Shown in pieces: positions 1-64,000 of a stretch of DNA of 64,000 bases. How positions within the stretch are numbered: position 1 is the first letter of the stretch; every line of letters begins with the position of its first letter. The notes below the pieces were generated by a model that was given only the letters and a program-made list of their open reading frames with translations, was not told the DNA's origin and ran no database searches. A program made the position numbers and the translations under genes. The DNA is from Roseimaritima ulvae (GTDB lineage: Bacteria; Planctomycetota; Planctomycetia; Pirellulales; Pirellulaceae). The DNA lies in assembly GCF_008065135.1 (NCBI RefSeq), contig NZ_CP042914.1, positions 5,127,404 to 5,191,403 of the forward strand, written 5' to 3'.

Positions 1-240
1 GAGGAACTGCTGGTCGCATCGACTGCGGTCGGCACCGGGCACTCCGTAACATGCGTCGTGTCGGCGGCAGGCGGGGCGAAAGTCCGCACCGGCAACGCCT
101 TGAGGAATCAGATACCGCAGCGGACCTTGCATGCTGGAAGGGCCGCATGGACGGGGATTGAAGTCCACGGCAGAACTCACATTCCCCAGCATCAGCCCAG
201 CCAGCACGATCAGCAACAACGGAAGAAGGCGCAGGTTCAT
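1..240 (-). CDS. Secreted phospholipase A2-like protein, C-terminus cut by window edge
   Basis: The minus-strand frame starts at an ATG at 240 and stays open for 80 codons to the window edge, so the C-terminus is missing. It begins with a signal peptide (MNLRLLPLLLIVLAGLMLG). Near residues 58-68 it carries ACRRHDACYG, which matches the CxxHDxCY catalytic motif of phospholipase A2, where the His-Asp pair activates water for ester hydrolysis. The first Cys of the motif and a following RCDQQF segment are also typical of small prokaryotic PLA2 proteins. The likely role is a secreted or periplasmic lipid hydrolase. It lies 217 bp downstream of the next minus-strand gene, so co-transcription is uncertain. 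The frame is short and partial, but the motif is specific. Confidence 0.72.
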   Translation of the reverse strand, partial: MNLRLLPLLLIVLAGLMLGNVSSAVDFNPRPCGPSSMQGPLRYLIPQGVAGADFRPACRRHDACYGVPGADRSRCDQQFL

Positions 241-457
241 GGGTTCACCGTGGGCGGCAGGAAGGAAAGCGCGGCGGGCGGTCAGCGAGGCGGGCTGCAC
301 AATGACGGCTTGTAACAACCCTACGACACCTGCCGTTGGCTCCAACTGCAGGGCGGTCAAAAACAAAGCGAAATTCCGTCGCCCCAGCGATGCTTCCTGT
401 TGTAACGATTTATGGGCCGCCAAGGGTCGCCTGCCACCCGACCTACGGCCTCTCGCC

Positions 458-1048
458 TTATTCCATGCCGTAACCGCTTTCCATGCCCATTTGGCGGCCC
501 GAGCTCGGCTGCAGGGTGTTAATGTCTAACAGCCCTTCTGCGGCCAGGATTGCAGATTGCATTTGCAACTCGACGACGCGATCCTTGGCAGCCTCACGTC
601 GCTGCAAATCGTTCTCCAATTGTTGAAGACGCTTTTTCAAGCGTTCCAAATCCTGCTTCCGTCCGGCGATCATTTCGTCATAGCGGTTTTGCAACGCGGT
701 TTCGGTGTACTTCAGCAGCGCGGCCTTCTCCTCTTGGTTTTTAGCACTACCTATGCGTTTGATCGCGGTTTTCAGTCGACGTCGAAACTGCTCCGCCGAA
801 GATATCGGCGAGCCCATGCCCATGCCCATCTCCATGTCCATGTCCATCATCTCCATCCCCATCCCCATGTCGCCCTCTGCGCCCATAAAACCAGCCCCGC
901 CGGAAGGCGGATCTTCAAATGGGTTCGCGATATCCGATTTGGATGCGGGGGAGGGAGGGGACGGCTCCTCGCCAAAACGGTCCTGTGCGGACATTCGGGT
1001 GGCGGACAACAGGCAGATTGTCAGCAACGTTGCGGTGATGCATTTCAT
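458..1048 (-). CDS. Secreted protein with methionine-rich tract and coiled coil
   Basis: The family is not recognised. This 196-residue protein has a signal peptide (MKCITATLLTICLLSATRMSA), a Pro/Ser-rich stretch, then a tract of about 25 residues (roughly 55-80) made almost only of Met, Gly, Asp and Glu, such as MGMGMEMMDMDMEMGMGMG. A charged helix follows (about 90-170), probably a coiled coil, and the C-terminus is again Met-rich (QMGMESGYGME). Met-rich MxM segments can bind soft metals such as Cu(I), but nothing else here supports metal handling. An AGAGGA-like ribosome site lies 8-9 nt before the ATG. The gene starts 51 bp after the kinase stop codon on the same strand, so it may be the last gene of the sigma-kinase operon and a possible target or partner of it. 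Confidence 0.8.
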   Translation of the reverse strand: MKCITATLLTICLLSATRMSAQDRFGEEPSPPSPASKSDIANPFEDPPSGGAGFMGAEGDMGMGMEMMDMDMEMGMGMGSPISSAEQFRRRLKTAIKRIGSAKNQEEKAALLKYTETALQNRYDEMIAGRKQDLERLKKRLQQLENDLQRREAAKDRVVELQMQSAILAAEGLLDINTLQPSSGRQMGMESGYGME

Positions 1049-1099
1049 TTGAATTTCCTCTCTGCATTGAATGAACGAAGGCGGGGAACGAAGGCGATT

Positions 1100-2707
1100 T
1101 CAGTCGCGTGGATCACTTGCTTGGCGGATTGCCGTTTCTAAATTCTGAATCTGTTTCCGCCAAATGCGGTCATCTTCAAAGCCCTGAAGCATCTCGTTGT
1201 CGACTTCGGCTTGGAGCCCCACAAGTTCATTCCTAACGGATTGAAATGGAGTCTCCCAATTGGAATGCTTCCATTTCAGCGGGTCAAAGACAACCGAATC
1301 AGGGTTTTCTGCTGCCTGGGCAAGATCGGCCTCTAGTCTGGCAATCCGCTGTCTCGTGGGCGGATCATCCAGGGAGGCAACGATCTGAGTAGCCACGAAG
1401 TCAAACGTGGAGCTGGCATGTTCCATGGACTCGAACGAGCCCATGTTTTTGGACGTGTGGTTTGGCGTTGCGTTCCTCCACACTCGCAACCGTGGCACCG
1501 CCGCCGGCTGGTTTATCCAGTTCATCAATCCCCACGTCGCCGATGTCGCCACGGTAAACACGGCGACGGTCGCGAGGGCGACTCGCCATCCCGCGATTGA
1601 TCGACGCCGACTTCGGCGGCCATGTTGATGCTCGCACTGGGCTTCGGCAATTTTTTCACTCACGGCTTGGCAGTCCTGTGGGCGGCGCTCGGTCGACCGT
1701 TGCAACAATTGTTGCACCAGCCGCACCAAGCTAGGGGGCAGGTCATCGCGCCAGTGGGTCAATGAGAACGCTCGCTGCGACACGATCTTGTGCAATACCG
1801 CAAGCGTGTTCTCGGCATCGAAGGGTGGCCGCCCCGAACACAGGAAATACAGTACACAACCCAAACTGAACAGATCGCTGCGGTGATCGATGGCTTCGCC
1901 GCGAGCCTGCTCGGGGCTCATGTAGTGCGGCGTCCCCGCGATCACTCCGGTGCGGGTGAGCGTCATGGAGTCCGCAGCGCGCGCCAGTCCAAAGTCCGTA
2001 ATCCAGACGCGATCGATGTTGTGACCGACCAACACGTTCCCCGGTTTGATATCCCGATGTACCAAACCTCTGCGGTGCGCCGCCGCCAGGCCTTCTGCCA
2101 ATTGCCCGGCAACTCGTAAAATGGTTCCCACATCCGGAGGCCCGTGTGTGGCGACCCATTGCTGCAGCGTCATGCCGGGGACATACCGCATGACCAGAAA
2201 CGGAAGCGTTGCGGTGGCTTCCACGTTGTAGATGGGAATTACGTTCTCGTGAGCCACGCTGGCGGCCGCCTGAGCTTCGCGAGCGAAACGTTGGCGAGCC
2301 GTTGGCGACGCGGCCCACTGCGGTGCCAACACTTTAACCGCAACGGTGCGATGTAGATCGCTATCGTGCGCTCGCAGCACAATCCCCATGCCGCCGTGGC
2401 CGAGTAAACTTTCCACGTCGTAGCGTCCAATCCGGCCGAGCATTTCGGGATGGGCCGGCGGGGCGAGGAAGCTCAAATCGACCTCCTGTGCGCTGGCAGT
2501 GTCACAGCTTTCGGAGTCTGCAAGCTGCATCCAAGCCGACAACCACTCGCTGACCTCACACCACGACTGCGGATCGCCCCCCAAGGCAGCCAGTTCGTCG
2601 CGGCAGTGTTGACAGTGCTCGAGGTGTTCTATGACCGGCTGTGCCTCGGCCCCTGGGTCGGCGGACTGATGCACAAGCGACTGTAAGAGCGACGGATCAC
2701 ATTTCAT
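1100..2707 (-). CDS. Membrane Ser/Thr protein kinase with N-terminal zinc-finger (anti-sigma-like) motif
   Basis: The 535-residue product opens with a short HxxxCxxC segment (HLEHCQHC, about residues 27-34) like zinc-binding anti-sigma factors. A eukaryotic-type kinase domain follows (about 92-350): glycine loop GHGGMG (~102), VAVKVL lysine, HRDIKPGN (~216), DFGLARA (~237), and a GTPHYMSPEQ activation segment. One transmembrane helix lies near 372-397 and a helical extracytoplasmic tail follows. The start chosen is the ATG at 2705-2707, which overlaps the sigma stop codon as ATGA; the frame is open 15 codons further upstream but only inside the sigma gene. Translational coupling suggests that the kinase controls its sigma partner, by phosphorylation, by zinc-finger binding, or both. 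The coupling is seen; the control is inference. Confidence 0.93.
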   Translation of the reverse strand: MKCDPSLLQSLVHQSADPGAEAQPVIEHLEHCQHCRDELAALGGDPQSWCEVSEWLSAWMQLADSESCDTASAQEVDLSFLAPPAHPEMLGRIGRYDVESLLGHGGMGIVLRAHDSDLHRTVAVKVLAPQWAASPTARQRFAREAQAAASVAHENVIPIYNVEATATLPFLVMRYVPGMTLQQWVATHGPPDVGTILRVAGQLAEGLAAAHRRGLVHRDIKPGNVLVGHNIDRVWITDFGLARAADSMTLTRTGVIAGTPHYMSPEQARGEAIDHRSDLFSLGCVLYFLCSGRPPFDAENTLAVLHKIVSQRAFSLTHWRDDLPPSLVRLVQQLLQRSTERRPQDCQAVSEKIAEAQCEHQHGRRSRRRSIAGWRVALATVAVFTVATSATWGLMNWINQPAAVPRLRVWRNATPNHTSKNMGSFESMEHASSTFDFVATQIVASLDDPPTRQRIARLEADLAQAAENPDSVVFDPLKWKHSNWETPFQSVRNELVGLQAEVDNEMLQGFEDDRIWRKQIQNLETAIRQASDPRD

Positions 2708-3327
2708 CGTTGGTCTACCTGTGGCGAGGCGTCTGCAGGTCCGGCATTCCACGTCGCCACGGCGCTGCGTAACCGCGCCATCACTCGACTGCGGGCCACG
2801 TACACCATGCCTTCGCGGATTTTCAGTTCTTTGGCGACCTTGGACACTGCTTCCCCTTGAATGCTGGTCCGTTCAAACGCTTCCCATGTCGTCGCATTTA
2901 CTTGACGCCGTACTTTGGCTGCTGCCCATGCAAAAATTTGTTGCTTTTGGTTCCAATCCCAAAGGCTTACTTTGGACGCCTCATCGGCTTGTTGATCCAA
3001 CCAATGCTGGACATTCGAATCGCCCGACCCTTGGACCTGGCGGCGTCGGCGAGTCAAATGATCTGCCAATTTGTTCCGCGTGATGGTAGCCAACCATCCC
3101 CGAAACGCGCCTTGATGTGGGTGACGTTTGTATTTGGGGATCGCATTGGCTACCGCCAACAAGGTTTCCTGGACCACTTCCCGCGCATCGGCTTGCTGCA
3201 GTCCCCAACGTCTTGCCAAGCGCAGCAACATCGGCTCGTAGATCTGCAAAAACTCAGCCCAAGCCAGGTCATCGGCTGGATCCCCCAACCGCAAGATCAG
3301 ACTCGCTCGTGTCTCCGAATTCACCAT
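2704..3327 (-). CDS. ECF-type RNA polymerase sigma factor
   Basis: This 207-residue protein has the two helical regions of ECF sigma factors. Region 2 carries ETRASLILRLGDPADDLAW and REVVQETLLAVANAIPKY with a following FRGWLATITRNKLADHLRR-like core element binding segment, and region 4 carries KVAKELKIREGMVYVARSRV, the helix-turn-helix for the -35 element. The start at 3327 was chosen over an upstream in-frame codon because AAGGAA lies 7 nt before this ATG. It redirects RNA polymerase to a small regulon. Its stop codon overlaps the kinase start, so the two are co-translated; in planctomycetes this sigma-kinase pairing is common. Confidence 0.93.
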   Translation of the reverse strand: MVNSETRASLILRLGDPADDLAWAEFLQIYEPMLLRLARRWGLQQADAREVVQETLLAVANAIPKYKRHPHQGAFRGWLATITRNKLADHLTRRRRQVQGSGDSNVQHWLDQQADEASKVSLWDWNQKQQIFAWAAAKVRRQVNATTWEAFERTSIQGEAVSKVAKELKIREGMVYVARSRVMARLRSAVATWNAGPADASPQVDQR

Positions 3328-3537
3328 TGATTCCTTCGCAGCTTCCAAGGTTCTCTATTGAATCTTAGCAGTCGCCGGAATCTTGCACGAAAAATCGGCT
3401 GGGACAGAAAATTTGCAGACGTGTCAGGTGGACACCCGCGTCTGCCGGAGAGATCGAAACCTGTGTAACGGCTGTGCGATACATGGCCGTCGCAACAAAC
3501 TCGAGCCGCCAGACCGAGACTGGCTTGCCACTGCACT

Positions 3538-6500
3538 CTAGCCAATTTTGGGCGTTGAGGTCAATTTTTCATGGGACAAAACGGCTTTCATGTGGTCGAT
3601 TGAGGGAGGCTTGACGGAGTGTTCATCAAACCCTGCCGCTTTGCTCTTCAAGCGGTCTTCGTCTTGACCATATCCCGTCAAGGCGATCAATAGAATATCG
3701 TCATAGGCCGGATTGGCTCGAATCGCTCGCGCCACTTCCAATCCATCCATGCCCGGCAGGCCAATATCGAGCAGCACGATTTCGGGGTGGGTTTCGAGCA
3801 CTAACTTCAGCGCCGAAGGGCCATCGTGGGCGGTTTGAATTTCGTGGTCGCCGAGTTTGCTGAGCAATTTTGACAGCAGCCAAGCCGCTCCCTGGTTGTC
3901 ATCGACGATGACGATCCGGCGAGCGATATGATCGGGAGCCGGCAGGGCGGGAACCTCGATCGGAGGCGGCGATTCGGTGACCGGTAGGGTGACCGTAAAC
4001 GTACTGCCACAGCCGACCCCGGGGCTGTCGGCGGTGACCGTGCCGCCGTGCATCTGCACCAATCGCTGGACCAGCGTTAGGCCAATTCCCAGTCCTCCTT
4101 GCGAGCGATCGAGTGAACGTGTCGATTGCGTAAATAACTCAAACACGTTGGGCAGCAAATCTCGTTCGATCCCAATGCCCTGGTCTTTCACCTGCACTAC
4201 CGCTTGTCCGTCACGAAGCTCGCCGGACAGTTCCATGCGGCCGCCAGGTTCCATATATTTTGCGGCATTATTCAGCAGGTTTTCTAACACCTGGACGATC
4301 CGTACCGGATCAGCGTTTAACCAAATCGGTTGCTCAGGCAGCGACACTTGCAGGTCATGATGATGGGCGGCGACGGTGCTGCGGATGGCATCAACGGAGC
4401 GGTTGACGAGCGTGGCCAGTTCGACCGTCTGCGAGCGCAGTTCGACTTTCCCACGCATGATCCTCGACACATCCAGCAAGTCATCAACCAACCGCACGAC
4501 GTGTTCGACCTGTTCCTGCATCAAGGTGATAACGTCTTGATTTTGGGGGGGATCTTCCATCGCCAAAAGATCTAATCCGCTGCGGATGGGAGCCAGCGGA
4601 TTGCGCAATTCGTGAGCGAGCATCGCCAGGAACTCGTCCTTGCGTCGATCGGCCTCGGCCAAATCGTCGGCCACACATCTCAGTTCATCTTCCATCCGCT
4701 TCCGTTCGGTTTGATCGCGAAGGACTTTGATGAATCCCAGCGGTTCCTCCTGGTCGTCAACCAAGCAGGTCGTCACGCCCAGGGCGAAAAATTCGGTGCC
4801 GTCTCCTTTGCGCATCCAACGTTCACTGACGGCGGTGCCGGTGTCGGCAGCTTCGCGCAATTCGTTCTGGGGGACTTCGTCCTGCAGGTCCTGGACGGTG
4901 TACGTCCGACTGGCAAAGTCCTGTTGCAGGAATTCATCTTCCTCCATGCCCAGCACGCGCCGCACTCCCTCGTTCCAACTGGTCGGCCGCCCGTTGGGAT
5001 CGGTCATAAAAATCGCGTAGTCCTTGATCTGTTCCACCAGCGCGCGGAACTGTTGTTCGTGCTCGCGTTCGCGAAGCTCGATTTGTTTGCGGTCAGACAC
5101 ATCCATCACCAATCCGGCCATCCGCAGCGGCCGGTCTTGGTCTGTGTAGTAGACGCTGCCGGCGACCCAAATCCAACGCGTTTGCCCATCTGCACGAATG
5201 ATGCGGCATTCGAAATTCCAGTTTTTGCCGCCGGCCTGGGCTTGCTGGAACTGCGCATCCACTCTCGCTCGGTCGTCGGGATGCACGTGCTGATTGAGAA
5301 AAATGTCATAGCTCCAGTCCGCGCGGGGCGGGTCGTAGCCGAAGATTTGATCATGGCGCGGTGTCCGGTGAGCTTGACCGGTAACCAAATCCAGGTCCCA
5401 TTGGCCGATCTGCGTGGCCTCCAGGGTAAAGCGAAGTCGAGCCTCACTCTCTTTGAGAGCATCGATAGCGCGGTGTTCCTCCGTCACGTCGCGAAGTACC
5501 GCTAACAATGCCGGCCGACCGGCAAAGACAAACGCGCTGCCGGTAACTTTGGTGGAGATGGGCGTGCCGTCTTTGTGGATGTGCTTGCCATCGACATGAA
5601 ACGTGTCGCCCCGTTTGACTTGTTCAATGAAGCCAGCAAATTTGTGATGATCATCTGGGTGTACCAATTCAACGCCGTTCTTGCCGAGCAGCTCGTCGCG
5701 TCGATAGCCGTGCATCGTACAGGCGGCGGGGTTAACTTCGAGCAGTCGTCCGTCGTAGTCGAAGATTAGAATCGCGTCGCTGGTTGATTCGAAGATATTG
5801 CGGTATTGAGTTTCCCGTTCGGCGATTCTTCGTTCCGCCTTTTTCTGCTCGGTCACATCGCGAAACACGAGGACCACACCGATGATTGCGTCGTGCTCGT
5901 CACGGATCGGTGCGGCGCTATCATCGATAGGGCACTCGTTGCCGTCTTTGGCGATCAGAATGGTGTGGTTTGCCAACCCCACGATGATCCCTTCGGCCAG
6001 CACTTTATCCACCGGATTTCCCACCGGTTGCCGTGTGCTTTCGTTGATGATTTGGAAGACTTGTTTGAGCGGTTTGCCGGCGGCTTCCGCTTGGGACCAG
6101 CCCGTTAACTTTTCTGCTACTCGATTCAGGAACGTAATCCGACCATCCGTATCGGTGGCGATGACCGCGTCGCCGATACTCGACAGAGTGCCGCTGAGCC
6201 ATTCGCGTTGGCGTTTTCGTTCGGCATCGCTGAGGCGTAGCCGTTCCTCTTGCTGTTTGCGGTCCACAACTTGAGCGATCGCGTCCGCAAAGGGCTTGAG
6301 GTCCTGCAGCACGTGTTCAGAAATCGAATTGCGGGAGAACATTGCCAATACGCCCAGCACTTGGTCGCCAAGCATTAACGGATAGCCAGCGAAACCCTTC
6401 ATGCCTTCCTGCTTGGCCCACTGCGGATCGCTGATGTTGGGGTCGTTGATGACGTCGTTGGTCAACAGCGGCTGGCGGTCTTGCGCGATGCGACCGATTT

Positions 6501-7476
6501 TATACTCGCCGATGCGAATCCGCCCATGAGCACCATCCAAGTGCGTGTACAGGCCCGCACTGGCTTGCAACTGCAGCGTTTGTTCGGCAGCGTCGAGGAT
6601 CCAGATTCGCGCGAAGGCCATGTCCAGGTGTTGGACGAGCGCTTCGGTACACTGTTGCAGCGAAGCTTGAATTGTTTGATCGGCCGCCAAGGCCAAGCTG
6701 ACGTCCAACCGCAACTCCAGCAACCGCCGGTGCTCGCGCTCGGCAAGCTCGGCCTGGCGGCGCGCCGTGCCATCGCGGAAAATCAAAATGACGCCGCTGA
6801 CAAGGCCCTCCCCATCGCGAATCGGGGCGGCACTATCCTCGATGGGCCGCTCCTGTCCGTTTTTTGCGACCAACAAGGTTCGCGAGGGTAGCTGGATCGC
6901 TCGGGATTCTCGCAGAGCCTTTTCGACGGGACTTTCAGGAGCCTCGCCGGTGGATTCGTCGACGATCTGGAATACCGATTCCACTGGCTGAAGATAGGCT
7001 TCGTCTTTGCTCCAACCGGTCAGTTCTTCGGCGACTGCGTTCATGAAGGTGATACGACGGTGCGTGTCCGTGGCAATCACTCCGTCTCCAATACTGGACA
7101 AAGTCACCGAAAACGAATTGCGTTCCCGCTGAATCTGCTCGTTGCGGTGCTTGATCCAACCGCTGATCGCCGCCGTGGCGCCGCCGAAGGCCAAGAACAA
7201 GCCCAGCGCGGTCCAGCCGCCAGCGTCCGCGGGGAACAACCAACCACGTGGCTGCAGGAACAGATAGCTGGCCGCCGCGGCGCTCAGCACCACGGTCAGA
7301 ATCGTCGGACCCACCCCACCGAGCCAAGCGGCCACCACCACGGCGAAGAAAAATGTCACAAACGGCACCTGATCGCCCAGCGAAGTCGCCACAAATGATC
7401 GCAAGGCAACCGCCAGAACGGTGACCACCACCGCCATGCTATAAGCGAGTAATTGCGAACGCCGGTTGAATATCAT
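3538..7476 (-). CDS. Hybrid sensor histidine kinase: membrane segments, five PAS, one GAF, HisKA, HATPase, receiver
   Basis: The 1312-residue protein begins with about four hydrophobic helices (residues 10-105), a DUF4118-like sensor module. Next come PAS1 (~120-235), GAF (~250-400), PAS2 (~420-540), PAS3 (~550-665), PAS4 (~675-795) and PAS5 (~805-925). The dimerisation domain contains the phospho-acceptor His in LAHELRNPLAP (~955). The ATPase domain (~1060-1175) has GLGIGLTLVQRLV, and a C-terminal receiver carries VIVDDN and the phospho-acceptor Asp in LLDIGLPG (~1237). PAS1 and PAS2 share the phrases TLSSIGD and PIDDSAAPIRD-like wording, so they look like a recent internal duplication. No separate response regulator lies next to it, so output is probably through phosphotransfer elsewhere. 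Transcribed alone. Confidence 0.95.
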   Translation of the reverse strand: MIFNRRSQLLAYSMAVVVTVLAVALRSFVATSLGDQVPFVTFFFAVVVAAWLGGVGPTILTVVLSAAAASYLFLQPRGWLFPADAGGWTALGLFLAFGGATAAISGWIKHRNEQIQRERNSFSVTLSSIGDGVIATDTHRRITFMNAVAEELTGWSKDEAYLQPVESVFQIVDESTGEAPESPVEKALRESRAIQLPSRTLLVAKNGQERPIEDSAAPIRDGEGLVSGVILIFRDGTARRQAELAEREHRRLLELRLDVSLALAADQTIQASLQQCTEALVQHLDMAFARIWILDAAEQTLQLQASAGLYTHLDGAHGRIRIGEYKIGRIAQDRQPLLTNDVINDPNISDPQWAKQEGMKGFAGYPLMLGDQVLGVLAMFSRNSISEHVLQDLKPFADAIAQVVDRKQQEERLRLSDAERKRQREWLSGTLSSIGDAVIATDTDGRITFLNRVAEKLTGWSQAEAAGKPLKQVFQIINESTRQPVGNPVDKVLAEGIIVGLANHTILIAKDGNECPIDDSAAPIRDEHDAIIGVVLVFRDVTEQKKAERRIAERETQYRNIFESTSDAILIFDYDGRLLEVNPAACTMHGYRRDELLGKNGVELVHPDDHHKFAGFIEQVKRGDTFHVDGKHIHKDGTPISTKVTGSAFVFAGRPALLAVLRDVTEEHRAIDALKESEARLRFTLEATQIGQWDLDLVTGQAHRTPRHDQIFGYDPPRADWSYDIFLNQHVHPDDRARVDAQFQQAQAGGKNWNFECRIIRADGQTRWIWVAGSVYYTDQDRPLRMAGLVMDVSDRKQIELREREHEQQFRALVEQIKDYAIFMTDPNGRPTSWNEGVRRVLGMEEDEFLQQDFASRTYTVQDLQDEVPQNELREAADTGTAVSERWMRKGDGTEFFALGVTTCLVDDQEEPLGFIKVLRDQTERKRMEDELRCVADDLAEADRRKDEFLAMLAHELRNPLAPIRSGLDLLAMEDPPQNQDVITLMQEQVEHVVRLVDDLLDVSRIMRGKVELRSQTVELATLVNRSVDAIRSTVAAHHHDLQVSLPEQPIWLNADPVRIVQVLENLLNNAAKYMEPGGRMELSGELRDGQAVVQVKDQGIGIERDLLPNVFELFTQSTRSLDRSQGGLGIGLTLVQRLVQMHGGTVTADSPGVGCGSTFTVTLPVTESPPPIEVPALPAPDHIARRIVIVDDNQGAAWLLSKLLSKLGDHEIQTAHDGPSALKLVLETHPEIVLLDIGLPGMDGLEVARAIRANPAYDDILLIALTGYGQDEDRLKSKAAGFDEHSVKPPSIDHMKAVLSHEKLTSTPKIG

Positions 7477-7732
7477 GTCTTATTCGCCAGCGAACGCTCG
7501 GCGAGCGGTGGGTGTGGCTAACGGAAGCTTAAGGTCAGAAAAGCAGCGGCCCGGTCGACATGGCCGGCGGGTGGATGCCCAATACAGCAAATTGGAGGCC
7601 AAAAATCCGCAAAGCCTCCACGCTCAACTTCAATCCGATTCATGTGATTGCTACCCCTCGCGTCGGCAACCGCAGGCGACTCCAATACAATTCGTCTTCC
7701 GCATCGTGTAGCTGCGTCGTGTGAATCCCTCG

Positions 7733-9097
7733 CTACATCTTCACTGGCACCCCGGCATCGGTTTCGGTCAACCATTGCAGCAGACGTGCTTTTAATGCGG
7801 CTGCCACATCGGGGTGGGAATTTGCGAGATTCGTGGTTTCGGCGATGTCGTTCTGCAGATTATAGAGCTCTACCGAATCGTCGTCATAGTAGAGAATCAG
7901 CTTGTATTGTTTCCAGCGGATGGCGGACCCAGGTCGATTGTCTTTGTGGAAGGCAAAATGCGGATAGTGGAAAAACAAAGCATCCCGCTGCAACGGATCG
8001 CTGTTGAACAGCGGACGCAACGATTCACCGTCCAGGGATTCTTTGTCCGCCAGAGCGACGCCTGCGGCATCCAAAATCGTGGCCGTCAGGTCCATGCTGA
8101 CCACCGGCGTTTCGTTCATCTGGCCGGCCATGGTCACACCCGGCCAACGCACGATCAAGGGCACCCGCAGTCCGCCTTCATACAGATAGCCCTTGCCGGC
8201 ACGTAGTGGTCGGTTATCGGTTGCTCCCGACCAACCGCCGTTGTCGCTGGTAAAAATGACCAACGTTTCGTCGTCGATGCCCAGCGTGTCCAGTTCCTTC
8301 AGCACCCGGCCGATCGCCCGGTCGGTGGCTTCGATCTGTCCGCCGTAGATCGGATTTTTCAAACCTCGGCCTTGCCGCCCCTTGTACTTCTCGACCAGTT
8401 CTTCCGGGGCTTCAAAGGGGTAATGGGGATTGTAGGTCCACAAACAGATGAACATCGGCTGGTCATGTTGTTGACGCATGAAAGCAATCGTTTCATCGGC
8501 CAGTCGATCGCTTAAATACTCGCCGGTTTTGCGGGGCGGTAGTGCAGGGATCCGATAGGGATCAAAGTACGTGGGTGGCCCGCCCAACCCACAGCCGCCG
8601 ACATTGACGTCAAAGCCGTGTTCGCTGGGCCAATACTTCGGATCGCTCCCGAGATGCCATTTACCGAAGAAGCCGGTTGCATAGCCCGAGGCTTGCAAGC
8701 GTTCGGCCATGGTAGTCGTGTCGTGAGCCAACTCGTGCTTGGTCGTTGGCGGTTGCACCCGGCGATCCTGAGGCCAAAATTGTTTTCCGTCAGCGCCGTG
8801 TTGCGTGATATGCAGCCGGGCCGGCGCCAGACCGGTCATCATGGCGGCTCGCGTGGGGGAACACACTGGAGCGGCGGCATAGGCGTTGGAAAACCGCACA
8901 CCTTGATCCGCCAGTCGATCCAGCTGGGGCGTCTGCAGGATCGCGTTACCCTGACAGTGCAAGTCTTGCCACCCCAAGTCATCCGCCATGATGCAGACGA
9001 TGTGAGGCCGATCAGCCGGGTCGACGGCCGCGGCCAAGCTGTGGAAGGTCAGCAGGCCAATCAGAACAAACAACGGGGAGCAAGCAGTGGGGCGCAT
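7733..9097 (-). CDS. Secreted sulfatase (arylsulfatase A type)
   Basis: The 454-residue protein has an N-terminal signal segment (MRPTACSPLFVLIGLLTF), then the sulfatase fold: metal-binding IVCIMADDLGW near residue 35 and the signature CSPTRAAMMTG near 80. Its Cys would be oxidised to formylglycine by a formylglycine-generating enzyme, which is not in this window. GKWHLG and FTSDNGG contribute further active-site residues. Such enzymes remove sulfate esters from sulfated polysaccharides, probably in the periplasm or outside the cell. The start is the ATG at 9095-9097; a TTG one codon earlier is also possible. It stands alone, separated from the sulfatase island at 41-48 kb. Confidence 0.95.
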   Translation of the reverse strand: MRPTACSPLFVLIGLLTFHSLAAAVDPADRPHIVCIMADDLGWQDLHCQGNAILQTPQLDRLADQGVRFSNAYAAAPVCSPTRAAMMTGLAPARLHITQHGADGKQFWPQDRRVQPPTTKHELAHDTTTMAERLQASGYATGFFGKWHLGSDPKYWPSEHGFDVNVGGCGLGGPPTYFDPYRIPALPPRKTGEYLSDRLADETIAFMRQQHDQPMFICLWTYNPHYPFEAPEELVEKYKGRQGRGLKNPIYGGQIEATDRAIGRVLKELDTLGIDDETLVIFTSDNGGWSGATDNRPLRAGKGYLYEGGLRVPLIVRWPGVTMAGQMNETPVVSMDLTATILDAAGVALADKESLDGESLRPLFNSDPLQRDALFFHYPHFAFHKDNRPGSAIRWKQYKLILYYDDDSVELYNLQNDIAETTNLANSHPDVAAALKARLLQWLTETDAGVPVKM

Positions 9098-9219
9098 CAA
9101 AGTGTCTCGCAGTAGGTGGAATGGCCCAGTTTACTGAACGCATCGGACCCCGGCGACCGCTGCGAGCGTTCACCCTGGGGATCGGGACAACCCCAGCCCC
9201 CACATCTCACCCCCAAACG

Positions 9220-9252
9220 AAAAACACCTCGTACAGCGCTGGGCGTACGAGG
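9220..9252 (-). terminator. Intrinsic terminator after the small lipoprotein gene
   Basis: Read on the minus strand, an 8-bp perfect stem (CCTCGTAC pairing with GTACGAGG, 10-nt loop) is followed two bases later by five T. It begins 40 bp after the lipoprotein stop codon and fits a rho-independent terminator for the DUF1559-lipoprotein transcript. Confidence 0.7.
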
Positions 9253-9291
9253 CATTCTCGATTGTTTGAGACAGCGATTAACCGTTGCCGT

Positions 9292-9450
9292 TTACTGTTG
9301 CATTTCAGCGTTCTCGACTGCTTGGTCGTTTTCCTCAACCTGTCGCAGCGTTTCTTCGTCAAACACCTCAGGATTTTCGACGGCTCCGTCACCACATCCG
9401 AGGACGAGGCACAAGGCAACGAGCAGTGTGAGGATGTAAAAGCGTTTCAT
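9292..9450 (-). CDS. Small lipoprotein (52 residues)
   Basis: An ATG at 9448-9450 opens a 52-codon frame ending in TAA at 9292. It encodes MKRFYILTLLVALCLVLGCG and then an acidic tail ending in ENAEMQQ. LVLGC is a lipobox, so the mature protein would be a lipid-anchored acidic peptide of about 34 residues. It lies 70 bp downstream of the DUF1559 gene on the same strand and is followed by an intrinsic terminator, so the two form a likely transcription unit. Small lipoproteins beside DUF1559 genes recur in planctomycetes, but the role is unknown. The lipobox, start and terminator make it credible despite its length. Confidence 0.8.
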   Translation of the reverse strand: MKRFYILTLLVALCLVLGCGDGAVENPEVFDEETLRQVEENDQAVENAEMQQ

Positions 9451-9520
9451 AATCAATGGTTTAGCACTTTTAAAAATAGTGGAAAGGAAATCTCAAATCT
9501 CAAATCTGAAGTCGGCCGCC

Positions 9521-10537
9521 TTACGGCATTTCGACGGGCTCGCCATCGTTGCTGACGCTGAGGCGACGGAAGACTTCGGAGTCGACCGTTTCGGGGATCA
9601 GACGCACCGAGCCGTCGGCCAATACAAAGTTGGTACCACCGGGGTGAGAGGATCCGAAGAACGGATGCCAGGCGCCCCAGCTGATTCCGCCCAGGTCGGT
9701 GACGGTCGTCCAGGATCCGCCCTCTACACGGGTCGCCTTTTCGTCGCTGATCGGCGGGATGCCGTAGCGGGTACCGTCGGACAGCATACCGGCACCAAAG
9801 CGGACGATATCTTCGTCCCAGCCGGCATTGCTCCAGCGTTCGTTGTCGCCGCCTTCGCTGCCAAAGGAATCACGGTGCAGGGCTTTTTCACCAACCATAA
9901 TGGTGTTCGACGAACCGTCGCGAATCTGCTCGATGCGAATCGTGCCGCGGTCGGTCTGAATGATCACACCATCCAATCCACTGCTAGCCTGCTCACGCAC
10001 CGAACCGGGGCCGCGCGTACCAGCGTTACCGGCGTAATCAACACGGTAGAACGTGCCGTAAGGAATCGGCCGCCGACGCGAAGGACAGCTGTAGACCGGC
10101 GAATGAGCTCGGGCGACGACGTCGGTCATGCTGTTGCTGCCGCCGGAACCCAAAATCGGATCGTCGGCATCACTAGCCAAATCGTAAACATTGTCCTGTT
10201 CGATGAACGACAGAATCTGGTAAGACCAGGCCCAGCCGTGGCGGGTCTTCGAGTTGCAGCAGGCGTCCAGTGGATCCGGAACGCGGTGATCTCCATCGCG
10301 AGCCCCGTTGGGCAGGAAGTTGCGGGTGTCCTGGAAGTTATGGCAGGCCAGCCCGATCTGCTTCAGGTTGTTCTTGCACTGCATTCGGCGGGCAGCTTCG
10401 CGAGCGGCCTGCACGGCCGGCAACAACAACCCCACCAAAATCCCGATGATCGCGATCACTACCAACAACTCGACCAACGTAAAGCCGTGTTGGCGAGCCG
10501 GAGCGGAGCGATGCTTCTGATTCAAATACCGTCTCAT
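9521..10537 (-). CDS. DUF1559 protein with type IV pilin-like N-terminus
   Basis: The 338-residue protein has a prepilin cleavage motif near residues 17-22, HGFTLVELLVVIAIIGILVG, followed by the hallmark QAAREAARRMQCKNNLKQIG of the DUF1559 family. A C-terminal HPGGTNFVLADGSV segment matches the H-x9-DG box of that family. The G-F-T-L-V-E sequence predicts cleavage by a prepilin peptidase and assembly or anchoring through the hydrophobic helix. DUF1559 proteins are massively expanded in planctomycetes and are proposed to take part in cell-surface fibres, which is not proven. An AGGACAGG ribosome site sits just before the ATG. The small lipoprotein gene follows on the same strand. Confidence 0.95.
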   Translation of the reverse strand: MRRYLNQKHRSAPARQHGFTLVELLVVIAIIGILVGLLLPAVQAAREAARRMQCKNNLKQIGLACHNFQDTRNFLPNGARDGDHRVPDPLDACCNSKTRHGWAWSYQILSFIEQDNVYDLASDADDPILGSGGSNSMTDVVARAHSPVYSCPSRRRPIPYGTFYRVDYAGNAGTRGPGSVREQASSGLDGVIIQTDRGTIRIEQIRDGSSNTIMVGEKALHRDSFGSEGGDNERWSNAGWDEDIVRFGAGMLSDGTRYGIPPISDEKATRVEGGSWTTVTDLGGISWGAWHPFFGSSHPGGTNFVLADGSVRLIPETVDSEVFRRLSVSNDGEPVEMP

Positions 10538-11007
10538 GTCCTGTCCTTTGATGTCCTATGAGTTCTATTAACAAAGTGATTCTGTCAACGACCAAGTGAC
10601 GTTGATTTAGCGCGGCAGAAGGTAAAGGACGAACATAAAGATCATGCTAAGGAATCTTAAAGCCTCGCAACCAATCCCAATGCCACCGGTCCACCGCACC
10701 CCAAGGACAAACGGACTTCCATAGCGAGCCGGTTAGTGTGCACGGATGCCACCTAATCGGGTAAAAAATATTTCCAATCTGCGCGTTGCCCCGGAGAACC
10801 CACCACCCCTTCCGGGCGGACCGTCAAACGCCACCTCAGCGGTTTTTCAGCCTCTGCCGATAGATGGGCTGCGTAAATACATGGGCTAGCCCACCGGGTG
10901 CGGACGCCGACGGTCCGGCGGAGTATCATCCTATGTTCCCCCCTCCGGAGTGCCCGCTCCGTATTTGAACCCATTAACCGGCCAAGTGGCTGATAGGATC
11001 CCACCCC
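10538..11007. other. Divergent intergenic region without a recognised gene
   Basis: This 470-bp stretch separates the DUF1559 gene (leftward) from the beta-helix gene (rightward), so promoters for both should lie here. No frame in it looks like a protein, and no clear operator, riboswitch or tRNA was seen. AT-rich sequence near 10770 (GTAAAAAATATTTCC) is the only promoter-like patch noticed. Confidence 0.5.
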
Positions 11008-13632
11008 ATGACTCCGCTGCGAAAAGTTGTTCCCCTGTTGGCCGTACTCGCCATCGGACTGCCTGCCGCTCGAGCCGAGATCGTTATCAAGGTCTCGCCA
11101 CAAGGACCGCTGACAAGCATCGCAGCGGCGCAGCAGGAAGTTCGCAAGCTAAGAAAACAACATCCCACTGAAACGATTCGTGTGGTGGTGGCCGACGGCA
11201 CCTACCCAATCCACGAGCCGCTCACATTTGGCCCCGGCGACGGTGGAACGGCTGCCAACGCAGCGGTAATCTACGAAGCCGCCAAGCAGGCGCGGCCGGT
11301 GATTTCCGGTGGCCGCTCGATCGGCAAATTCACGGCTCAGAGCGATGGTATCTGGACCGCAAAAGTGCCCTCTGACTGGCAATTCGAACAATTGTGGGTC
11401 GACGGCCGCCGAGCCGTTCGAGCACGCGAACCGGATGCCTTTTTCTACTACTTGGTCAACTCGCACGAAGTCATCGGCCCCAAAGGCTCTCAACCGATCG
11501 CCCGTCAGACACTGTTCACGCGTCCGGCCGACATCGCGTCGTTGGCAGGTCTTTCGCCGGCCGAACGAGAACGTGCACAGATCTTGCTGTTCCACAAATG
11601 GGACAACACTCGCAAATTCATGGACTCGGTCGACGTCCACGCCGGACAGATTGGGATTTCCGGCCGCGACATGAAGAAATGGAATCGGCTGACGCGAAAT
11701 ACCGCATTCGTGCTAGAAAACTATCGCCAAGCCTTGGACGAAGCGGGCGAATGGTATCTCGACGCACAGGGCACGCTGTTTTACAAACCGTTGCCCGGCC
11801 AGACGCTCGACAATATTCAAGCCATTGCACCGGTGGCGGAGAAATTGCTGGTTGTCGCGGGCGATGCGTCGGCGGGGAAGTTCGTCCAGCACCTGCAGTT
11901 TCGCGGGCTGACTTTTCGCCATGCAGACTGGAAGACTCCTACAAAGGGCTTCGAACCATCGCAGGCCGCCTCCCCGATTGAAGCGGCGATTCAAGTGGGT
12001 GACGCCCGCCACGTGACGTTTGACAATTGCGAACTGGGACACGTAGGCACCTACGGATTGTGGTTTCGCCACGCTTGCCGCAACTGCACCGTAACGCGAA
12101 CCCAGCTTCATGACATGGGCGCCGGCGGCATCCGCATCGGAGAAACCCGGATCCCCAAGAATGAAGCAGAACGGACCAGCCACATCACCGCCGACAACAA
12201 TATCGTCTGGCAGGGAGGACGGATCTTCCCCTGTGCGGTGGGCGTTTGGATCGGTCAAAGCAACGACAATGTCGTGACCCACAACGAGATCGCGGATTTC
12301 TACTACACCGGAATCTCCGTCGGTTGGCGGTGGGGTTACGAAGGCGGTGCAGCCCTGCGGAACCGGATCGAATTTAACCATATCCACCACCTCGGCATGG
12401 GCTGGCTGTCCGACATGGGCGGCGTGTACACGCTGGGCCCCTCATCGGGAACCACCGTCAGCAACAACGTGCTGCACGACATCCTGGCATGGAGCTACGG
12501 CGGATGGGGGTTGTACAACGATGAAGGCAGCACCGGAATTGTGATGGAAAACAATCTGGTCTACCGCACCAAATCCGGCGGCTATCACCAGCACTACGGC
12601 CGAGACAACGTAATCCGCAACAACATCCTGGCCTTCGCGCGTGAATACCAAATCAAACGCTCGCGCGTCGAAGATCATTTGTCTTTCACCTTCGAACGCA
12701 ATATTGTCTATTGGGATCAGGGCGATTTGTTGCACGGCCACTGGGACGATAAGAACGTTGCTATCCATCACAATCTGTACTGGCACGCTGGCGGTCAGCC
12801 CGTCGATTTTGCCGGCAAAACTTTGCAGCAGTGGCAAGCGTCGGGCAAAGGCCAGGGATCGCTGATCGCCGACCCACAGTTTGTGGACCCAGCCCACGAC
12901 GACTTTCGTTTGCGCCCCGGTTCACCAGCCACCAAAATCGGTTTCCAGCCCTTCGATTACAGCCGCGCCGGAGTTTATGGCGATGCCGCTTGGGTGGCCA
13001 AAGCCCAATCGTTGCCGATGCCGAAGATGGAAACGCCGCCCGCTGTGCCCTTGCTGGAATTTGTGGAAGATTTCGAATTCGGCAATCTTCCCGTGACTTC
13101 ACGAGTCAGCAAAGACGAGAAGCGGGGCAGCATCACGGTGGAGGAAACCTCGTTCGCTCACTCTGGCAACCGAGCCATGCGGATTCACGACACGGCCGGC
13201 CAAAGGCAGCGTTATCTTCCATTGCTGACACTCACGCCCGAACACAAAACGGGCCGCACTCGCTGTGCTTTCCAGGTGCGGCCAGGCAAAGGCTCCGTGT
13301 TTCAGCATGAATGGCGGGACTCGCAGCGGAACTATCGGGTCGGGCCGACCGTGTGGATCGAAGACGGCAAATTGCGATGTAACACCGGCCAACTTATGGA
13401 GGTGCCGCCCGAACAATGGATCGAGATCGAAATTACGGCGGATCTCGGCGAAGCGGCCGGAACCTGGGCTCTGGTCGTTACACCAGAGAATGGCAAACCG
13501 CGACGCTTCGAAAATCTGCCCGTGCAGAATCCAGAATGGAAGTCATTGGATTGGCTAGGATTTGTCGGGCAAGGCGACACGGAATCCGAAATCTGGATCG
13601 ACGATTTGGAACTGACCCACCAAGCCCCGTAG
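11008..13632 (+). CDS. Secreted right-handed beta-helix protein, GH141-like architecture
   Basis: The 874-residue protein has a signal peptide ([23 protein letters not shown]). The opening, with [20 protein letters not shown] and VISGGRSIG, then [15 protein letters not shown], follows the pattern of polysaccharide-acting parallel beta-helix proteins such as GH141. From about 290 to 620 there are repeated Asn-rich rungs (NNVLHD, NNLVYRT, NNILAF) typical of a helix that turns about every 22 residues. A C-terminal module (~690-870) looks like a jelly-roll carbohydrate-binding domain. It probably acts on plant or algal polysaccharide outside the cytoplasm; hydrolase versus lyase cannot be decided by eye. 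An AGGATC ribosome site lies about 10 nt before the ATG. It is monocistronic and convergent with btaB. Confidence 0.88.
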
Positions 13633-13930
13633 TCTGACTCGCCGCGGAATTCCTAGCTGCGGGGGACGTCAATTGTATTACTGCAGCATTGTATCTTGGG
13701 GCCTCATTCTTCACCCTCCTTTTCAAGGAGGGTCGAGCCTTAGCGAGGGGGAGGTTCTTTGGCAGCGGCGCAGTCGCCCTCTCCTCGCTGACGCTCGACT
13801 CGCCCAGGGGGAGAGTTGTCTCCATGGGCTCGCGCCCATGGCTACACTACGCCGCCGCTTCGCGGCTTATCGCAAGACGGTTGTCGCTGTCGCCGCTCCA
13901 CAGCTATGCTGCGCCCCTCTCCAACCCATG
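13633..13930. repeat. Palindromic repeat cluster between convergent genes
   Basis: The 298-bp gap holds no gene. It contains a 9-bp stem with a 3-nt loop (ACCCTCCTT ttc AAGGAGGGT, 13713-13733), a second 8-bp stem (CCATGGGC tcgc GCCCATGG, about 13823-13842), and Ser/Leu-like low-complexity sequence between. Similar stems occur elsewhere in the window. Lying between the ends of two convergent genes, they may also end transcription, but neither is followed by a T tract. Confidence 0.65.
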
Positions 13931-14698
13931 CTACGAGAAGCGTGGTTGGGCGACGGGTTTGGTGCCCACGAACAAATAATATGGAGCTTTGACAAACGGC
14001 AGATAGGGCACCCGGCCAGTGTGCTCAGAAAACTGTCTAACCTGAGTTTCTCGATGCAACATGGCGGCATGGTCACCGTTCAAAAACACATTGTCCGCGG
14101 CGAACCAATGACTCCAAAAAGCACGTCGCAACCCGCCGTGTTGATGATGCCCGTCGGCGGCAAATTTGCGGGACACGTAGAAATCAACCACCGCCAATGT
14201 ACCGCCCGGACGTAACATGCGGACGGCGTTTGAAACGGCGGCAAACCAGTCGGGGATCATCGTTAGGGAATAGGAGAATGTGACCACGTCGACACTGTTG
14301 TCGGGCAGACTAAACGTCGTCGCATCGGTACAGTGTGTTTGCACGTTTGCCAATTTTTCTGCGTTGATGCGTTGCTGCGCGACTCGCAGCAGTGAAGGCG
14401 TTAAGTCGACCAGATGGACGTTCTGCAACGCTTGCACTTGCCGGCCGGCATGCAGCAGGTTTTCCCCGGTGCCAGCGCCCAGGTCCACCCAAACGGCCTC
14501 AGGCACAAACGGGATCTGTTCGATCAATTCCTTGCGGCCATGCAACAGACGCGAGCGAAAATTATCGTAACCCTCGGCCTGCCCGGTATAAAAACTTTCT
14601 AGACGTTCGGCGTGGGTTTCGCCGCGGACACGGTGGAACAGCAGATGCCACAACGTCCGCAAATCGTTTCGTCGCGTCGTGGTTCCGACCTCACTCAT
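13931..14698 (-). CDS. btaB: Betaine-lipid N-methyltransferase (BtaB)
   Basis: The 255-residue protein is a class I SAM methyltransferase: motif I is VDLGAGTGENLL (~73-84), motif II has VHLVDLTPSLL, and motif IV is DVVTFSYSLTMIPDW. The C-terminal GRVPYLPFVKAPYYLFVGTK matches the tail conserved in BtaB. BtaB methylates diacylglyceryl-homoserine three times to give the betaine lipid DGTS. The start codon overlaps the btaA stop as ATGA, which makes the assignment much stronger than sequence alone. The N-terminal extension (about 60 residues before motif I) is longer than I expect for proteobacterial BtaB and may resemble the methyltransferase half of fused eukaryotic BTA1; that comparison is from memory. 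Confidence 0.85.
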   Translation of the reverse strand: MSEVGTTTRRNDLRTLWHLLFHRVRGETHAERLESFYTGQAEGYDNFRSRLLHGRKELIEQIPFVPEAVWVDLGAGTGENLLHAGRQVQALQNVHLVDLTPSLLRVAQQRINAEKLANVQTHCTDATTFSLPDNSVDVVTFSYSLTMIPDWFAAVSNAVRMLRPGGTLAVVDFYVSRKFAADGHHQHGGLRRAFWSHWFAADNVFLNGDHAAMLHRETQVRQFSEHTGRVPYLPFVKAPYYLFVGTKPVAQPRFS

Positions 14699-15984
14699 GC
14701 TACCGCCTCTGGCAACAACGCGTCTTGCTGCGATCGATCGTCATAGCGAGTTGGCTCCATGGGCGGGCACTGCAGATCCGCGATGCAGCAACTGCCGTAC
14801 GTATGCACCCGGTCGCGGGCGTGCAAGCGAGCTGCCAAATCACGGTCGTAGCTCAGCAATTCGCCAACGCGGTGTTGGCGACCATCGACGGTAACCTTCA
14901 GGGGGTCCACAAAATCGACGTTCAGGGCGGCGCTGCGCCACATGACACGTGCATGCGGCGCTGCTCGATCGACAATGGCTTGCCATTCCGACGCCAGCAG
15001 GTCGGGGCGGTGTTCCTGCAGCCAATCCATGTGGTCCAGCAACACGTATCGAGAGATCTGCCCCGGATGATGTCTCAGGAACTGCTCGACCGTTGCCGTA
15101 TGCGTCTGGACACGATCGACAAGGCCGGCTTTCAGACGTTCAAAATTGTCGGGTTTCAAATACTCAGGACAACAGTCCGGCGTATAACTGCCCGTCAGGT
15201 AGACGCGCCAAAAATAGTTGTCCTGCAAGGGCAATTGTTTCAACAACACGTTCACGCGGTCTTCCACGAACCGAGCGATGCCGCCGGGGTAGCCGTCATC
15301 GATCTGCTTCCGCTGACTGCGGGGCACCCCCAACATGGCCATCGTCGTATCGCGACGTAAGAACCAACGCAGGCGTCGTGACCATAGACGTTGCTCAACC
15401 TGACCGGCGTCACACAATTCCACCTGCTGCTGCAGGGACGTAGCATCGATGACCTGCAGCATCGCATCCCGCAAACCCTTGTGGCGCCGCAGATAGCCGT
15501 TGACCATCCAGGCAAAGGTACCCGACGTGCCGCGAAAATAGAAGCTCTTTCTTCGTGAAGAGCCATCGAAGAAAGTCAGTCGTTTATCCCACACCCGGCG
15601 ATAGTTTTCCGGCAGATGTTGACGGACGGCGGAGTGGTACAAGTGACGCCAAGCGTGATGTCGACCGCGGCCGAACACGTCAAAAAAATCCTTGTAACCG
15701 AGCGCCCGAATCGACGCCAGCTTCAACTCCAACAACGCATTCTGCAGCGGGTTCATGTCGACCGCATGCACCGCCGCCGGCGCCTGCAACACATAGTCCA
15801 AGGCGTTGCACCCCGCCGAGGTAATCACCATCACGGTGTCGGTAGGCCCCAACTGCAGGGCTTCTCGGTCCAGCCGAGGATCTTCCCAACAGGTGTTATA
15901 GACCAAGTTTTTAGTGTGCACCGTCGAAAACACTCGCTGGCCAATCCAATGGGTAATCACACCGATATCCTTCGTGGAAAACAA
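14695..15984 (-). CDS. btaA: S-adenosylmethionine:diacylglycerol 3-amino-3-carboxypropyltransferase (BtaA, DUF3419)
   Basis: BtaA moves the 3-amino-3-carboxypropyl group of SAM onto diacylglycerol to make diacylglyceryl-homoserine, the first step of DGTS synthesis. The 429-residue length fits the family. Seen near the N-terminus are LVYNTCWEDPRLDREAL (the conserved CWEDPR box), TDTVMVITSAGCNALDYVL (SAM-binding loop) and AVHAVDMNPLQNALLELK. The C-terminal part has YVLLDHMDWL and VMWRSAA. The start is uncertain: the longest frame begins with TTG at 15984, 30 bp after the plcP stop, and no clear ribosome site is visible. The stop overlaps the btaB start, so the two steps of the pathway are coupled. 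Confidence 0.9.
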   Translation of the reverse strand: MFSTKDIGVITHWIGQRVFSTVHTKNLVYNTCWEDPRLDREALQLGPTDTVMVITSAGCNALDYVLQAPAAVHAVDMNPLQNALLELKLASIRALGYKDFFDVFGRGRHHAWRHLYHSAVRQHLPENYRRVWDKRLTFFDGSSRRKSFYFRGTSGTFAWMVNGYLRRHKGLRDAMLQVIDATSLQQQVELCDAGQVEQRLWSRRLRWFLRRDTTMAMLGVPRSQRKQIDDGYPGGIARFVEDRVNVLLKQLPLQDNYFWRVYLTGSYTPDCCPEYLKPDNFERLKAGLVDRVQTHTATVEQFLRHHPGQISRYVLLDHMDWLQEHRPDLLASEWQAIVDRAAPHARVMWRSAALNVDFVDPLKVTVDGRQHRVGELLSYDRDLAARLHARDRVHTYGSCCIADLQCPPMEPTRYDDRSQQDALLPEAVA

Positions 15985-16014
15985 TTATCAAGAGGCATCA
16001 ACAAAACGGGAGCG

Positions 16015-16926
16015 TCAGGCGGCAAACTCTGGCAGGCGATCCTGGTTGGAATCCGCTTCGGCGTTTGTCGGAGAGGTGGGCTCAGATTCGAGCTCGCAGG
16101 CTAAGGGCGTTTCCCCATCGGCCGATTCCACCGCCCGCACTGGCAGGCGAAGAGTGCGACTGTCCTGATAGCGGCCGATCAGACGAATTTCACCATCGTG
16201 GTGTTCGACCAGGCCGGTGCAGTTTTCCATCCAGTCGCCGGTGTTGCAGTACACAAGCGAGCCGGGCTTATAGACGATGTCAGGCGTATGGATGTGTCCG
16301 CATATCACCCCCTGGCATCCTCGAGTGTGGGCGTAGTCGGTCAGTTTGTGTTCGAAATCGCTGATGAACTGAATGCCGCGTTTGACGCGATGCTTCAGCA
16401 TGCGGCAGACGCCATACGGGTTGTGCTGCTCCGTCATCGTCCAACGATGCAGCCACCAGTTCAAACTCAGGCAGGCGTCATAAAAGCAAGAGGAAGCTTT
16501 AGAGATCCATTGAGCCTTGGTTTCGAAGAAATCAAACGAGTCGCCGTGGGTTACCAGAAACCGCCAGCCATTATGCATCTCGTGCACAAAGTCATGTTGG
16601 ATTTGAATGCCGGCCAATTCCTGCGGCAGCATGGTCCGGAAAGCCTTGTTTCGCAAAAAGGAGTCGTGGTTGCCGGGCACGTAGCAAATCTCGGTCCCGC
16701 GCCGAGCCAGTTGCAACAGATGCTCGATCACGTCGTCGCAATGTTGATTCCAGGTCCAGCCGGAAGCAAACTTCCAGCCATCGATGAAGTCACCGACGAT
16801 ATACAGTTTGTCGGGCCTGAAGCGGCGAAGAAATTTCAAAAACTCAGCGGACTGCGAATACTTGCTTCCCAAGTGAACATCGCTCACTAGCAGCGTCCGC
16901 ACCGATTCCCATTCGGTGGTAGTCAT
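16015..16926 (-). CDS. plcP: PlcP-like metallophosphoesterase (lipid-remodelling phospholipase C type)
   Basis: The 303-residue protein carries the full calcineurin-like metallophosphoesterase set: SDVHLGS (~15-21), GDFIDGW (~45), PGNHDSF (~87), VTHGDSFD (~125) and CGHIHTPD (~205). LpxH (UDP-diacylglucosamine pyrophosphohydrolase) is the nearest well-known relative by motif, and automatic annotation would say so. The placement 30 bp before btaA-btaB instead favours PlcP, known from Sinorhizobium to split phospholipids into diacylglycerol and headgroup phosphate when phosphate is scarce; diacylglycerol is the substrate of BtaA. The ATG at 16924-16926 with GGAAAA 9 nt upstream was preferred to a TTG five codons earlier. 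Confidence 0.75.
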   Translation of the reverse strand: MTTTEWESVRTLLVSDVHLGSKYSQSAEFLKFLRRFRPDKLYIVGDFIDGWKFASGWTWNQHCDDVIEHLLQLARRGTEICYVPGNHDSFLRNKAFRTMLPQELAGIQIQHDFVHEMHNGWRFLVTHGDSFDFFETKAQWISKASSCFYDACLSLNWWLHRWTMTEQHNPYGVCRMLKHRVKRGIQFISDFEHKLTDYAHTRGCQGVICGHIHTPDIVYKPGSLVYCNTGDWMENCTGLVEHHDGEIRLIGRYQDSRTLRLPVRAVESADGETPLACELESEPTSPTNAEADSNQDRLPEFAA

Positions 16927-16964
16927 GATCGCGTTTTCCAATCTGCACAGCGGATGGCGAACAA

Positions 16965-16993
16965 ATCAACGTCATGACCAACAAGTTATCAAC
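16965..16993 (-). promoter_or_regulatory. Three GTTGRT hexamers at 11-12 bp spacing, candidate PhoB-type site
   Basis: Upstream of plcP, on the minus strand, GTTGAT, GTTGGT and GTTGAT occur at 16993-16988, 16982-16977 and 16970-16965, spaced 11 and 12 bp, about 40-70 bp before the start codon. Pho boxes are direct repeats with an 11-bp period, and a phosphate-controlled promoter would suit this operon. The match to the known consensus is weak. Confidence 0.3.
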
Positions 16994-17054
16994 AGCGTGT
17001 GTGGCTTTTGTTAACGAAGAGGAAAGGTTGCAACAATCTTAAAAACGAATCTGC

Positions 17055-19160
17055 CTACGGTTTCGATTCGTCGGCTGTGTTCATCAGTTGCCGCGCGATC
17101 GAACGTCCCGATGTCGCTCTGGGGTGTTCTGCGTCGAGTGCCAATGCCGCCTCGAATTGGTTCAGTGCCTGTTGCGGTCGATCGATTTTCAGCAACAAGA
17201 AGCCCAGGTGGGTGTGCCATGCGACCTCGCCCGATCGCAAGCGGATGGCGCGGCGGTAAAGCTCGATCGCGGCCTGCGTATCTTCTAAACCTGCCTTGGC
17301 CTCCGCCAACAAGGCGAGGGTGGAGGCATCATCGGGAAACGCGGTGTCGATCTGCTCCAGCAGTGGAATCGCTTCGTCGAACTGCTGTCGCTTTATTTTG
17401 GCGATCGCTCCGTTGTAGACCGCACGCCAGTATCGATCGGTATCCGGTGCCAGCAAGGCAACCGCCATCGATAGGTGTTGATCGGCGTTTTCGTGGTCGC
17501 CTGCGATCAGCAACCACTCCCCGTATGCCAGATGCCCTCTTCCGTAGAACGGAGCGACCGAGATCAGTCGCTGGTACTTTTGCACCGCTTCTTCGCTCTG
17601 ATGCATCTGCACCAAACAGTCGGCCAGTACTACTAAGCTTTCCGGATCGTCGGGGATACACTGCAACGCATCACGAGCCCGCGGTGCGGCTTCGTCGAAT
17701 TTGCCGGCCCAGTGCAAGACTTTGGCGAGGTTCCGCAGAGCGACGCCCTGTTGTTCGATATCGATACTTGCCCTTACTCGTTCGACGATCACCTGTTGCT
17801 GAGCTTCGGGGATCACACTGCCGGCGATGATTCCGTCCGCTCGTAGGCCTTCGGTGATCCACAGCGCCAGCTGCCGGTGTGCATCGATGGTGGGATGGAC
17901 GTGGTCCAGGAAATATTCCTCACCGAGGAGCGAATGTCCGTGTTCGTCATAGCACCGGTCACGAAGACGCTTCTCAAAATCGATCAGCGTAGCGTCCTGT
18001 TCGGCTGCGATCTTCCGTACCGTTTCCAAGAAGGCCTCGGGGGCACGCAGGGGGCAAACGTCATAGTTCAACGCCCGCTGAAACGCCTGTTGTGCCGCTT
18101 CGGTATCACCGGTTTCCCAATACGCCTGGCCCAGTCGATAATCGACCAGAGCGTATTGATCATCGATCCGCTGTGCTTGCCGCAGCGTTGCGATTGACCG
18201 CTGCCACTGACCATCGTGGGCTTCAACGGTCGCACGCTTCAGCAGTTCGTTGACCGACGGCTGATCGATCCCCGGTTCAAATTCACTCTTAAAGGGAGAA
18301 CAGTTCTTTTCATTGGACGCTGGCACGACGAACGCAATTTCAGCTCCGGCGCCGCGGGCGATGGCGACCATCCGCCGTAGGTTCAGCTCGTAGTGGTGCA
18401 ACACCTTGGCGTGCCACTGCGCGTCGCGGTGATAATCCGCCGGTCCAATCGTATGGTTCAGCATTTCGTCGACTTCGCCGGGCAACACCTCCGCTGGCGA
18501 CCTGCGTTGCGGATCGTCTGAACGATGAATGGCCGATTGCAACACGCCCCAGGTGCGGGTGCGGCGGAGCGCTGCGGTGACCGCAAAGTTTAAGTCGGAG
18601 GTTTCGAACATGTCCGTGTAGGTGCGGCGTTCAAGAAACTCGTTTTGGCCGCTGTAGACGATGAACAGGTCAGGCTCGTACTGAGCCAATTCTTCCATCA
18701 CCGCCGCCACGCGATAGCTGGCGTAGCTGACGCCGCCGGCATTGATGACTTCCCACTGCGTGCTGTCGTCGGCCAGCGGGAGAAATTCGCGCAGCCATCC
18801 GCAGAACGAAGTTGAATCGGCGAAGGGGCGGCCAAACGTGGTTGATCCGCCCAGGCAAAACACACGCCTCGTATTGGCAGTTTTTTTCAGCGGAAATTGC
18901 TGGTCGTTAAACCATACCAATTTGTTGGCAGCCGTCCGCAATTGGACCTGCCCCTGCTCGTCGGTCACTCGCTCCAGCAGTGGAACCCGTTTGGAAAACC
19001 CCACGAAAGGATCCGACGTGTCGACGTTTTTCCCCAATCCCAGCAGGACCAGTGACAACTCCAAGAAAACAAAAAAGCCACACGTCACCAGCAGGCCAAA
19101 CAAGACTTTCTTGCGCAGGCTCAAGCGAACGGACGGCTGTCGTTTTTCAGAGCGATTCAT
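17055..19160 (-). CDS. Membrane-anchored SGNH hydrolase with TPR repeats
   Basis: The 701-residue protein starts with a basic segment and one transmembrane helix (VLFGLLVTCGFFVFLELSL). The SGNH hydrolase blocks follow: the nucleophile in CLGGSTTFG (~125), INAGGVSYASY (~165), YSGQNEF (~190) and the catalytic DHVHPT (~420). TPR-like helical repeats occur inside (~310-370) and at the C-terminus (~480-700), including AAPRARDALQCIPDDPESL and ALNQFEAALALDAEHPRA. Such proteins deacetylate or deacylate cell-surface glycans or lipids. The ATG at 19158-19160 was chosen because the signal anchor then lies at the usual distance; the frame extends 11 codons further. It is followed 128 bp later by plcP, so it may share that transcript, but a separate promoter is likely. 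Confidence 0.88.
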   Translation of the reverse strand: MNRSEKRQPSVRLSLRKKVLFGLLVTCGFFVFLELSLVLLGLGKNVDTSDPFVGFSKRVPLLERVTDEQGQVQLRTAANKLVWFNDQQFPLKKTANTRRVFCLGGSTTFGRPFADSTSFCGWLREFLPLADDSTQWEVINAGGVSYASYRVAAVMEELAQYEPDLFIVYSGQNEFLERRTYTDMFETSDLNFAVTAALRRTRTWGVLQSAIHRSDDPQRRSPAEVLPGEVDEMLNHTIGPADYHRDAQWHAKVLHHYELNLRRMVAIARGAGAEIAFVVPASNEKNCSPFKSEFEPGIDQPSVNELLKRATVEAHDGQWQRSIATLRQAQRIDDQYALVDYRLGQAYWETGDTEAAQQAFQRALNYDVCPLRAPEAFLETVRKIAAEQDATLIDFEKRLRDRCYDEHGHSLLGEEYFLDHVHPTIDAHRQLALWITEGLRADGIIAGSVIPEAQQQVIVERVRASIDIEQQGVALRNLAKVLHWAGKFDEAAPRARDALQCIPDDPESLVVLADCLVQMHQSEEAVQKYQRLISVAPFYGRGHLAYGEWLLIAGDHENADQHLSMAVALLAPDTDRYWRAVYNGAIAKIKRQQFDEAIPLLEQIDTAFPDDASTLALLAEAKAGLEDTQAAIELYRRAIRLRSGEVAWHTHLGFLLLKIDRPQQALNQFEAALALDAEHPRATSGRSIARQLMNTADESKP

Positions 19161-19187
19161 AACGAGTGGACTTTCCCCTCTTCGCCG

Positions 19188-19292
19188 TAGCATGGGCCCC
19201 CGGCCCGTGTGACGCGCGCATCACCAGCCACGTAGGTACACGGGCCAGGGGCCCATGCTACAGAATTACACGGGCCAGGGGCCCATGCTACG
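19188..19292. repeat. Three copies of a palindromic GGGCCAGGGGCCCATGCTAC repeat
   Basis: Two direct copies (about 19232-19253 and 19268-19291) and one inverted variant (about 19188-19212) surround the upstream end of the SGNH gene. Each can fold through GGGCC/GGCCC pairing. They sit between two minus-strand genes, the downstream end of the M56 gene and the SGNH start. Confidence 0.7.
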
Positions 19293-19309
19293 GAGGAGGG
19301 GGCAAAACT

Positions 19310-22300
19310 TCAACGGTTTTCGGCCAACACATCTTGCAGTGAACCCACCGCCTGCACCTTGCCGTCTTTGTTAATGAGCACGCAGCAGGGAAACATCTTC
19401 ACCGGATAACCTGTGATCCTATCAAGAGTGTAACCGGCGCCTTGAGTTTCGGTGCCACGTAGCACCGGATATTCCATGCCAGAGTCCGCGATCGCTTTTT
19501 CGATCTCCTCGGCCTCCGTTCCCGGAACGTGGACGCCCACGATGTGCCAACCGTTCTCAGCCATTCGATTCAGCTGGGGGATGTCGTTTTTGCAGGGGCC
19601 ACACCAAGTCGCCCAGAAGTGCAGAAGTATGGGTTTGCCCTGTGAGTTTTTAGGCAGTTTTTTATCCGTGATCCATTGGCCATCGAGCTTGGGCGCTGGT
19701 TTGCCCAGCATTTGTTTCAGCGGTTCGAGAGCATTCGCGACTAACTGGGCGCTTTCAAGTTGTTTTTTCTGCGCCGCGTCCACCAGGCCGTGGATCTCTG
19801 ACTCAGGCATCTCTGGGTCAAAGGAATAGACGACCGGAGTTGAAAAACGCCAGTCGGTGACCTTGTCTCCCTTTTTGGGTAATGACTTTTCGATCAACGG
19901 TTCTAGGTCGGGCGTGAGGCTCACATCGCGTACGATCGTCTGGTTAATCTGGTACTTGAATTGCTTGCCCTCGTGCTGCCAGTTTGACCACCATTCCGTC
20001 ATTGGCAGCTCAATGCCTGATGTGACCTCCCGATAGTCGGTGAATTCGCTTAACGCCCTAGGATGCTGGTTGGCTTCGTGCAGATATTGAAATTCGCAAT
20101 GCAATTGAACTCGTTGAATATCCGTCAAATTCTCCTGAGACCACTGATCGAAAGCTTCCCTCGACTCGAAGGTGCGTCCGGCGAGCTTGCGTGTCGCTTC
20201 CATCTCGTGCATCCAAGTGAACTTGCCTTGGCTGGCGAAGGTCAAGCAAGCTCGCAATCGCCCCGTTGATTGGCTGATCCAAAATTGTTCTCCGCGGGGA
20301 ATCGAGCGAATCACGTGGCAGCGTTCGCCAGCGAAGTCTTCATCGGGAAGCTTTTGGTAGTTGGCGTACTCGACGGGAATCTTTGAGTTAACAAAAAATG
20401 ACGGTAGATCGCTTGGCTCGACCCAGCCAAAGCGATGGTCTCCAAGGTGCAAGTATTTTGTGGGTCTGAAGTAGTGAATCGCAAACGCGTCGGCGAAGCG
20501 GCGATAGCGCCCGAACGAACCGGATGAATCACGCCACCAACCGCGGGAACCGTCCCAGCTACGTTCGGAGGTCTGGTCATAGGGTTCACCCTCGTACACA
20601 TATTTTTGCCGCTCCGTGGCAACCACAACGTTATCCTCCCAGGCCCACGTTTGATTTGCCGTCGATAAACTTTTTTCAAAGTCGCGGTGGCTCAGGGCGG
20701 CTTGCAGATTTTCCAGAGAACGCTCTTCTTTCAAGCCGATCACGCCTTGGGGCGCCCCATAATAGGACGTATAGGTTTGTGTCGAAATCTGGGCCGACGG
20801 TAGCTTGGTAACCGCGGTAAGTTGCTCGTGGACGCGAACGGCCAGTGCTTGTGCATCGGCGTCTGCTGGCGGTGCCAGTGAAAGATAGGGTTTGTCCGCG
20901 TTGCGAACGGCTGCCGTTGGAGTATCGGCTGGCTGTAGCGTCAGAACGATGGGCTTATCAGGATTTATGTTGATCGGATCCGTTCGCAGCTTCTTGTACC
21001 CAGCCGCTTCGACACGGAATTCGTAAGGCACGTCCGCAAAATGCGGCAGCCTTATCCGTCCTGCCACGTCTGTCTTGTGCGGATAAATCGGGCCGCCTGG
21101 GGAACCATAAATTACCGGCACGCGGACAACGCTTGCTCCTTCAATGGGGCTTCCATCTTTGCTTTGAACTTGAATCTCGGCGGTAATGCCTGCAGCGAGC
21201 CGCAACACAATTCCCTCGACCATGTCGCCCGGTTCAACGTCAAATTTTTCTGACCTTATGGGCGCGAACTCGTCGGCAAAGTACGTCAGGTAACATTGTC
21301 CGGCGGGACCTTCCAACCGGAACGAATCCTTGAACTCCCCAACGGTGCCATGGTAACTGCCTGAGCCGCTGCGAGATTGGTAGTGCAGGTAGCCCTTTGA
21401 GGTCGCTGGCGAGCCATCGGGCATTACAATGGTGCCGTTGAAGGTCGCCTTATTGGAATCCGTTGCCGCGATCGGGACGGTGAGAATTTGTGAAGTCACC
21501 TTGGTTTTCTGCTGAGGCCGCAGCGCCACATGGGGAAACGTGACGCGATAGCGGATCGGCCGCAAGCGATATTCGAAATGGTCGATATCGCCCAAAGCCA
21601 AATCAAAAATGTCTGCGTCACGAGTGACGCCGGCAGGATCGTCCCACAGCGTCGTCCCGTAGGGTCGGTGGCGCAAGCCCTGCTGATCGACGGCAATCAG
21701 TTCGGTTTTCGCCAAGTCGTTTTGACCACGCTCGTGTGCCCAGCGAATCATCACACGCTCACCTCGCTTGACGATGCTGTGAAACTGGATGGCATCGTAT
21801 GCTTCCCGGTATCGTGGCTGAATCAATACCGGCTCGATCAGTTCGGCGTTTCCGTCCAGTTTCCTCCATGGCCCCCAGTCCGCATCCGGGATGCCGATCG
21901 TCAACTTGTCTTCGCTGACGTTTTCATCGGGAACAACGATAATGGACGCGATGCCATCTTCGTTGGGGAACCACATCGTATTGACGCCGGGCATGTCGTA
22001 GGTAGGCCGTTGGTTATCGGCAAGCCCAACATACCGTACGAACAGATTTACGCCGGACAGCTTTTTGGTCGCTGAATTGAAGCCTACCTTGGGCAGATCA
22101 GGAGCCGTTTCAAAAGGCGTTCCATCCGCTTGCCACGCCTGGCTGGCATCGGATTTGTGAGGCATCACGGCAAGCAATTCAACCGATAGGGAATCATCGA
22201 TTTGGGCCACAAACGGTGCTGAGTCGATACGACTCTCTTCCTGCTCCTCCGGCTCATCCGCCGCTTGCAGGACCGCAAACCCTGCGATGCTGACGAACAT

Positions 22301-23362
22301 CGTCATGACCAAAAACATTGCCAGGAAATACGCTCCCGGACTGACCGAGGCTTTTTGTTCGCTGGACTTGGACATCAGGCGGCGGATACGCGCGATCAAC
22401 GATCCATCGTGAGCGCCGAGTGCCGGCGAAAGGTTTTGGGACCGCAATTCTTCGATCGCCAGTAACGCCCGACTGAGAATGGCCGGATCGTGGATGGCTC
22501 CAGCGGCCAGATCGTCGCAGCAGTTCTCACGTTCGATCCGAATCCGTCGCGACAGCCACCAGACCGCGGGGTGATAGAAGAACAGCGTCTCTACCAAGGA
22601 CTGGAACAAGTTGACGATGTAGTCGTAACGGCGCACATGAGCCAGTTCGTGAGCGAAGATCGCTTCGATGTGCTCCGGTGCAACGCCTCCAAGAAAGTTT
22701 GTGGGAATGATCACAAAGCTCTTGAATGCCCCCACAACCACGGGCGATTCGATCACGTCGCTGACCAGCAGCTGTACATGGCGGCGAACGTTCAAACGTT
22801 TTGCCGCGTTCTGTAGGGCTGCCAATGAGCCGCGATCATGAACCTCGCGGGCCCTTCGTTTCAATTGACCGACGCGTCGCCAACCAAGCAGGAACCGCGA
22901 CGCGAACAGCAGGACGCCCACGCACCAGCCGTAGGTGATTGCGGAAAGCCAAGGGGCAATCGCGTTAGCAAGGGTGGTTGTGAGCGACGAAGCATCGGAA
23001 GCGACGGGTGGAGTATCGACCAGAGTCACTTGCTCGGTCGCGTTGCCGGTGGACACGACTGGCAACGCTGCCTCGCTAAACGTTTCCTCTGGAAGGCGCC
23101 CGGCAATACCGGGCATCACGCTGCTTGTGGGATTTGTTTGTAAGTTCAATTCTGCTACCAGAACCGGTGCTGGCTGCACCCTGACAAAGGCGCATGTCAC
23201 GATCGGACAAGCCGTCATCATCGCAAGGGCGATGACGAGCGTGCTGTACCGCGCCGACGCCGAGCGGCGGCGCATCAAGCCAGCGGTGATCAACCAGGTG
23301 ATGAAAGCGATCACGGCGAACTGCCAAAGGGAATGTACAATCAACCAGCCAAAATCGTTCAT
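19310..23362 (-). CDS. BlaR1-type M56 metallopeptidase fused to a C-terminal thioredoxin (TlpA-like) domain
   Basis: The 1350-residue protein has an N-terminal multi-helix membrane domain with the M56 zinc motif HELAHVRRYDY (~236), the zinc-binding RERENCCDDLA-like segment (~283) and a further helix (~340-365). A long extracytoplasmic part follows, including a carboxypeptidase-regulatory-like fold (~690-790). The C-terminus (~1225-1350) is a thioredoxin-fold domain with the redox-active pair in FWATWCGPC (~1252) and a cis-Pro region GYPVKMF. BlaR1/MecR1 proteins sense an external signal and trigger cleavage of the BlaI repressor; here the sensor half carries a redox domain instead of a penicillin-binding one. 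The start overlaps the BlaI stop as ATGA, so both are co-translated. Confidence 0.92.
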   Translation of the reverse strand: MNDFGWLIVHSLWQFAVIAFITWLITAGLMRRRSASARYSTLVIALAMMTACPIVTCAFVRVQPAPVLVAELNLQTNPTSSVMPGIAGRLPEETFSEAALPVVSTGNATEQVTLVDTPPVASDASSLTTTLANAIAPWLSAITYGWCVGVLLFASRFLLGWRRVGQLKRRAREVHDRGSLAALQNAAKRLNVRRHVQLLVSDVIESPVVVGAFKSFVIIPTNFLGGVAPEHIEAIFAHELAHVRRYDYIVNLFQSLVETLFFYHPAVWWLSRRIRIERENCCDDLAAGAIHDPAILSRALLAIEELRSQNLSPALGAHDGSLIARIRRLMSKSSEQKASVSPGAYFLAMFLVMTMFVSIAGFAVLQAADEPEEQEESRIDSAPFVAQIDDSLSVELLAVMPHKSDASQAWQADGTPFETAPDLPKVGFNSATKKLSGVNLFVRYVGLADNQRPTYDMPGVNTMWFPNEDGIASIIVVPDENVSEDKLTIGIPDADWGPWRKLDGNAELIEPVLIQPRYREAYDAIQFHSIVKRGERVMIRWAHERGQNDLAKTELIAVDQQGLRHRPYGTTLWDDPAGVTRDADIFDLALGDIDHFEYRLRPIRYRVTFPHVALRPQQKTKVTSQILTVPIAATDSNKATFNGTIVMPDGSPATSKGYLHYQSRSGSGSYHGTVGEFKDSFRLEGPAGQCYLTYFADEFAPIRSEKFDVEPGDMVEGIVLRLAAGITAEIQVQSKDGSPIEGASVVRVPVIYGSPGGPIYPHKTDVAGRIRLPHFADVPYEFRVEAAGYKKLRTDPININPDKPIVLTLQPADTPTAAVRNADKPYLSLAPPADADAQALAVRVHEQLTAVTKLPSAQISTQTYTSYYGAPQGVIGLKEERSLENLQAALSHRDFEKSLSTANQTWAWEDNVVVATERQKYVYEGEPYDQTSERSWDGSRGWWRDSSGSFGRYRRFADAFAIHYFRPTKYLHLGDHRFGWVEPSDLPSFFVNSKIPVEYANYQKLPDEDFAGERCHVIRSIPRGEQFWISQSTGRLRACLTFASQGKFTWMHEMEATRKLAGRTFESREAFDQWSQENLTDIQRVQLHCEFQYLHEANQHPRALSEFTDYREVTSGIELPMTEWWSNWQHEGKQFKYQINQTIVRDVSLTPDLEPLIEKSLPKKGDKVTDWRFSTPVVYSFDPEMPESEIHGLVDAAQKKQLESAQLVANALEPLKQMLGKPAPKLDGQWITDKKLPKNSQGKPILLHFWATWCGPCKNDIPQLNRMAENGWHIVGVHVPGTEAEEIEKAIADSGMEYPVLRGTETQGAGYTLDRITGYPVKMFPCCVLINKDGKVQAVGSLQDVLAENR

Positions 23363-23745
23363 GATTTATCCTCCAACTGATCCAGCAGGTCGCGAATCTC
23401 TTGCAATTCCTCGGCGGTCGCCTTCTTGCTCGATAATGCGTGCATCATCAACGCGGCGGCCGATCCGTCGTAGACTTTGTCGATCAAGTCGCCCAGCATC
23501 CGCTTCTGGGTCCGCTGCTGCGGCACGGCCGGACGGTAGACGAGTGGCGAGGCGTTTTCGTCACGTTTTAACAACCCTTTGTCCATCATCACCGACAGCA
23601 TTTTGACCGTCGTCGAATAGGTCGTTTGCTTAAATGCTTGCAGCGAATCGTGAATGTGCCGTGCGATGCTCGGTCCATCGTCCCAGAGGATCCGCAGAAT
23701 CTGCAGCTCCACCTCGGTGGGCTGTAAAGAAGTGTGTCGAGCCAT
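23359..23745 (-). CDS. BlaI/MecI-family transcriptional repressor
   Basis: The 128-residue winged-helix protein fits BlaI in length and sequence: LQPTEVELQILRILWDDGPS (helix 1), TTYSTTVKMLSVMMDKGLL (recognition helix region) and LVYRPAVPQQRTQKRML before the C-terminal dimerisation helices with KATAEELQEIRDLLDQLE. BlaI repressors bind palindromic operators as dimers and are inactivated by cleavage after their M56 partner is activated. Directly upstream lie two 18-bp palindromes (see 23790-23840), the expected position for autoregulation. The partner M56 gene starts inside the last codon, so the operon is repressor then sensor. Confidence 0.95.
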   Translation of the reverse strand: MARHTSLQPTEVELQILRILWDDGPSIARHIHDSLQAFKQTTYSTTVKMLSVMMDKGLLKRDENASPLVYRPAVPQQRTQKRMLGDLIDKVYDGSAAALMMHALSSKKATAEELQEIRDLLDQLEDKS

Positions 23746-23789
23746 GATTGCGTGAACCCTCGCCAGCGGAATGGTTTTTCAAGTATCAC

Positions 23790-23840
23790 TAGCGAACGAA
23801 TTCGCTAGCGATGCCCTCATGGTAGCGAAAGAATTCGCTA
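23790..23840. promoter_or_regulatory. Two near-identical 18-bp palindromes, candidate BlaI operators
   Basis: TAGCGAACGAATTCGCTA (23790-23807) and TAGCGAAAGAATTCGCTA (23823-23840) differ at one base. Each has perfect TAGCGAA/TTCGCTA arms separated by 4 bp, and the first extends to 8-bp arms. They lie 45-95 bp before the BlaI start codon and are spaced 33 bp, about three helical turns. The classical BlaI site contains TACA/TGTA instead, so this would be a divergent operator. Confidence 0.7.
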
Positions 23841-23862
23841 AAGCAAGAGAAAACTTAAACTT

Positions 23863-23978
23863 GTTCCCAGGCTCCGCCTGGGAACACAATGCCTTGGAGG
23901 CTCCGCCTCCCGCGTTTGCCCTCGTTCTCGGCAGGCAGAGCCTGCGATGCAGTGCGTTCCCAGGCAGAGCCTGGGAAC
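23863..23978. repeat. Array of four short hairpins (REP-like)
   Basis: Two perfect 10-bp stems of GTTCCCAGGC/GCCTGGGAAC with 3-nt loops (23863-23885 and 23956-23978) flank two shorter stems, GGAGGC/GCCTCC and GCAGGC/GCCTGC. The array ends 18 bp before the stop codon of the upstream minus-strand gene and may stop transcription or protect the mRNA end. Confidence 0.75.
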
Positions 23979-23995
23979 GAGCGAGAGTGAAAACC

Positions 23996-25267
23996 TTACG
24001 TACGCTTGGGCTTAATAAACAGCACCTCGCCGCGGTCGATCCAGCCTTTCCTCAAGTCGACGCGGAACCAGCCGTCACGGTTCTGTTTGGAAAAGCGGCA
24101 TCCCGAACGAGGGCCAAATTCTTTTAGGTCGTATTCCGCCCAGGTTTCGCCCAGGTCCGGAGAGATGACAAACCCACAGGTCGATGTCGAAGCCGTCGCA
24201 TACAGCGCCGCCAGGATCACCCCGTCTTCGATGATCATGTTGGCGGATTCGAATTCCATTGGGTAGAGCCGCGTGTGAGCTTCCTTGTCCGCGATGTCCT
24301 CGGGGGCGCAGCTGAAAATTCCGCGGTCGTGCTTCGGACCCAGCTTGGGACCATTTGCATCGGCAGCCCAGTACAGCCGACCATCGACAAAATTGAAACC
24401 GCCGGATTTGTATCGCGAATCCGAGTCGACCGAGATCAGTACCTTCCATTCCCAGGTATCGGAGGCCGCGTCGTAGGTGCCGCGCAGCCAATGGCATTCG
24501 TTGCCGTAACCGCGATTGATGTCACCCGTGCAGGTGTAGAACGCATTTTCAACCGGGTTGTAGGCCACGCCATGAATGTGGCGAGCAATCACCGGGTTGG
24601 TGGCATCGCCCAACATCGTGTCAGGTGTGACGGTTCGTTGTTGAAAGTGGGGGTTCTGACCAAACGAATAAGCGATTTTGACCGTCTCGCCTTGGTCACA
24701 GGAGTAGTAAATGTTGACCGGGACGGCTCCCCCACGCACGTTGCAGTAGTTGCCCCAGACCAGCATCTCTTGGCCCTCAACATCCCAGGTGTGCTCGCCA
24801 TCGAGTGGATGGAAGTACCAGCCCGGTTGATCGGGGTTCACCGGCTTGTGAGGCAGGTAGTCGCGGCCATGTTGATCCTTGACGATGATCGGGCGGTGAG
24901 TTTTGAGATTGTCGGTGCTGAGGAACAATTCCTGACGCGTGGCAAACAAAATGTTGCCGTTCTTCATGATGCAGCTGAACGTGATATTGTCCGCGTCGGA
25001 AAACGCTGTGCTGTGAGGCCAAGTTTGGCCGTTATCTTCGGAAAGGTAAATTTTCTCTTGGTCGAATCCAAACGCCTGATTGTCTCGTTGCGAATCGATG
25101 TAAGGCCCCTCAGGAGCCAACCGGTACCAAAAATGTTCGGTTTCGCCAGTTGTGTTCGCCGGCGCGGCATGCAGTGGGACACGACTGGGGTTCAACATCG
25201 TTCCGCAGGTGGCGGTCGCCGCGGCGGCGGTCAGAAATCTTCGGCGACTGTGCGTTGGGTGGGACAT
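23996..25267 (-). CDS. Tat-exported sialidase-fold (BNR repeat) protein
   Basis: The 423-residue protein opens with a twin-arginine signal (SRRRFLTAAAATATCG), so it is exported folded. Asp-box motifs SxDxGxTW are seen at the N-terminus (LSEDNGQTWPHS, ~76) and C-terminus (ISPDLGETWAEY, ~385), with a degraded copy (SCDQGETVKI) in between. These repeats cap the blades of a six-bladed beta-propeller as in sialidases and related glycoside-binding proteins. The catalytic Arg triad of sialidases could not be confirmed by eye, so hydrolase activity is unproven. It is separated from BlaI by about 250 bp containing repeats and operators, so it is probably transcribed independently. Confidence 0.85.
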   Translation of the reverse strand: MSHPTHSRRRFLTAAAATATCGTMLNPSRVPLHAAPANTTGETEHFWYRLAPEGPYIDSQRDNQAFGFDQEKIYLSEDNGQTWPHSTAFSDADNITFSCIMKNGNILFATRQELFLSTDNLKTHRPIIVKDQHGRDYLPHKPVNPDQPGWYFHPLDGEHTWDVEGQEMLVWGNYCNVRGGAVPVNIYYSCDQGETVKIAYSFGQNPHFQQRTVTPDTMLGDATNPVIARHIHGVAYNPVENAFYTCTGDINRGYGNECHWLRGTYDAASDTWEWKVLISVDSDSRYKSGGFNFVDGRLYWAADANGPKLGPKHDRGIFSCAPEDIADKEAHTRLYPMEFESANMIIEDGVILAALYATASTSTCGFVISPDLGETWAEYDLKEFGPRSGCRFSKQNRDGWFRVDLRKGWIDRGEVLFIKPKRT

Positions 25268-25359
25268 GAGGATGATCGCTTAGGAGGACGCTGAACAGTG
25301 GAAGGCGACGAATTCCACGCTCTGGCGAGCGTAGCTACAAAAACATTGGCGTTGGTCAG

Positions 25360-26469
25360 TTAGGGTTTGCCGGTTTGATTCGACGTGAAGGGCCAGCCGG
25401 GCAGCTCACCACAGGCCTGCAGCGCCAGGACTACGAAGGCACTGCCAGCGTTGGAGATCAAATTGCCGGCATCGTTAACAGGCGACTCGGTAAACCATTT
25501 ACCGCTTTCTCGCTGGTTGGCGCGGATCCACTGGATGCCTTTTTGCAACCGTGGATCGTCGGCGGGGACGCCCAGTTCGCGCGCGATCACGATGACCAGA
25601 CCGGTGCCGTATCCATCGCTGGTTCTGGTTTTTAGTGGTTCCCCGTCGCTGCGCTGGAGCCCCTTCCAATCAGTCAGGAAACCGGCCGTGGACCAACCGC
25701 CATCGTCCAGCTGCAATGCCAGCAGTTCGGCCAGCGTGTCTTGACGCTGTTGCTCGGTGGCGATGCCTTCAATTCGGATCGAACACCATGCCAGCATGGC
25801 GCGATGATGCAACGACTTGGGCGGATTATTGGTGAAATAGGTCCGCAATTTTTCCAGCCCGTCGCGGGACTGCGGCGTGTTCGCATAGCCGTCTGGGGCG
25901 ACTCCAATGGTGAGGGCGGCGACGGTCACGCCGTAGTGATCATCGATTTCCAGCGGAGCGTAATCGCAATCCGGCCAATTCCAGCCGCCATCGTCGCGTT
26001 GCACCGTCCACATCATGTCCAACACGTCACGCGTCACATCGCTCAGCCGGCCGGTGGTTTGAGCATCGTTAAACGTCAGCCCTGTGCCGACCACGATGGG
26101 CCAAAATCCACCGGCTTCGCTCGGTCCCTTGGTACGCCAGCGAACCTTGCGATAGTCCTCGTAAAAACTGCGGACTTCGCCTGAGTCGGGTAGCACTGCA
26201 TGCAGGGCCGGGCGAGCCATCAGGTAATACATATTCGTATGACATGTGGCACAGTTTTTAGTTTTCACCCAGTTCAGGGCTGAACGATCCAGATACCGTG
26301 CTGCCTGCTCCGCGGAAAACTCGGACGCCATGGGTTCGTCCGCAGAAATTACCGGCAAGCCTGCCTCGACATCCTGCAGGGTAATCGGCGTCTGCTGAGC
26401 GAGTCCGATGGTCGGCTGGAATATAGCGAACAACAACAAGGTGCGAATTGTCGAAGTCATGGATGTCAT
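25360..26469 (-). CDS. Secreted terpenoid-cyclase-fold protein with a CxxCH motif
   Basis: The 369-residue protein has a signal peptide (TIRTLLLFAIFQPTIGLAQQ), then CATCHTNMYYL (~70), a heme c-type CxxCH attachment site. An alpha/alpha barrel follows with repeated QxxDGGW boxes: VQRDDGGWNW and LQLDDGGWSTAG, plus QRESGKWF, the QW repeats of squalene/hopene-cyclase-like and prenyltransferase barrels. No DxDD cyclase motif was found, so it is probably not a hopene synthase. The frame is open to 26928, but the signal peptide places the start at 26469 or 26460. The added N-terminal codons would overlap the divergent sigma-gene promoter region. Confidence 0.78.
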   Translation of the reverse strand: MTSMTSTIRTLLLFAIFQPTIGLAQQTPITLQDVEAGLPVISADEPMASEFSAEQAARYLDRSALNWVKTKNCATCHTNMYYLMARPALHAVLPDSGEVRSFYEDYRKVRWRTKGPSEAGGFWPIVVGTGLTFNDAQTTGRLSDVTRDVLDMMWTVQRDDGGWNWPDCDYAPLEIDDHYGVTVAALTIGVAPDGYANTPQSRDGLEKLRTYFTNNPPKSLHHRAMLAWCSIRIEGIATEQQRQDTLAELLALQLDDGGWSTAGFLTDWKGLQRSDGEPLKTRTSDGYGTGLVIVIARELGVPADDPRLQKGIQWIRANQRESGKWFTESPVNDAGNLISNAGSAFVVLALQACGELPGWPFTSNQTGKP

Positions 26470-26768
26470 CGGCTCGCAGGCAGGCAGGAGTTTTTTAAAT
26501 CGCCGGCAGGGACGCATTACGCTATGGGCGAATAGTGTGAAGAGTATAGCGAATTCTAAGGTAGCCGATCTGGCCAGAGATTGGATCGGTTCGGCGAAAA
26601 GGTCCAAAGTCTGGCGACTTCGGCTACGGCAGAACCCTAGGACCAAATGTTGACGCAGCGGTAGCGAAATTGCGGTAGGAGAATTGGGGGTAGGAAAAAA
26701 GACTGCCAATTTTCTCGCCGGGATGAAAGATCCTCGCCGATCGTGGATGATTCTCTTATGGAGATGAC
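26470..26768. repeat. Divergent intergenic region with a long imperfect inverted repeat
   Basis: This stretch separates the leftward cyclase-fold gene from the rightward sigma gene. Arms at 26561-26585 (GTAGCCGATCTGGCCAGAGA...) and 26603-26627 match over about 20 of 25 bases in inverted orientation, giving a long hairpin. The same family recurs at 40224-40286 and in other intergenic gaps. Promoters for both flanking genes should lie between the repeat and each start codon. Confidence 0.65.
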
Positions 26769-27374
26769 ATGAACGATTGGCCGGAAACGAACGAAAGCCT
26801 GATTTTACGCGTCCGAGATCCGGCGGATTCCGCTGCTTGGTCGGCGTTTCTGGCGATCTATCGACCGGTCGTTTATCGGCTCGCACGCAGTCGTGGCTTG
26901 CAAGACGCCGACGCCGATGATTTGGCACAGCAGGTTTTTGTCGCGATCGCGCGAGCCGTCGGTCATTGGCAACCGGCCACCGATGGGCCGCCCTTTCGAG
27001 CTTGGCTATACCGCATTGCTCACAACGAAATCCTCAAAGCCGTCACTCGCCGCAAACCGGATGCAGCGGTCGGTTCCAGTACGGTGCAAGAGATGCTGAA
27101 TGCGGTGCCGCGAAGGGATGACGACGTGACCGATGTCCTGATTCAGGAAACTCGCCGGGAAGCGTTTCGCTGGGCGGCCGAGGAAATACGACCTGAATTC
27201 ACGGCCACGTCGTGGGCCATGTTTTGGCAATCCACGGTGCAGCAGCAAGCGGTCGAGCTGGTCGCCAAGACGCACCGACGCAGCAAGGGAGCCGTCTACC
27301 TGGCGCGGTTTCGCGTGACCAAACGGCTGAAAGAAAAACTGGATGAAGTATCCGATATTTGGGAGCAGTACTGA
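26769..27374 (+). CDS. ECF-type RNA polymerase sigma factor
   Basis: The 201-residue protein has ECF region 2 (ESLILRVRDPADSAAWSAFL, then DADDLAQQVFVAIARAVGHW) and the WLYRIAHNEILKAVTRR core-binding stretch, and region 4 (VELVAKTHRRSKGAVYLARF) with its helix-turn-helix. GGAG lies about 8 nt before the ATG. The stop codon TGA at 27372-27374 shares one base with the kinase ATG at 27374, so the two are coupled. Similar in sequence to the sigma at 2704-3327, it belongs to the planctomycete group of sigma factors linked to kinases. Confidence 0.94.
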   Translation: MNDWPETNESLILRVRDPADSAAWSAFLAIYRPVVYRLARSRGLQDADADDLAQQVFVAIARAVGHWQPATDGPPFRAWLYRIAHNEILKAVTRRKPDAAVGSSTVQEMLNAVPRRDDDVTDVLIQETRREAFRWAAEEIRPEFTATSWAMFWQSTVQQQAVELVAKTHRRSKGAVYLARFRVTKRLKEKLDEVSDIWEQY

Positions 27375-30300
27375 TGAAATCCTCCACTGTCTGTTTGTCT
27401 GAGTCAGAGATTCCGCGGCTGCTGGCGGGTGATTTGCCGGCGGACGAAATCACCGCGGCCGAAGATCATATCGCCGACTGCGAGAGCTGCCGGTCCGCGA
27501 TCGAATCCATGATCGCCGACTCCCGTTGGTGGGACGATGCGCGGCAATCACTGGCCCAGAAACCGACTGGCGACTTCGACCACTCGCAAAACGAGCCTTC
27601 CGGCGATGCGAATGAACCGGATCCTACGGCCAGTGAGCAATTGCTGGACCTGCTGGGACCGACCGACGATCCGGCAATGCTGGGACGGATTGGGACGTAT
27701 GAGATCGTGGGCGTCCTCGGTCGCGGCGGTATGGGAGCCGTCTTTAAAGGTTACGACGGCGCTCTGAATCGGTTTGTTGCGATCAAAATGCTGCTGCCCC
27801 ATTTGGCGGTTTCCGGTGCGGCAAGAAAACGCTTCGAACGGGAAGCCCAAGCTGCGGCGGCCGTCGTCGATGATCACGTGATGGCAATCCACGGCGTCAG
27901 CGAATGGAAGTCGGTGCCCTACTTCGTGATGCCCTACGCACGCGGCGTGTCACTGCAAAAACGCTTAAACGACAGCGGGCCGTTGGAAGTACGTGAAGTC
28001 CTCCGCATCGGCATGCAAGCGGCCAAAGGTTTAGCGGCGGCGCACGCTCAAGGCTTGGTGCATCGCGACGTCAAACCCGCAAACATCTTTTTGGATGAAG
28101 GCGTCGAACGTGTGCAGTTGATGGACTTTGGGCTGGCCCGCGCCGTCGACGATGCCAGCCTCACTCGCAGCGGTACACTAGCCGGCACGCCGCAGTACAT
28201 GTCACCCGAACAAGCTCGCGCCGAAACCGTCGACTCTCGCAGCGATCTGTTCAGTCTGGGCAGTGTGCTGTACGCCATGTGTACCGGCCATGCGCCCTTC
28301 CGAGCCGAATCCAGTTACAGCGTGCTGCGGCTGATCACCGACAAAGAACCACGCCCCATTCGTGAACTCAACCCGGACATTCCCGACTGGTTGTGTGCGA
28401 TCGTCGGCAAATTGATGAGCAAACAAGCGTGCGACCGATTCGAATCTGCCGAACAAGTCGCCGAGCTCCTCGAAGCCTGTCTGGCCCACGTCCAGCAGCC
28501 CACCACAACGCCCCTCCCCGCTGGAGTCCAGGCTTTAGCCGCCCAGGAGCAACGCGTTGGAGTCCAGGCTTTAGCCGCTCAGGAGCAACGACCGTCTACC
28601 CTTAAGCGCCTAAAGGCTGGACTCCAACAGTCGTCTACCCTCAAGCGCCTAAAGGCTGGACTCCAACGCATGCCGCCGATTGCCAAGCGGTTTGTTGCTG
28701 TGGGGTTTGCGTTCTCGCTGGTTTTCGCGGGCGTGATGATCGTTCTGGAGCTGAACAAAGGCACGCTGACGATCGAGTCCGAATTGGACGACGTTGCCAT
28801 CCGCATCGTCAAGGAACAAGAAACCGTCAAGCAACTGACCGTCAACCAGTCCGGTGCAACGGTTCGCATCGCGGCAGGGAACTATGTGGTCATCGTCGAT
28901 GGTGAGGTCGATGGCATCGCGGTCGAGGATGGTCAGGTTTCGCTCCGACGAGGCGAGCATGAGGTCGCAAAAATCGTCCGTGTGCAGCCTCCTGAAAAAG
29001 CGTCTCCGGCAGCAAGCCTTAACGCACAAGCAAGCCCTGTCCCCAATGATCCCGCGTCGCAGGCCTTGGCTGATCTGCAGGCCGAGTATCAGGAGAACGC
29101 GGCAGCCTATCGCCACGCCATGGATGAGGCCACGGATGAAGCGGAGTTGAATCGCGTGTACCAAGAAATGGATCCCCGCCAGACGATGCCGGCGAAGTTG
29201 TTGGCGTTCGAAGCGAAGCACCGCGGTTCGAAAGCGGGGCTGACGGCATTGACGGAAGTGGCCCGGATGGCCGTGAGTGTTGGCGATCCCACCTCCGAAG
29301 CGGCTCGAGGACGGGTGGAAGCCGTAAAGCGACTGACCACGTACTACCTGGATCATCGCGGCTTAGAAAAAATCGCAGCGGGACTCGATGCAGGTCCATT
29401 CGTACCCGGAACGGATGAATTCCTGCAATTGCTTGTCGAAAAAAGTCCCCATCGCGAAACGCAAGCTGAAGCTTTGATCGCTCAGGTAATCCAAGGCATG
29501 CGGTTGTTGAGAGTCGAGTCCCAGTTGCCAACGCTTATTGCTCAACAGAAGCAAACTCTGCACAACGACGGTGACATCCCACCGGCGGAAAAGGCAGCTT
29601 TGTTGAAAAGGCTCACCGAGTTCGAGAATGTTAACTTTAGAAAGTTGCGTGCGGAGCTAAACCAAAAATTGCAGCGGTTGGTCGATGACTACGCGGACCA
29701 ACCAGTCCAGCACTACGGCACGGGGAGTGTCGCCGGGCTCAGGCTCGCCCACGCGATCAACCAAGTCATCGTCGGCAAGAAGGCTCCCCAGATCACGGCC
29801 ACCGACGTCACCGGCAAACCGTTTCGACTAAGCGACCTGCGAGAAAAGCTTGTGGTCCTGCTGTTCGCTCAAAATGTCGGCGACGACTACACAGAAATGT
29901 ATGGCCCCATTCGGCAATTGGTAGCGAAGTACGAGTGGGCTCCCGTCCGTTTTGTGACGATCGTCAGCACAGACGACCAGAAAGGATTGCGTGCTGCAGT
30001 GCAGCGTGGGGATCTAAACGGCACCGTGATCGCTCAACCCTTGTATCAAGCACCGCTGTCACTCGACTGGGGCATCGAAGCTTATCCCTCGGTCTACATC
30101 ATCGATGCAAACGGGGTCTTGCACCCCGAAATGCACATGCCCTACTACGGCGCCGGTGGCTACGACACAAGCGAAGTCGACAACCGGATTGCTGAATTGC
30201 TCAAGCCTTCTCCGCAAGCGATGCCCAACCTTCCTGTTGAGAACGGAGGCAACAAATTCCGCGAGGAAGGCGAACCAAACGCCTCCGACACCTCGATCGG

Positions 30301-32035
30301 CGAGCACCTATCGCTTAGCGATTCAGTCAAGGCGTTCAACCAGAAGTTTAAGGAGCGGTTTCCCCACTCCGATCAACCTCCGCTAACCGAGCAAGAGCTG
30401 ATCGCCTGTGCGTCTTGGAGGGTGCAGTACGATACAGAACTATCCGAATCTTTGAAGAGTGGCCTGCATGAGATCGCACGGAAACATCAGATGCCCGCTG
30501 GATGGAAATTTGCTGGCGGTTTTGCAACTCGGCCCGTCGGAGAAACGACCGTCGATTTGTTTCAAATATCTCTAGCCAACGACTCAGGCACGGAACGCAT
30601 CATCGTTCGTGAACGGTTCTTGGGATCCTCGGCGAGTGATGCAAAACCTGCCGACGAGCCGACTTCCGGCACACCGCTGGCAAGGGCAGTCCACCGTTTT
30701 AATGCGCGACACAAAAAAGCCGATGGACAAATCCAACCTCCGTTGACCGAGGACGAAGTCATCGCAGCGATCATCCATCAGCAAACCAAACGGGATGCCT
30801 TGGATGTCAGTGATTCGTTATTCGCAAACCTCCAAGACATTGCTCGGACGCGTTTGCTTCCCGAGGGCGCCGAACTCGAGCTGATTTCCAGCTTTGGCAG
30901 TGAAGCTGGCACGGAATTCACCATCTGGTCGATCCGATTGAAAATGCTTCAGGATGAAAAGGGCAGAGAAGGTTGGACCTACGGGTTCGGAATCCGAGAG
31001 CAGTTTATTGGTGTTCGCCATGGCGACGCCGCGTCGATTCACTGGGGGCCGCCGGGCGAAAACGGCTTACAAGCAGGAGTCCGTCTGACGCCGGGGTTGT
31101 TGAGCTACGAAATGGGGCAGAAGATCGGCGTCGAGTTTTTCTATCGCAATATTTTGGGCCAATCACTGCCTGCAACCATTCCCAATATTTTCATCTACAA
31201 GGAAATCGACGTTCGCGATGCGGAGGGAGCAAAACTGGAGGTTGTTAAGGGTGCACAAGACCTGATCATTGGCGGTGCGGTGGGAGTAAACATCGGAGAG
31301 GAACCGTATTCCTTCCGCGGCCAACCACTGATGCTTGTGCCCGTTTCTACCGCGGCAGAACAACGGGACAAAATCTTCGCCGCCTCGGATGCTCGCACTT
31401 TGATCCTCGCGAACCCTGGCCAATCATGCAAGTTGACCTTTATGGTCAGGAACAGTGCAGACGATGCCGAGGGCACCCTGAAGACGGGCGAAATCAGATT
31501 CGATGTTGCCGAGGGCACGATTGAATTCGAACAAATCGTGCCCCGGGACTTTGGTCGTTTACTAACGCCGAAAAACCTGCTGGGAACGGGGTCAAAGAGG
31601 ACGCCCAAGGCCGCCACGAACGCAGCGTTTGCAACGCCCGAATCGCTGATGGAATACTACGCCGATTGCCAATTTCGCAACGACACGGGGGGCTGTCTGG
31701 CATGTTATTCGGACAAGGTGATCGATCAATTCGCTGCCAACTACCTCGTCACCGCGACGGGAGTGCTGGAGATGTTGCGCGGCGGAGGCGAGCCCCAACG
31801 CAAGCGAGCGGACCAGCTGGAAGCTTTGCTTGAACGTTCCATGATCGATGATCCGCCCTCGATTGCGGCTGCGGCGTTGTACCAAGCCGCTGGCAGCGTT
31901 CGAGACGAGCTGAAAGGCGGCGAGTCAAGGGAACCCACACAACATGAATTAGTGTTGACGGCCACTTCCCCTTCAATGCTGAAAAATCCACGCCAGTTTG
32001 TGTTGGAATTTTCGCAATTCTGCGATGAAGACTAA
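27374..32035 (+). CDS. Large membrane Ser/Thr kinase with N-terminal zinc-finger motif and redoxin-like and repeat domains
   Basis: The 1553-residue protein begins with a zinc-finger anti-sigma-like HxxxCxxC (HIADCESC, ~31-38). The kinase domain (~105-365) has GRGGMG (~116), VAIKMLL, HRDVKPANIF (~229) and DFGLARA (~249). Residues ~383-431 derive from palindromic repeat DNA. One membrane helix (~439-459) is followed by a beta-rich piece, a helical region, a redoxin-fold domain (~802-942) with no Cys at the active-site position, and two tandem related modules (~975-1090, ~1095-1215, each starting AVxxFN...PPLTExE). A last module ends at a TAA; the frame then continues 51 codons in the same register, so the stop may be a nonsense change. 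Start at the ATG sharing one base with the sigma stop. Confidence 0.92.
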   Translation: MKSSTVCLSESEIPRLLAGDLPADEITAAEDHIADCESCRSAIESMIADSRWWDDARQSLAQKPTGDFDHSQNEPSGDANEPDPTASEQLLDLLGPTDDPAMLGRIGTYEIVGVLGRGGMGAVFKGYDGALNRFVAIKMLLPHLAVSGAARKRFEREAQAAAAVVDDHVMAIHGVSEWKSVPYFVMPYARGVSLQKRLNDSGPLEVREVLRIGMQAAKGLAAAHAQGLVHRDVKPANIFLDEGVERVQLMDFGLARAVDDASLTRSGTLAGTPQYMSPEQARAETVDSRSDLFSLGSVLYAMCTGHAPFRAESSYSVLRLITDKEPRPIRELNPDIPDWLCAIVGKLMSKQACDRFESAEQVAELLEACLAHVQQPTTTPLPAGVQALAAQEQRVGVQALAAQEQRPSTLKRLKAGLQQSSTLKRLKAGLQRMPPIAKRFVAVGFAFSLVFAGVMIVLELNKGTLTIESELDDVAIRIVKEQETVKQLTVNQSGATVRIAAGNYVVIVDGEVDGIAVEDGQVSLRRGEHEVAKIVRVQPPEKASPAASLNAQASPVPNDPASQALADLQAEYQENAAAYRHAMDEATDEAELNRVYQEMDPRQTMPAKLLAFEAKHRGSKAGLTALTEVARMAVSVGDPTSEAARGRVEAVKRLTTYYLDHRGLEKIAAGLDAGPFVPGTDEFLQLLVEKSPHRETQAEALIAQVIQGMRLLRVESQLPTLIAQQKQTLHNDGDIPPAEKAALLKRLTEFENVNFRKLRAELNQKLQRLVDDYADQPVQHYGTGSVAGLRLAHAINQVIVGKKAPQITATDVTGKPFRLSDLREKLVVLLFAQNVGDDYTEMYGPIRQLVAKYEWAPVRFVTIVSTDDQKGLRAAVQRGDLNGTVIAQPLYQAPLSLDWGIEAYPSVYIIDANGVLHPEMHMPYYGAGGYDTSEVDNRIAELLKPSPQAMPNLPVENGGNKFREEGEPNASDTSIGEHLSLSDSVKAFNQKFKERFPHSDQPPLTEQELIACASWRVQYDTELSESLKSGLHEIARKHQMPAGWKFAGGFATRPVGETTVDLFQISLANDSGTERIIVRERFLGSSASDAKPADEPTSGTPLARAVHRFNARHKKADGQIQPPLTEDEVIAAIIHQQTKRDALDVSDSLFANLQDIARTRLLPEGAELELISSFGSEAGTEFTIWSIRLKMLQDEKGREGWTYGFGIREQFIGVRHGDAASIHWGPPGENGLQAGVRLTPGLLSYEMGQKIGVEFFYRNILGQSLPATIPNIFIYKEIDVRDAEGAKLEVVKGAQDLIIGGAVGVNIGEEPYSFRGQPLMLVPVSTAAEQRDKIFAASDARTLILANPGQSCKLTFMVRNSADDAEGTLKTGEIRFDVAEGTIEFEQIVPRDFGRLLTPKNLLGTGSKRTPKAATNAAFATPESLMEYYADCQFRNDTGGCLACYSDKVIDQFAANYLVTATGVLEMLRGGGEPQRKRADQLEALLERSMIDDPPSIAAAALYQAAGSVRDELKGGESREPTQHELVLTATSPSMLKNPRQFVLEFSQFCDED
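28522..28668. repeat. Palindromic repeat units inside the kinase reading frame
   Basis: Two direct 33-bp units starting TGGAGTCCAGGCTTTAGCCG (28522-28554, 28558-28590) are followed by two units in inverted orientation ending AAGGCTGGACTCCAAC (28594-28629, 28633-28668). They keep the frame and encode GVQALAAQEQR twice and STLKRLKAGLQ twice. A 21-of-22 identical copy lies in intergenic DNA at 45356-45377. Confidence 0.8.
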
Positions 32036-32191
32036 GATAGAAGCTCGCACGAAAAGATCCGTAATCAATACAAAATCATCTCGGATGATAAAGGAGTTTG
32101 GGCCGTCAGAACGGCAGACAACAACCGCATGCAACTAAAGAAGGTCAATGGCCGCTGGTGGATCGATGACCCGTGGGCCGAGACTGAATAG
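32036..32191 (+). pseudogene. In-frame continuation of the kinase beyond its stop codon
   Basis: After TAA at 32033-32035, the same frame runs on for 51 codons to TAG at 32189-32191. It encodes HEKIRNQYKIISDDKGVWAV and then NNRMQLKKVNGRWWIDDPW, a strand-turn-strand pattern that looks like the end of the preceding NTF2-like or DUF module. No start or ribosome site suggests a separate gene. A single nonsense mutation or a sequence error is the simplest reading. Confidence 0.55.
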
Positions 32192-32711
32192 TGCTGCGAT
32201 CAATGAAAATTGCCGGTGGTCAGCGCAGCGCATCGCCACCACCGGATTCACAGCACAGGCACGGAGTGCCGACACAATCTCTGCCGGGGGTGTGAACCCC
32301 CGGACCTAAGATAGTAGGAACTACAAGGCCCGGAGGGCCGACACAATTCTGTTGATGCGCGGCACGCGGCACAGAATCCCCTTGTGTCGGCCCTCCGGGC
32401 CTTCGTATTCGTGAGGGCGGGTACCGGGGCTTGACAGCCCCGGCAGGGGCTATGCCGGCCCTCCGGGCCTAACGCGTCTAGGAGTCTGCTTTGCTCCTCC
32501 AACCAAGTCTATGGCGTCAAAGTAGGTGGCATTGGGCTCGCGCCCCCGGGCTTATTCGTCCGCAGATCCGCAGCGGATAATCCGGCTGCATGATGCTGCC
32601 ACCGTGCCCCAGCTATAATCTCGCTGAATAGTGCCGCTTGTTGCTCATCACAGCGATATTCGCCGGTAGGTGGGGTCCCACGTTTCCCACGCTCTGGCGA
32701 GCGTAGCTACG
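32192..32711. repeat. Intergenic cluster of palindromic repeats
   Basis: No gene was found. The stretch holds a hairpin CCGGGGGT gtga ACCCCCGG, GGCCCGGAGGGCCG units at about 32328, 32384 and 32452 in both orientations, CCGGGGCT...AGCCCCGG near 32425-32446, and at its right end (32686-32711) a copy of the GCTCTGGCGAGCGTAGCTAC family. It separates the kinase from the hydrolase gene. Confidence 0.7.
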
Positions 32712-32775
32712 CAGCCTTGGCGCTGTCTGCATTTCAAACCATTTGCTTCCAATCTTCCGTTGAGGTCTGGGGTCC

Positions 32776-34839
32776 GTGCGATACACCTGTTTGATTTCGT
32801 TGTGCTTGCTGTTGGTATTCACGCTTCGCGGCTTTGCCGATGGCCCCAAAGATAACGTTCCGGATAACGTCCGATCGGTGCCTCCGCTGGGCATCGAACT
32901 AGACGCCGAAACCAACGAATTCCTCACGGACGAACTGCAGAAACTGCAGACGAAAATCGCTGCCTTGCGGTCCCGCAAACATGAGATTGCCGCCGAGTTG
33001 CTGCCGGACGTGGAGATCTTTTCCCGCGCCGTTCGCGACTCGCTGGCGCACCGCGAACTGTTCGCCAAAGGCGACATTGCCAAAGCCAAACAGGTACTTG
33101 CTACCGGGCACGAGCGGGCCGATGCGCTCTCCCGCGGAGAAGCTCCTTGGACCACCCAAACCGGGCTGGTCGTCCGCGGCTTCCGCTCGCGAATCGACGA
33201 CACCGTCCAACCGTACGGCTTGGTCATCCCCGACTCCTATGCTTTCCACGGACCCGTCGAACATCGGCTAGACCTGTGGTTTCATGGGCGTGGGGAGAGG
33301 AGTGTGGAAACGCAATTCATTTTTGAACGGATGAACAAGGTCGGGCGTTACGCACCGGCCGACACGATCGTGCTGCATCCCTTTGGCCGCTACAGCAACG
33401 CGTTTAAGTTCGCGGGCGAGATCGACGTATTGGAAGCGTTGCAGCACGCCAAGACGCAATACCGCATCGACGAGGACCGCATCAGCGTGCGTGGTTTTTC
33501 GATGGGCGGTGCCGGATGTTGGCAGATGGCTGTCCACTATCCCGGCATGTTTTTCGCCGCCAATCCAGGGGCGGGATTCAGTGAGACTCCCGAATTCCTC
33601 AGAACGTTTCAAGGCGAAACCCTGCAGCCGACTTGGTATGAACGAAAGCTTTGGCAAATGTATGACTGCACCGGCTACGCGGGAAACCTTCGCAACCTGC
33701 CCACGATTGCGTACAGCGGTGAAATCGACCGGCAGAAACAAGCGGCCGACATGATGGAAGCGGCTCTCCGCCAAGAACGTATCAGGCTGACCCATGTGAT
33801 CGGGCCGCAAACGGCACACACGATCCATCCTGATTCCATGGAAGTGATCGAACGGAAGATGGACAGTCTGGCCGAAATGGGCCGCGACGTTTTGCCTCGC
33901 GTGGTGGACTTTACGACCTATTCCCTGCGCTACAACCGGTCGTTTTGGGTAACCATCACGGGCATGAAACAACATTGGGAGAAGGCTCGGGTTATTGCCG
34001 CTCTACAACAGCATGGAGATGGCGTGCTCCTGCAGCTGGAGGGCATCAACGCATTGCATCTGGAAATGCCCGCAGGGCACTGTTCGTTTAATCCGCGTTA
34101 TGCGGCAAAAATCGAAATTTTGGACGGGCCGAGGCGCGAAGTTCAAAAAGGTGAAGTGGTAAAGCAGGAATTGTACGGCCCACGTCCCGAGTCGGATCGC
34201 TCCTGGTCGTGTGATCTGTACCGCGAGAACGGGCAGTGGAAATTGGGTAAGAAGGAACCGACGGGACTGCGCAAACGGCATGGTTTGCAAGGTCCGATCG
34301 ACGACGCCTTCATGGATCGCTTTGTGATCGTCAAACCTTCAGGTAAAGCAAATCATGCGGCCGTGAATGCTTGGTCGCAAAGCGAAATGCAGCGGATGAT
34401 CGACCAATGGCGAAAGCAGTTTCGTGGCGACGCCATCGTACGGCTCGATAGCGAAGTCACGGCCGAAGATATCGAACACAGCAACCTGATTCTGTTCGGC
34501 GATCCGAGTAGTAATCAGGTTATAAAAGATATTGTCGACAAACTGCCGATCGAGTGGTCCGCTGAACAACTGTCGATCGGTGATAAGACTTTCGATGCGG
34601 CGCATCACGCACCGGTAATGATCTACCCCAATCCCCAAAATCCCCAACGCTATGTCGTGCTGAACAGCGGTTTTACCTACCGCGAGTACGCCTATTTAAA
34701 CAACGCTCGCCAAGTCCCCAAACTGCCCGACTGGGCGGTTATCGATCTGCGTCAGCCCGCCGATGCATTGTGGCCCGGCAAAGTCGTGGAAGCGGGGTTC
34801 TTTGACGAGTCGTGGAAACTTGGTGACGCTGATTACTGA
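32776..34839 (+). CDS. Secreted alpha/beta hydrolase (prolyl oligopeptidase-like)
   Basis: The 687-residue protein has a signal peptide ([19 protein letters not shown]), a helical N-terminal part (~35-125), then an alpha/beta hydrolase: [12 protein letters not shown] near the oxyanion region and the nucleophile in [19 protein letters not shown] (~240). [15 protein letters not shown] and TAHTIHP probably carry the acidic and His members of the triad. A C-terminal domain of about 300 residues follows, of unrecognised family. The start is GTG at 32776, the only in-frame start placed correctly before the signal peptide. The last 7 bp overlap the end of the convergent permease gene. Substrate could be peptide or ester; not determined. 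Confidence 0.86.
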
Positions 34840-36548
34840 TGCCGCAAAATGGAGACCGCTGCGGGGTAGGCCAGGACGCGAGCCAGTGGTAAAGCCAACA
34901 CGCAGAGCATCGCCAGATTGATGGGGCTCAGTAAAAAGACTCCATGGAACTCCCATCGAGTCAGCGGCCAGGCGGCTGCACAGCTGAGTCCGAAAGCCAG
35001 CATCCAGAGCAAACTGACTCGCCCTGCAGCTGCGAAATTGTAGCGGCCACGATACATCGCTTCGCCCCAGACGATTGCCACCGCGACCAATTTCAAACTG
35101 CATAGAATCATCAGCAGCACAGGCCAGGTTTCGGCCCACTGCTGCACCGATGACACAACCGCTTCGTAATCGCGTTGTTTGATGAACCAGCGCAGCAGGA
35201 TTGTCGTGACCGTGCCATAGCCGGCAACTCCGGCACCGATCATCACCAGCGCGACCGAGATGCGTCCGGCGCGGTCGCAAAAATCCAGGGCGATGACACG
35301 CCCCAGAAGACATATCGATGCGAGTGCGAACCACCCCGCGACGAGGTTGGCCCCACCGCCTTGCTCGAGCAGTGTTGAGAACCGAGCCCATTTTGCGGGG
35401 ATCAGCATCCAGAGGCCGAGGGGAATCAAGATTGTCGAGTAAACGAGGCTGCTCGTGGTCAGCTTGGACGCCAAGGCAACCCAAGCCAGCTTGGCAGACG
35501 ATGCTGGTGCAACCGCTAACAAGGGCGTCATCTGACGCGGGCTTCTGGACGGTACGGAGGAGCCCACACCTTGTGATGCCAACATGGCGGCCGTGAACGC
35601 AGCGGCTACCCCCACCACGATTCCAACCGGATGGGGCGGAAACAGAACCGCGACGAATAGCAAGAACAACAGACATGCGGTCAGTGACCAAAGCATGGTG
35701 AGGCGATGACGCTGTTGCTCGAACCGGAAGAGCCCTCGCCATACCTTTGGCGGCGAACCGATGAAACGCAGGCCAAAGGATCGCGTGTCTTGGTTGGCTA
35801 CAGCCCGGTTCGCTGCAACCTGATCGGCTGCGTTTCCTGGATCGCACTCGCGGGGCCGAGTGATCGCTTGCCAGCGAAAGGTTTCTCTTCGCGCGGCGGC
35901 GATGCCACGATACAGCAAGCCGGCTCCGGCAAGATAAACGATGACCGAAACCGCATTGGAAACAAACATGGCCCATGGCCCCAATCGAGCCCCTAAAGAC
36001 TTAGGCTCGTGCGACTCAAACAGGCTGCCTTGAACGCCGATCAAGCCAATGATCACCGCAAGCAGAACCAACATCGAAAGCAACCGATAACGCAATCTGC
36101 GCTGGGGAAGCGAACTCACACCGCCAGCTAAGAACAGAATGCCCGACGTCATTAAAACCGGCATCGCGATCGGTAGCGATGTGGAACGAAAAGCCACGAT
36201 GACGCACAACACAACGATCAACCAAGTTGTGGTGATCCATAACGTCGTCGACACCAACATCGGGATCACGATTTGGGGTGTCGAGAGAGGTTGGCGCAGG
36301 AGCCATTCCGAGGACGAGCTGCTGGTCAGTCCCCCGGGGCCGGTCGACCAATCCGAAAGCAGAAACGCCCCCATTGCAAAGGGCAGCATCGTGACGAGCA
36401 GCGAAAGGATCAGCACATTTTCATATGGTCGAATCGCCCAGGTACTCCAGAAAACAGCCTGGCCAACCAACATCAATGCGGTGAGGACCAGCAAAATGGA
36501 ACGGTGTTTCAGCCAGCCGACTTTGGCGACCGCGATCATGGGATTCAT
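34833..36548 (-). CDS. ABC-type membrane permease subunit
   Basis: The 571-residue protein is mostly hydrophobic, with about 12 predicted helices in two halves, such as [20 protein letters not shown] at the start and [20 protein letters not shown] near the end. It has no ATP-binding motif, which is supplied by the upstream gene. The start codon overlaps the ATPase stop as ATGA. Substrate and direction cannot be read from sequence; YtrA-type operons in Firmicutes act in cell-envelope stress export. The C-terminus ends 7 bp inside the convergent hydrolase gene. Confidence 0.85.
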
Positions 36549-37471
36549 GACGCCACCTCCAGTGCTTGTTCCGTTTGCTCGTCGCTCGAGCGATGGACAC
36601 GGGCCGAGAAATACCGGTCCAGCGTCATCGGGCGATGCTCGATCACCCGGTCACTGGGAAAATCCGCTTGCTCGGACATCGATGCCGGGCCGACAATCGA
36701 CCATTCCGCCCCGTCCCCTTGCGTGTCGAGAGCCTTTGAAATCACCGGACGCACGTTGCTTTGGATGATCCATTCACTGTATTGCGATTGAATGGTGTCG
36801 AGCGTTTCCGGTGGCAACAACTGCCCGTTGGACATCACGCCCACCGTTTCGCAGACGCGGGCAACTTCGTCCAACAAGTGCGACGAAAACAACACCGTAC
36901 GCCCCTGGTCGCTGATGCCCGAAATGATCGCTTCGAGGATATCCCGTCGAGCGATCGGATCCAGGCCGCTGCTGGGCTCATCCAGTATCAGCAAATCGGG
37001 ATGGTGAGCGATCGCCGCCAGCAAGCCCGCGCGAGCTCGCACGCCCTTGGACAGCGTGCCCAACGGCTCGTTGGGGCGAAGCTGAAACCGTTCGCACAAA
37101 CTGGCCGCATATTCATCATCCCAAGTCGGGTAAACGCTGCGACCAAATTCAAACAATTGTCGCACGGTCAACCACCGCGGCAACGAATCTTCTTCCGTCA
37201 AGTATCCGATGCGGCCGAGCACCGTAACGGGATCCTCGATCGGTGAAGTACCGAAAATTCGAACGTTACCCACGTGGGGACGCAGGCTGCCGATCAAATG
37301 TTTAATCAGCGTGGTCTTGCCGGCACCGTTCAGGCCCACCAGACCAAACACCCCTCCCACGGGCACCTTCAGCGAAACGTCGTCCAGCGCCAAATGGCGT
37401 CCGAACCGGCGGGACAAACCTTGAACTTCAATCGCCATCACATCGGTACCCGTTGCTTGGTTGTCACTCAT
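36545..37471 (-). CDS. ABC transporter ATP-binding subunit
   Basis: The 308-residue protein carries Walker A GLNGAGKTTLIKHL (~43-56), a signature region reading LSKGVRARA (~138) in place of the usual LSGGQ, Walker B LLILDEPSSGLDP (~160), and a switch His in VLFSSHLLDEV (~190). A C-terminal domain of about 90 residues is typical of drug and polyketide exporter ATPases. It energises the permease encoded by the next gene; the two starts and stops overlap by 4 bp on both sides of this gene, so GntR, ATPase and permease form one operon. Confidence 0.94.
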   Translation of the reverse strand: MSDNQATGTDVMAIEVQGLSRRFGRHLALDDVSLKVPVGGVFGLVGLNGAGKTTLIKHLIGSLRPHVGNVRIFGTSPIEDPVTVLGRIGYLTEEDSLPRWLTVRQLFEFGRSVYPTWDDEYAASLCERFQLRPNEPLGTLSKGVRARAGLLAAIAHHPDLLILDEPSSGLDPIARRDILEAIISGISDQGRTVLFSSHLLDEVARVCETVGVMSNGQLLPPETLDTIQSQYSEWIIQSNVRPVISKALDTQGDGAEWSIVGPASMSEQADFPSDRVIEHRPMTLDRYFSARVHRSSDEQTEQALEVAS

Positions 37472-37869
37472 GATCGTTTGGCTCCGGAGGGCGGCGTGTG
37501 TCGGGACGCAAAGCGGTTGCGAATTTCACCGACGAGTTGTTCTTCATCGAATCCCAAGCCGCAAGCTTGGGCGATTAACGAATCAATGGGCTCGCGAAGT
37601 CGCCGCCGACGCGCCGCCAGCGACTCGGACGTCGCGGTCAGCGAAACAAACGTTCCCGTGGTGCGGCGTTTTTCTACCAACCCTTCGGTTTCCAGCTCGC
37701 GGTAAGCGCGAGCAACCGTGTTGGGATTGACGGCGATCTGAGTCGCCAACGTGCGAATCGGTGGCAGCTCATCACCTCCTGCCAGCGAACCCGAAAGCAC
37801 ACGGTCACGAATTTGGTCGACAATTTGCCGGTAAATCGGTATCCCATCATCGACAATGCGGATTTGCAT
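37468..37869 (-). CDS. GntR-family (YtrA-type) repressor of the ABC operon
   Basis: The 133-residue winged helix has the YtrA layout: IPIYRQIVDQIRDRVLSGSL, then LPPIRTLATQIAVNPNTVARAYRELETEGLV (the DNA-reading helices, in part) and a short C-terminal helical dimerisation segment instead of a ligand domain. YtrA-type regulators usually repress their own ABC transporter operon and respond to cell-envelope stress. A 34-bp imperfect palindrome begins 5 bp before the start codon, so autoregulation is likely. The ATPase start codon lies in the end of this gene (ATGA overlap). Confidence 0.94.
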   Translation of the reverse strand: MQIRIVDDGIPIYRQIVDQIRDRVLSGSLAGGDELPPIRTLATQIAVNPNTVARAYRELETEGLVEKRRTTGTFVSLTATSESLAARRRRLREPIDSLIAQACGLGFDEEQLVGEIRNRFASRHTPPSGAKRS

Positions 37870-37873
37870 ACTT

Positions 37874-37907
37874 GACCTCTTGTGTTAATCCATTAATACA
37901 ACAGGTC
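37874..37907. promoter_or_regulatory. 34-bp inverted repeat, candidate GntR operator
   Basis: Arms GACCTcTTGTgTTAAT and ATTAAtACAAcAGGTC pair in inverted orientation around a 2-bp centre, with three mismatched positions per arm pair. It lies 5-38 bp upstream of the GntR start, where a dimeric YtrA-type repressor would block transcription. The core TTGTnTTAAT is AT-rich against a GC-rich background. Confidence 0.75.
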
Positions 37908-38095
37908 GATGCGAAGGTCAAGCGATTTTTTGGGGCGGCCAGCCAAGCGGTATCGTGCCGACCGCAGGATTTCGCGTTCGCGTGCGACGGCTTCTTCTAC
38001 GCGACAAGCAGCAGGAAGCCAAGATTTCTCTCAGAATCTGCGGGCTTCCGTGTTTAGCCACGTAGAGCCGGGATTTCCTGGCATGTGAGATCCCT

Positions 38096-38203
38096 GTGGC
38101 AAAGTTCCCCGAAACACGCGCAAGCCTGATCGAGCAGGTCAATGGTTCGAGTAATCGGGACGCGTGGGGGCAATTGGTCGACTTGATTTATGCCCCCAAC
38201 GGC
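38096..38203 (+). pseudogene. N-terminal fragment of an ECF sigma factor gene
   Basis: A GTG at 38096 opens a frame whose first 36 codons read AKFPETRASLIEQV, then NRDAWGQLVDLIYAP. This matches the N-terminus of the sigma factors at 2704 and 26769 (ETRASLILRL...AWAEFLQIYEP). After Asn-Gly the similarity stops abruptly and the sequence turns repeat-like; the frame ends at 38278. It appears to be a decayed or truncated sigma gene, without a kinase next to it. Confidence 0.6.
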
Positions 38204-38289
38204 AGGGCTCATACCTGCCGGAAAATCATCGCATGCGATGGAGAGACGTTATCAATTTTCATGGCGATCGAAACTTAGCCCGCAAACCA

Positions 38290-39456
38290 CTACTGCGTTT
38301 TTTTCAGCTGGCTGAACAGGATCTGCGTGCCGTCTTTGCCGGCTACCACGATGTCCAGGTCGCCATCGGCGTCGATGTCGGCGGTACGAATTTGCAGCCC
38401 GATGCCAGCTTCGCCACGGTTGATGGTGTGGCCTTCGTAGGCTTTCGTTTTGGCGTTCCAGACGTAGTAACGCATGATCGGTGGTTCTTTGCCACCCGGA
38501 TCGTTGCCGTTGTGAGCACGCACGCGTTTGCCGGTGATGATTTCCGGTTGCCCATCGCCATCCAGATCGGCCATGTGCAGGCAGTGAGCTTGGGAGAAGC
38601 TGTCGTCGATCAGCGTTTCTTCGAACTTCTGCTCGACATCGTCTCCCTTGCCCAGACCACGCCACAAATGGATGCCAAAATTGTGAGCGTTGCTGACAAT
38701 CACGTCGTTGATGCCGTCTCCATCGACGTCATGGATGAGCATCGGGCAAGCGCCTTGCAGTTCCCAGACTTGATGGAATTTCCAGCGTTGATTTAAGACG
38801 TCGTCTTCGGGACACTCGTACCAACCGGTGCCGACCAGGATGTCATCGCGGCCGTCATTGTTCAGGTCGCCAAATCCGATGCCGTGGCCGGTGGAGGCGC
38901 CCACCAGATGCCCGGTCAGAATCGGCTTGTTGTCTTCGGCTGAATCAAACGACCAAATCATCAGCGGATTGGTTTTGTTCCACTGGTCGGAGACCCATTC
39001 GGGTTTGGCATCGCCGGCCACGTCGACCAAATAACTGGCTTCGTTGGTTCCGTAACCGGTGTCGGCAAGTAGATGCTTGTTCCAGACGTGTCCTTTGGCC
39101 AGCCCGTCGGGGCCGGGGTTTTGGTACCAGTAGACGCCGCCTTCAAAAAAGTCCATGGAGACCACGTCGGTGTGGCCATCGCCGTTGACGTCGTAGGCCC
39201 ATTCGCCATTGGAGCGAACATAGCCATTGCGGTCTTCGATCAACCGCACCGGTCGCGGCTTCCAATCGCCGTTGCGGTACCAATTGCGGCCGGCAACCAC
39301 GTCTAGTTTGCCGTCGCCATCGAAGTCGGCGACGTCGCAGCCTTCGTTGCTGTCGACCGTCAGCAATTGAACTTCAAACTTGATCGGGTGCTGGGCGAGG
39401 GCAGGGGAGGCGAGCAGGGTGGAAAGCAGCAGGGTGGCGGGAATCAGTTTTCGCAT
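38290..39456 (-). CDS. Secreted FG-GAP/VCBS beta-propeller protein
   Basis: The 388-residue protein has a signal peptide (MRKLIPATLLLSTLLASPALA). Repeated calcium-binding loops of the form D-x-D-x-D-G follow: CDVADFDGDGKLDVV, YDVNGDGHTDVV, GFGDLNNDGRDDILV, IHDVDGDGINDVI, MADLDGDGQPEII and RTADIDADGDLDIVV. They form blades of an integrin-type beta-propeller stabilised by calcium. Such proteins are secreted binding proteins, often for polysaccharides. An ATG ten codons downstream of the longest possible start precedes the signal peptide. Convergent to the sigma remnant. Confidence 0.9.
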   Translation of the reverse strand: MRKLIPATLLLSTLLASPALAQHPIKFEVQLLTVDSNEGCDVADFDGDGKLDVVAGRNWYRNGDWKPRPVRLIEDRNGYVRSNGEWAYDVNGDGHTDVVSMDFFEGGVYWYQNPGPDGLAKGHVWNKHLLADTGYGTNEASYLVDVAGDAKPEWVSDQWNKTNPLMIWSFDSAEDNKPILTGHLVGASTGHGIGFGDLNNDGRDDILVGTGWYECPEDDVLNQRWKFHQVWELQGACPMLIHDVDGDGINDVIVSNAHNFGIHLWRGLGKGDDVEQKFEETLIDDSFSQAHCLHMADLDGDGQPEIITGKRVRAHNGNDPGGKEPPIMRYYVWNAKTKAYEGHTINRGEAGIGLQIRTADIDADGDLDIVVAGKDGTQILFSQLKKTQ

Positions 39457-39692
39457 GAAGGCGGCCTTGGGGAAAAGCAAAGTCACAAAGGGAGGTTTAA
39501 GGGTGGGGAGGCTCTATCTTAACCAACATCGGGCCCGATTGGGCAACGGGACCTCTCGATGGACGGCGGAAGGCTAATTGGACACCGAAATTCCCTGCGA
39601 ATATTCTCTCAGCACCACGGCGCTGTTGTGTTGTTCATCTCTGGAGCCGTACACGCGAGCGATGTCGATGCTTCGTTTTGATGTTCCCATGG

Positions 39693-40217
39693 CTACTGCA
39701 ACGCATTCCACTTGGCATCGATGAAGGCGACATGATGAGGCAGGTGCGCGGTGACGCTCTGCAGCAGCGCGGCCAACGTCAGCGGACCGGCTTCGTTGTG
39801 GTTGCCGATGCGGGAGAACGCGTCCTCGTCGAGCGTATGCAAGATGCGAGTCATCTGCTGACGAACGGCATCGATCACGGCCAGTTCCTCTTGCACGTCG
39901 CGTTTTTCGTACGCCAAGCCCGCGGCAAACTCGTCCGGGTCGCCACCAAAGAAAGTGGGTTCGTGTTCGGCGATGACGCGTTTCATCCGATCGGCATAGA
40001 CGATCTCAAAATCGGCGATATGGCAAACGACCTGCCGAGCCGACCAGGTGCCGGGGATGGGAGTAGCGTCGAGCTGCGCGGATGAAAACCTCTCCGCGCT
40101 AGCTCGCAGCGCCGCCGGACCGGCAGCGTAGGCCTGGACGTATTCGGTTTGGGGCACAAGTTCCTCCAGTGGGTAAGGGGATGGGTATCGGATTGCCACA
40201 TCGTAACACACCACCAT
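39693..40217 (-). CDS. DinB-family protein (putative metal-dependent hydrolase fold)
   Basis: The 174-residue protein fits the four-helix DinB/YfiT fold in length: TWSARQVVCHIADFEIVYAD (~58-77), a second helix with RMKRVIAEHEPTFF, and HLPHHVAFIDAKW (~162) at the end. The His residues at about 68, 162 and 166 are where the family places its nickel or zinc ligands. Some DinB proteins are thiol-transferases (BSH-type); the substrate is unknown. The start is at 40217; the frame is open much further but those codons would overlap the cupredoxin gene on the other strand. GTG at ~40199 is an alternative. Confidence 0.78.
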   Translation of the reverse strand: MVVCYDVAIRYPSPYPLEELVPQTEYVQAYAAGPAALRASAERFSSAQLDATPIPGTWSARQVVCHIADFEIVYADRMKRVIAEHEPTFFGGDPDEFAAGLAYEKRDVQEELAVIDAVRQQMTRILHTLDEDAFSRIGNHNEAGPLTLAALLQSVTAHLPHHVAFIDAKWNALQ

Positions 40218-40223
40218 CGCCCC

Positions 40224-40286
40224 GTAGCCCAGCGTCGCCAGACTTTGGACGCGTACTGAAATCCAAACTCTGGCGAGTTCGGCTAC
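40224..40286. repeat. Inverted repeat pair, GCTCTGGCGAG family
   Basis: Arms 40224-40249 (GTAGCCCAGCGTCGCCAGAC...) and 40262-40286 (...TCTGGCGAGTTCGGCTAC) are inverted copies with about 20 of 25 bases matching, around a 12-bp loop. It lies between the divergent DinB and cupredoxin genes and covers part of their promoter region. Confidence 0.7.
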
Positions 40287-40352
40287 GTTGCCATCCTCTA
40301 CAATGACAGCTTGCATTCGCTCTTCGCAATCGATTTTGGAGGCCACTGCGTC

Positions 40353-41117
40353 ATGCGTTATCTCTTCTGGCATTTGTTGGGCACGATCGCGTGCGTGCAA
40401 ATATCCGCAGCCGGGGATCTGACGCTGCGGTTTCAGTACGAAGGTGAACCGCCACCGCCCAAACCGATTAAAGTCGACCGAGACGTTGCGTTCTGTGGAC
40501 AGCATGGGTTGGTCGATGAAAGCCTGCTGGTACATCCCAAGGACGGCGGAATCAAGAACGTCGTCGTGTATGTTTACACCGGACGTGGTGGCAGCGAGAT
40601 CGATTCGGTTCCGCACCAAGAGAAAACGCACACGTTGGACCGGAAAAACTGCCGGCACGAGCCCCACATTTTGTTGATGCAGGCCGGCGACACGCTGAAG
40701 ATCACCAATTCCGATCCGGTGGGACATTTCGCCGCTGTCAGCGTATTCAATAACACCCCCTCCGGCCTGCTAGTTCCACCAAGCCAAGGCCGCACTATGG
40801 AGCTCCCCAAACCGGAACCGGGACCGATGCCTGTGCAGTGCGTTATCCATCCCTGGATGCAGTCCTATGTGGTCGTGCTAGACCATCCCTATGTGGGTGT
40901 GAGTGACGAACATGGCAAAGTGGCGATCAAAGACTTGCCGGATAAGGAATTGGTCTTTCGCGTGTTCGTGGAAGCGGCCAAGGGAGCGCTGGATACCGTG
41001 ACGGTTGACGGCAAACCCCAGCAGTGGACTCGCAACCGCTTCCGCTACAACATCAAGCCGGGCAACAACGACATGGGAACCGTGAAGTTGACCGCCAAAC
41101 ATTTCGGTCAGCGCTAA
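40353..41117 (+). CDS. Secreted cupredoxin-like protein
   Basis: The 254-residue protein has a signal peptide (MRYLFWHLLGTIACVQISA). The blue-copper ligand set is suggested by NSDPVGHFAAV (His, ~125) and QCVIHPWMQS (Cys, His, Met; ~157-163), which matches the C-x2-H-x2-M spacing of type I copper sites. A C-terminal beta domain (~175-250) follows, resembling the carboxypeptidase-regulatory fold. It probably carries electrons in the periplasm. The ATG at 40353 was chosen because the signal peptide then begins the protein; an in-frame ATG 14 codons upstream would precede it with a non-signal stretch. Confidence 0.82.
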   Translation: MRYLFWHLLGTIACVQISAAGDLTLRFQYEGEPPPPKPIKVDRDVAFCGQHGLVDESLLVHPKDGGIKNVVVYVYTGRGGSEIDSVPHQEKTHTLDRKNCRHEPHILLMQAGDTLKITNSDPVGHFAAVSVFNNTPSGLLVPPSQGRTMELPKPEPGPMPVQCVIHPWMQSYVVVLDHPYVGVSDEHGKVAIKDLPDKELVFRVFVEAAKGALDTVTVDGKPQQWTRNRFRYNIKPGNNDMGTVKLTAKHFGQR

Positions 41118-41137
41118 CGGGACAGCAACCAATCTTC

Positions 41138-41198
41138 GTAGCTACGCTCGCCAGAGCGTGGGAAACATTTTTTCGTAGCTACGCTCGCCAGAGCGTGG
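41138..41198. repeat. Two direct copies of the GCTCGCCAGAGC repeat
   Basis: GTAGCTACGCTCGCCAGAGC (start of 41138-41161) recurs at 41175-41198, only 21 bp after the cupredoxin stop codon. The unit is nearly palindromic through GCTCGCCAGAGC. A related, divergent copy lies at 41534-41559 before the sulfatase gene. Confidence 0.75.
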
Positions 41199-41297
41199 AA
41201 ACGTAGCCTAGGCTTCCAGCCTGCGAAGCAGCGACGGGCCCACCGACCGGCGAAGGTAGCTGAAATCGCCGTCTTGCTGTCCCGCTTCCACCGGGCT

Positions 41298-41419
41298 CGC
41301 AGACTGTCGATTTAATGGTTACGCCGGACTCAAGGGTGCGAGCAATGGTCTTTGGCAGCCGTTGACGTATTCACCGACGCCTTCGGCTAGGGGTTAAACG
41401 GACAAATCGACAGCCTGCT
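41298..41419 (+). mobile_element. MITE-like element, 122 bp, copy 1
   Basis: The element starts CGCAGACTGTCGATTT and ends AAATCGACAGCCTGCT, so its ends are inverted repeats of about 16 bp. The interior contains GGGTGCGAGCAATG, TTTGGCAGCC, GACGCCTTCGGCTA and GGGTTAAACG, all shared with copy 2 at 44930-45050 in inverted orientation. No transposase gene is inside, so it would depend on an enzyme elsewhere. Target-site duplication was not identified. Confidence 0.72.
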
Positions 41420-41575
41420 CGCCCCGGTTGGAGCGGCAACCGGACTCTACTATGCAAGCCATCCGACGCGCTCCCCGCAGCTTCCCCTAGCCAAGCGGCG
41501 CCTGCGGCTGGGCGTTAGACTAGGAGCCCCTAATCCAAACTCTGGCGAGGAGCGGCTACGCTTAGTGAGAATCCT

Positions 41576-42985
41576 ATGAACGCACGACTGTACTCCATCA
41601 TTGCTCTGCTGTTGCTCGTCGGCTCGACGGCGCGCGCCGAACAACCAAACATAGTGTTCATCATCGCCGATGACTGCACGTTTCGGGATATCGGCTGCTA
41701 CGGCGGACAAGCTGATACGCCTCACATCGACGCTTTGGCCGAACAAGGGATGCGGATGACGCGGTGTTTTCAAGCCGCCCCGATGTGCTCGCCCACTCGG
41801 CACAACATCTACACCGGACTCTATCCCGTTCGCAGCGGTGCGTACCCGAACCACACGCGCGTTGATCCGGGCATCAAGAGCGTCGTGACTTACCTGCGCG
41901 AACTCGGCTACCGCGTTGCTCAAACGGGCAAAACGCATGTGGGCCCGGCCACCGTCTTTGACTGGGAAAAATTAGGCCGAGGCAAAACGTTGGCCTTCGA
42001 CAAAATGAACAACCTGATGGCCGAATGCAAAACGGCCGAGCAGCCGTTTTGTTTATTGGTGTGTTCCAACGAACCGCACACTCCCTGGAACAAGGGCGAT
42101 CCGTCCAAGTACCCCGCCGACGAGATCATCCTGCCGCCGTATTTTGCCGACACGCCGCAGACGCGAGCCGACATGGCGCGGTATTTGGCGGAGATCACCT
42201 ACTTCGATGGTCAGGTCGGCCGCACCCTGCAGTTGCTCGATGACCAAGGACTGAGCGATGACACCCTGGTCATCGTGGTCAGCGAACAGGGCAGCGCATT
42301 TCCGTTTGGTAAATGGACATGTTATGACACCGGCCTGCAATCCGCGTTCATCGCTCGCTGGCCCGGACAGATCGAACCGGCCAGCATCAGCGATGCAATG
42401 ATCGAATACGTCGACATCCTGCCCACGTTTATCGAGGTCGCGGGCGGCACTCCGGATCCGGTGCTGCAAGGCAAGAGCTTGCTGCCGGTATTTGCCGGAG
42501 CGAAGTCCCACAAGAAGTATGTGTTTGGCGAAATGACGACGCGGGGAATCAACAACGGATCGGAGCATTTTGGAATCCGCTCGGTGCGATCCGAGCACTA
42601 CAAGTTGATCGTTAATTTCACTCCGGAAATGCCGTTTCAGTGCGCGGCTTCGGAGTCCAAGACGTTTCGCAGTTGGCAAGCTGCCGCCGAGGCGGGCGAC
42701 GAACACGCCGCCGACTTGGTGCACCGCTACACACACCGGCCCGCGATCGAACTGTACGACGTGCAAGCCGACCCTTACGAGATGAAGAATCTGGCGGGTG
42801 ATCCACGGCTTGCGGACGTGCGTCGAACCTTGCGCAGCGAACTCGACGGCTGGATGATCGCCTGTGGAGACAAGGGGCACGCCACCGAACGGGCCGCCTA
42901 CGAACACATGCCCGGACGCAACCCGCCAGGCAAGAAGGGAGGCCGCAGAGGGACGCAATACACGCCGCGGAAGGAGAAGTTGTGA
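41576..42985 (+). CDS. Secreted sulfatase
   Basis: The 469-residue protein has a signal peptide (MNARLYSIIALLLLVGSTARA), then NIVFIIADDC, TPHIDALAEQGMRMTRCF, and the formylglycine signature CSPTRHNIYTGLYP (~66-79). Other sulfatase landmarks are GKTHVGP and VVSEQGSAFP, where the last differs from the usual SDNG(A/G) and may alter metal binding. It would hydrolyse sulfate esters of algal or other sulfated glycans. GAGAATCCT before the ATG is a fair ribosome site. It is first in the island and lies just after MITE copy 1. Confidence 0.94.
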   Translation: MNARLYSIIALLLLVGSTARAEQPNIVFIIADDCTFRDIGCYGGQADTPHIDALAEQGMRMTRCFQAAPMCSPTRHNIYTGLYPVRSGAYPNHTRVDPGIKSVVTYLRELGYRVAQTGKTHVGPATVFDWEKLGRGKTLAFDKMNNLMAECKTAEQPFCLLVCSNEPHTPWNKGDPSKYPADEIILPPYFADTPQTRADMARYLAEITYFDGQVGRTLQLLDDQGLSDDTLVIVVSEQGSAFPFGKWTCYDTGLQSAFIARWPGQIEPASISDAMIEYVDILPTFIEVAGGTPDPVLQGKSLLPVFAGAKSHKKYVFGEMTTRGINNGSEHFGIRSVRSEHYKLIVNFTPEMPFQCAASESKTFRSWQAAAEAGDEHAADLVHRYTHRPAIELYDVQADPYEMKNLAGDPRLADVRRTLRSELDGWMIACGDKGHATERAAYEHMPGRNPPGKKGGRRGTQYTPRKEKL

Positions 42986-43094
42986 ACAATTTCCGAAACA
43001 TGTCGAAAACACAAATTGGATATAGCAGGCGGTGCGTGTTCCGCATGGAATGGCGTGATTCAGCGAGCGTGTTTCAGCCGCGTAGCGGCGATCG

Positions 43095-43128
43095 CATAAA
43101 GCCTGGGGCGCGAGCCCCAGGCTTTATG
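43095..43128. repeat. Perfect 15-bp stem-loop between sulfatase genes
   Basis: CATAAAGCCTGGGGC and its exact reverse complement are separated by GCGA. It lies 110 bp after the first sulfatase stop and 61 bp before the next start, so it could stop read-through or belong to the palindromic repeat set. A T-tract does not follow. Confidence 0.65.
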
Positions 43129-43188
43129 CTGCCGCTGCTCCGCAGCTAGAAGAACCGGCTTTTTCCATCCGAACGACCAGGAACTCCC

Positions 43189-44811
43189 ATGCCCCATTTC
43201 TTCGACTTGGCCAGCGTGCCGATCCGTCTGGCATTTATTGGATTCGCGTGTATTTTCGGTGCATCTTGCTGCCCGGCTGGCGAACGTCCTAACATCATCG
43301 TGATCATGGTCGATGACATGGGGTTTTCGGACATCGGTTGCTACGGCAGCGAGATTCCCACGCCTCACCTGGATGCATTGGCTGACCGGGGCGTCAAATT
43401 TTCGCAGTTCTACAACACCGGTCGCTGCTGTCCCACGCGGGCTTCGCTGTTGACGGGACTGTATTCGCATCAAGCCGGTGTGGGCTGGATGACGACGAAT
43501 CAACACGCTCCGGGATACCTGGGACGGCTGAACGACGAATGTGTCACGATCGCGGAAGTTCTCAAACCCGCTGGCTACTTCACCGCCATGACCGGCAAGT
43601 GGCATGTCGGATTTAAACAGGGAGTGACGCCCTGGGGACGCGGCTTTGATCGCAGTCTGAACCTGCCAGCCGGCGGCTTGCACTTTTCCAATCAAACGGG
43701 TTCTAAAGGCGGCACGAAACTTTTCTTAAACGGCCAGCAAGTCGCCCGAGATGATCCTCGGTTCGACCCTCCCTGGTACGGCAGCGATCTGTGGACCGAG
43801 CGGGGAATCGAGTTCATCGACGAAGCTCTCGCCAAGGACCAACCGTTCTTTTGGTACCTCGCCCATGTGGCTCCGCACTTTCCCTGCATGGCTCCCGAAG
43901 CCACCGTTGCGAAGTATCGCGGCAAATACATGGCCGGCTGGGATCAGCTTCGCGAGCAGCGTTATCAGCGGCAGATCGACGCCGGACTGATCGATAAATC
44001 GTGGACCTTGGAACCTCGCCCGGAACAAATTCCCGCTTGGGATTCTCTGCCGTTTGAGGAACAGAAACGATACGACCACATGATGGCCATCTACGCCGCC
44101 ATGATCGACGAGGTCGACAAGAACATTGGCAAGCTGGTCGCGGCGCTCGAGCAACGTGGGCAGCTGGACGACACGCTGATCCTGTTTCTGGCCGACAACG
44201 GTGGGAACGCAGAGTCGGGCGTGAAGGGCCGATACAATGGCGAGCACCCCGGGGATCCCCATTCGGATGTGTTCATCGGGCGCTGCTGGGCGCATCTGAA
44301 CAACACGCCGTTCCGAAAGTACAAACACCACAACCACGAGGGCGGAACGGCTTCGCCCCTGATCGCTCATTGGCCTGCCATGGTGAAACCTCGCACCGAG
44401 TCCGACGACTGGATCACCACGCCCACGCATGTGATCGACATTATGGCGACGTGTGTGGATCTGGCCGGTGCGACCTACCCGGACAACTTCAACGGTAACG
44501 TGATTAAGCCGGCGCAAGGGCAAAGCCTGCTGCCGCTGCTGACTGGCGAAGGCGAATTCTCGTCGCGGCCGCTGTACTGGGAGCACGAAGGCAACGCGGC
44601 GATTCGCGTGGGCGACGAAAAACTCGTCCGGCTGGGCCGGAGGGGAAAATGGGAGCTGTTTGATATGCAACTGGATCGCACGGAGCAACACGATCTGGCA
44701 GCCGAGCAGCCCGACAAAGTCACGGCCCTGGCCAAACGATGGCGGAAGTGGGCGAAGTCGGCGCAGGTGTTGCCCAAGCCCCCGGCCAAGTCGCCACGAG
44801 GTGCGAAGTAA
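43189..44811 (+). CDS. Secreted sulfatase
   Basis: The 540-residue protein has a hydrophobic N-terminus (IRLAFIGFACIFGASCC, possibly a lipoprotein-like Cys near 26), then NIIVIMVDDMGFSDIGCYG (metal-binding) and TGRCCPTRASLLTGLY, the formylglycine signature with the CCPTR variant (~82-92). MTGKWHVG and FLADNGGNAE supply further active-site residues. An AGGAACTCCC ribosome site lies directly before the ATG. Substrate is an organic sulfate ester. It is downstream of the sulfatase at 41576 with a 203-bp gap, and closes against MITE copy 2. Confidence 0.95.
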   Translation: MPHFFDLASVPIRLAFIGFACIFGASCCPAGERPNIIVIMVDDMGFSDIGCYGSEIPTPHLDALADRGVKFSQFYNTGRCCPTRASLLTGLYSHQAGVGWMTTNQHAPGYLGRLNDECVTIAEVLKPAGYFTAMTGKWHVGFKQGVTPWGRGFDRSLNLPAGGLHFSNQTGSKGGTKLFLNGQQVARDDPRFDPPWYGSDLWTERGIEFIDEALAKDQPFFWYLAHVAPHFPCMAPEATVAKYRGKYMAGWDQLREQRYQRQIDAGLIDKSWTLEPRPEQIPAWDSLPFEEQKRYDHMMAIYAAMIDEVDKNIGKLVAALEQRGQLDDTLILFLADNGGNAESGVKGRYNGEHPGDPHSDVFIGRCWAHLNNTPFRKYKHHNHEGGTASPLIAHWPAMVKPRTESDDWITTPTHVIDIMATCVDLAGATYPDNFNGNVIKPAQGQSLLPLLTGEGEFSSRPLYWEHEGNAAIRVGDEKLVRLGRRGKWELFDMQLDRTEQHDLAAEQPDKVTALAKRWRKWAKSAQVLPKPPAKSPRGAK

Positions 44812-44929
44812 AGGCGAGACGCAAGTTGACGTGTATTAATAGCATTGCACCGGGACGGTTTTCTTCCCGCCCCCAACGAGCTTGCCTAGTTCGGAGCGAA
44901 AGATTTTCCGGCTAGACTCTAGACGCCTT

Positions 44930-45050
44930 AGCAGGCTGTTAATTTAGTCGTTTAACCCGTAGCCGAAGGCGTCGGCGAATACGTTATCGGCTGCCAAAAG
45001 GCATTGCTCGCACCCTAACCTCCACGCAACCATCAAATCGACAGCCTGCT
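44930..45050 (-). mobile_element. MITE-like element, 121 bp, copy 2
   Basis: On the plus strand it begins AGCAGGCTGTTAATTT and ends AAATCGACAGCCTGCT. Its reverse complement aligns over the full length with copy 1 at 41298, including GGGTGCGAGCAATG and GACGCCTTCGGCTA. The two copies therefore face each other around 3.5 kb that holds two sulfatase genes. Confidence 0.72.
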
Positions 45051-45377
45051 AGGCCCGGAGGGCCGCCATAACCCTTGCCGGGGCTGGCAAGCCCCGGTAC
45101 CTGCCCTCAACGAAACGAAGGCCCGGAGGGCCGATACAACCTTTAGCAATTTGCCGCGAAAACCTTCTTTATGTCGGCCTTTCAGGCCTCTAGTTTTGGT
45201 TTGATGCACTTACCGGGGCTTAACAGCCCCGGCAGAGGTTCTGCCGACCCTCCGGGCCTCATTCCGGTACCCAGCGTCGCGGATTTGTTCGCATTGCACA
45301 CCGTCAGTAGTACATTGCCTGCGGATACGGGTTAGACGATCTGTGCAGCGCATGCAGCGGCTGAAGCCTGGACTCCA
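45051..45377. repeat. Palindromic repeat cluster before the double sulfatase
   Basis: GGCCCGGAGGGCCG units (45052, 45119, and inverted near 45241), CCGGGGCTggcaAGCCCCGG and CCGGGGCTtaacAGCCCCGG hairpins, and at 45356-45377 a copy of the repeat found inside the kinase gene. The rest of the 44812-45441 gap holds the MITE and no gene. The same repeat set occurs at 32192-32711. Confidence 0.72.
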
Positions 45378-45441
45378 GCGCGGATGCCCCTGCCACTTGG
45401 AGCTGTGATAACATGAACGAACTTCCCTCCGCAGCACCACG

Positions 45442-48400
45442 ATGAGAGCCAGCCCTATGCGATTGCGTGACCTTCCCTACTGCTTGGCAACCTCGCTGGC
45501 AGTGTTGTTTTCTGCCGCTGCCGCGTGGTCGCAGGACCGGCCGAACATCATCGTCATTCTGGCCGATGATCTGGGGTATTCGGATCTGGGTTGCTACGGT
45601 GGCGAAATCGACACCCCTCACATCGATGCCTTGGCCGCCGGCGGCGCGAAGCTGACGCAGGTCTATAATTCGGCTCGCTGCTGCCCCAGCCGGGCGTCGT
45701 TGATGACCGGCCTGTATCCGACTCAGGCTGGCATCGGTGACTTCACCACCCGCAAACCCAATCCCTCACGCGGGCCCGGCTACCTGGGGCGGCTGCGCGA
45801 GGATTGTGTGACGATGGCCGAAGCGTTAAGGCCGTCCGGCTACGGTTGTTACTACGTGGGCAAGTGGCACCTGCACAACGAAACCGGCCCCATCCGACGG
45901 GGCTTCGACGAGTTTTACGGTTACACCTTCGATCATTCCCACGATCAGTACGACGCCGATTACTACCAACGATTACCGCAGGGGCGCGTTAAAGAAATCG
46001 ATCCGGCGGCGGACAAATTTTATGCCACGGATGTGTTTAATGAGTATGCCGTGGAGTTCATCAAGCAGGGACAACAGGCCGACAAACCGTGGTTCCTGTT
46101 TCTCGGACATTCCTCGCCGCACTTCCCCGTGCAAGCGCCGCCGGAGCGAGCCGAAAAATACGACGACACGTATCGACGGGGCTGGGATGTACTGCGGAGC
46201 GAACGCTTTGCTCGGATGCAAACTTTGGGTTTGGTCAACGGCGAGCATTGGAAACTATCGCCACGGGAAATCGTCCCCGTCGATCGCGATGACATTGCCA
46301 ACGGATTTTCGGGCCAGCAAAATCCGGCTTGGGACTCGCTCGACGAAGATCGCCAACGGGATCTGGCTCGTCGCATGTCCGTATTTGCCGCCATGGTGGA
46401 AGGCGTCGACGATGGCGTCGGAAAAATCGTCGATCATCTGAAACAGACAGATGATTTCGAAAACACACTAATCGTGTTCCTCAGCGACAACGGAGCCTGT
46501 TACGAATGGGGGCCGTTTGGGTTTGATGGGCGGTCGCGACGCGGCGAAACGATTCTGCGGACAGGCGATGACCTGCGCAACATCGGCGGCCGTGGCACGC
46601 ATCAAGCGTACGGTAGCGGCTGGGCCAACTTGGGCAACACGCCGCTGCGGATGTACAAGCACTTTACGTACGAAGGCGGAATCAGCACGCCGTTTATCGC
46701 CCATTGGCCCGCCGGCATCGGCCGCCGTGACGATTGGGTTCGTGAACCGGCGCATATGATCGACGTGTTGCCGACGTTGCTGGACGCGGCGCGAGCTGAT
46801 TACCCCAAACGTCGCGACGAACATCCGGTGCAGCCGCTTGAGGGCAAAAGTTTGCTGCCGGCATTACGCGGCGAAACCATGGCGGCACGTACCCTCGGCT
46901 TCGACCATCAAGCCGCTCATGCGTTGCGGCAAGGCGATTGGAAGGCGGTGTATTCCAAACGCATGCCACAGACGCTTCGTTGGGAGCTGTACAATCTGGC
47001 CGAAGATCGTTGTGAACAGAATGACTTGGCCGCCGAACACCCGCAGCGTCTGGTCGCCATGGTCGATGAGTGGGAACGCTGGGCGACGCGAGTGGGTGTG
47101 ACCTGGGCTCCGTACGCGACCGATCCAAAGGCGGCTTTGCCTGCCGCGGAGGCTCCATCCACCGGCGTCGACGGGCCGCCGTCGGCAGCCACCGAAGGGC
47201 CCGCGGACCAACCGAATATCGTGCTGGTGTTCATCGACGACATGGGCTGGGGCGACTTCTCCTGCTTTGGAAACCAGGATGCCGGCACGCCGCACATCGA
47301 CCGTTTGGCTCGCGAAGGCATTCGCTTCGAACAGTTCTACGTCAACTCGCCGATCTGCTCGCCATCGCGGACCGCGATCTCCACAGGCCAGTACCCGCAG
47401 CGCTGGCGGATCACGTCTTACCTGAACAATCGCAAAGACAACCAGCGGCGCGGTATGGCTCAGTGGCTCGACCCCAAGGCACCGATGCTGGCTCGTTCGT
47501 TGCAGCAAGCCGGTTATGCGACCGGCCACTTTGGAAAATGGCACATGGGTGGGCAACGCGATGTCAACGATGCGCCTCCCATCACCGACTACGGTTTCGA
47601 CGAGTCGCTGACCAATTTCGAAGGCATGGGGCCAAAACTGCTGCCGCTGACGCTCAAACCCGGGCAGACGGAACCCGACAAGATCTGGCAGCGTGCGGAG
47701 ATCTTGGGCGAAGCCTACCGCTGGATGCTGCGGAGCGAAATCACGACGGGATTTGTCGACGCCGCGCTGCCGTTTATTGACAAAGCGGCCGCGTCCGGCA
47801 AACCCTTTTACATCAACCTTTGGCCCGACGATGTGCATTCCCCGTTCTGGCCTCCGGTCGATACCTGGGGCGATGGATCGAAACGCCGACTGTACCTGTC
47901 GGTGTTGGAAGCCATGGACCAACAGCTGGGACGATTGTTCGAACGCATTCAAGGCGATCCCAAGCTGCGTGACAATACGTTGATCCTGGTTTGTTCGGAT
48001 AACGGCCCGGAACTGGGGGCAGGCACAGCGGGCCCGTATCGCGGCTACAAAACCCATCTGTACGAAGGCGGTATTCGTTCGCCGCTGGTCGTATGGGGAC
48101 CGGGTATTGTCAAACGTCACAATCACATCGACGGACAGTCCGTGCTCAGCGCCATCGACCTGACGCCCACACTGCTAAAGCTGACCCATACGCCGCCGCC
48201 CGAAGGCGTGACCTTCGACGGAGAGCCGTTGGTCGACACCTTGCTGGGCGATGGAGGTTCCCGCGAAGCTCCGATCTTTTTCCGCCGACCACCGGATCGC
48301 AATGCCTTCTACGGCGACGAAGATCTGCCGGACTTGGCCGTGCGGTCAGGCAAGTGGAAGTTGCTGTGTGAGTACGACGGCAGCGAAGCCGAACTGTACG

Positions 48401-48531
48401 ACCTGAGTATCGATGACGCGGAAGCGAACAACGTGGCCGAGCAAAACCCGGACGTCACTGCGCAGCTGATCAAGTCCGTAATCGATTGGCATCGGTCGAT
48501 GCCGCCGGACAACGGACCGGAGCTGGAGTGA
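45442..48531 (+). CDS. Double sulfatase (two complete sulfatase domains in one chain)
   Basis: The 1029-residue protein has a signal peptide (LPYCLATSLAVLFSAAAAWSQ). Domain 1 (~28-545) has NIIVILADDLGYSDLGCYG, CCPSRASLMTG (~80) and FLSDNGACYEW. A Pro/Ala-rich linker (~550-580) leads to domain 2 (~581-1020) with NIVLVFIDDMGWGDFSCFG, CSPSRTAISTG (~639) and VCSDNGPELG. Both signatures keep the Cys for formylglycine, so both may be active. The domains are different subfamilies and share only general motifs, so this is a fusion rather than a duplication in place. It may act on two positions of one glycan. The start is ATG at 45442 or at 45457. Confidence 0.93.
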   Translation: MRASPMRLRDLPYCLATSLAVLFSAAAAWSQDRPNIIVILADDLGYSDLGCYGGEIDTPHIDALAAGGAKLTQVYNSARCCPSRASLMTGLYPTQAGIGDFTTRKPNPSRGPGYLGRLREDCVTMAEALRPSGYGCYYVGKWHLHNETGPIRRGFDEFYGYTFDHSHDQYDADYYQRLPQGRVKEIDPAADKFYATDVFNEYAVEFIKQGQQADKPWFLFLGHSSPHFPVQAPPERAEKYDDTYRRGWDVLRSERFARMQTLGLVNGEHWKLSPREIVPVDRDDIANGFSGQQNPAWDSLDEDRQRDLARRMSVFAAMVEGVDDGVGKIVDHLKQTDDFENTLIVFLSDNGACYEWGPFGFDGRSRRGETILRTGDDLRNIGGRGTHQAYGSGWANLGNTPLRMYKHFTYEGGISTPFIAHWPAGIGRRDDWVREPAHMIDVLPTLLDAARADYPKRRDEHPVQPLEGKSLLPALRGETMAARTLGFDHQAAHALRQGDWKAVYSKRMPQTLRWELYNLAEDRCEQNDLAAEHPQRLVAMVDEWERWATRVGVTWAPYATDPKAALPAAEAPSTGVDGPPSAATEGPADQPNIVLVFIDDMGWGDFSCFGNQDAGTPHIDRLAREGIRFEQFYVNSPICSPSRTAISTGQYPQRWRITSYLNNRKDNQRRGMAQWLDPKAPMLARSLQQAGYATGHFGKWHMGGQRDVNDAPPITDYGFDESLTNFEGMGPKLLPLTLKPGQTEPDKIWQRAEILGEAYRWMLRSEITTGFVDAALPFIDKAAASGKPFYINLWPDDVHSPFWPPVDTWGDGSKRRLYLSVLEAMDQQLGRLFERIQGDPKLRDNTLILVCSDNGPELGAGTAGPYRGYKTHLYEGGIRSPLVVWGPGIVKRHNHIDGQSVLSAIDLTPTLLKLTHTPPPEGVTFDGEPLVDTLLGDGGSREAPIFFRRPPDRNAFYGDEDLPDLAVRSGKWKLLCEYDGSEAELYDLSIDDAEANNVAEQNPDVTAQLIKSVIDWHRSMPPDNGPELE

Positions 48532-48552
48532 TTGGAGTGTTTTAGGGTGCCG

Positions 48553-50616
48553 CTACTCCTGCGGGATCAACCCGGAGACGTATTGAACCGTGGCGTCAGC
48601 TGAATCAATCCGGCGCGCCCTCGTGAGGGCCGTATTGGCTTCGCTAGCATGCAACGCCCCCCAATGCGCCCAAGCCAGTTTGGCCCAATCGGATGCTCCC
48701 TCCGGATCTTGCTCGATGCTCCGTTCAAAAATCGGGATGGCAGCGGAATACTTTTGCTGAAGCAGCAAAGCCGATCCGTAGGTTCGCAGAGTCACGGCAT
48801 CCATTTGCGGAGAATCACGCCACGGATTTAGCAAGCTTTCCGCTTCCGCAGGCATGTTCTGATAGAGCTTGCTCAGCGCCAGGTTGCCCACCGCTGCGAT
48901 CGAATCAGGCTCGGCCAAAACGACTTTGGAAAAGTACTGCTCCGCTTCTTGATACTCGTGCAGATCCATGGCACACAGCCCCGCACCGAAACAAGGCGCG
49001 GACAAGCCGGGCTGGTAGCGCAGCGCTTCCAGAAAATTGGCCTTAGCTTCTTCGATTCGGTTCAGTTGCCGAAGAGCCGCTGCGCGATTCATGTACACCA
49101 CGTAGGGTGACCAGTAACCAGACTTGCTAACTTCTTCACACTCCACCATCGTTAGCAGTTCGTCCAAGGTATCAATTGCAGCCTGAAACTCGGAGTTTTT
49201 GATGAAATGGTGAGCCAACCCAACCCGTCCCTCAAGGTAGTCCGGGTCGATCTGCAGCGCTCTCGTGAACAGTGTTTGGTCGTTTTTCCAAAAGCGGTTT
49301 TCAAGATTGGTTAAGACGACCAGTACCATTACATAGCCGCCCAACAGGACTCCGTGAAGCGGCACCCTGCCAATTTCACGGGGCACGTGTAGGCCCAGCA
49401 GCCCGCCAATTTCCCACCAACGATGGCCGGTTTTAGACGGCTGCTTGGCAATACCCTGTACCGCCCAAATCGTTAGGCCGCATACAGCCAGCATGAGTCC
49501 CCAAGAGGCCGGATAAAGGTACCGCTCGGCTCGTAAATGTCGAAGCGGCAAAAACCCCAACGCAGGCAACAACCATATTGCAAACCATGCAAACCCAATC
49601 AGCACGATTCTTTTCGCTTTACCGCGCCAGATCGCCAGAGCAATTGCGACAGCAGCGACCAGTGTTGTCCGCAGCGTTTCGACGGCCCTCCAGCGTAGTG
49701 CCAGGTCCCAACGGTCAGAGAGAACGATCGGATGCGGCCAAACAACCGTCAGCCCATAGTGCATCAACAAACGGACGGCATTTCCGAACTTCAAATACCA
49801 CGGATTTGCACCGGCATCCATGTCTAAACCGATGCCCCCCAACACGAAATTCCGCATCTGGAAATAGCCCCCCACGGTGAGCCAAGTCCCCACTAAACCC
49901 AGGCCCCATCGCCAGCGTTCCTCGCGTTTGAGCGTCGCCCACTGAACGATCAAGTAGCAGGTCGCCACAATCGGTAAGGCAACTGCTAATTCCTTGAACC
50001 CCAGTGCAAACATTAGCGAGCCCAAGCAAACGGCGAACCACCAGCGGCGGCCCTGGCGGGCAAATCGAATCAGGGCGATGAGAGCAAGAATGGCGAAAAA
50101 TGCGCACAATGTGTCCTTGCGGCCGCTAATCCAAGAGACCGAGTGTACGCCCAAGGGGCAGACACCAAACAACATGCTGGCCCAGAAAACAGACGCCTTG
50201 GCCAGCGCTCGCTCTCGTTTGGAATCCGTCGAGTTGAATACTAACTCGCGTCCCGCAATGTAGAGTGACAGGACAACAAGAATATGCCAAACGACATTTT
50301 CGAAATGAAACAAAGTTGCATTTTCGCCCCAGAAAAACCAATCAAGTGAAATACTGAGGGCATACAGCGGCCTCCAGTATCCTCCTTGCGTCGTGGTCTT
50401 GCCCTCGTGCCGAAACGAGTACTCATCCAAAGGCTGGCTGAACACTGCCGAGAAATCCTGCGCGGACTCGACACGGTACTCGGCGCGTAAAATTTCCGAT
50501 TCGTCAAGCCACGCGAAACCGTTTAGCAACGACGAGCCATAGGCGGCAACACACCCCAGCACCAGCCACAAATACGGGTTCCGATAGCCAAGGATCGTGC
50601 GGGAATGAAAGGCCAT
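48553..50616 (-). CDS. Multi-spanning membrane protein with C-terminal TPRs (TMTC/O-mannosyltransferase-like architecture)
   Basis: The 687-residue protein has about 9-11 hydrophobic helices in its first 420 residues, starting with NPYLWLVLGCVAAYGSSLLN and an early acidic pair in WLDES (~34), the usual place for the catalytic Asp/Glu of GT-C glycosyltransferases. From about 445 on, TPR-like helices alternate (YLEGRVGLAHHFIKN, PCFGAGLCAMDLHEYQEAEQ and others). It resembles eukaryotic TMTC O-mannosyltransferases, but GT-C activity is not shown by motif alone. It starts 24 bp after the metalloprotease stop on the same strand, so the two are probably one transcript. Its end is convergent with the double sulfatase, 21 bp apart. 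Confidence 0.75.
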   Translation of the reverse strand: MAFHSRTILGYRNPYLWLVLGCVAAYGSSLLNGFAWLDESEILRAEYRVESAQDFSAVFSQPLDEYSFRHEGKTTTQGGYWRPLYALSISLDWFFWGENATLFHFENVVWHILVVLSLYIAGRELVFNSTDSKRERALAKASVFWASMLFGVCPLGVHSVSWISGRKDTLCAFFAILALIALIRFARQGRRWWFAVCLGSLMFALGFKELAVALPIVATCYLIVQWATLKREERWRWGLGLVGTWLTVGGYFQMRNFVLGGIGLDMDAGANPWYLKFGNAVRLLMHYGLTVVWPHPIVLSDRWDLALRWRAVETLRTTLVAAVAIALAIWRGKAKRIVLIGFAWFAIWLLPALGFLPLRHLRAERYLYPASWGLMLAVCGLTIWAVQGIAKQPSKTGHRWWEIGGLLGLHVPREIGRVPLHGVLLGGYVMVLVVLTNLENRFWKNDQTLFTRALQIDPDYLEGRVGLAHHFIKNSEFQAAIDTLDELLTMVECEEVSKSGYWSPYVVYMNRAAALRQLNRIEEAKANFLEALRYQPGLSAPCFGAGLCAMDLHEYQEAEQYFSKVVLAEPDSIAAVGNLALSKLYQNMPAEAESLLNPWRDSPQMDAVTLRTYGSALLLQQKYSAAIPIFERSIEQDPEGASDWAKLAWAHWGALHASEANTALTRARRIDSADATVQYVSGLIPQE

Positions 50617-50639
50617 CGACAGGTGTGCCGCTTAAGGTT

Positions 50640-51872
50640 TTAGATCCGAAGTTCTTTCGAAGCCGAACGGCGACGCCGGACTGAGCAGCAGACCGTACCC
50701 GCGAACATACCGAACAAAACGATGGAAGAGGGTTCGGGGACCATGTGCGTTGACGAATTGGTGTGCATCAGCAGCTGATAGTCGCCAATATCTGATCCTT
50801 CCGAAGCGACCTGTACGTAATAAGTTCCAGCGGTGGCGATATTAACATTGAACAATGCCGGATCAAAACCATCTCCAAAACCACCGCTGCCAAATGTGTT
50901 TCCCGAATAGACGCTAACATCGTCCGTGGCAAGTTGATTTCCTGCCATGTCAAATAGTGAAAGTGTGGTATTCACATTGTCGAATGGAAATCCCGCTGCA
51001 TAGTCCACGTTGATGTCCGCAGTGAACAGGCTGTTCGCGGCCAATTGAACCGCGTAAAAGTCGATGTCCGAGCTCGTACTAATCTCGCCGATTACCACCT
51101 CCCCAAATCGGTTGGCAACCGGAATCGTCTCGAAGCTGACGGCCATGGCCGAACCAATCGAATCGCCCGCATCCCCGGCTTCTTGAACCGCGACAGGATT
51201 GTTGTCCAAGGTCCCTTCCGCGTACGCAAGTTTGACCAATGAATTTGTCGAGAACGTTCGTGGCACCTGCCGCCCCTGCTCGCCGAGGCCCGTCGAACCG
51301 GTTGCCATCCAGTTCCCGTTTTGCACCCCGCCAGTATTTATGGGCGACCCTGTGTAGGTGAGGTCGCCATAAGCGTCATGATGGCGCAGTCCGAGGTTGT
51401 GCCCGAGTTCGTGAACGGCGGTGCCGCCCAGCGCTGCAGTAAGCTGCGAAATCTGCTCGGCCCGATTGTTATTACCTGAAAACTCATCGACGACGAAATC
51501 AAAGTTCGCGGAGAAAACCCGCGCCGTATCTCCAGACACACGGTTTAAGAAATCAATGTGATTCGCAACACCAAGCGAACCAGGTGAAGCTGCCGTTCCA
51601 AAGGTGACAACCGGTCTCGTTCCACCCGGGTCCACTGTCGAGAAGCTCAGGCCGATAAAATCTTGATAAGCATTCTCCAATACCGAAACAATTCCGGTTT
51701 CCAGAGTCGAGAGCTCGCCAGCATTGAAGCCGGTAACTCCCGCAGATACCGCCAACTCGGTCATCCGCGAATCAAAATTGGTGAAGTCGACAAATACACC
51801 TGCATTCGCCACGGCAGGCGAAAACAGAAGGGCCATTGCAATCAGAATTTGCGAACAGGCTATTCTTTGCAT
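50640..51872 (-). CDS. Secreted matrixin-like metalloprotease with PEP-CTERM signal
   Basis: The 410-residue protein has a signal peptide (CSQILIAMALLFSPAVANAG), the metzincin zinc motif HELGHNLGLRHHD (~160-172; HExxHxxGxxH), and a PPC-like domain (~240-375) with DIDFYAVQLAAN and YYVQVASEGSD. At the C-terminus VPEPSSIVLFGMFAGTVCC followed by RRRR is a PEP-CTERM sorting signal, recognised by exosortases, which suggests export and processing to the cell surface or matrix. The exosortase itself is not in the window. The start at 51872 was chosen because AGAAGG lies 10 nt upstream and the signal peptide begins there. It is followed closely by the TPR membrane protein. Confidence 0.9.
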   Translation of the reverse strand: MQRIACSQILIAMALLFSPAVANAGVFVDFTNFDSRMTELAVSAGVTGFNAGELSTLETGIVSVLENAYQDFIGLSFSTVDPGGTRPVVTFGTAASPGSLGVANHIDFLNRVSGDTARVFSANFDFVVDEFSGNNNRAEQISQLTAALGGTAVHELGHNLGLRHHDAYGDLTYTGSPINTGGVQNGNWMATGSTGLGEQGRQVPRTFSTNSLVKLAYAEGTLDNNPVAVQEAGDAGDSIGSAMAVSFETIPVANRFGEVVIGEISTSSDIDFYAVQLAANSLFTADINVDYAAGFPFDNVNTTLSLFDMAGNQLATDDVSVYSGNTFGSGGFGDGFDPALFNVNIATAGTYYVQVASEGSDIGDYQLLMHTNSSTHMVPEPSSIVLFGMFAGTVCCSVRRRRSASKELRI

Positions 51873-52084
51873 CTGGGAAACCTTCTCACAGCCAATTTCA
51901 GTCACGCAGGAAAATGCAGCTAGCTGCAAACAACATCGCTAACTGTACTTGAACGATAACCCCGGTGCAACGTTCCGATCACGGCTGCAGCCAAAACGAG
52001 CCCAGCTCATCGCGGGCAGAAGCAAATTCGGTGGTTGAGATGCTGCTCAGTCAGACGAGTGCGGCTGCCTGTTCTTCGTGCCCG

Positions 52085-53389
52085 CTACGCAGCCACACGC
52101 TGTTGCCCACCACTCAACAGCGGCGCAATCAACCGCAGTGTTTTTTCGGTGGCACCACGATGTTGCTGGACAACCGCTTGGGCAGCGATGCCCAGTTGTT
52201 CGGCTGCCGGCACGTCGCTCAGGCAACGTTCCACAAATGCCGTTAACGCCTCGCCGTCGTCTACTACAACGGCGGCGTCTGCAGCCAACAGGTGCGAGAC
52301 GATGTCGCGAAAGTTGCGTGTGTTGGGGCCGAAGCAAACCGCCGCGCCATAACCGGCCGGTTCCAGCATGTTCTGCCCGCCACGACTGCCCAGACTGCCG
52401 CCTACAAAGGCGATGTCGGCCGTCGCCCACCAGTCTCGCAGCTCTCCGATTGTGTCGACCAGAAACACGCTGTCCGCCGATAGCGGCTCGGCGGCAAAAT
52501 CATCGGGCAGCGTGCTGCGGCGAATACAGTGGAAACCCTGTGACTCGATTTCCGCGGCACAGGCATCAAAGCGCTGCGGATGCCGCGGGACGATCAGCAA
52601 CCGCAGATTGGGAAAGCGTTCGCGAAGTTGTTGGTAGCTGTTCAGCACCACGGTTTCTTCTCCCGCTTGCGTGCTGCCCGCTATCCAGACTCGATGCCAG
52701 GGACGCAAGCCGGCCCGGTCCGCACAGGCCATCGCTTGCGGCGTTTGACGATCCGTGGGGGCATCGTCGAACTTGATAGAACCGGTCACCTGCACGGCCT
52801 CTGCGGGAACACCGACGTCGATAAACCGCTGTGCATAGGTCTCGTCCTGGCAGGCTACCAAGGACAATCGCGAGAAGGTATTGCGAACCAAGTGCCCCAG
52901 TTTTTGATACCCGCGATAACTGCTCTCACTCAGTCGTCCGTTGATCACCACAACAGGAACGTTTTGGCGAGACGCACCGGCGATCAAGTTGGGCCAGACT
53001 TCCAGTTCAGCCAAGACCAACATGGCGGGCTGGATTTCGGCGATCGCGCAACGGACCGCCCAGCTGAAATCGAGCGGGCAATAGAACACCCGCTGCGAGC
53101 CAAAATGTTTGCACGCTAATTCGTAGCCGGTTACCGTGGTGGTGCTGATCACGCAGGGGTGTCCGGGGTACTCACGTTCCAGCCGTGTGACCAGTCGACG
53201 CAGCAAGCTGACTTCCCCGACGCTGACCGCGTGCAGCCAGATCCGCGGTCGATCGCTGGGCGGCAGACCGGTGCGGCCGAGCAGCTTGGCTTGCCAGCCT
53301 TGGCGGTATTTGCCGTGTCGCAGTGAGCGAAAAAGCAGCAGCGGTGAGGCGGCAACGATCAGCAGCAAGTAAACAGCGTTGAACCACAT
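52085..53389 (-). CDS. waaA: 3-deoxy-D-manno-octulosonic acid (Kdo) transferase
   Basis: The 434-residue protein transfers Kdo from CMP-Kdo to lipid A precursor at the inner membrane. Seen are a short N-terminal membrane anchor (WFNAVYLLLIVAASPLLLF), HAVSVGEVSLLRRL (~58; its Glu is the catalytic base in the family), STTTVTGYELA (~90), LAELEVWPN (~130) and NGRLSESSYRGY, then the GT-B nucleotide half with VTGSIKFDD (~206), STQAGEETVVL, VPRHPQRF and a C-terminal EPAGYGAAVCFGP loop. Start at 53389 gives the anchor first. The presence of this gene indicates LPS-type lipids in the outer membrane. The gene symbol kdtA is a synonym. It stands between repeats and the protease. Confidence 0.92.
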   Translation of the reverse strand: MWFNAVYLLLIVAASPLLLFRSLRHGKYRQGWQAKLLGRTGLPPSDRPRIWLHAVSVGEVSLLRRLVTRLEREYPGHPCVISTTTVTGYELACKHFGSQRVFYCPLDFSWAVRCAIAEIQPAMLVLAELEVWPNLIAGASRQNVPVVVINGRLSESSYRGYQKLGHLVRNTFSRLSLVACQDETYAQRFIDVGVPAEAVQVTGSIKFDDAPTDRQTPQAMACADRAGLRPWHRVWIAGSTQAGEETVVLNSYQQLRERFPNLRLLIVPRHPQRFDACAAEIESQGFHCIRRSTLPDDFAAEPLSADSVFLVDTIGELRDWWATADIAFVGGSLGSRGGQNMLEPAGYGAAVCFGPNTRNFRDIVSHLLAADAAVVVDDGEALTAFVERCLSDVPAAEQLGIAAQAVVQQHRGATEKTLRLIAPLLSGGQQRVAA

Positions 53390-53429
53390 GACGGCATCCT
53401 TGCGCAGTCGTTCGAAACGGTAGTCAGTA

Positions 53430-53557
53430 GTAGCCGAGCGTCGCCAGACCTTGGACGCGGACCCCACGCTCTGGCGAGCGTAGCTACGGGCGTTTCGTAG
53501 CTACCGTCGCCAGACGGTGGTTGCGCGGCCTTCCCACGCTCTGGCGAGCGTAGCTAC
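53430..53557. repeat. Cluster of four GCTCTGGCGAGC-family repeat arms
   Basis: Arms at 53430-53455, 53463-53487, 53496-53520 and 53533-53557 alternate in orientation between the secA stop and the waaA start, on an otherwise gene-free 190-bp gap. The two nearest arms form pairs able to fold. A further partial arm follows up to the secA stop. Confidence 0.75.
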
Positions 53558-53579
53558 GATGCGGCGACGGCGAGCGTCG

Positions 53580-56500
53580 CTACACCATTTTTCGCATGCA
53601 GCAGGCTTTGTATTTTTTGCCACTGCCGCAGGGGCAGGGATCGTTGCGTCCCACACGTGGTTCGGTGTTGCGAACCGGGTCGGGTTTGCGGCGGCTTTCG
53701 CCTCCGGCCTCATCGGCCGCCCGTTGCTGGGCGTTATTGGCGGAGGAGTCCGCAGACGACGAAGCTTGAGCGGGTTCGGCCGGCGCGTGGTGGGCACTGG
53801 CGTTGACCCAGGTGCTGCGGATGAAATCTTCGTTGAACGATTCCATGCGGAAAATCAGGTCGGTGGTCCGTTCCCCGATCGAGCTCCACATGTCTTCGAA
53901 CATCCGCATGCCTTCGCGTTTGTATTCGACCTTGGGGTCCAACTGGGCATAGCTTTTCAGCTGGACGCTGCTGCGGAGGTGGTCCATGGCCAGCAGGTGA
54001 TCCTTCCACGCTCCGTCGACCATCGACAGCAGTACTTGCCGTTCCATGCGTCGCATTTCGGGGTAGAAGCGGTCATCGACGGCGCCTTCGACGGCCAGCA
54101 TCATGGCGTCGCGGTCCATCCGTCCCAGTTCTTCCTTGGGCAACTGGTAACTGAGTTCCGCTTCCAGCCAAGCCGCCATTTCGTCGAGCGATTCGTTGCC
54201 AGCGGCCAGCAGGGCGGAGGTATCCGGATCCGCGTCGCCGAACAGATCGTCGACCTTCTGTTTGGCTTCTTCGTGCTTGGCGACGGAAGCTTCATTGGCC
54301 TGCAAGCTGTAGGGCAGCAATTGGTTTTTCAGATTTTCTCGATTCAGATCCAGTTGATCGTGCGGGATCTTGGCGCCGAAGCGGCCTTCGATCCAGCCGG
54401 CCAGGCCTTCACGATCCAAGATAATCGAGTTGCCTTCTTTGTAGGTGTACGCCGAGATCCCGGTCAGGATCGGGTATTCGGCTTCCTTGGTGCCGTAGGC
54501 CGTGGAAGCTCGTTCGAACAACAGCGATTTGACTTCGTGGCGTTCTTCCAGCTGTTCTAATTCGGCCGGGGTAGCTTCGATACCAAACTTATTACGGATC
54601 CAGCCGCACAGTTTCCGCAGTCCGAAATCGTTTTCCAGCAGCGGAGCGCCTTCATCCAGTTCCACTTTGGCGATCGCCTGATGAGCGGCTTCGACCAGTT
54701 TGTCGGTCAGGTCGATGCGTTCCAATTTCTTTAGGTCGCGATCACGGAACTGGGTGCCGTAACGTTTGTTGGCCCAGGTGGCCAAGGCCTGCCAATTCCA
54801 TTCCTCTTCGTCCATCTCGCTGGGCAGGTTCTCCTCCAGCGCCTCAGCCACGGCCGCTTCCGCAGCTCGTTCGGCTTGCTCGCGACTGTACTGATCGGCC
54901 GTCTTCGGGTCCAAGCCGCGGTAGTCGCGCGGTTCCAGCTGACAGCCCAACTGCCCACCGGCCCAATTGGCGTAAGAGGTCGGCCCGTAGTGTTCGTCCA
55001 AGAACTCTTCGACGTGACTATCGATCTGCTGCTCGATCTGCGAGAGGATCATCTTGCGGCAGCTGTGACCGTCCAGGATGTTCTGTCGATAGCCGTAGAC
55101 GCGTTTCCGCTGCTCGTCCATGACCTCGTCATATTCAAGCAAGCTTTTACGAATTTCAAAGTTGCGTTCTTCGACCTTCTTCTGAGCGGCTTCGATGCGG
55201 CGGGTCACCATTTTCGATTCGATGGCTTCGCCTTCGTTCATGCCCAGCCGTTCGAACACGCTTTTGACGAAATCGCCAGCAAAGATCCGCATCAAATCGT
55301 CTTCGAGCGACAGGTAAAAGCGACTGCTGCCGGGGTCGCCCTGGCGTCCGCAACGACCGCGAAGCTGCAAGTCGATACGTCGCGAGTCATGACGTTCGGT
55401 GCCCATCACGCACAAGCCGCCGATTTCCCGCACGATTTTACCTTCGGCGGTCATCTGCTCCCGTTCGTCGATCTCTTTAACCAACGCGTTCCATTCTTCA
55501 TCGGGAACTTCCAGACGCGTGGGGTATTTGTGTTGCAGCTGAGCCCAAGCCATGTTCTCGGGGTTACCGCCGAGGATAATGTCGGTACCACGGCCGGCCA
55601 TGTTGGTCGCGATCGTAACGGCGCCCAAGCGACCGGCTTGAGCCACAATATCGGCTTCGCGACCGTGCTGTTTGGCGTTCAAAACCTGATGCTGGATGCC
55701 TCGCATGTCCAACAGACTGCTCAACCGTTCGCTCTTTTCGATGGAAACGGTACCGACCAATACGGGCCGACGAGCGCGTTCGACATCGACCACTTTGCTG
55801 CGTGGCACCTGTTCTTTGGCTTTGGAGCCCTTGGGCGTGAAGGCGATCGACTCGTCGTTTTCGGAATCAATGGTTCCCCACAGCTCCGAGCCGTCTTTCA
55901 TCACCAGCACGTCCCACTTGCTGGTCCGTTCGATGTCTTCGGCGAGCGCCTTGAATTTATCCTTTTCGGTCATGTAGATGACGTCGGGATATTCGATACG
56001 TTCCAGCGTACGGTTGGGCGGGATCGCGATCACGTCCAAGTTGTAGATCTTCCAGAACTCGTTGGCTTCGGTCATGGCCGTACCGGTCATACCCGACAGT
56101 TTGTTGTAGAGCTTGAAGAAGTTCTGCAGAGTCACCGTGGCGAAGGTTTGCGTTTCCTGCTTGATCGGCACGCCTTCTTTGGCTTCGACCGCTTGGTGCA
56201 AACCATCGGACCACTGACGGCCTTCCATCAGACGTCCGGTAAATTCGTCGACGATGACAATCTGACGATCTTTGACCACATAGTTGACGTCCAGCTTGTA
56301 CAGGTAGCGTGCCTTGAGCGCGTTATCGATCAAGTGCGGCCACTGCATGTTGCCGGCGGTGTAAAAGCTTTCCACACCTGCCAACTTTTCAGCTTCGCGA
56401 ACGCCTTCGTCGGTGAGCGTGACGTTGTGCTGTTTTTCATCGACCGTGAAATGTTCTTCTTTGCGGAGCTGCTGTGCGACGCGGTCGGCTTCGGCGTATT

Positions 56501-57290
56501 TGCCCAAGTCCTGGTCGGCGGGACCACTGATGATCAGCGGCGTCCGCGCCTCGTCGATCAGAATATTGTCCACTTCGTCGATGATGGCGTAATGCAGCGG
56601 GCCTTGGCTCTGCTGGACTTCGACTGGGAATCGCTGGTCGCCACGCGAGGCGGGGCGCATATTGTCGCGAAGATAATCGAAGCCAAATTCGTTGTTGGTT
56701 CCGTAAGTGATATCGCAGGCGTAGGCGGCTTGTTTTTCTTGGATACTCATCCCGCTTTGGATGTTGCCCACGGTCAGACCGAGATTCATGTACAGCGGAG
56801 CCATCCACTCCATGTCACGTCGTGCCAGGTAATCATTAACCGTGACCACGTGCACGCCCTTGGCTTCCAAAGCGTTCAGGTAGGCCGGCAAAGTGGCCAC
56901 CAGGGTTTTGCCTTCCCCGGTGATCATTTCCGCAATCGCGCCGCTGTGCAGCACCATGCCGCCGATCAGCTGGACGTCGTAATGCCGCATCGAGAGGAAC
57001 CGCTTGCCACCCTCGCGAGCGACCGCGAAGGCCTCCTCCAAAATGTCTTCCAGGGTTTCGCCTTCGCGCAGCCGTTCCCGAAAACGCTCGGTTTGCGCCC
57101 GCAACTCCTCGTCCGACAAAGCGGCGAAGCGTTCTTCCAATGCATTAATTTTTTCAACACGTTCACGAAAACGGTTGATTTGCCGGGCGTTACTAGAACC
57201 AAAAATCGCCGTAATGCCGCGCTCGATTGAGCTCAGCATGCCGCCAAAGATCAGGCCAAGTATCTCCCAGATTCTTTCCAGAGCTGTCAT
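53580..57290 (-). CDS. secA: Protein translocase ATPase SecA, enlarged
   Basis: The 1236-residue protein drives export through SecYEG. Conserved elements: [19 protein letters not shown] (Walker A, ~119), [19 protein letters not shown] (DEAD-type Walker B), [15 protein letters not shown] (~555), [19 protein letters not shown], and the C-terminal SEC-C zinc motif [13 protein letters not shown]. It is about 335 residues longer than E. coli SecA (901). The additions are an insert in the second nucleotide-binding domain (about 55785-55925) and a ~300-residue region of five W-containing repeats in the helical wing/scaffold part (about 54066-54976). The start at 57290 with AGGTG 8 nt upstream was preferred; 57239 is an alternative. 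Confidence 0.97.
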
Positions 57291-57599
57291 CAAAAACACC
57301 TGTAATGCCTTGACCGACGCCGGCGAGTCGCCAACAAAGGTTGTCATTCGCATGGAATGTACAAAAGGAGGGAGCGGTCGATCCGCACCCCTGGCCCCTA
57401 ACGCGTCCATGCGTAACAAAAAGGCAGAGATTTGCTACGAAGTATCGATCGTTAAAGTTACGCATTTGGGCAAAGTGGGTCAACCGCGATCCCAAGCTGA
57501 CGGATTACCAGCGCCCACAGGCCCCCTGCAGCGGCCTGAGGAGCAAATCGCCAGCATTGCCGAGCCGGTTAAGGTAAAATCAACTCCATCCTTTCAATA
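57291..57599. other. Divergent region between secA and DUF1571 genes
   Basis: About 309 bp without a convincing gene. It should contain the divergent promoters. No terminator, riboswitch or palindrome clear enough to report was seen. Confidence 0.5.
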
Positions 57600-58550
57600 G
57601 TGGATAGAACCATCGAAACGCACATCGAATCCGGCACTGCGGAGACTTCGCGCCCACGGCGATCTCTCTGGCGAACCGGCCTGCTGTCGCTGGCCCTACT
57701 ATCGCTGGGCTTTGTGATCGGCCGCAGCACCGCTCCGCTATCGGCACCGCCCGGCGCCGTGCCCACGCCCACCGGCAGCGGTTCGTCACCCAGCGATCCG
57801 TCCGCGGCCGAAACTGTCTCGGTGACTCGCCAAGCCACCCTCGAGGAAGTTCTGCAGATGGCTCGCCAAGGCCTGCAGCAGCTGGAGCAGAACATCGACG
57901 ACTACACCGCCACGATGGTCAAGCAGGAACGGATCGGCAACACGCTTCGTGAACCGGAAACAATGAACATGAAGCTGCAAACGCGGCGGGTCCAAGACGG
58001 CCAGACGGTTCGTCCGATGCGGGTGTACTTGCATTTTTCCGCGCCGGCTTCGATGGCGGGCCAAGAAGTGATCTGGTCGGAGGGAGCCAATGACGGCAAA
58101 CTGATCGCCCACAAGGGTGGTTTGTGGAACGTGATGCGAGCTTCGCTGAAGCCGGACAGCTTCCTGGCGATGACCGGAAACCGCTACCCGATCACCCAGA
58201 TCGGGATGACCAATCTGGTCCGCAAACTGATCGCCCGTGGGGAATTGGACCAACAAACGGCTTCGGCCACCGTTTCCATTACCAGCGGACATCGCGTGGG
58301 GGACCGGATCTGCAACCTAATTCAAGTCCGCCATGCCGAACCGAATGGCCGCCCCGACGATTTTTCGCTGGCCGAGATCGCGATCGATGCCGAGCGACAG
58401 ATCCCGTTGCGGTATACGGCCTTCGGTTGGCCGGCTGAGGGAACCGAAGCTCCGCTATTGGAGTCGTACACTTATCTGGATGTAGAATTGAACGTGGGGC
58501 TGACCGACCAGGACTTTGATCCGGACAATCCGGCCTATAACTATCCCTGA
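57600..58550 (+). CDS. DUF1571 protein, membrane-anchored
   Basis: The 316-residue protein has an N-terminal helix (TGLLSLALLSLGFVIGRS) and a beta-rich remainder with EVLQMARQGLQQLEQNIDDYTATMVKQE and RVYLHFSAPASMAGQEVIW, the layout of the DUF1571 family, related to LolA-like lipoprotein carriers. It is likely exposed to the periplasm. The start is GTG at 57600; no strong ribosome site is seen. It lies 10 bp before the following kinase on the same strand, so the pair may be one transcript and functionally linked. Confidence 0.82.
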   Translation: MDRTIETHIESGTAETSRPRRSLWRTGLLSLALLSLGFVIGRSTAPLSAPPGAVPTPTGSGSSPSDPSAAETVSVTRQATLEEVLQMARQGLQQLEQNIDDYTATMVKQERIGNTLREPETMNMKLQTRRVQDGQTVRPMRVYLHFSAPASMAGQEVIWSEGANDGKLIAHKGGLWNVMRASLKPDSFLAMTGNRYPITQIGMTNLVRKLIARGELDQQTASATVSITSGHRVGDRICNLIQVRHAEPNGRPDDFSLAEIAIDAERQIPLRYTAFGWPAEGTEAPLLESYTYLDVELNVGLTDQDFDPDNPAYNYP

Positions 58551-58560
58551 GCACTGGCCA

Positions 58561-60723
<2,163 letters not shown>

Positions 60724-60864
60724 CTGTGCGGGTGTCCAGACCCAAGTCCAACGGGGGGCCTGACTGTCAGCCGGATTGCCAAATCGACCATCGCGTAACT
60801 GGCCTCCACACGGCTATACTGCGTAAAAATACTGCCCTTTGTTTCCTCCATCCGGACCGATGAC

Positions 60865-61500
60865 TTGCCGCGATCGACCGATAACTTCGCCGAGCTGATC
60901 GAGCGTGTCCGACAGGGGGATTCGCAGGCAACGACCGAGCTGTGGGAACAGTACTATCAACGTTTGGTGCGGGTGGCGGCTCGTCGTCTGCCGGCGTCGC
61001 TGCGACGGGTGGGCGACGAAGAGGATGTCGCGTTAAGTGCGTTTCACAGTTTTATTGCGGGAATTCAGCACGACCGCTTCCCTGACCTGTCGGGGCCGGA
61101 CAACCTTTGGGGATTGCTTATTACACTGACTGGCCGCAAGGCGCACGCGCACCTGCGTCACCAGACGCGGCAAAAACGCGGTGGCGGACAGGTCCGCGGG
61201 GAATCTGTATTTGCCGATGTCGAGGATATCCGCAATGGTGGTATTGGCGGGATCGCGGGAGAACGGGCGCCGGCGGACCTGCAGGCGGAACTGGCCGAAG
61301 CCTGTGACGTGCTGCTGAATCAACTGCCCGATGAACAATTACGACAGATCGCCATCATGCGAATGGAAGGCTTCCTGGTCGATGAAGTGGCCCTGCGGAT
61401 GGACCTTTCCAAACGAGCCGTCGAGCGACGGTTGCAGCTGATCCGAAAAATTTGGAGCGAAGAGGTCGAAGCCGACGAGTCGCCGGGAACGCCCTCCTAG
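60865..61500 (+). CDS. ECF-type RNA polymerase sigma factor
   Basis: The 211-residue protein has RQGDSQATTELWEQYYQRLV, DEEDVALSAFHSFIAGIQ (region 2) and RQIAIMRMEGFLVDEVALRM with SKRAVERRLQLIRKIW (region 4). It belongs to a different ECF branch from the sigma factors at 2704 and 26769. The frame starts with TTG at 60865; an ATG five bases upstream is out of frame. The kinase gene follows after 11 bp. Confidence 0.9.
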   Translation: MPRSTDNFAELIERVRQGDSQATTELWEQYYQRLVRVAARRLPASLRRVGDEEDVALSAFHSFIAGIQHDRFPDLSGPDNLWGLLITLTGRKAHAHLRHQTRQKRGGGQVRGESVFADVEDIRNGGIGGIAGERAPADLQAELAEACDVLLNQLPDEQLRQIAIMRMEGFLVDEVALRMDLSKRAVERRLQLIRKIWSEEVEADESPGTPS

Positions 61501-61511
61501 GAGTTGATCGA

Positions 61512-64000
61512 ATGTCGCTATCCCAACTGTCCGCCGCCGAACTGGCTCGCATCGATTCCATTTGTTTGCGGTTCGAAGCGGAACTCAAGGCCGGTCAAGA
61601 CCCTTGCATCCAGAAATGGATGGACGAACACCCCGATGTCGACCGCGAGGTCTTGCAAGCGGAGTTGGCGGCCGTGCGGGCGGAGCTGAGCGAAGTCGGT
61701 CAGCGGAGCACCGGCGGTCCGGAAGGCGACCCTTGCCGCGAAGGCGTTGCAGGCCTGGAGCCCGGCGAATCGGTGATTCGTCCCGGGGCGCAATTGGGCC
61801 CTTACAAGGTGGAGTCACTGATCGGACGCGGTGGTATGGGCCGCGTGTACCTGGGACTGGACACCCGCCTGGATCGCGCGGTAGCCATCAAAGTCTTGGC
61901 CGACGACTGGGCGCAGCGTCAAGATCGCGTCGAACGCTTTGAACGCGAGTCGCGGGCGGTGGCCGCCATGCGACACCCAAACATCGTCTCGCTGTTCGAC
62001 ATCGGCAGTCATTGCGGGCGTCCTTATGCCGTGATGGAATGGCTCGACGGCGAGACGCTTCGCGACCGTATCAAACGGGGACCAATCAATGCAGCGGAGA
62101 CGCGGCACATCGGCGCCCAGGCCGCCGAAGCCCTGGCCGCCGCGCACGCCAACGGGATCGTCCATCGCGACCTGAAGCCCGAGAATCTGGTGCTGATCGG
62201 ACCGCTGGGAAAATGCCCCGACCCAGCGCCCACGGCGATCGTCAAACTGCTCGACTTTGGACTCTCACGAGCTTCGCAAGAAGACCTTGATGGCAGCCAA
62301 GACCCCACGGCCAGCGGGATCGTGATGGGCACCGCTGGCTACATGGCGCCGGAACAGGCGCGGGGCGAAAAGGCCACTTTCGCGGCTGATATATTCGGTT
62401 TGGGCTGCGTGCTGCACGAATGTTTCTATCATCGCCCGCCATTTCCCGGAAAGACTCTGGCCGAATCTTTGGGCGCTGTGCTGCACGCCGACCCTAAGGA
62501 GGATGCGGAGATCGCGGCGAGCGATCCCGACCTGGCGGAAGTCATCCGCCGATGCCTCCGCAAACAACCTGAAGATCGTCCTCGATCCGCCGCCGAAGTC
62601 TCCCGCTGGTTGCGTTCGCGAACCCTGTTGGTCACCGCCACCGACTCGGGGCATCGCGACCTGACGGTAAAAAAGCTTGAAGCCGGCGAAACGCTTGAAC
62701 TGCCATCACATCCCCACCTGGCGCCCGCCTTGCCGGGCCCGCCGACAACCCTGTCCCGACGGCGTCTGGGGATGATGCTTGTCGCCGCGGCCGCAGTGGG
62801 CGGGGCCGCCTGGTGGCGATGGGGCGGCGAGTCGCCGCGAATCGAATCGCTGGCCGTGTTGCCACTGGAAGTGAAAGAATCGCAGAGCCGTCAACCGCTG
62901 GGCGCTCGGACCTTGTCCGACGAAGAGATGGTGGCCGCGATGCTGGTCAATCAATTAGCTCGTCAGCAGTCGCTCAAGGTCGTGCCCTTCCGTCCGATTC
63001 GCGCCAGTTCGCCTCAATACGCTCAGGTCGGTAAAGAGTTGGGCGTCGACGGCTTGGTGTTGGTTCAAATCGTGGGCCAGGGCCAGCAGCGTCGAGTGCA
63101 TTTGCAATTGGTCGAAGCCGATTCGAGCGCTGTGCTGTGGGGTAAAGAGTTTCAGTACAGCGAAGGCGCCAGCCTGCTGACCCAGCGCGACAGCGCGGCT
63201 CGGATCGCTCAGGAAATCGGTATTCAAGTCGCCTCGATCCGGCACGGGGCCCTAACCGAAGAAGGGGCGGCGTTCAGCTGCTTGGTCCGTGGCGAGGCGC
63301 GTTTGGACCCGGACAGCGAAGACGGCTTGCGGGGCGCCTTAGGCTGCTTTGACCACGCCCGCCAAGTGGACCCGCTGTTCGCCGAAGCGCACGCGGGATT
63401 CGCGCTTTCGGCGATGACCTTGGCCGCGCTGTCGCCGCCCGAAGAGAGCCAAGAGCTGGTCGTCGAAGCCCGCTCGGCGATGCTCAAGGCGCTGGAACTG
63501 AGGCCCGATGAAGGCACGACCAACCTGGCCGCCGCGATGATCAACTGGCGCGACGATCGCAACTTCGAATCCGCCGAACGGCACTTCCAAAAAACGCTGA
63601 AGGAAATGCCGAACAGCTGGCACGCTCAACACGAGTACGCGCTGTTCGCCTCGGCCCGCCGACAACAGACCGAAGCGATCGCCGCCATCCGCCGCGCCGT
63701 CACGCTTAACCCGCTGTCACAAACGCTGCGAGTCGATGAAGCCCGCCTGAACTGGTTCGACGGACAGCCGCAACTGGCCAAGCCCGCCGTCGACGCGATG
63801 CTGGCCGATGCCGATAAACGCGAGAAAGCGGCGGGCCTGGCCATCGACCAGCTCGAACAAACCGAGGACTACGATGCCGCCGCAGCCTTGCAAGACATGA
63901 CCGCGGTGGCCGGTCGAGCGGATCTGTACTTTGCGCAACGCCAAGCCAAACTGGACGAATACCCCTACGGTCCCTTTGGCCCAACCATGAATCAGGCCAT
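61512..64000 (+). CDS. Membrane Ser/Thr kinase with C-terminal TPRs, cut by window edge
   Basis: The frame is open for 829 codons from the ATG at 61512 to the window edge. It lacks the zinc-finger N-terminus of the other two sigma-linked kinases; instead residues 1-60 are helical (LRFEAELKAGQDPCIQKWM). The kinase has GRGGMG (~104), VAIKVLADD, HRDLKPENLV (~217), DFGLSRA (~246) and GTAGYMAPEQA, followed by a membrane helix (LGMMLVAAAAVGGAAW, ~415-430). A TolB-like beta domain (~440-560) and TPR repeats (~610-829) follow. It starts 11 bp after the sigma stop, hence the same transcript. The C-terminus lies outside the window. Confidence 0.9.
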   Translation, partial: MSLSQLSAAELARIDSICLRFEAELKAGQDPCIQKWMDEHPDVDREVLQAELAAVRAELSEVGQRSTGGPEGDPCREGVAGLEPGESVIRPGAQLGPYKVESLIGRGGMGRVYLGLDTRLDRAVAIKVLADDWAQRQDRVERFERESRAVAAMRHPNIVSLFDIGSHCGRPYAVMEWLDGETLRDRIKRGPINAAETRHIGAQAAEALAAAHANGIVHRDLKPENLVLIGPLGKCPDPAPTAIVKLLDFGLSRASQEDLDGSQDPTASGIVMGTAGYMAPEQARGEKATFAADIFGLGCVLHECFYHRPPFPGKTLAESLGAVLHADPKEDAEIAASDPDLAEVIRRCLRKQPEDRPRSAAEVSRWLRSRTLLVTATDSGHRDLTVKKLEAGETLELPSHPHLAPALPGPPTTLSRRRLGMMLVAAAAVGGAAWWRWGGESPRIESLAVLPLEVKESQSRQPLGARTLSDEEMVAAMLVNQLARQQSLKVVPFRPIRASSPQYAQVGKELGVDGLVLVQIVGQGQQRRVHLQLVEADSSAVLWGKEFQYSEGASLLTQRDSAARIAQEIGIQVASIRHGALTEEGAAFSCLVRGEARLDPDSEDGLRGALGCFDHARQVDPLFAEAHAGFALSAMTLAALSPPEESQELVVEARSAMLKALELRPDEGTTNLAAAMINWRDDRNFESAERHFQKTLKEMPNSWHAQHEYALFASARRQQTEAIAAIRRAVTLNPLSQTLRVDEARLNWFDGQPQLAKPAVDAMLADADKREKAAGLAIDQLEQTEDYDAAAALQDMTAVAGRADLYFAQRQAKLDEYPYGPFGPTMNQA

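Follow-up and report, generated by a model that had tools for sequence, protein, structure and literature searches.

A plcP-btaA-btaB gene cluster of Roseimaritima ulvae as a probable operon for the phosphorus-free membrane lipid DGTS

Three minus-strand genes in a 64,000-nucleotide stretch of the Roseimaritima ulvae genome (contig NZ_CP042914.1, positions 5,127,404 to 5,191,403; hereafter the window) very probably, at roughly 85%, constitute an operon, plcP-btaA-btaB, for a phosphorus-free membrane lipid, DGTS, made via PlcP, BtaA and BtaB. In the proposed pathway, PlcP would hydrolyse a glycerophospholipid to diacylglycerol and a phosphoalcohol, BtaA would move the 3-amino-3-carboxypropyl group from SAM onto diacylglycerol, yielding diacylglyceryl-homoserine, and BtaB would methylate the latter three times on nitrogen to give DGTS; we infer the three reactions and the product from characterised relatives. 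The original prediction holds for the gene assignments and for the logic of the pathway, by sequence, packing, linkage and co-occurrence.

As anticipated, the three packed open frames were all found on the minus strand (Table 1), with 30 bp between the plcP stop codon and the TTG of btaA, and a 4-bp overlap (ATGA) between btaA and btaB; the CWEDPR motif of the DUF3419 protein and the GRVPYLPFVKAPYYLFVGTK ending of the methyltransferase were also present. The upper limit of 16993 previously proposed for the operon, on the other hand, lies past the first gene, which has its ATG at 16926 and its longest listed start, a TTG, at 16941. For btaA, the true start is more likely the GTG at 15960 (421 aa) than the TTG at 15984, because GAAGGA is found 7 bases upstream of this GTG and, in the alignment, the relatives start near the matching residue; from this start, the gap between plcP and btaA would therefore be 54 bp.

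Table 1. Features of the putative operon and of its upstream region (positions in the window).
Feature	Position	Strand	Description
plcP (first gene)	16015..16926	minus	Metallophosphoesterase-superfamily phospholipase C, 303 aa; putative diacylglycerol production
btaA (DUF3419)	14695..15984	minus	Putative SAM:diacylglycerol 3-amino-3-carboxypropyltransferase; 429 aa from TTG
btaB	13931..14698	minus	Putative SAM-dependent N-methyltransferase, 255 aa; 4-bp overlap with btaA
Promoter-like TTAACA-N17-TGATAA	16986..17014	minus	Upstream of plcP; weak candidate

The co-occurrence and linkage of the three genes in 148 genomes of the class to which the window belongs, with BtaA and BtaB counted at high score, favour the PlcP-BtaA-BtaB route to DGTS. 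BtaA was found in 55 genomes and BtaB in 54: the two occurred together in 54, BtaA alone in one, BtaB alone in none, and 93 had neither. PlcP was present in 41 of the 55 BtaA-positive genomes versus 4 of the 93 BtaA-negative ones (the Fisher tests on this co-occurrence ignore the relatedness of the genomes). Moreover, PlcP and BtaA lay no more than 500 bp apart in 25 of the 41 genomes holding both, BtaB was equally close to BtaA in 46 of 54, and all three were close together in 22 of the 55 BtaA-positive genomes; the order plcP-btaA-btaB on one strand was observed at 20 of 80 named loci. As for the other BtaA genomes, 14 of the 55 were without PlcP at the score used, and 16 more had it elsewhere. 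In the five genomes of the class sample with no btaB within 2 kb of btaA, btaB was located elsewhere in each, and a survey by eye of the neighbours in 11 loci, mostly without an adjacent btaB, settled on no replacement methyltransferase. A 948-aa open frame (genome G205), considered as a bacterial BtaA-BtaB fusion, was rejected, as btaA and btaB are in separate frames at this locus. Outside the class, just 5 of the 119 genomes of a phylum sample had a DUF3419 score of 300 bits or more. The cassette is a further case of a known pathway, common in the window's class and more scattered elsewhere in the phylum.

A phosphate response of the operon, as originally envisaged, may exist but found no clear support: a scan built on seven E. 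coli sites, from which the planctomycete PhoB motif may differ, gave no convincing Pho box upstream of the operon in the window and 18 relatives. It is conceivable, even if somewhat unlikely, that the betaine lipid of BtaA and BtaB is a constitutive membrane lipid, for which PlcP would provide or recycle diacylglycerol without phosphate starvation being the trigger. This would agree with the scan, in which at least 10 of 40 shuffles reached the best upstream score in 14 of the 18 relatives, and with the 30 of 55 BtaA genomes in which PlcP is absent or unlinked. However, the seven E. coli sites may miss the planctomycete motif, and the control was ambiguous, the organism's own pst loci, scanned whole, giving best scores of 9.8 to 14.7. 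In addition, the best upstream Pho-like site of the window ranked 16 of 127,966 in the window and was matched by 2 of 40 shuffles, and similarly few reached the best site in the relatives L108 (0), L132 (2), L120 (3) and L166 (5). The linkage to PlcP in itself points towards remodelling. Alignment by eye of the upstream regions of the window and of its 7 nearest relatives with plcP revealed, in 8 of 8 regions, (T/C)TAAC with one further base, a 17-bp spacer and NGNTAN; the corresponding promoter-like element of the window is a weak candidate because it is absent from the consensus-scan list.

The middle gene matched DUF3419 (PF11899) as its sole Pfam family, at 389.8 bits (E 2e-116, cut-off 28.2) and over positions 7-383 of the 385 of the profile. 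The predicted BtaA model had no PDB match at E 0.001, its weak matches being mostly to SAM methyltransferases, and no solved structure was similar to BtaA by sequence at E 1. The btaB product is a class I SAM methyltransferase by its match to Methyltransf_11 (68.1 bits), and its gene is linked to btaA. BtaA is 29% identical to a rhizobial DUF3419 protein adjoining a methyltransferase, and BtaB is 31% identical to the rhizobial BtaB candidate over 176 columns and 25% over the alignment; since the identity of the two proteins to their rhizobial counterparts is overall just 24–31%, the acceptor may differ or methylation of the product may be partial. R. ulvae also carries a second DUF3419 gene, at C1:288976 (222.6 bits), near UbiA-like and AMP-ligase genes. 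The use by BtaA and BtaB of an acceptor other than diacylglycerol, leading to a related but different betaine lipid, would fit the low identities and the existence of clearly distinct DUF3419 branches, such as that of the second gene, but we regard it as very unlikely, given the high, full-length DUF3419 score and the linkage to PlcP, whose product would be diacylglycerol.

The first gene matched Metallophos (PF00149) at 51 bits in a profile search. The metal-site residues D16, H18, D46, N86, H127, H211 and H213 are at least 95% conserved in 38 planctomycete rows, and the same seven are found in both the Sinorhizobium meliloti homologue and E. coli LpxH. The identity of the product was 36% to the former versus 22% to the latter, and the median values for the planctomycete homologues were 38% and 23%, respectively. 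We take the S. meliloti homologue to be PlcP (SMc00171), an assignment backed by the autoinducer synthase/LuxR pair near its gene. The window's protein and the S. meliloti homologue share the motif GNHD, which 36 of 37 distinct homologues from planctomycetes also have (the one exception has GNGD); E. coli LpxH has GNRD, the Arg80 of which is a mark of LpxH specificity. The first gene also missed the cut-offs of both NCBIfam equivalog models of LpxH (47.3 vs 134 bits for NF003743; 38.8 vs 190.35 for TIGR01854). Moreover, LpxI is encoded in 147 of the 148 genomes of the class sample, that of R. ulvae among them, and therefore lipid A synthesis would not need the first gene. Thus, although six LpxH sequences are its nearest solved relatives, the LpxH models are its best NCBIfam matches and it is their top match within its own genome, it is most improbable that the first gene encodes an LpxH-type UDP-2,3-diacylglucosamine hydrolase for lipid A synthesis lying merely beside btaAB: the cut-offs, the motif and the presence of LpxI disfavour it, and PlcP tracks BtaA across the class. 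The expectation that an LpxH-like annotation would hide this gene was borne out, as 24 of 32 matching plasmid records label the matched gene UDP-2,3-diacylglucosamine diphosphatase, the others having no listed feature (7) or the label metallophosphoesterase (1).

In marine heterotrophic bacteria, the type 1 arrangement plcP-btaA-btaB is consistent with the lipids found in one strain and in mutants of it (PMC4796936). In Phaeobacter sp. MED193, type 1 likewise has btaA and btaB downstream of plcP, and the diacylglycerol from PlcP feeds BtaA and BtaB (same paper), a role that the window's genes would share; the window's putative operon differs in being planctomycete and in showing no convincing Pho box. 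PlcP and btaAB of S. meliloti (PMC3972451) were used as a further comparison system: the rhizobial DUF3419 gene is followed by the methyltransferase gene, as in the window, but in the S. meliloti record plcP, adjacent to btaAB in the window, is about 390 kb away, and the DUF3419 match is split in two, with no gene listed for it.

A published Bta1 tree (PMC10685587) has planctomycete BtaA, of the same protein family and phylum as the window's BtaA, in a basal position to the Bta1 clade of marine algae (PP 0.92). With BtaA and BtaB as frequent as they are in the class sample, and a planctomycete BtaA already in that tree, the novelty claimed for planctomycetes had been overstated. A single clade for the BtaA of the window's family was rejected (AU p 4.3e-5), a value that is optimistic because the test was chosen after the first tree and the 28 rows were our own selection. 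Betaine lipids could be a standing membrane component in many planctomycetes instead of a response to phosphate starvation, with a PlcP-linked cassette that moves from family to family and, in part of the window's family, takes the place of the resident btaAB, a scenario that we consider doubtful.

Trimethylornithine lipids are known from planctomycetes (cited in PMC3972451 and PMC10667739). As the pathway is known in other bacteria and common in the class, our finding is less a surprise than a useful confirmation. If DGTS synthesis is common in one planctomycete class, betaine lipids would have a further bacterial source, a point of importance where DGTS in water or soil serves as an algal or fungal marker, and the data on gene order and distribution complement the idea, put forward in PMC10685587, that planctomycete BtaA branches close to the root of Bta1 of marine algae.

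The three genes are well supported as plcP, btaA and btaB by their sequence, their linkage and their co-occurrence in related genomes; as judged from these assignments, their product is probably the betaine lipid DGTS, and their expression may respond to phosphate. The minus-strand order put forward in the original prediction was confirmed, including a 4-bp overlap of btaA and btaB. The 30-bp gap between plcP and btaA holds for the listed TTG start and becomes 54 bp if btaA starts at the GTG, a start preceded by GAAGGA at a distance of 7 bases and lying roughly where the BtaA of relatives begin. The upper limit of 16993 proposed for the group falls outside the first gene. The window also contains a DUF1559 gene, a family that is a marker of planctomycetes and so fits a planctomycete host. 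The repeat downstream of btaB, containing CTCGCTAAGGCTCGAC, occurs at 177 places in the organism's own genome (87 forward and 90 reverse copies with at most one mismatch; 0 for the reversed control), one of the other copies being close to a pstS gene.

Features around plcP, btaA and btaB (window positions)
Feature	Position	Strand	Remarks
Beta-helix protein	11008-13632		GH141 insertion domain match; no link to the pathway
Dispersed repeat with CTCGCTAAGGCTCGAC	13732-13799		downstream of btaB
SAM methyltransferase (btaB)	13931-14698	minus	open frame
DUF3419 protein (btaA)	14695-15984	minus	open frame from listed TTG; alternative start GTG at 15960
Metallophosphoesterase (plcP)	16015-16926	minus	open frame; Metallophos match
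TTAACA-N17-TGATAA	16986-17014		upstream of plcP; window instance of an element found by eye
TPR protein	17055-19193		weak GDSL-lipase match; no link to the pathway
BlaR1-peptidase/thioredoxin protein	19310-23362		no link to the pathway

The btaA product matched Pfam DUF3419 over nearly the whole profile (389.8 bits) and that of btaB matched Methyltransf_11 (68.1 bits). Against the NCBIfam models listed (25 of 34 families for the methyltransferase), all three gene products stayed below the cut-offs. Among the best 80 of at least 572 confirmed named loci, the nearest BtaA, up to 66% identical, were from Rhodopirellula, Stieleria, Roseiconus and other planctomycetes. On a Rhizobium leguminosarum plasmid a DUF3419 gene is likewise followed by a SAM methyltransferase gene with a 4-bp overlap, and a Sinorhizobium meliloti record shows comparable genes on either side of a match split in two pieces. 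Identity to the rhizobial proteins was 29% for BtaA and, for BtaB, 31% over 176 columns or 24-25% over the whole alignment. A sequence search with the DUF3419 protein found no similar solved structure, and its AlphaFold2 model (from 35 BtaA rows; pLDDT 86.9, pTM 0.87) had no Foldseek match at E 0.001 among PDB structures. Most of the 50 weak matches listed were SAM-dependent methyltransferases, a predicted resemblance that would be expected for a SAM-using enzyme and is not decisive.

The main rival for the first gene is LpxH, the UDP-2,3-diacylglucosamine hydrolase of lipid A synthesis. In its favour, the gene scores highest in its genome against the LpxH models (38.5 bits) and weakly matches six LpxH sequences among solved structures. 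Several lines of evidence speak against this reading. The gene (Pfam Metallophos, 51 bits) stayed below both LpxH NCBIfam cut-offs (47.3 bits against 134, and 38.8 against 190.35), and is 36% identical to the S. meliloti homologue vs 22% for E. coli LpxH; over 37 distinct planctomycete homologues the medians were 38% and 23%. The planctomycete homologues have their metal-site residues in common with both the S. meliloti homologue and E. coli LpxH, but GNHD replaces the GNRD of E. coli LpxH in 36 of these 37, and GNGD in one. Genes for an autoinducer synthase and a LuxR protein stand close to the S. meliloti gene, neighbours that fit SMc00171, the characterised PlcP, which we take this gene to be. 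Moreover, the genome encodes LpxB and LpxI (170.9 bits), and LpxI is found in 147 of the 148 genomes sampled from the class, so that lipid A synthesis does not need the first gene. The warning that an LpxH-like annotation would hide plcP proved right, since 24 of 32 matched plasmid records were labelled UDP-2,3-diacylglucosamine diphosphatase (7 had no feature, 1 metallophosphoesterase), although the weaker of these 32 matches may be something other than PlcP.

In the class sample, DUF3419 was matched in 63/148 genomes at E 0.001 or better and in 61 at the family cut-off; we called BtaA at 339.9 bits or more (55 genomes), leaving out weaker matches from 255.9 bits down. BtaB (187 bits or more; next best 55) was found in 54 genomes, every one with BtaA, the sole exception among the 55 being the divergent G130. 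PlcP (137 bits or more; next best 62) occurred in 45 genomes, 41/55 with BtaA vs 4/93 others, one of the four (G128) having a stop codon inside the match. Fisher values, which ignore relatedness, were 5e-40 for BtaB and 6e-20 for PlcP. BtaB is no more than 500 bp away from BtaA in 46/54 genomes, and PlcP in 25 of the 41 having both, and all three are within 2 kb, in any strand or order, in 22/55. Contrary to the pathway reading, 14/55 BtaA genomes lack PlcP at the score used, and in 16 it is elsewhere. Three genomes (G142, G065, G023) carry two PlcP-type genes each, one adjoining btaA. The best 80 named loci comprised 20 plcP-btaA-btaB, 33 btaA-btaB, 24 btaA alone and 3 plcP-btaA, in counts where short contigs can hide genes; a further 56, partly overlapping and hence not independent, held all three genes in 16 (PlcP match above 150 bits), leaving out a seventeenth candidate, L064, with a PlcP match of only 24%. 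Two MAG loci titled Candidatus Kuenenia stuttgartiensis (L125) and Holophagae bacterium (L174) resemble those of other planctomycete records, possibly through misbinning or mislabelling. Genes of this kind are common in the class. Across the phylum sample, DUF3419 was matched in 24/119 genomes, 5 of these from the window's class; outside it the family is patchier, only 5 genomes reaching 300 bits, 4 of them from one family; in these 4, btaB directly adjoins btaA.

More divergent DUF3419 genes were also observed. The same genome has a second one (C1:288976-290022, in locus L080 8420-15017; 222.6 bits, 25% identity to btaA), whose product possibly performs aminocarboxypropyl transfer to another acceptor. 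Its neighbours, on the minus strand, encode a PEP-synthase-like protein, a UbiA-like membrane protein and an AMP-dependent ligase. A very divergent branch (about 83 bits or less) includes G039, G014, G141 and G038 (L081-L084), with no high-scoring BtaA, and G136 (L085), which has one as well.

In a BtaA tree of 50 rows (48 planctomycete, from 47/55 BtaA genomes with one twice, and 2 rhizobial, with which G130 groups), the window's BtaA grouped with two further rows from its family (support 100/100), and the other nine own-family rows with another family (99/96); of these nine, eight come from genomes with plcP at a different place and one from a genome that lacks it. Holding nine rows of the window's family together was rejected in a 28-row tree (p-AU 4.3e-5), by a test picked after the first tree and including 9 of the 14 genomes of this family that have BtaA. 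Both transfer between families and an old duplication with losses fit this split.

Upstream of plcP, the best site of a Pho-box matrix, made from seven E. coli sites, ranked 16 of 127966 in the window and was reached by 2/40 shuffles. For 18 relatives the corresponding numbers were 0/40 (L108), 2/40 (L132), 3/40 (L120), 5/40 (L166) and at least 10/40 in the other 14. Over the full length of four pst loci the best scores were 9.8 to 14.7, and thus the matrix may not fit planctomycetes. By eye, (T/C)TAAC with one more base, a 17-bp spacer and NGNTAN recurred in 8/8 aligned upstream regions, those of the window and of seven relatives; the window instance was absent from the hits of the consensus scan.

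Among the papers listed from a mainly open-access literature, judged mostly by titles and the openings of abstracts, there was no report of DGTS in a planctomycete culture or of a plcP-btaA-btaB operon in planctomycetes. In the parts seen, a planctomycete ornithine lipid paper names DGTS once, as a general example (PMC12493201), betaine lipids correlate at community level with Planctomycetota among other groups (PMC10667739), and those of soil are tied to Proteobacteria and fungi, not planctomycetes (PMC9969633). The functions of PlcP and BtaA/B have been reviewed (PMC3972451), and in a published tree the marine Bta1 clade has planctomycete BtaA at its base (PMC10685587). As far as these sources go, plcP-btaA-btaB is the type 1 arrangement already known from marine bacteria, fitting lipid results of strain MED193 (PMC4796936), and the window adds a planctomycete member to it.
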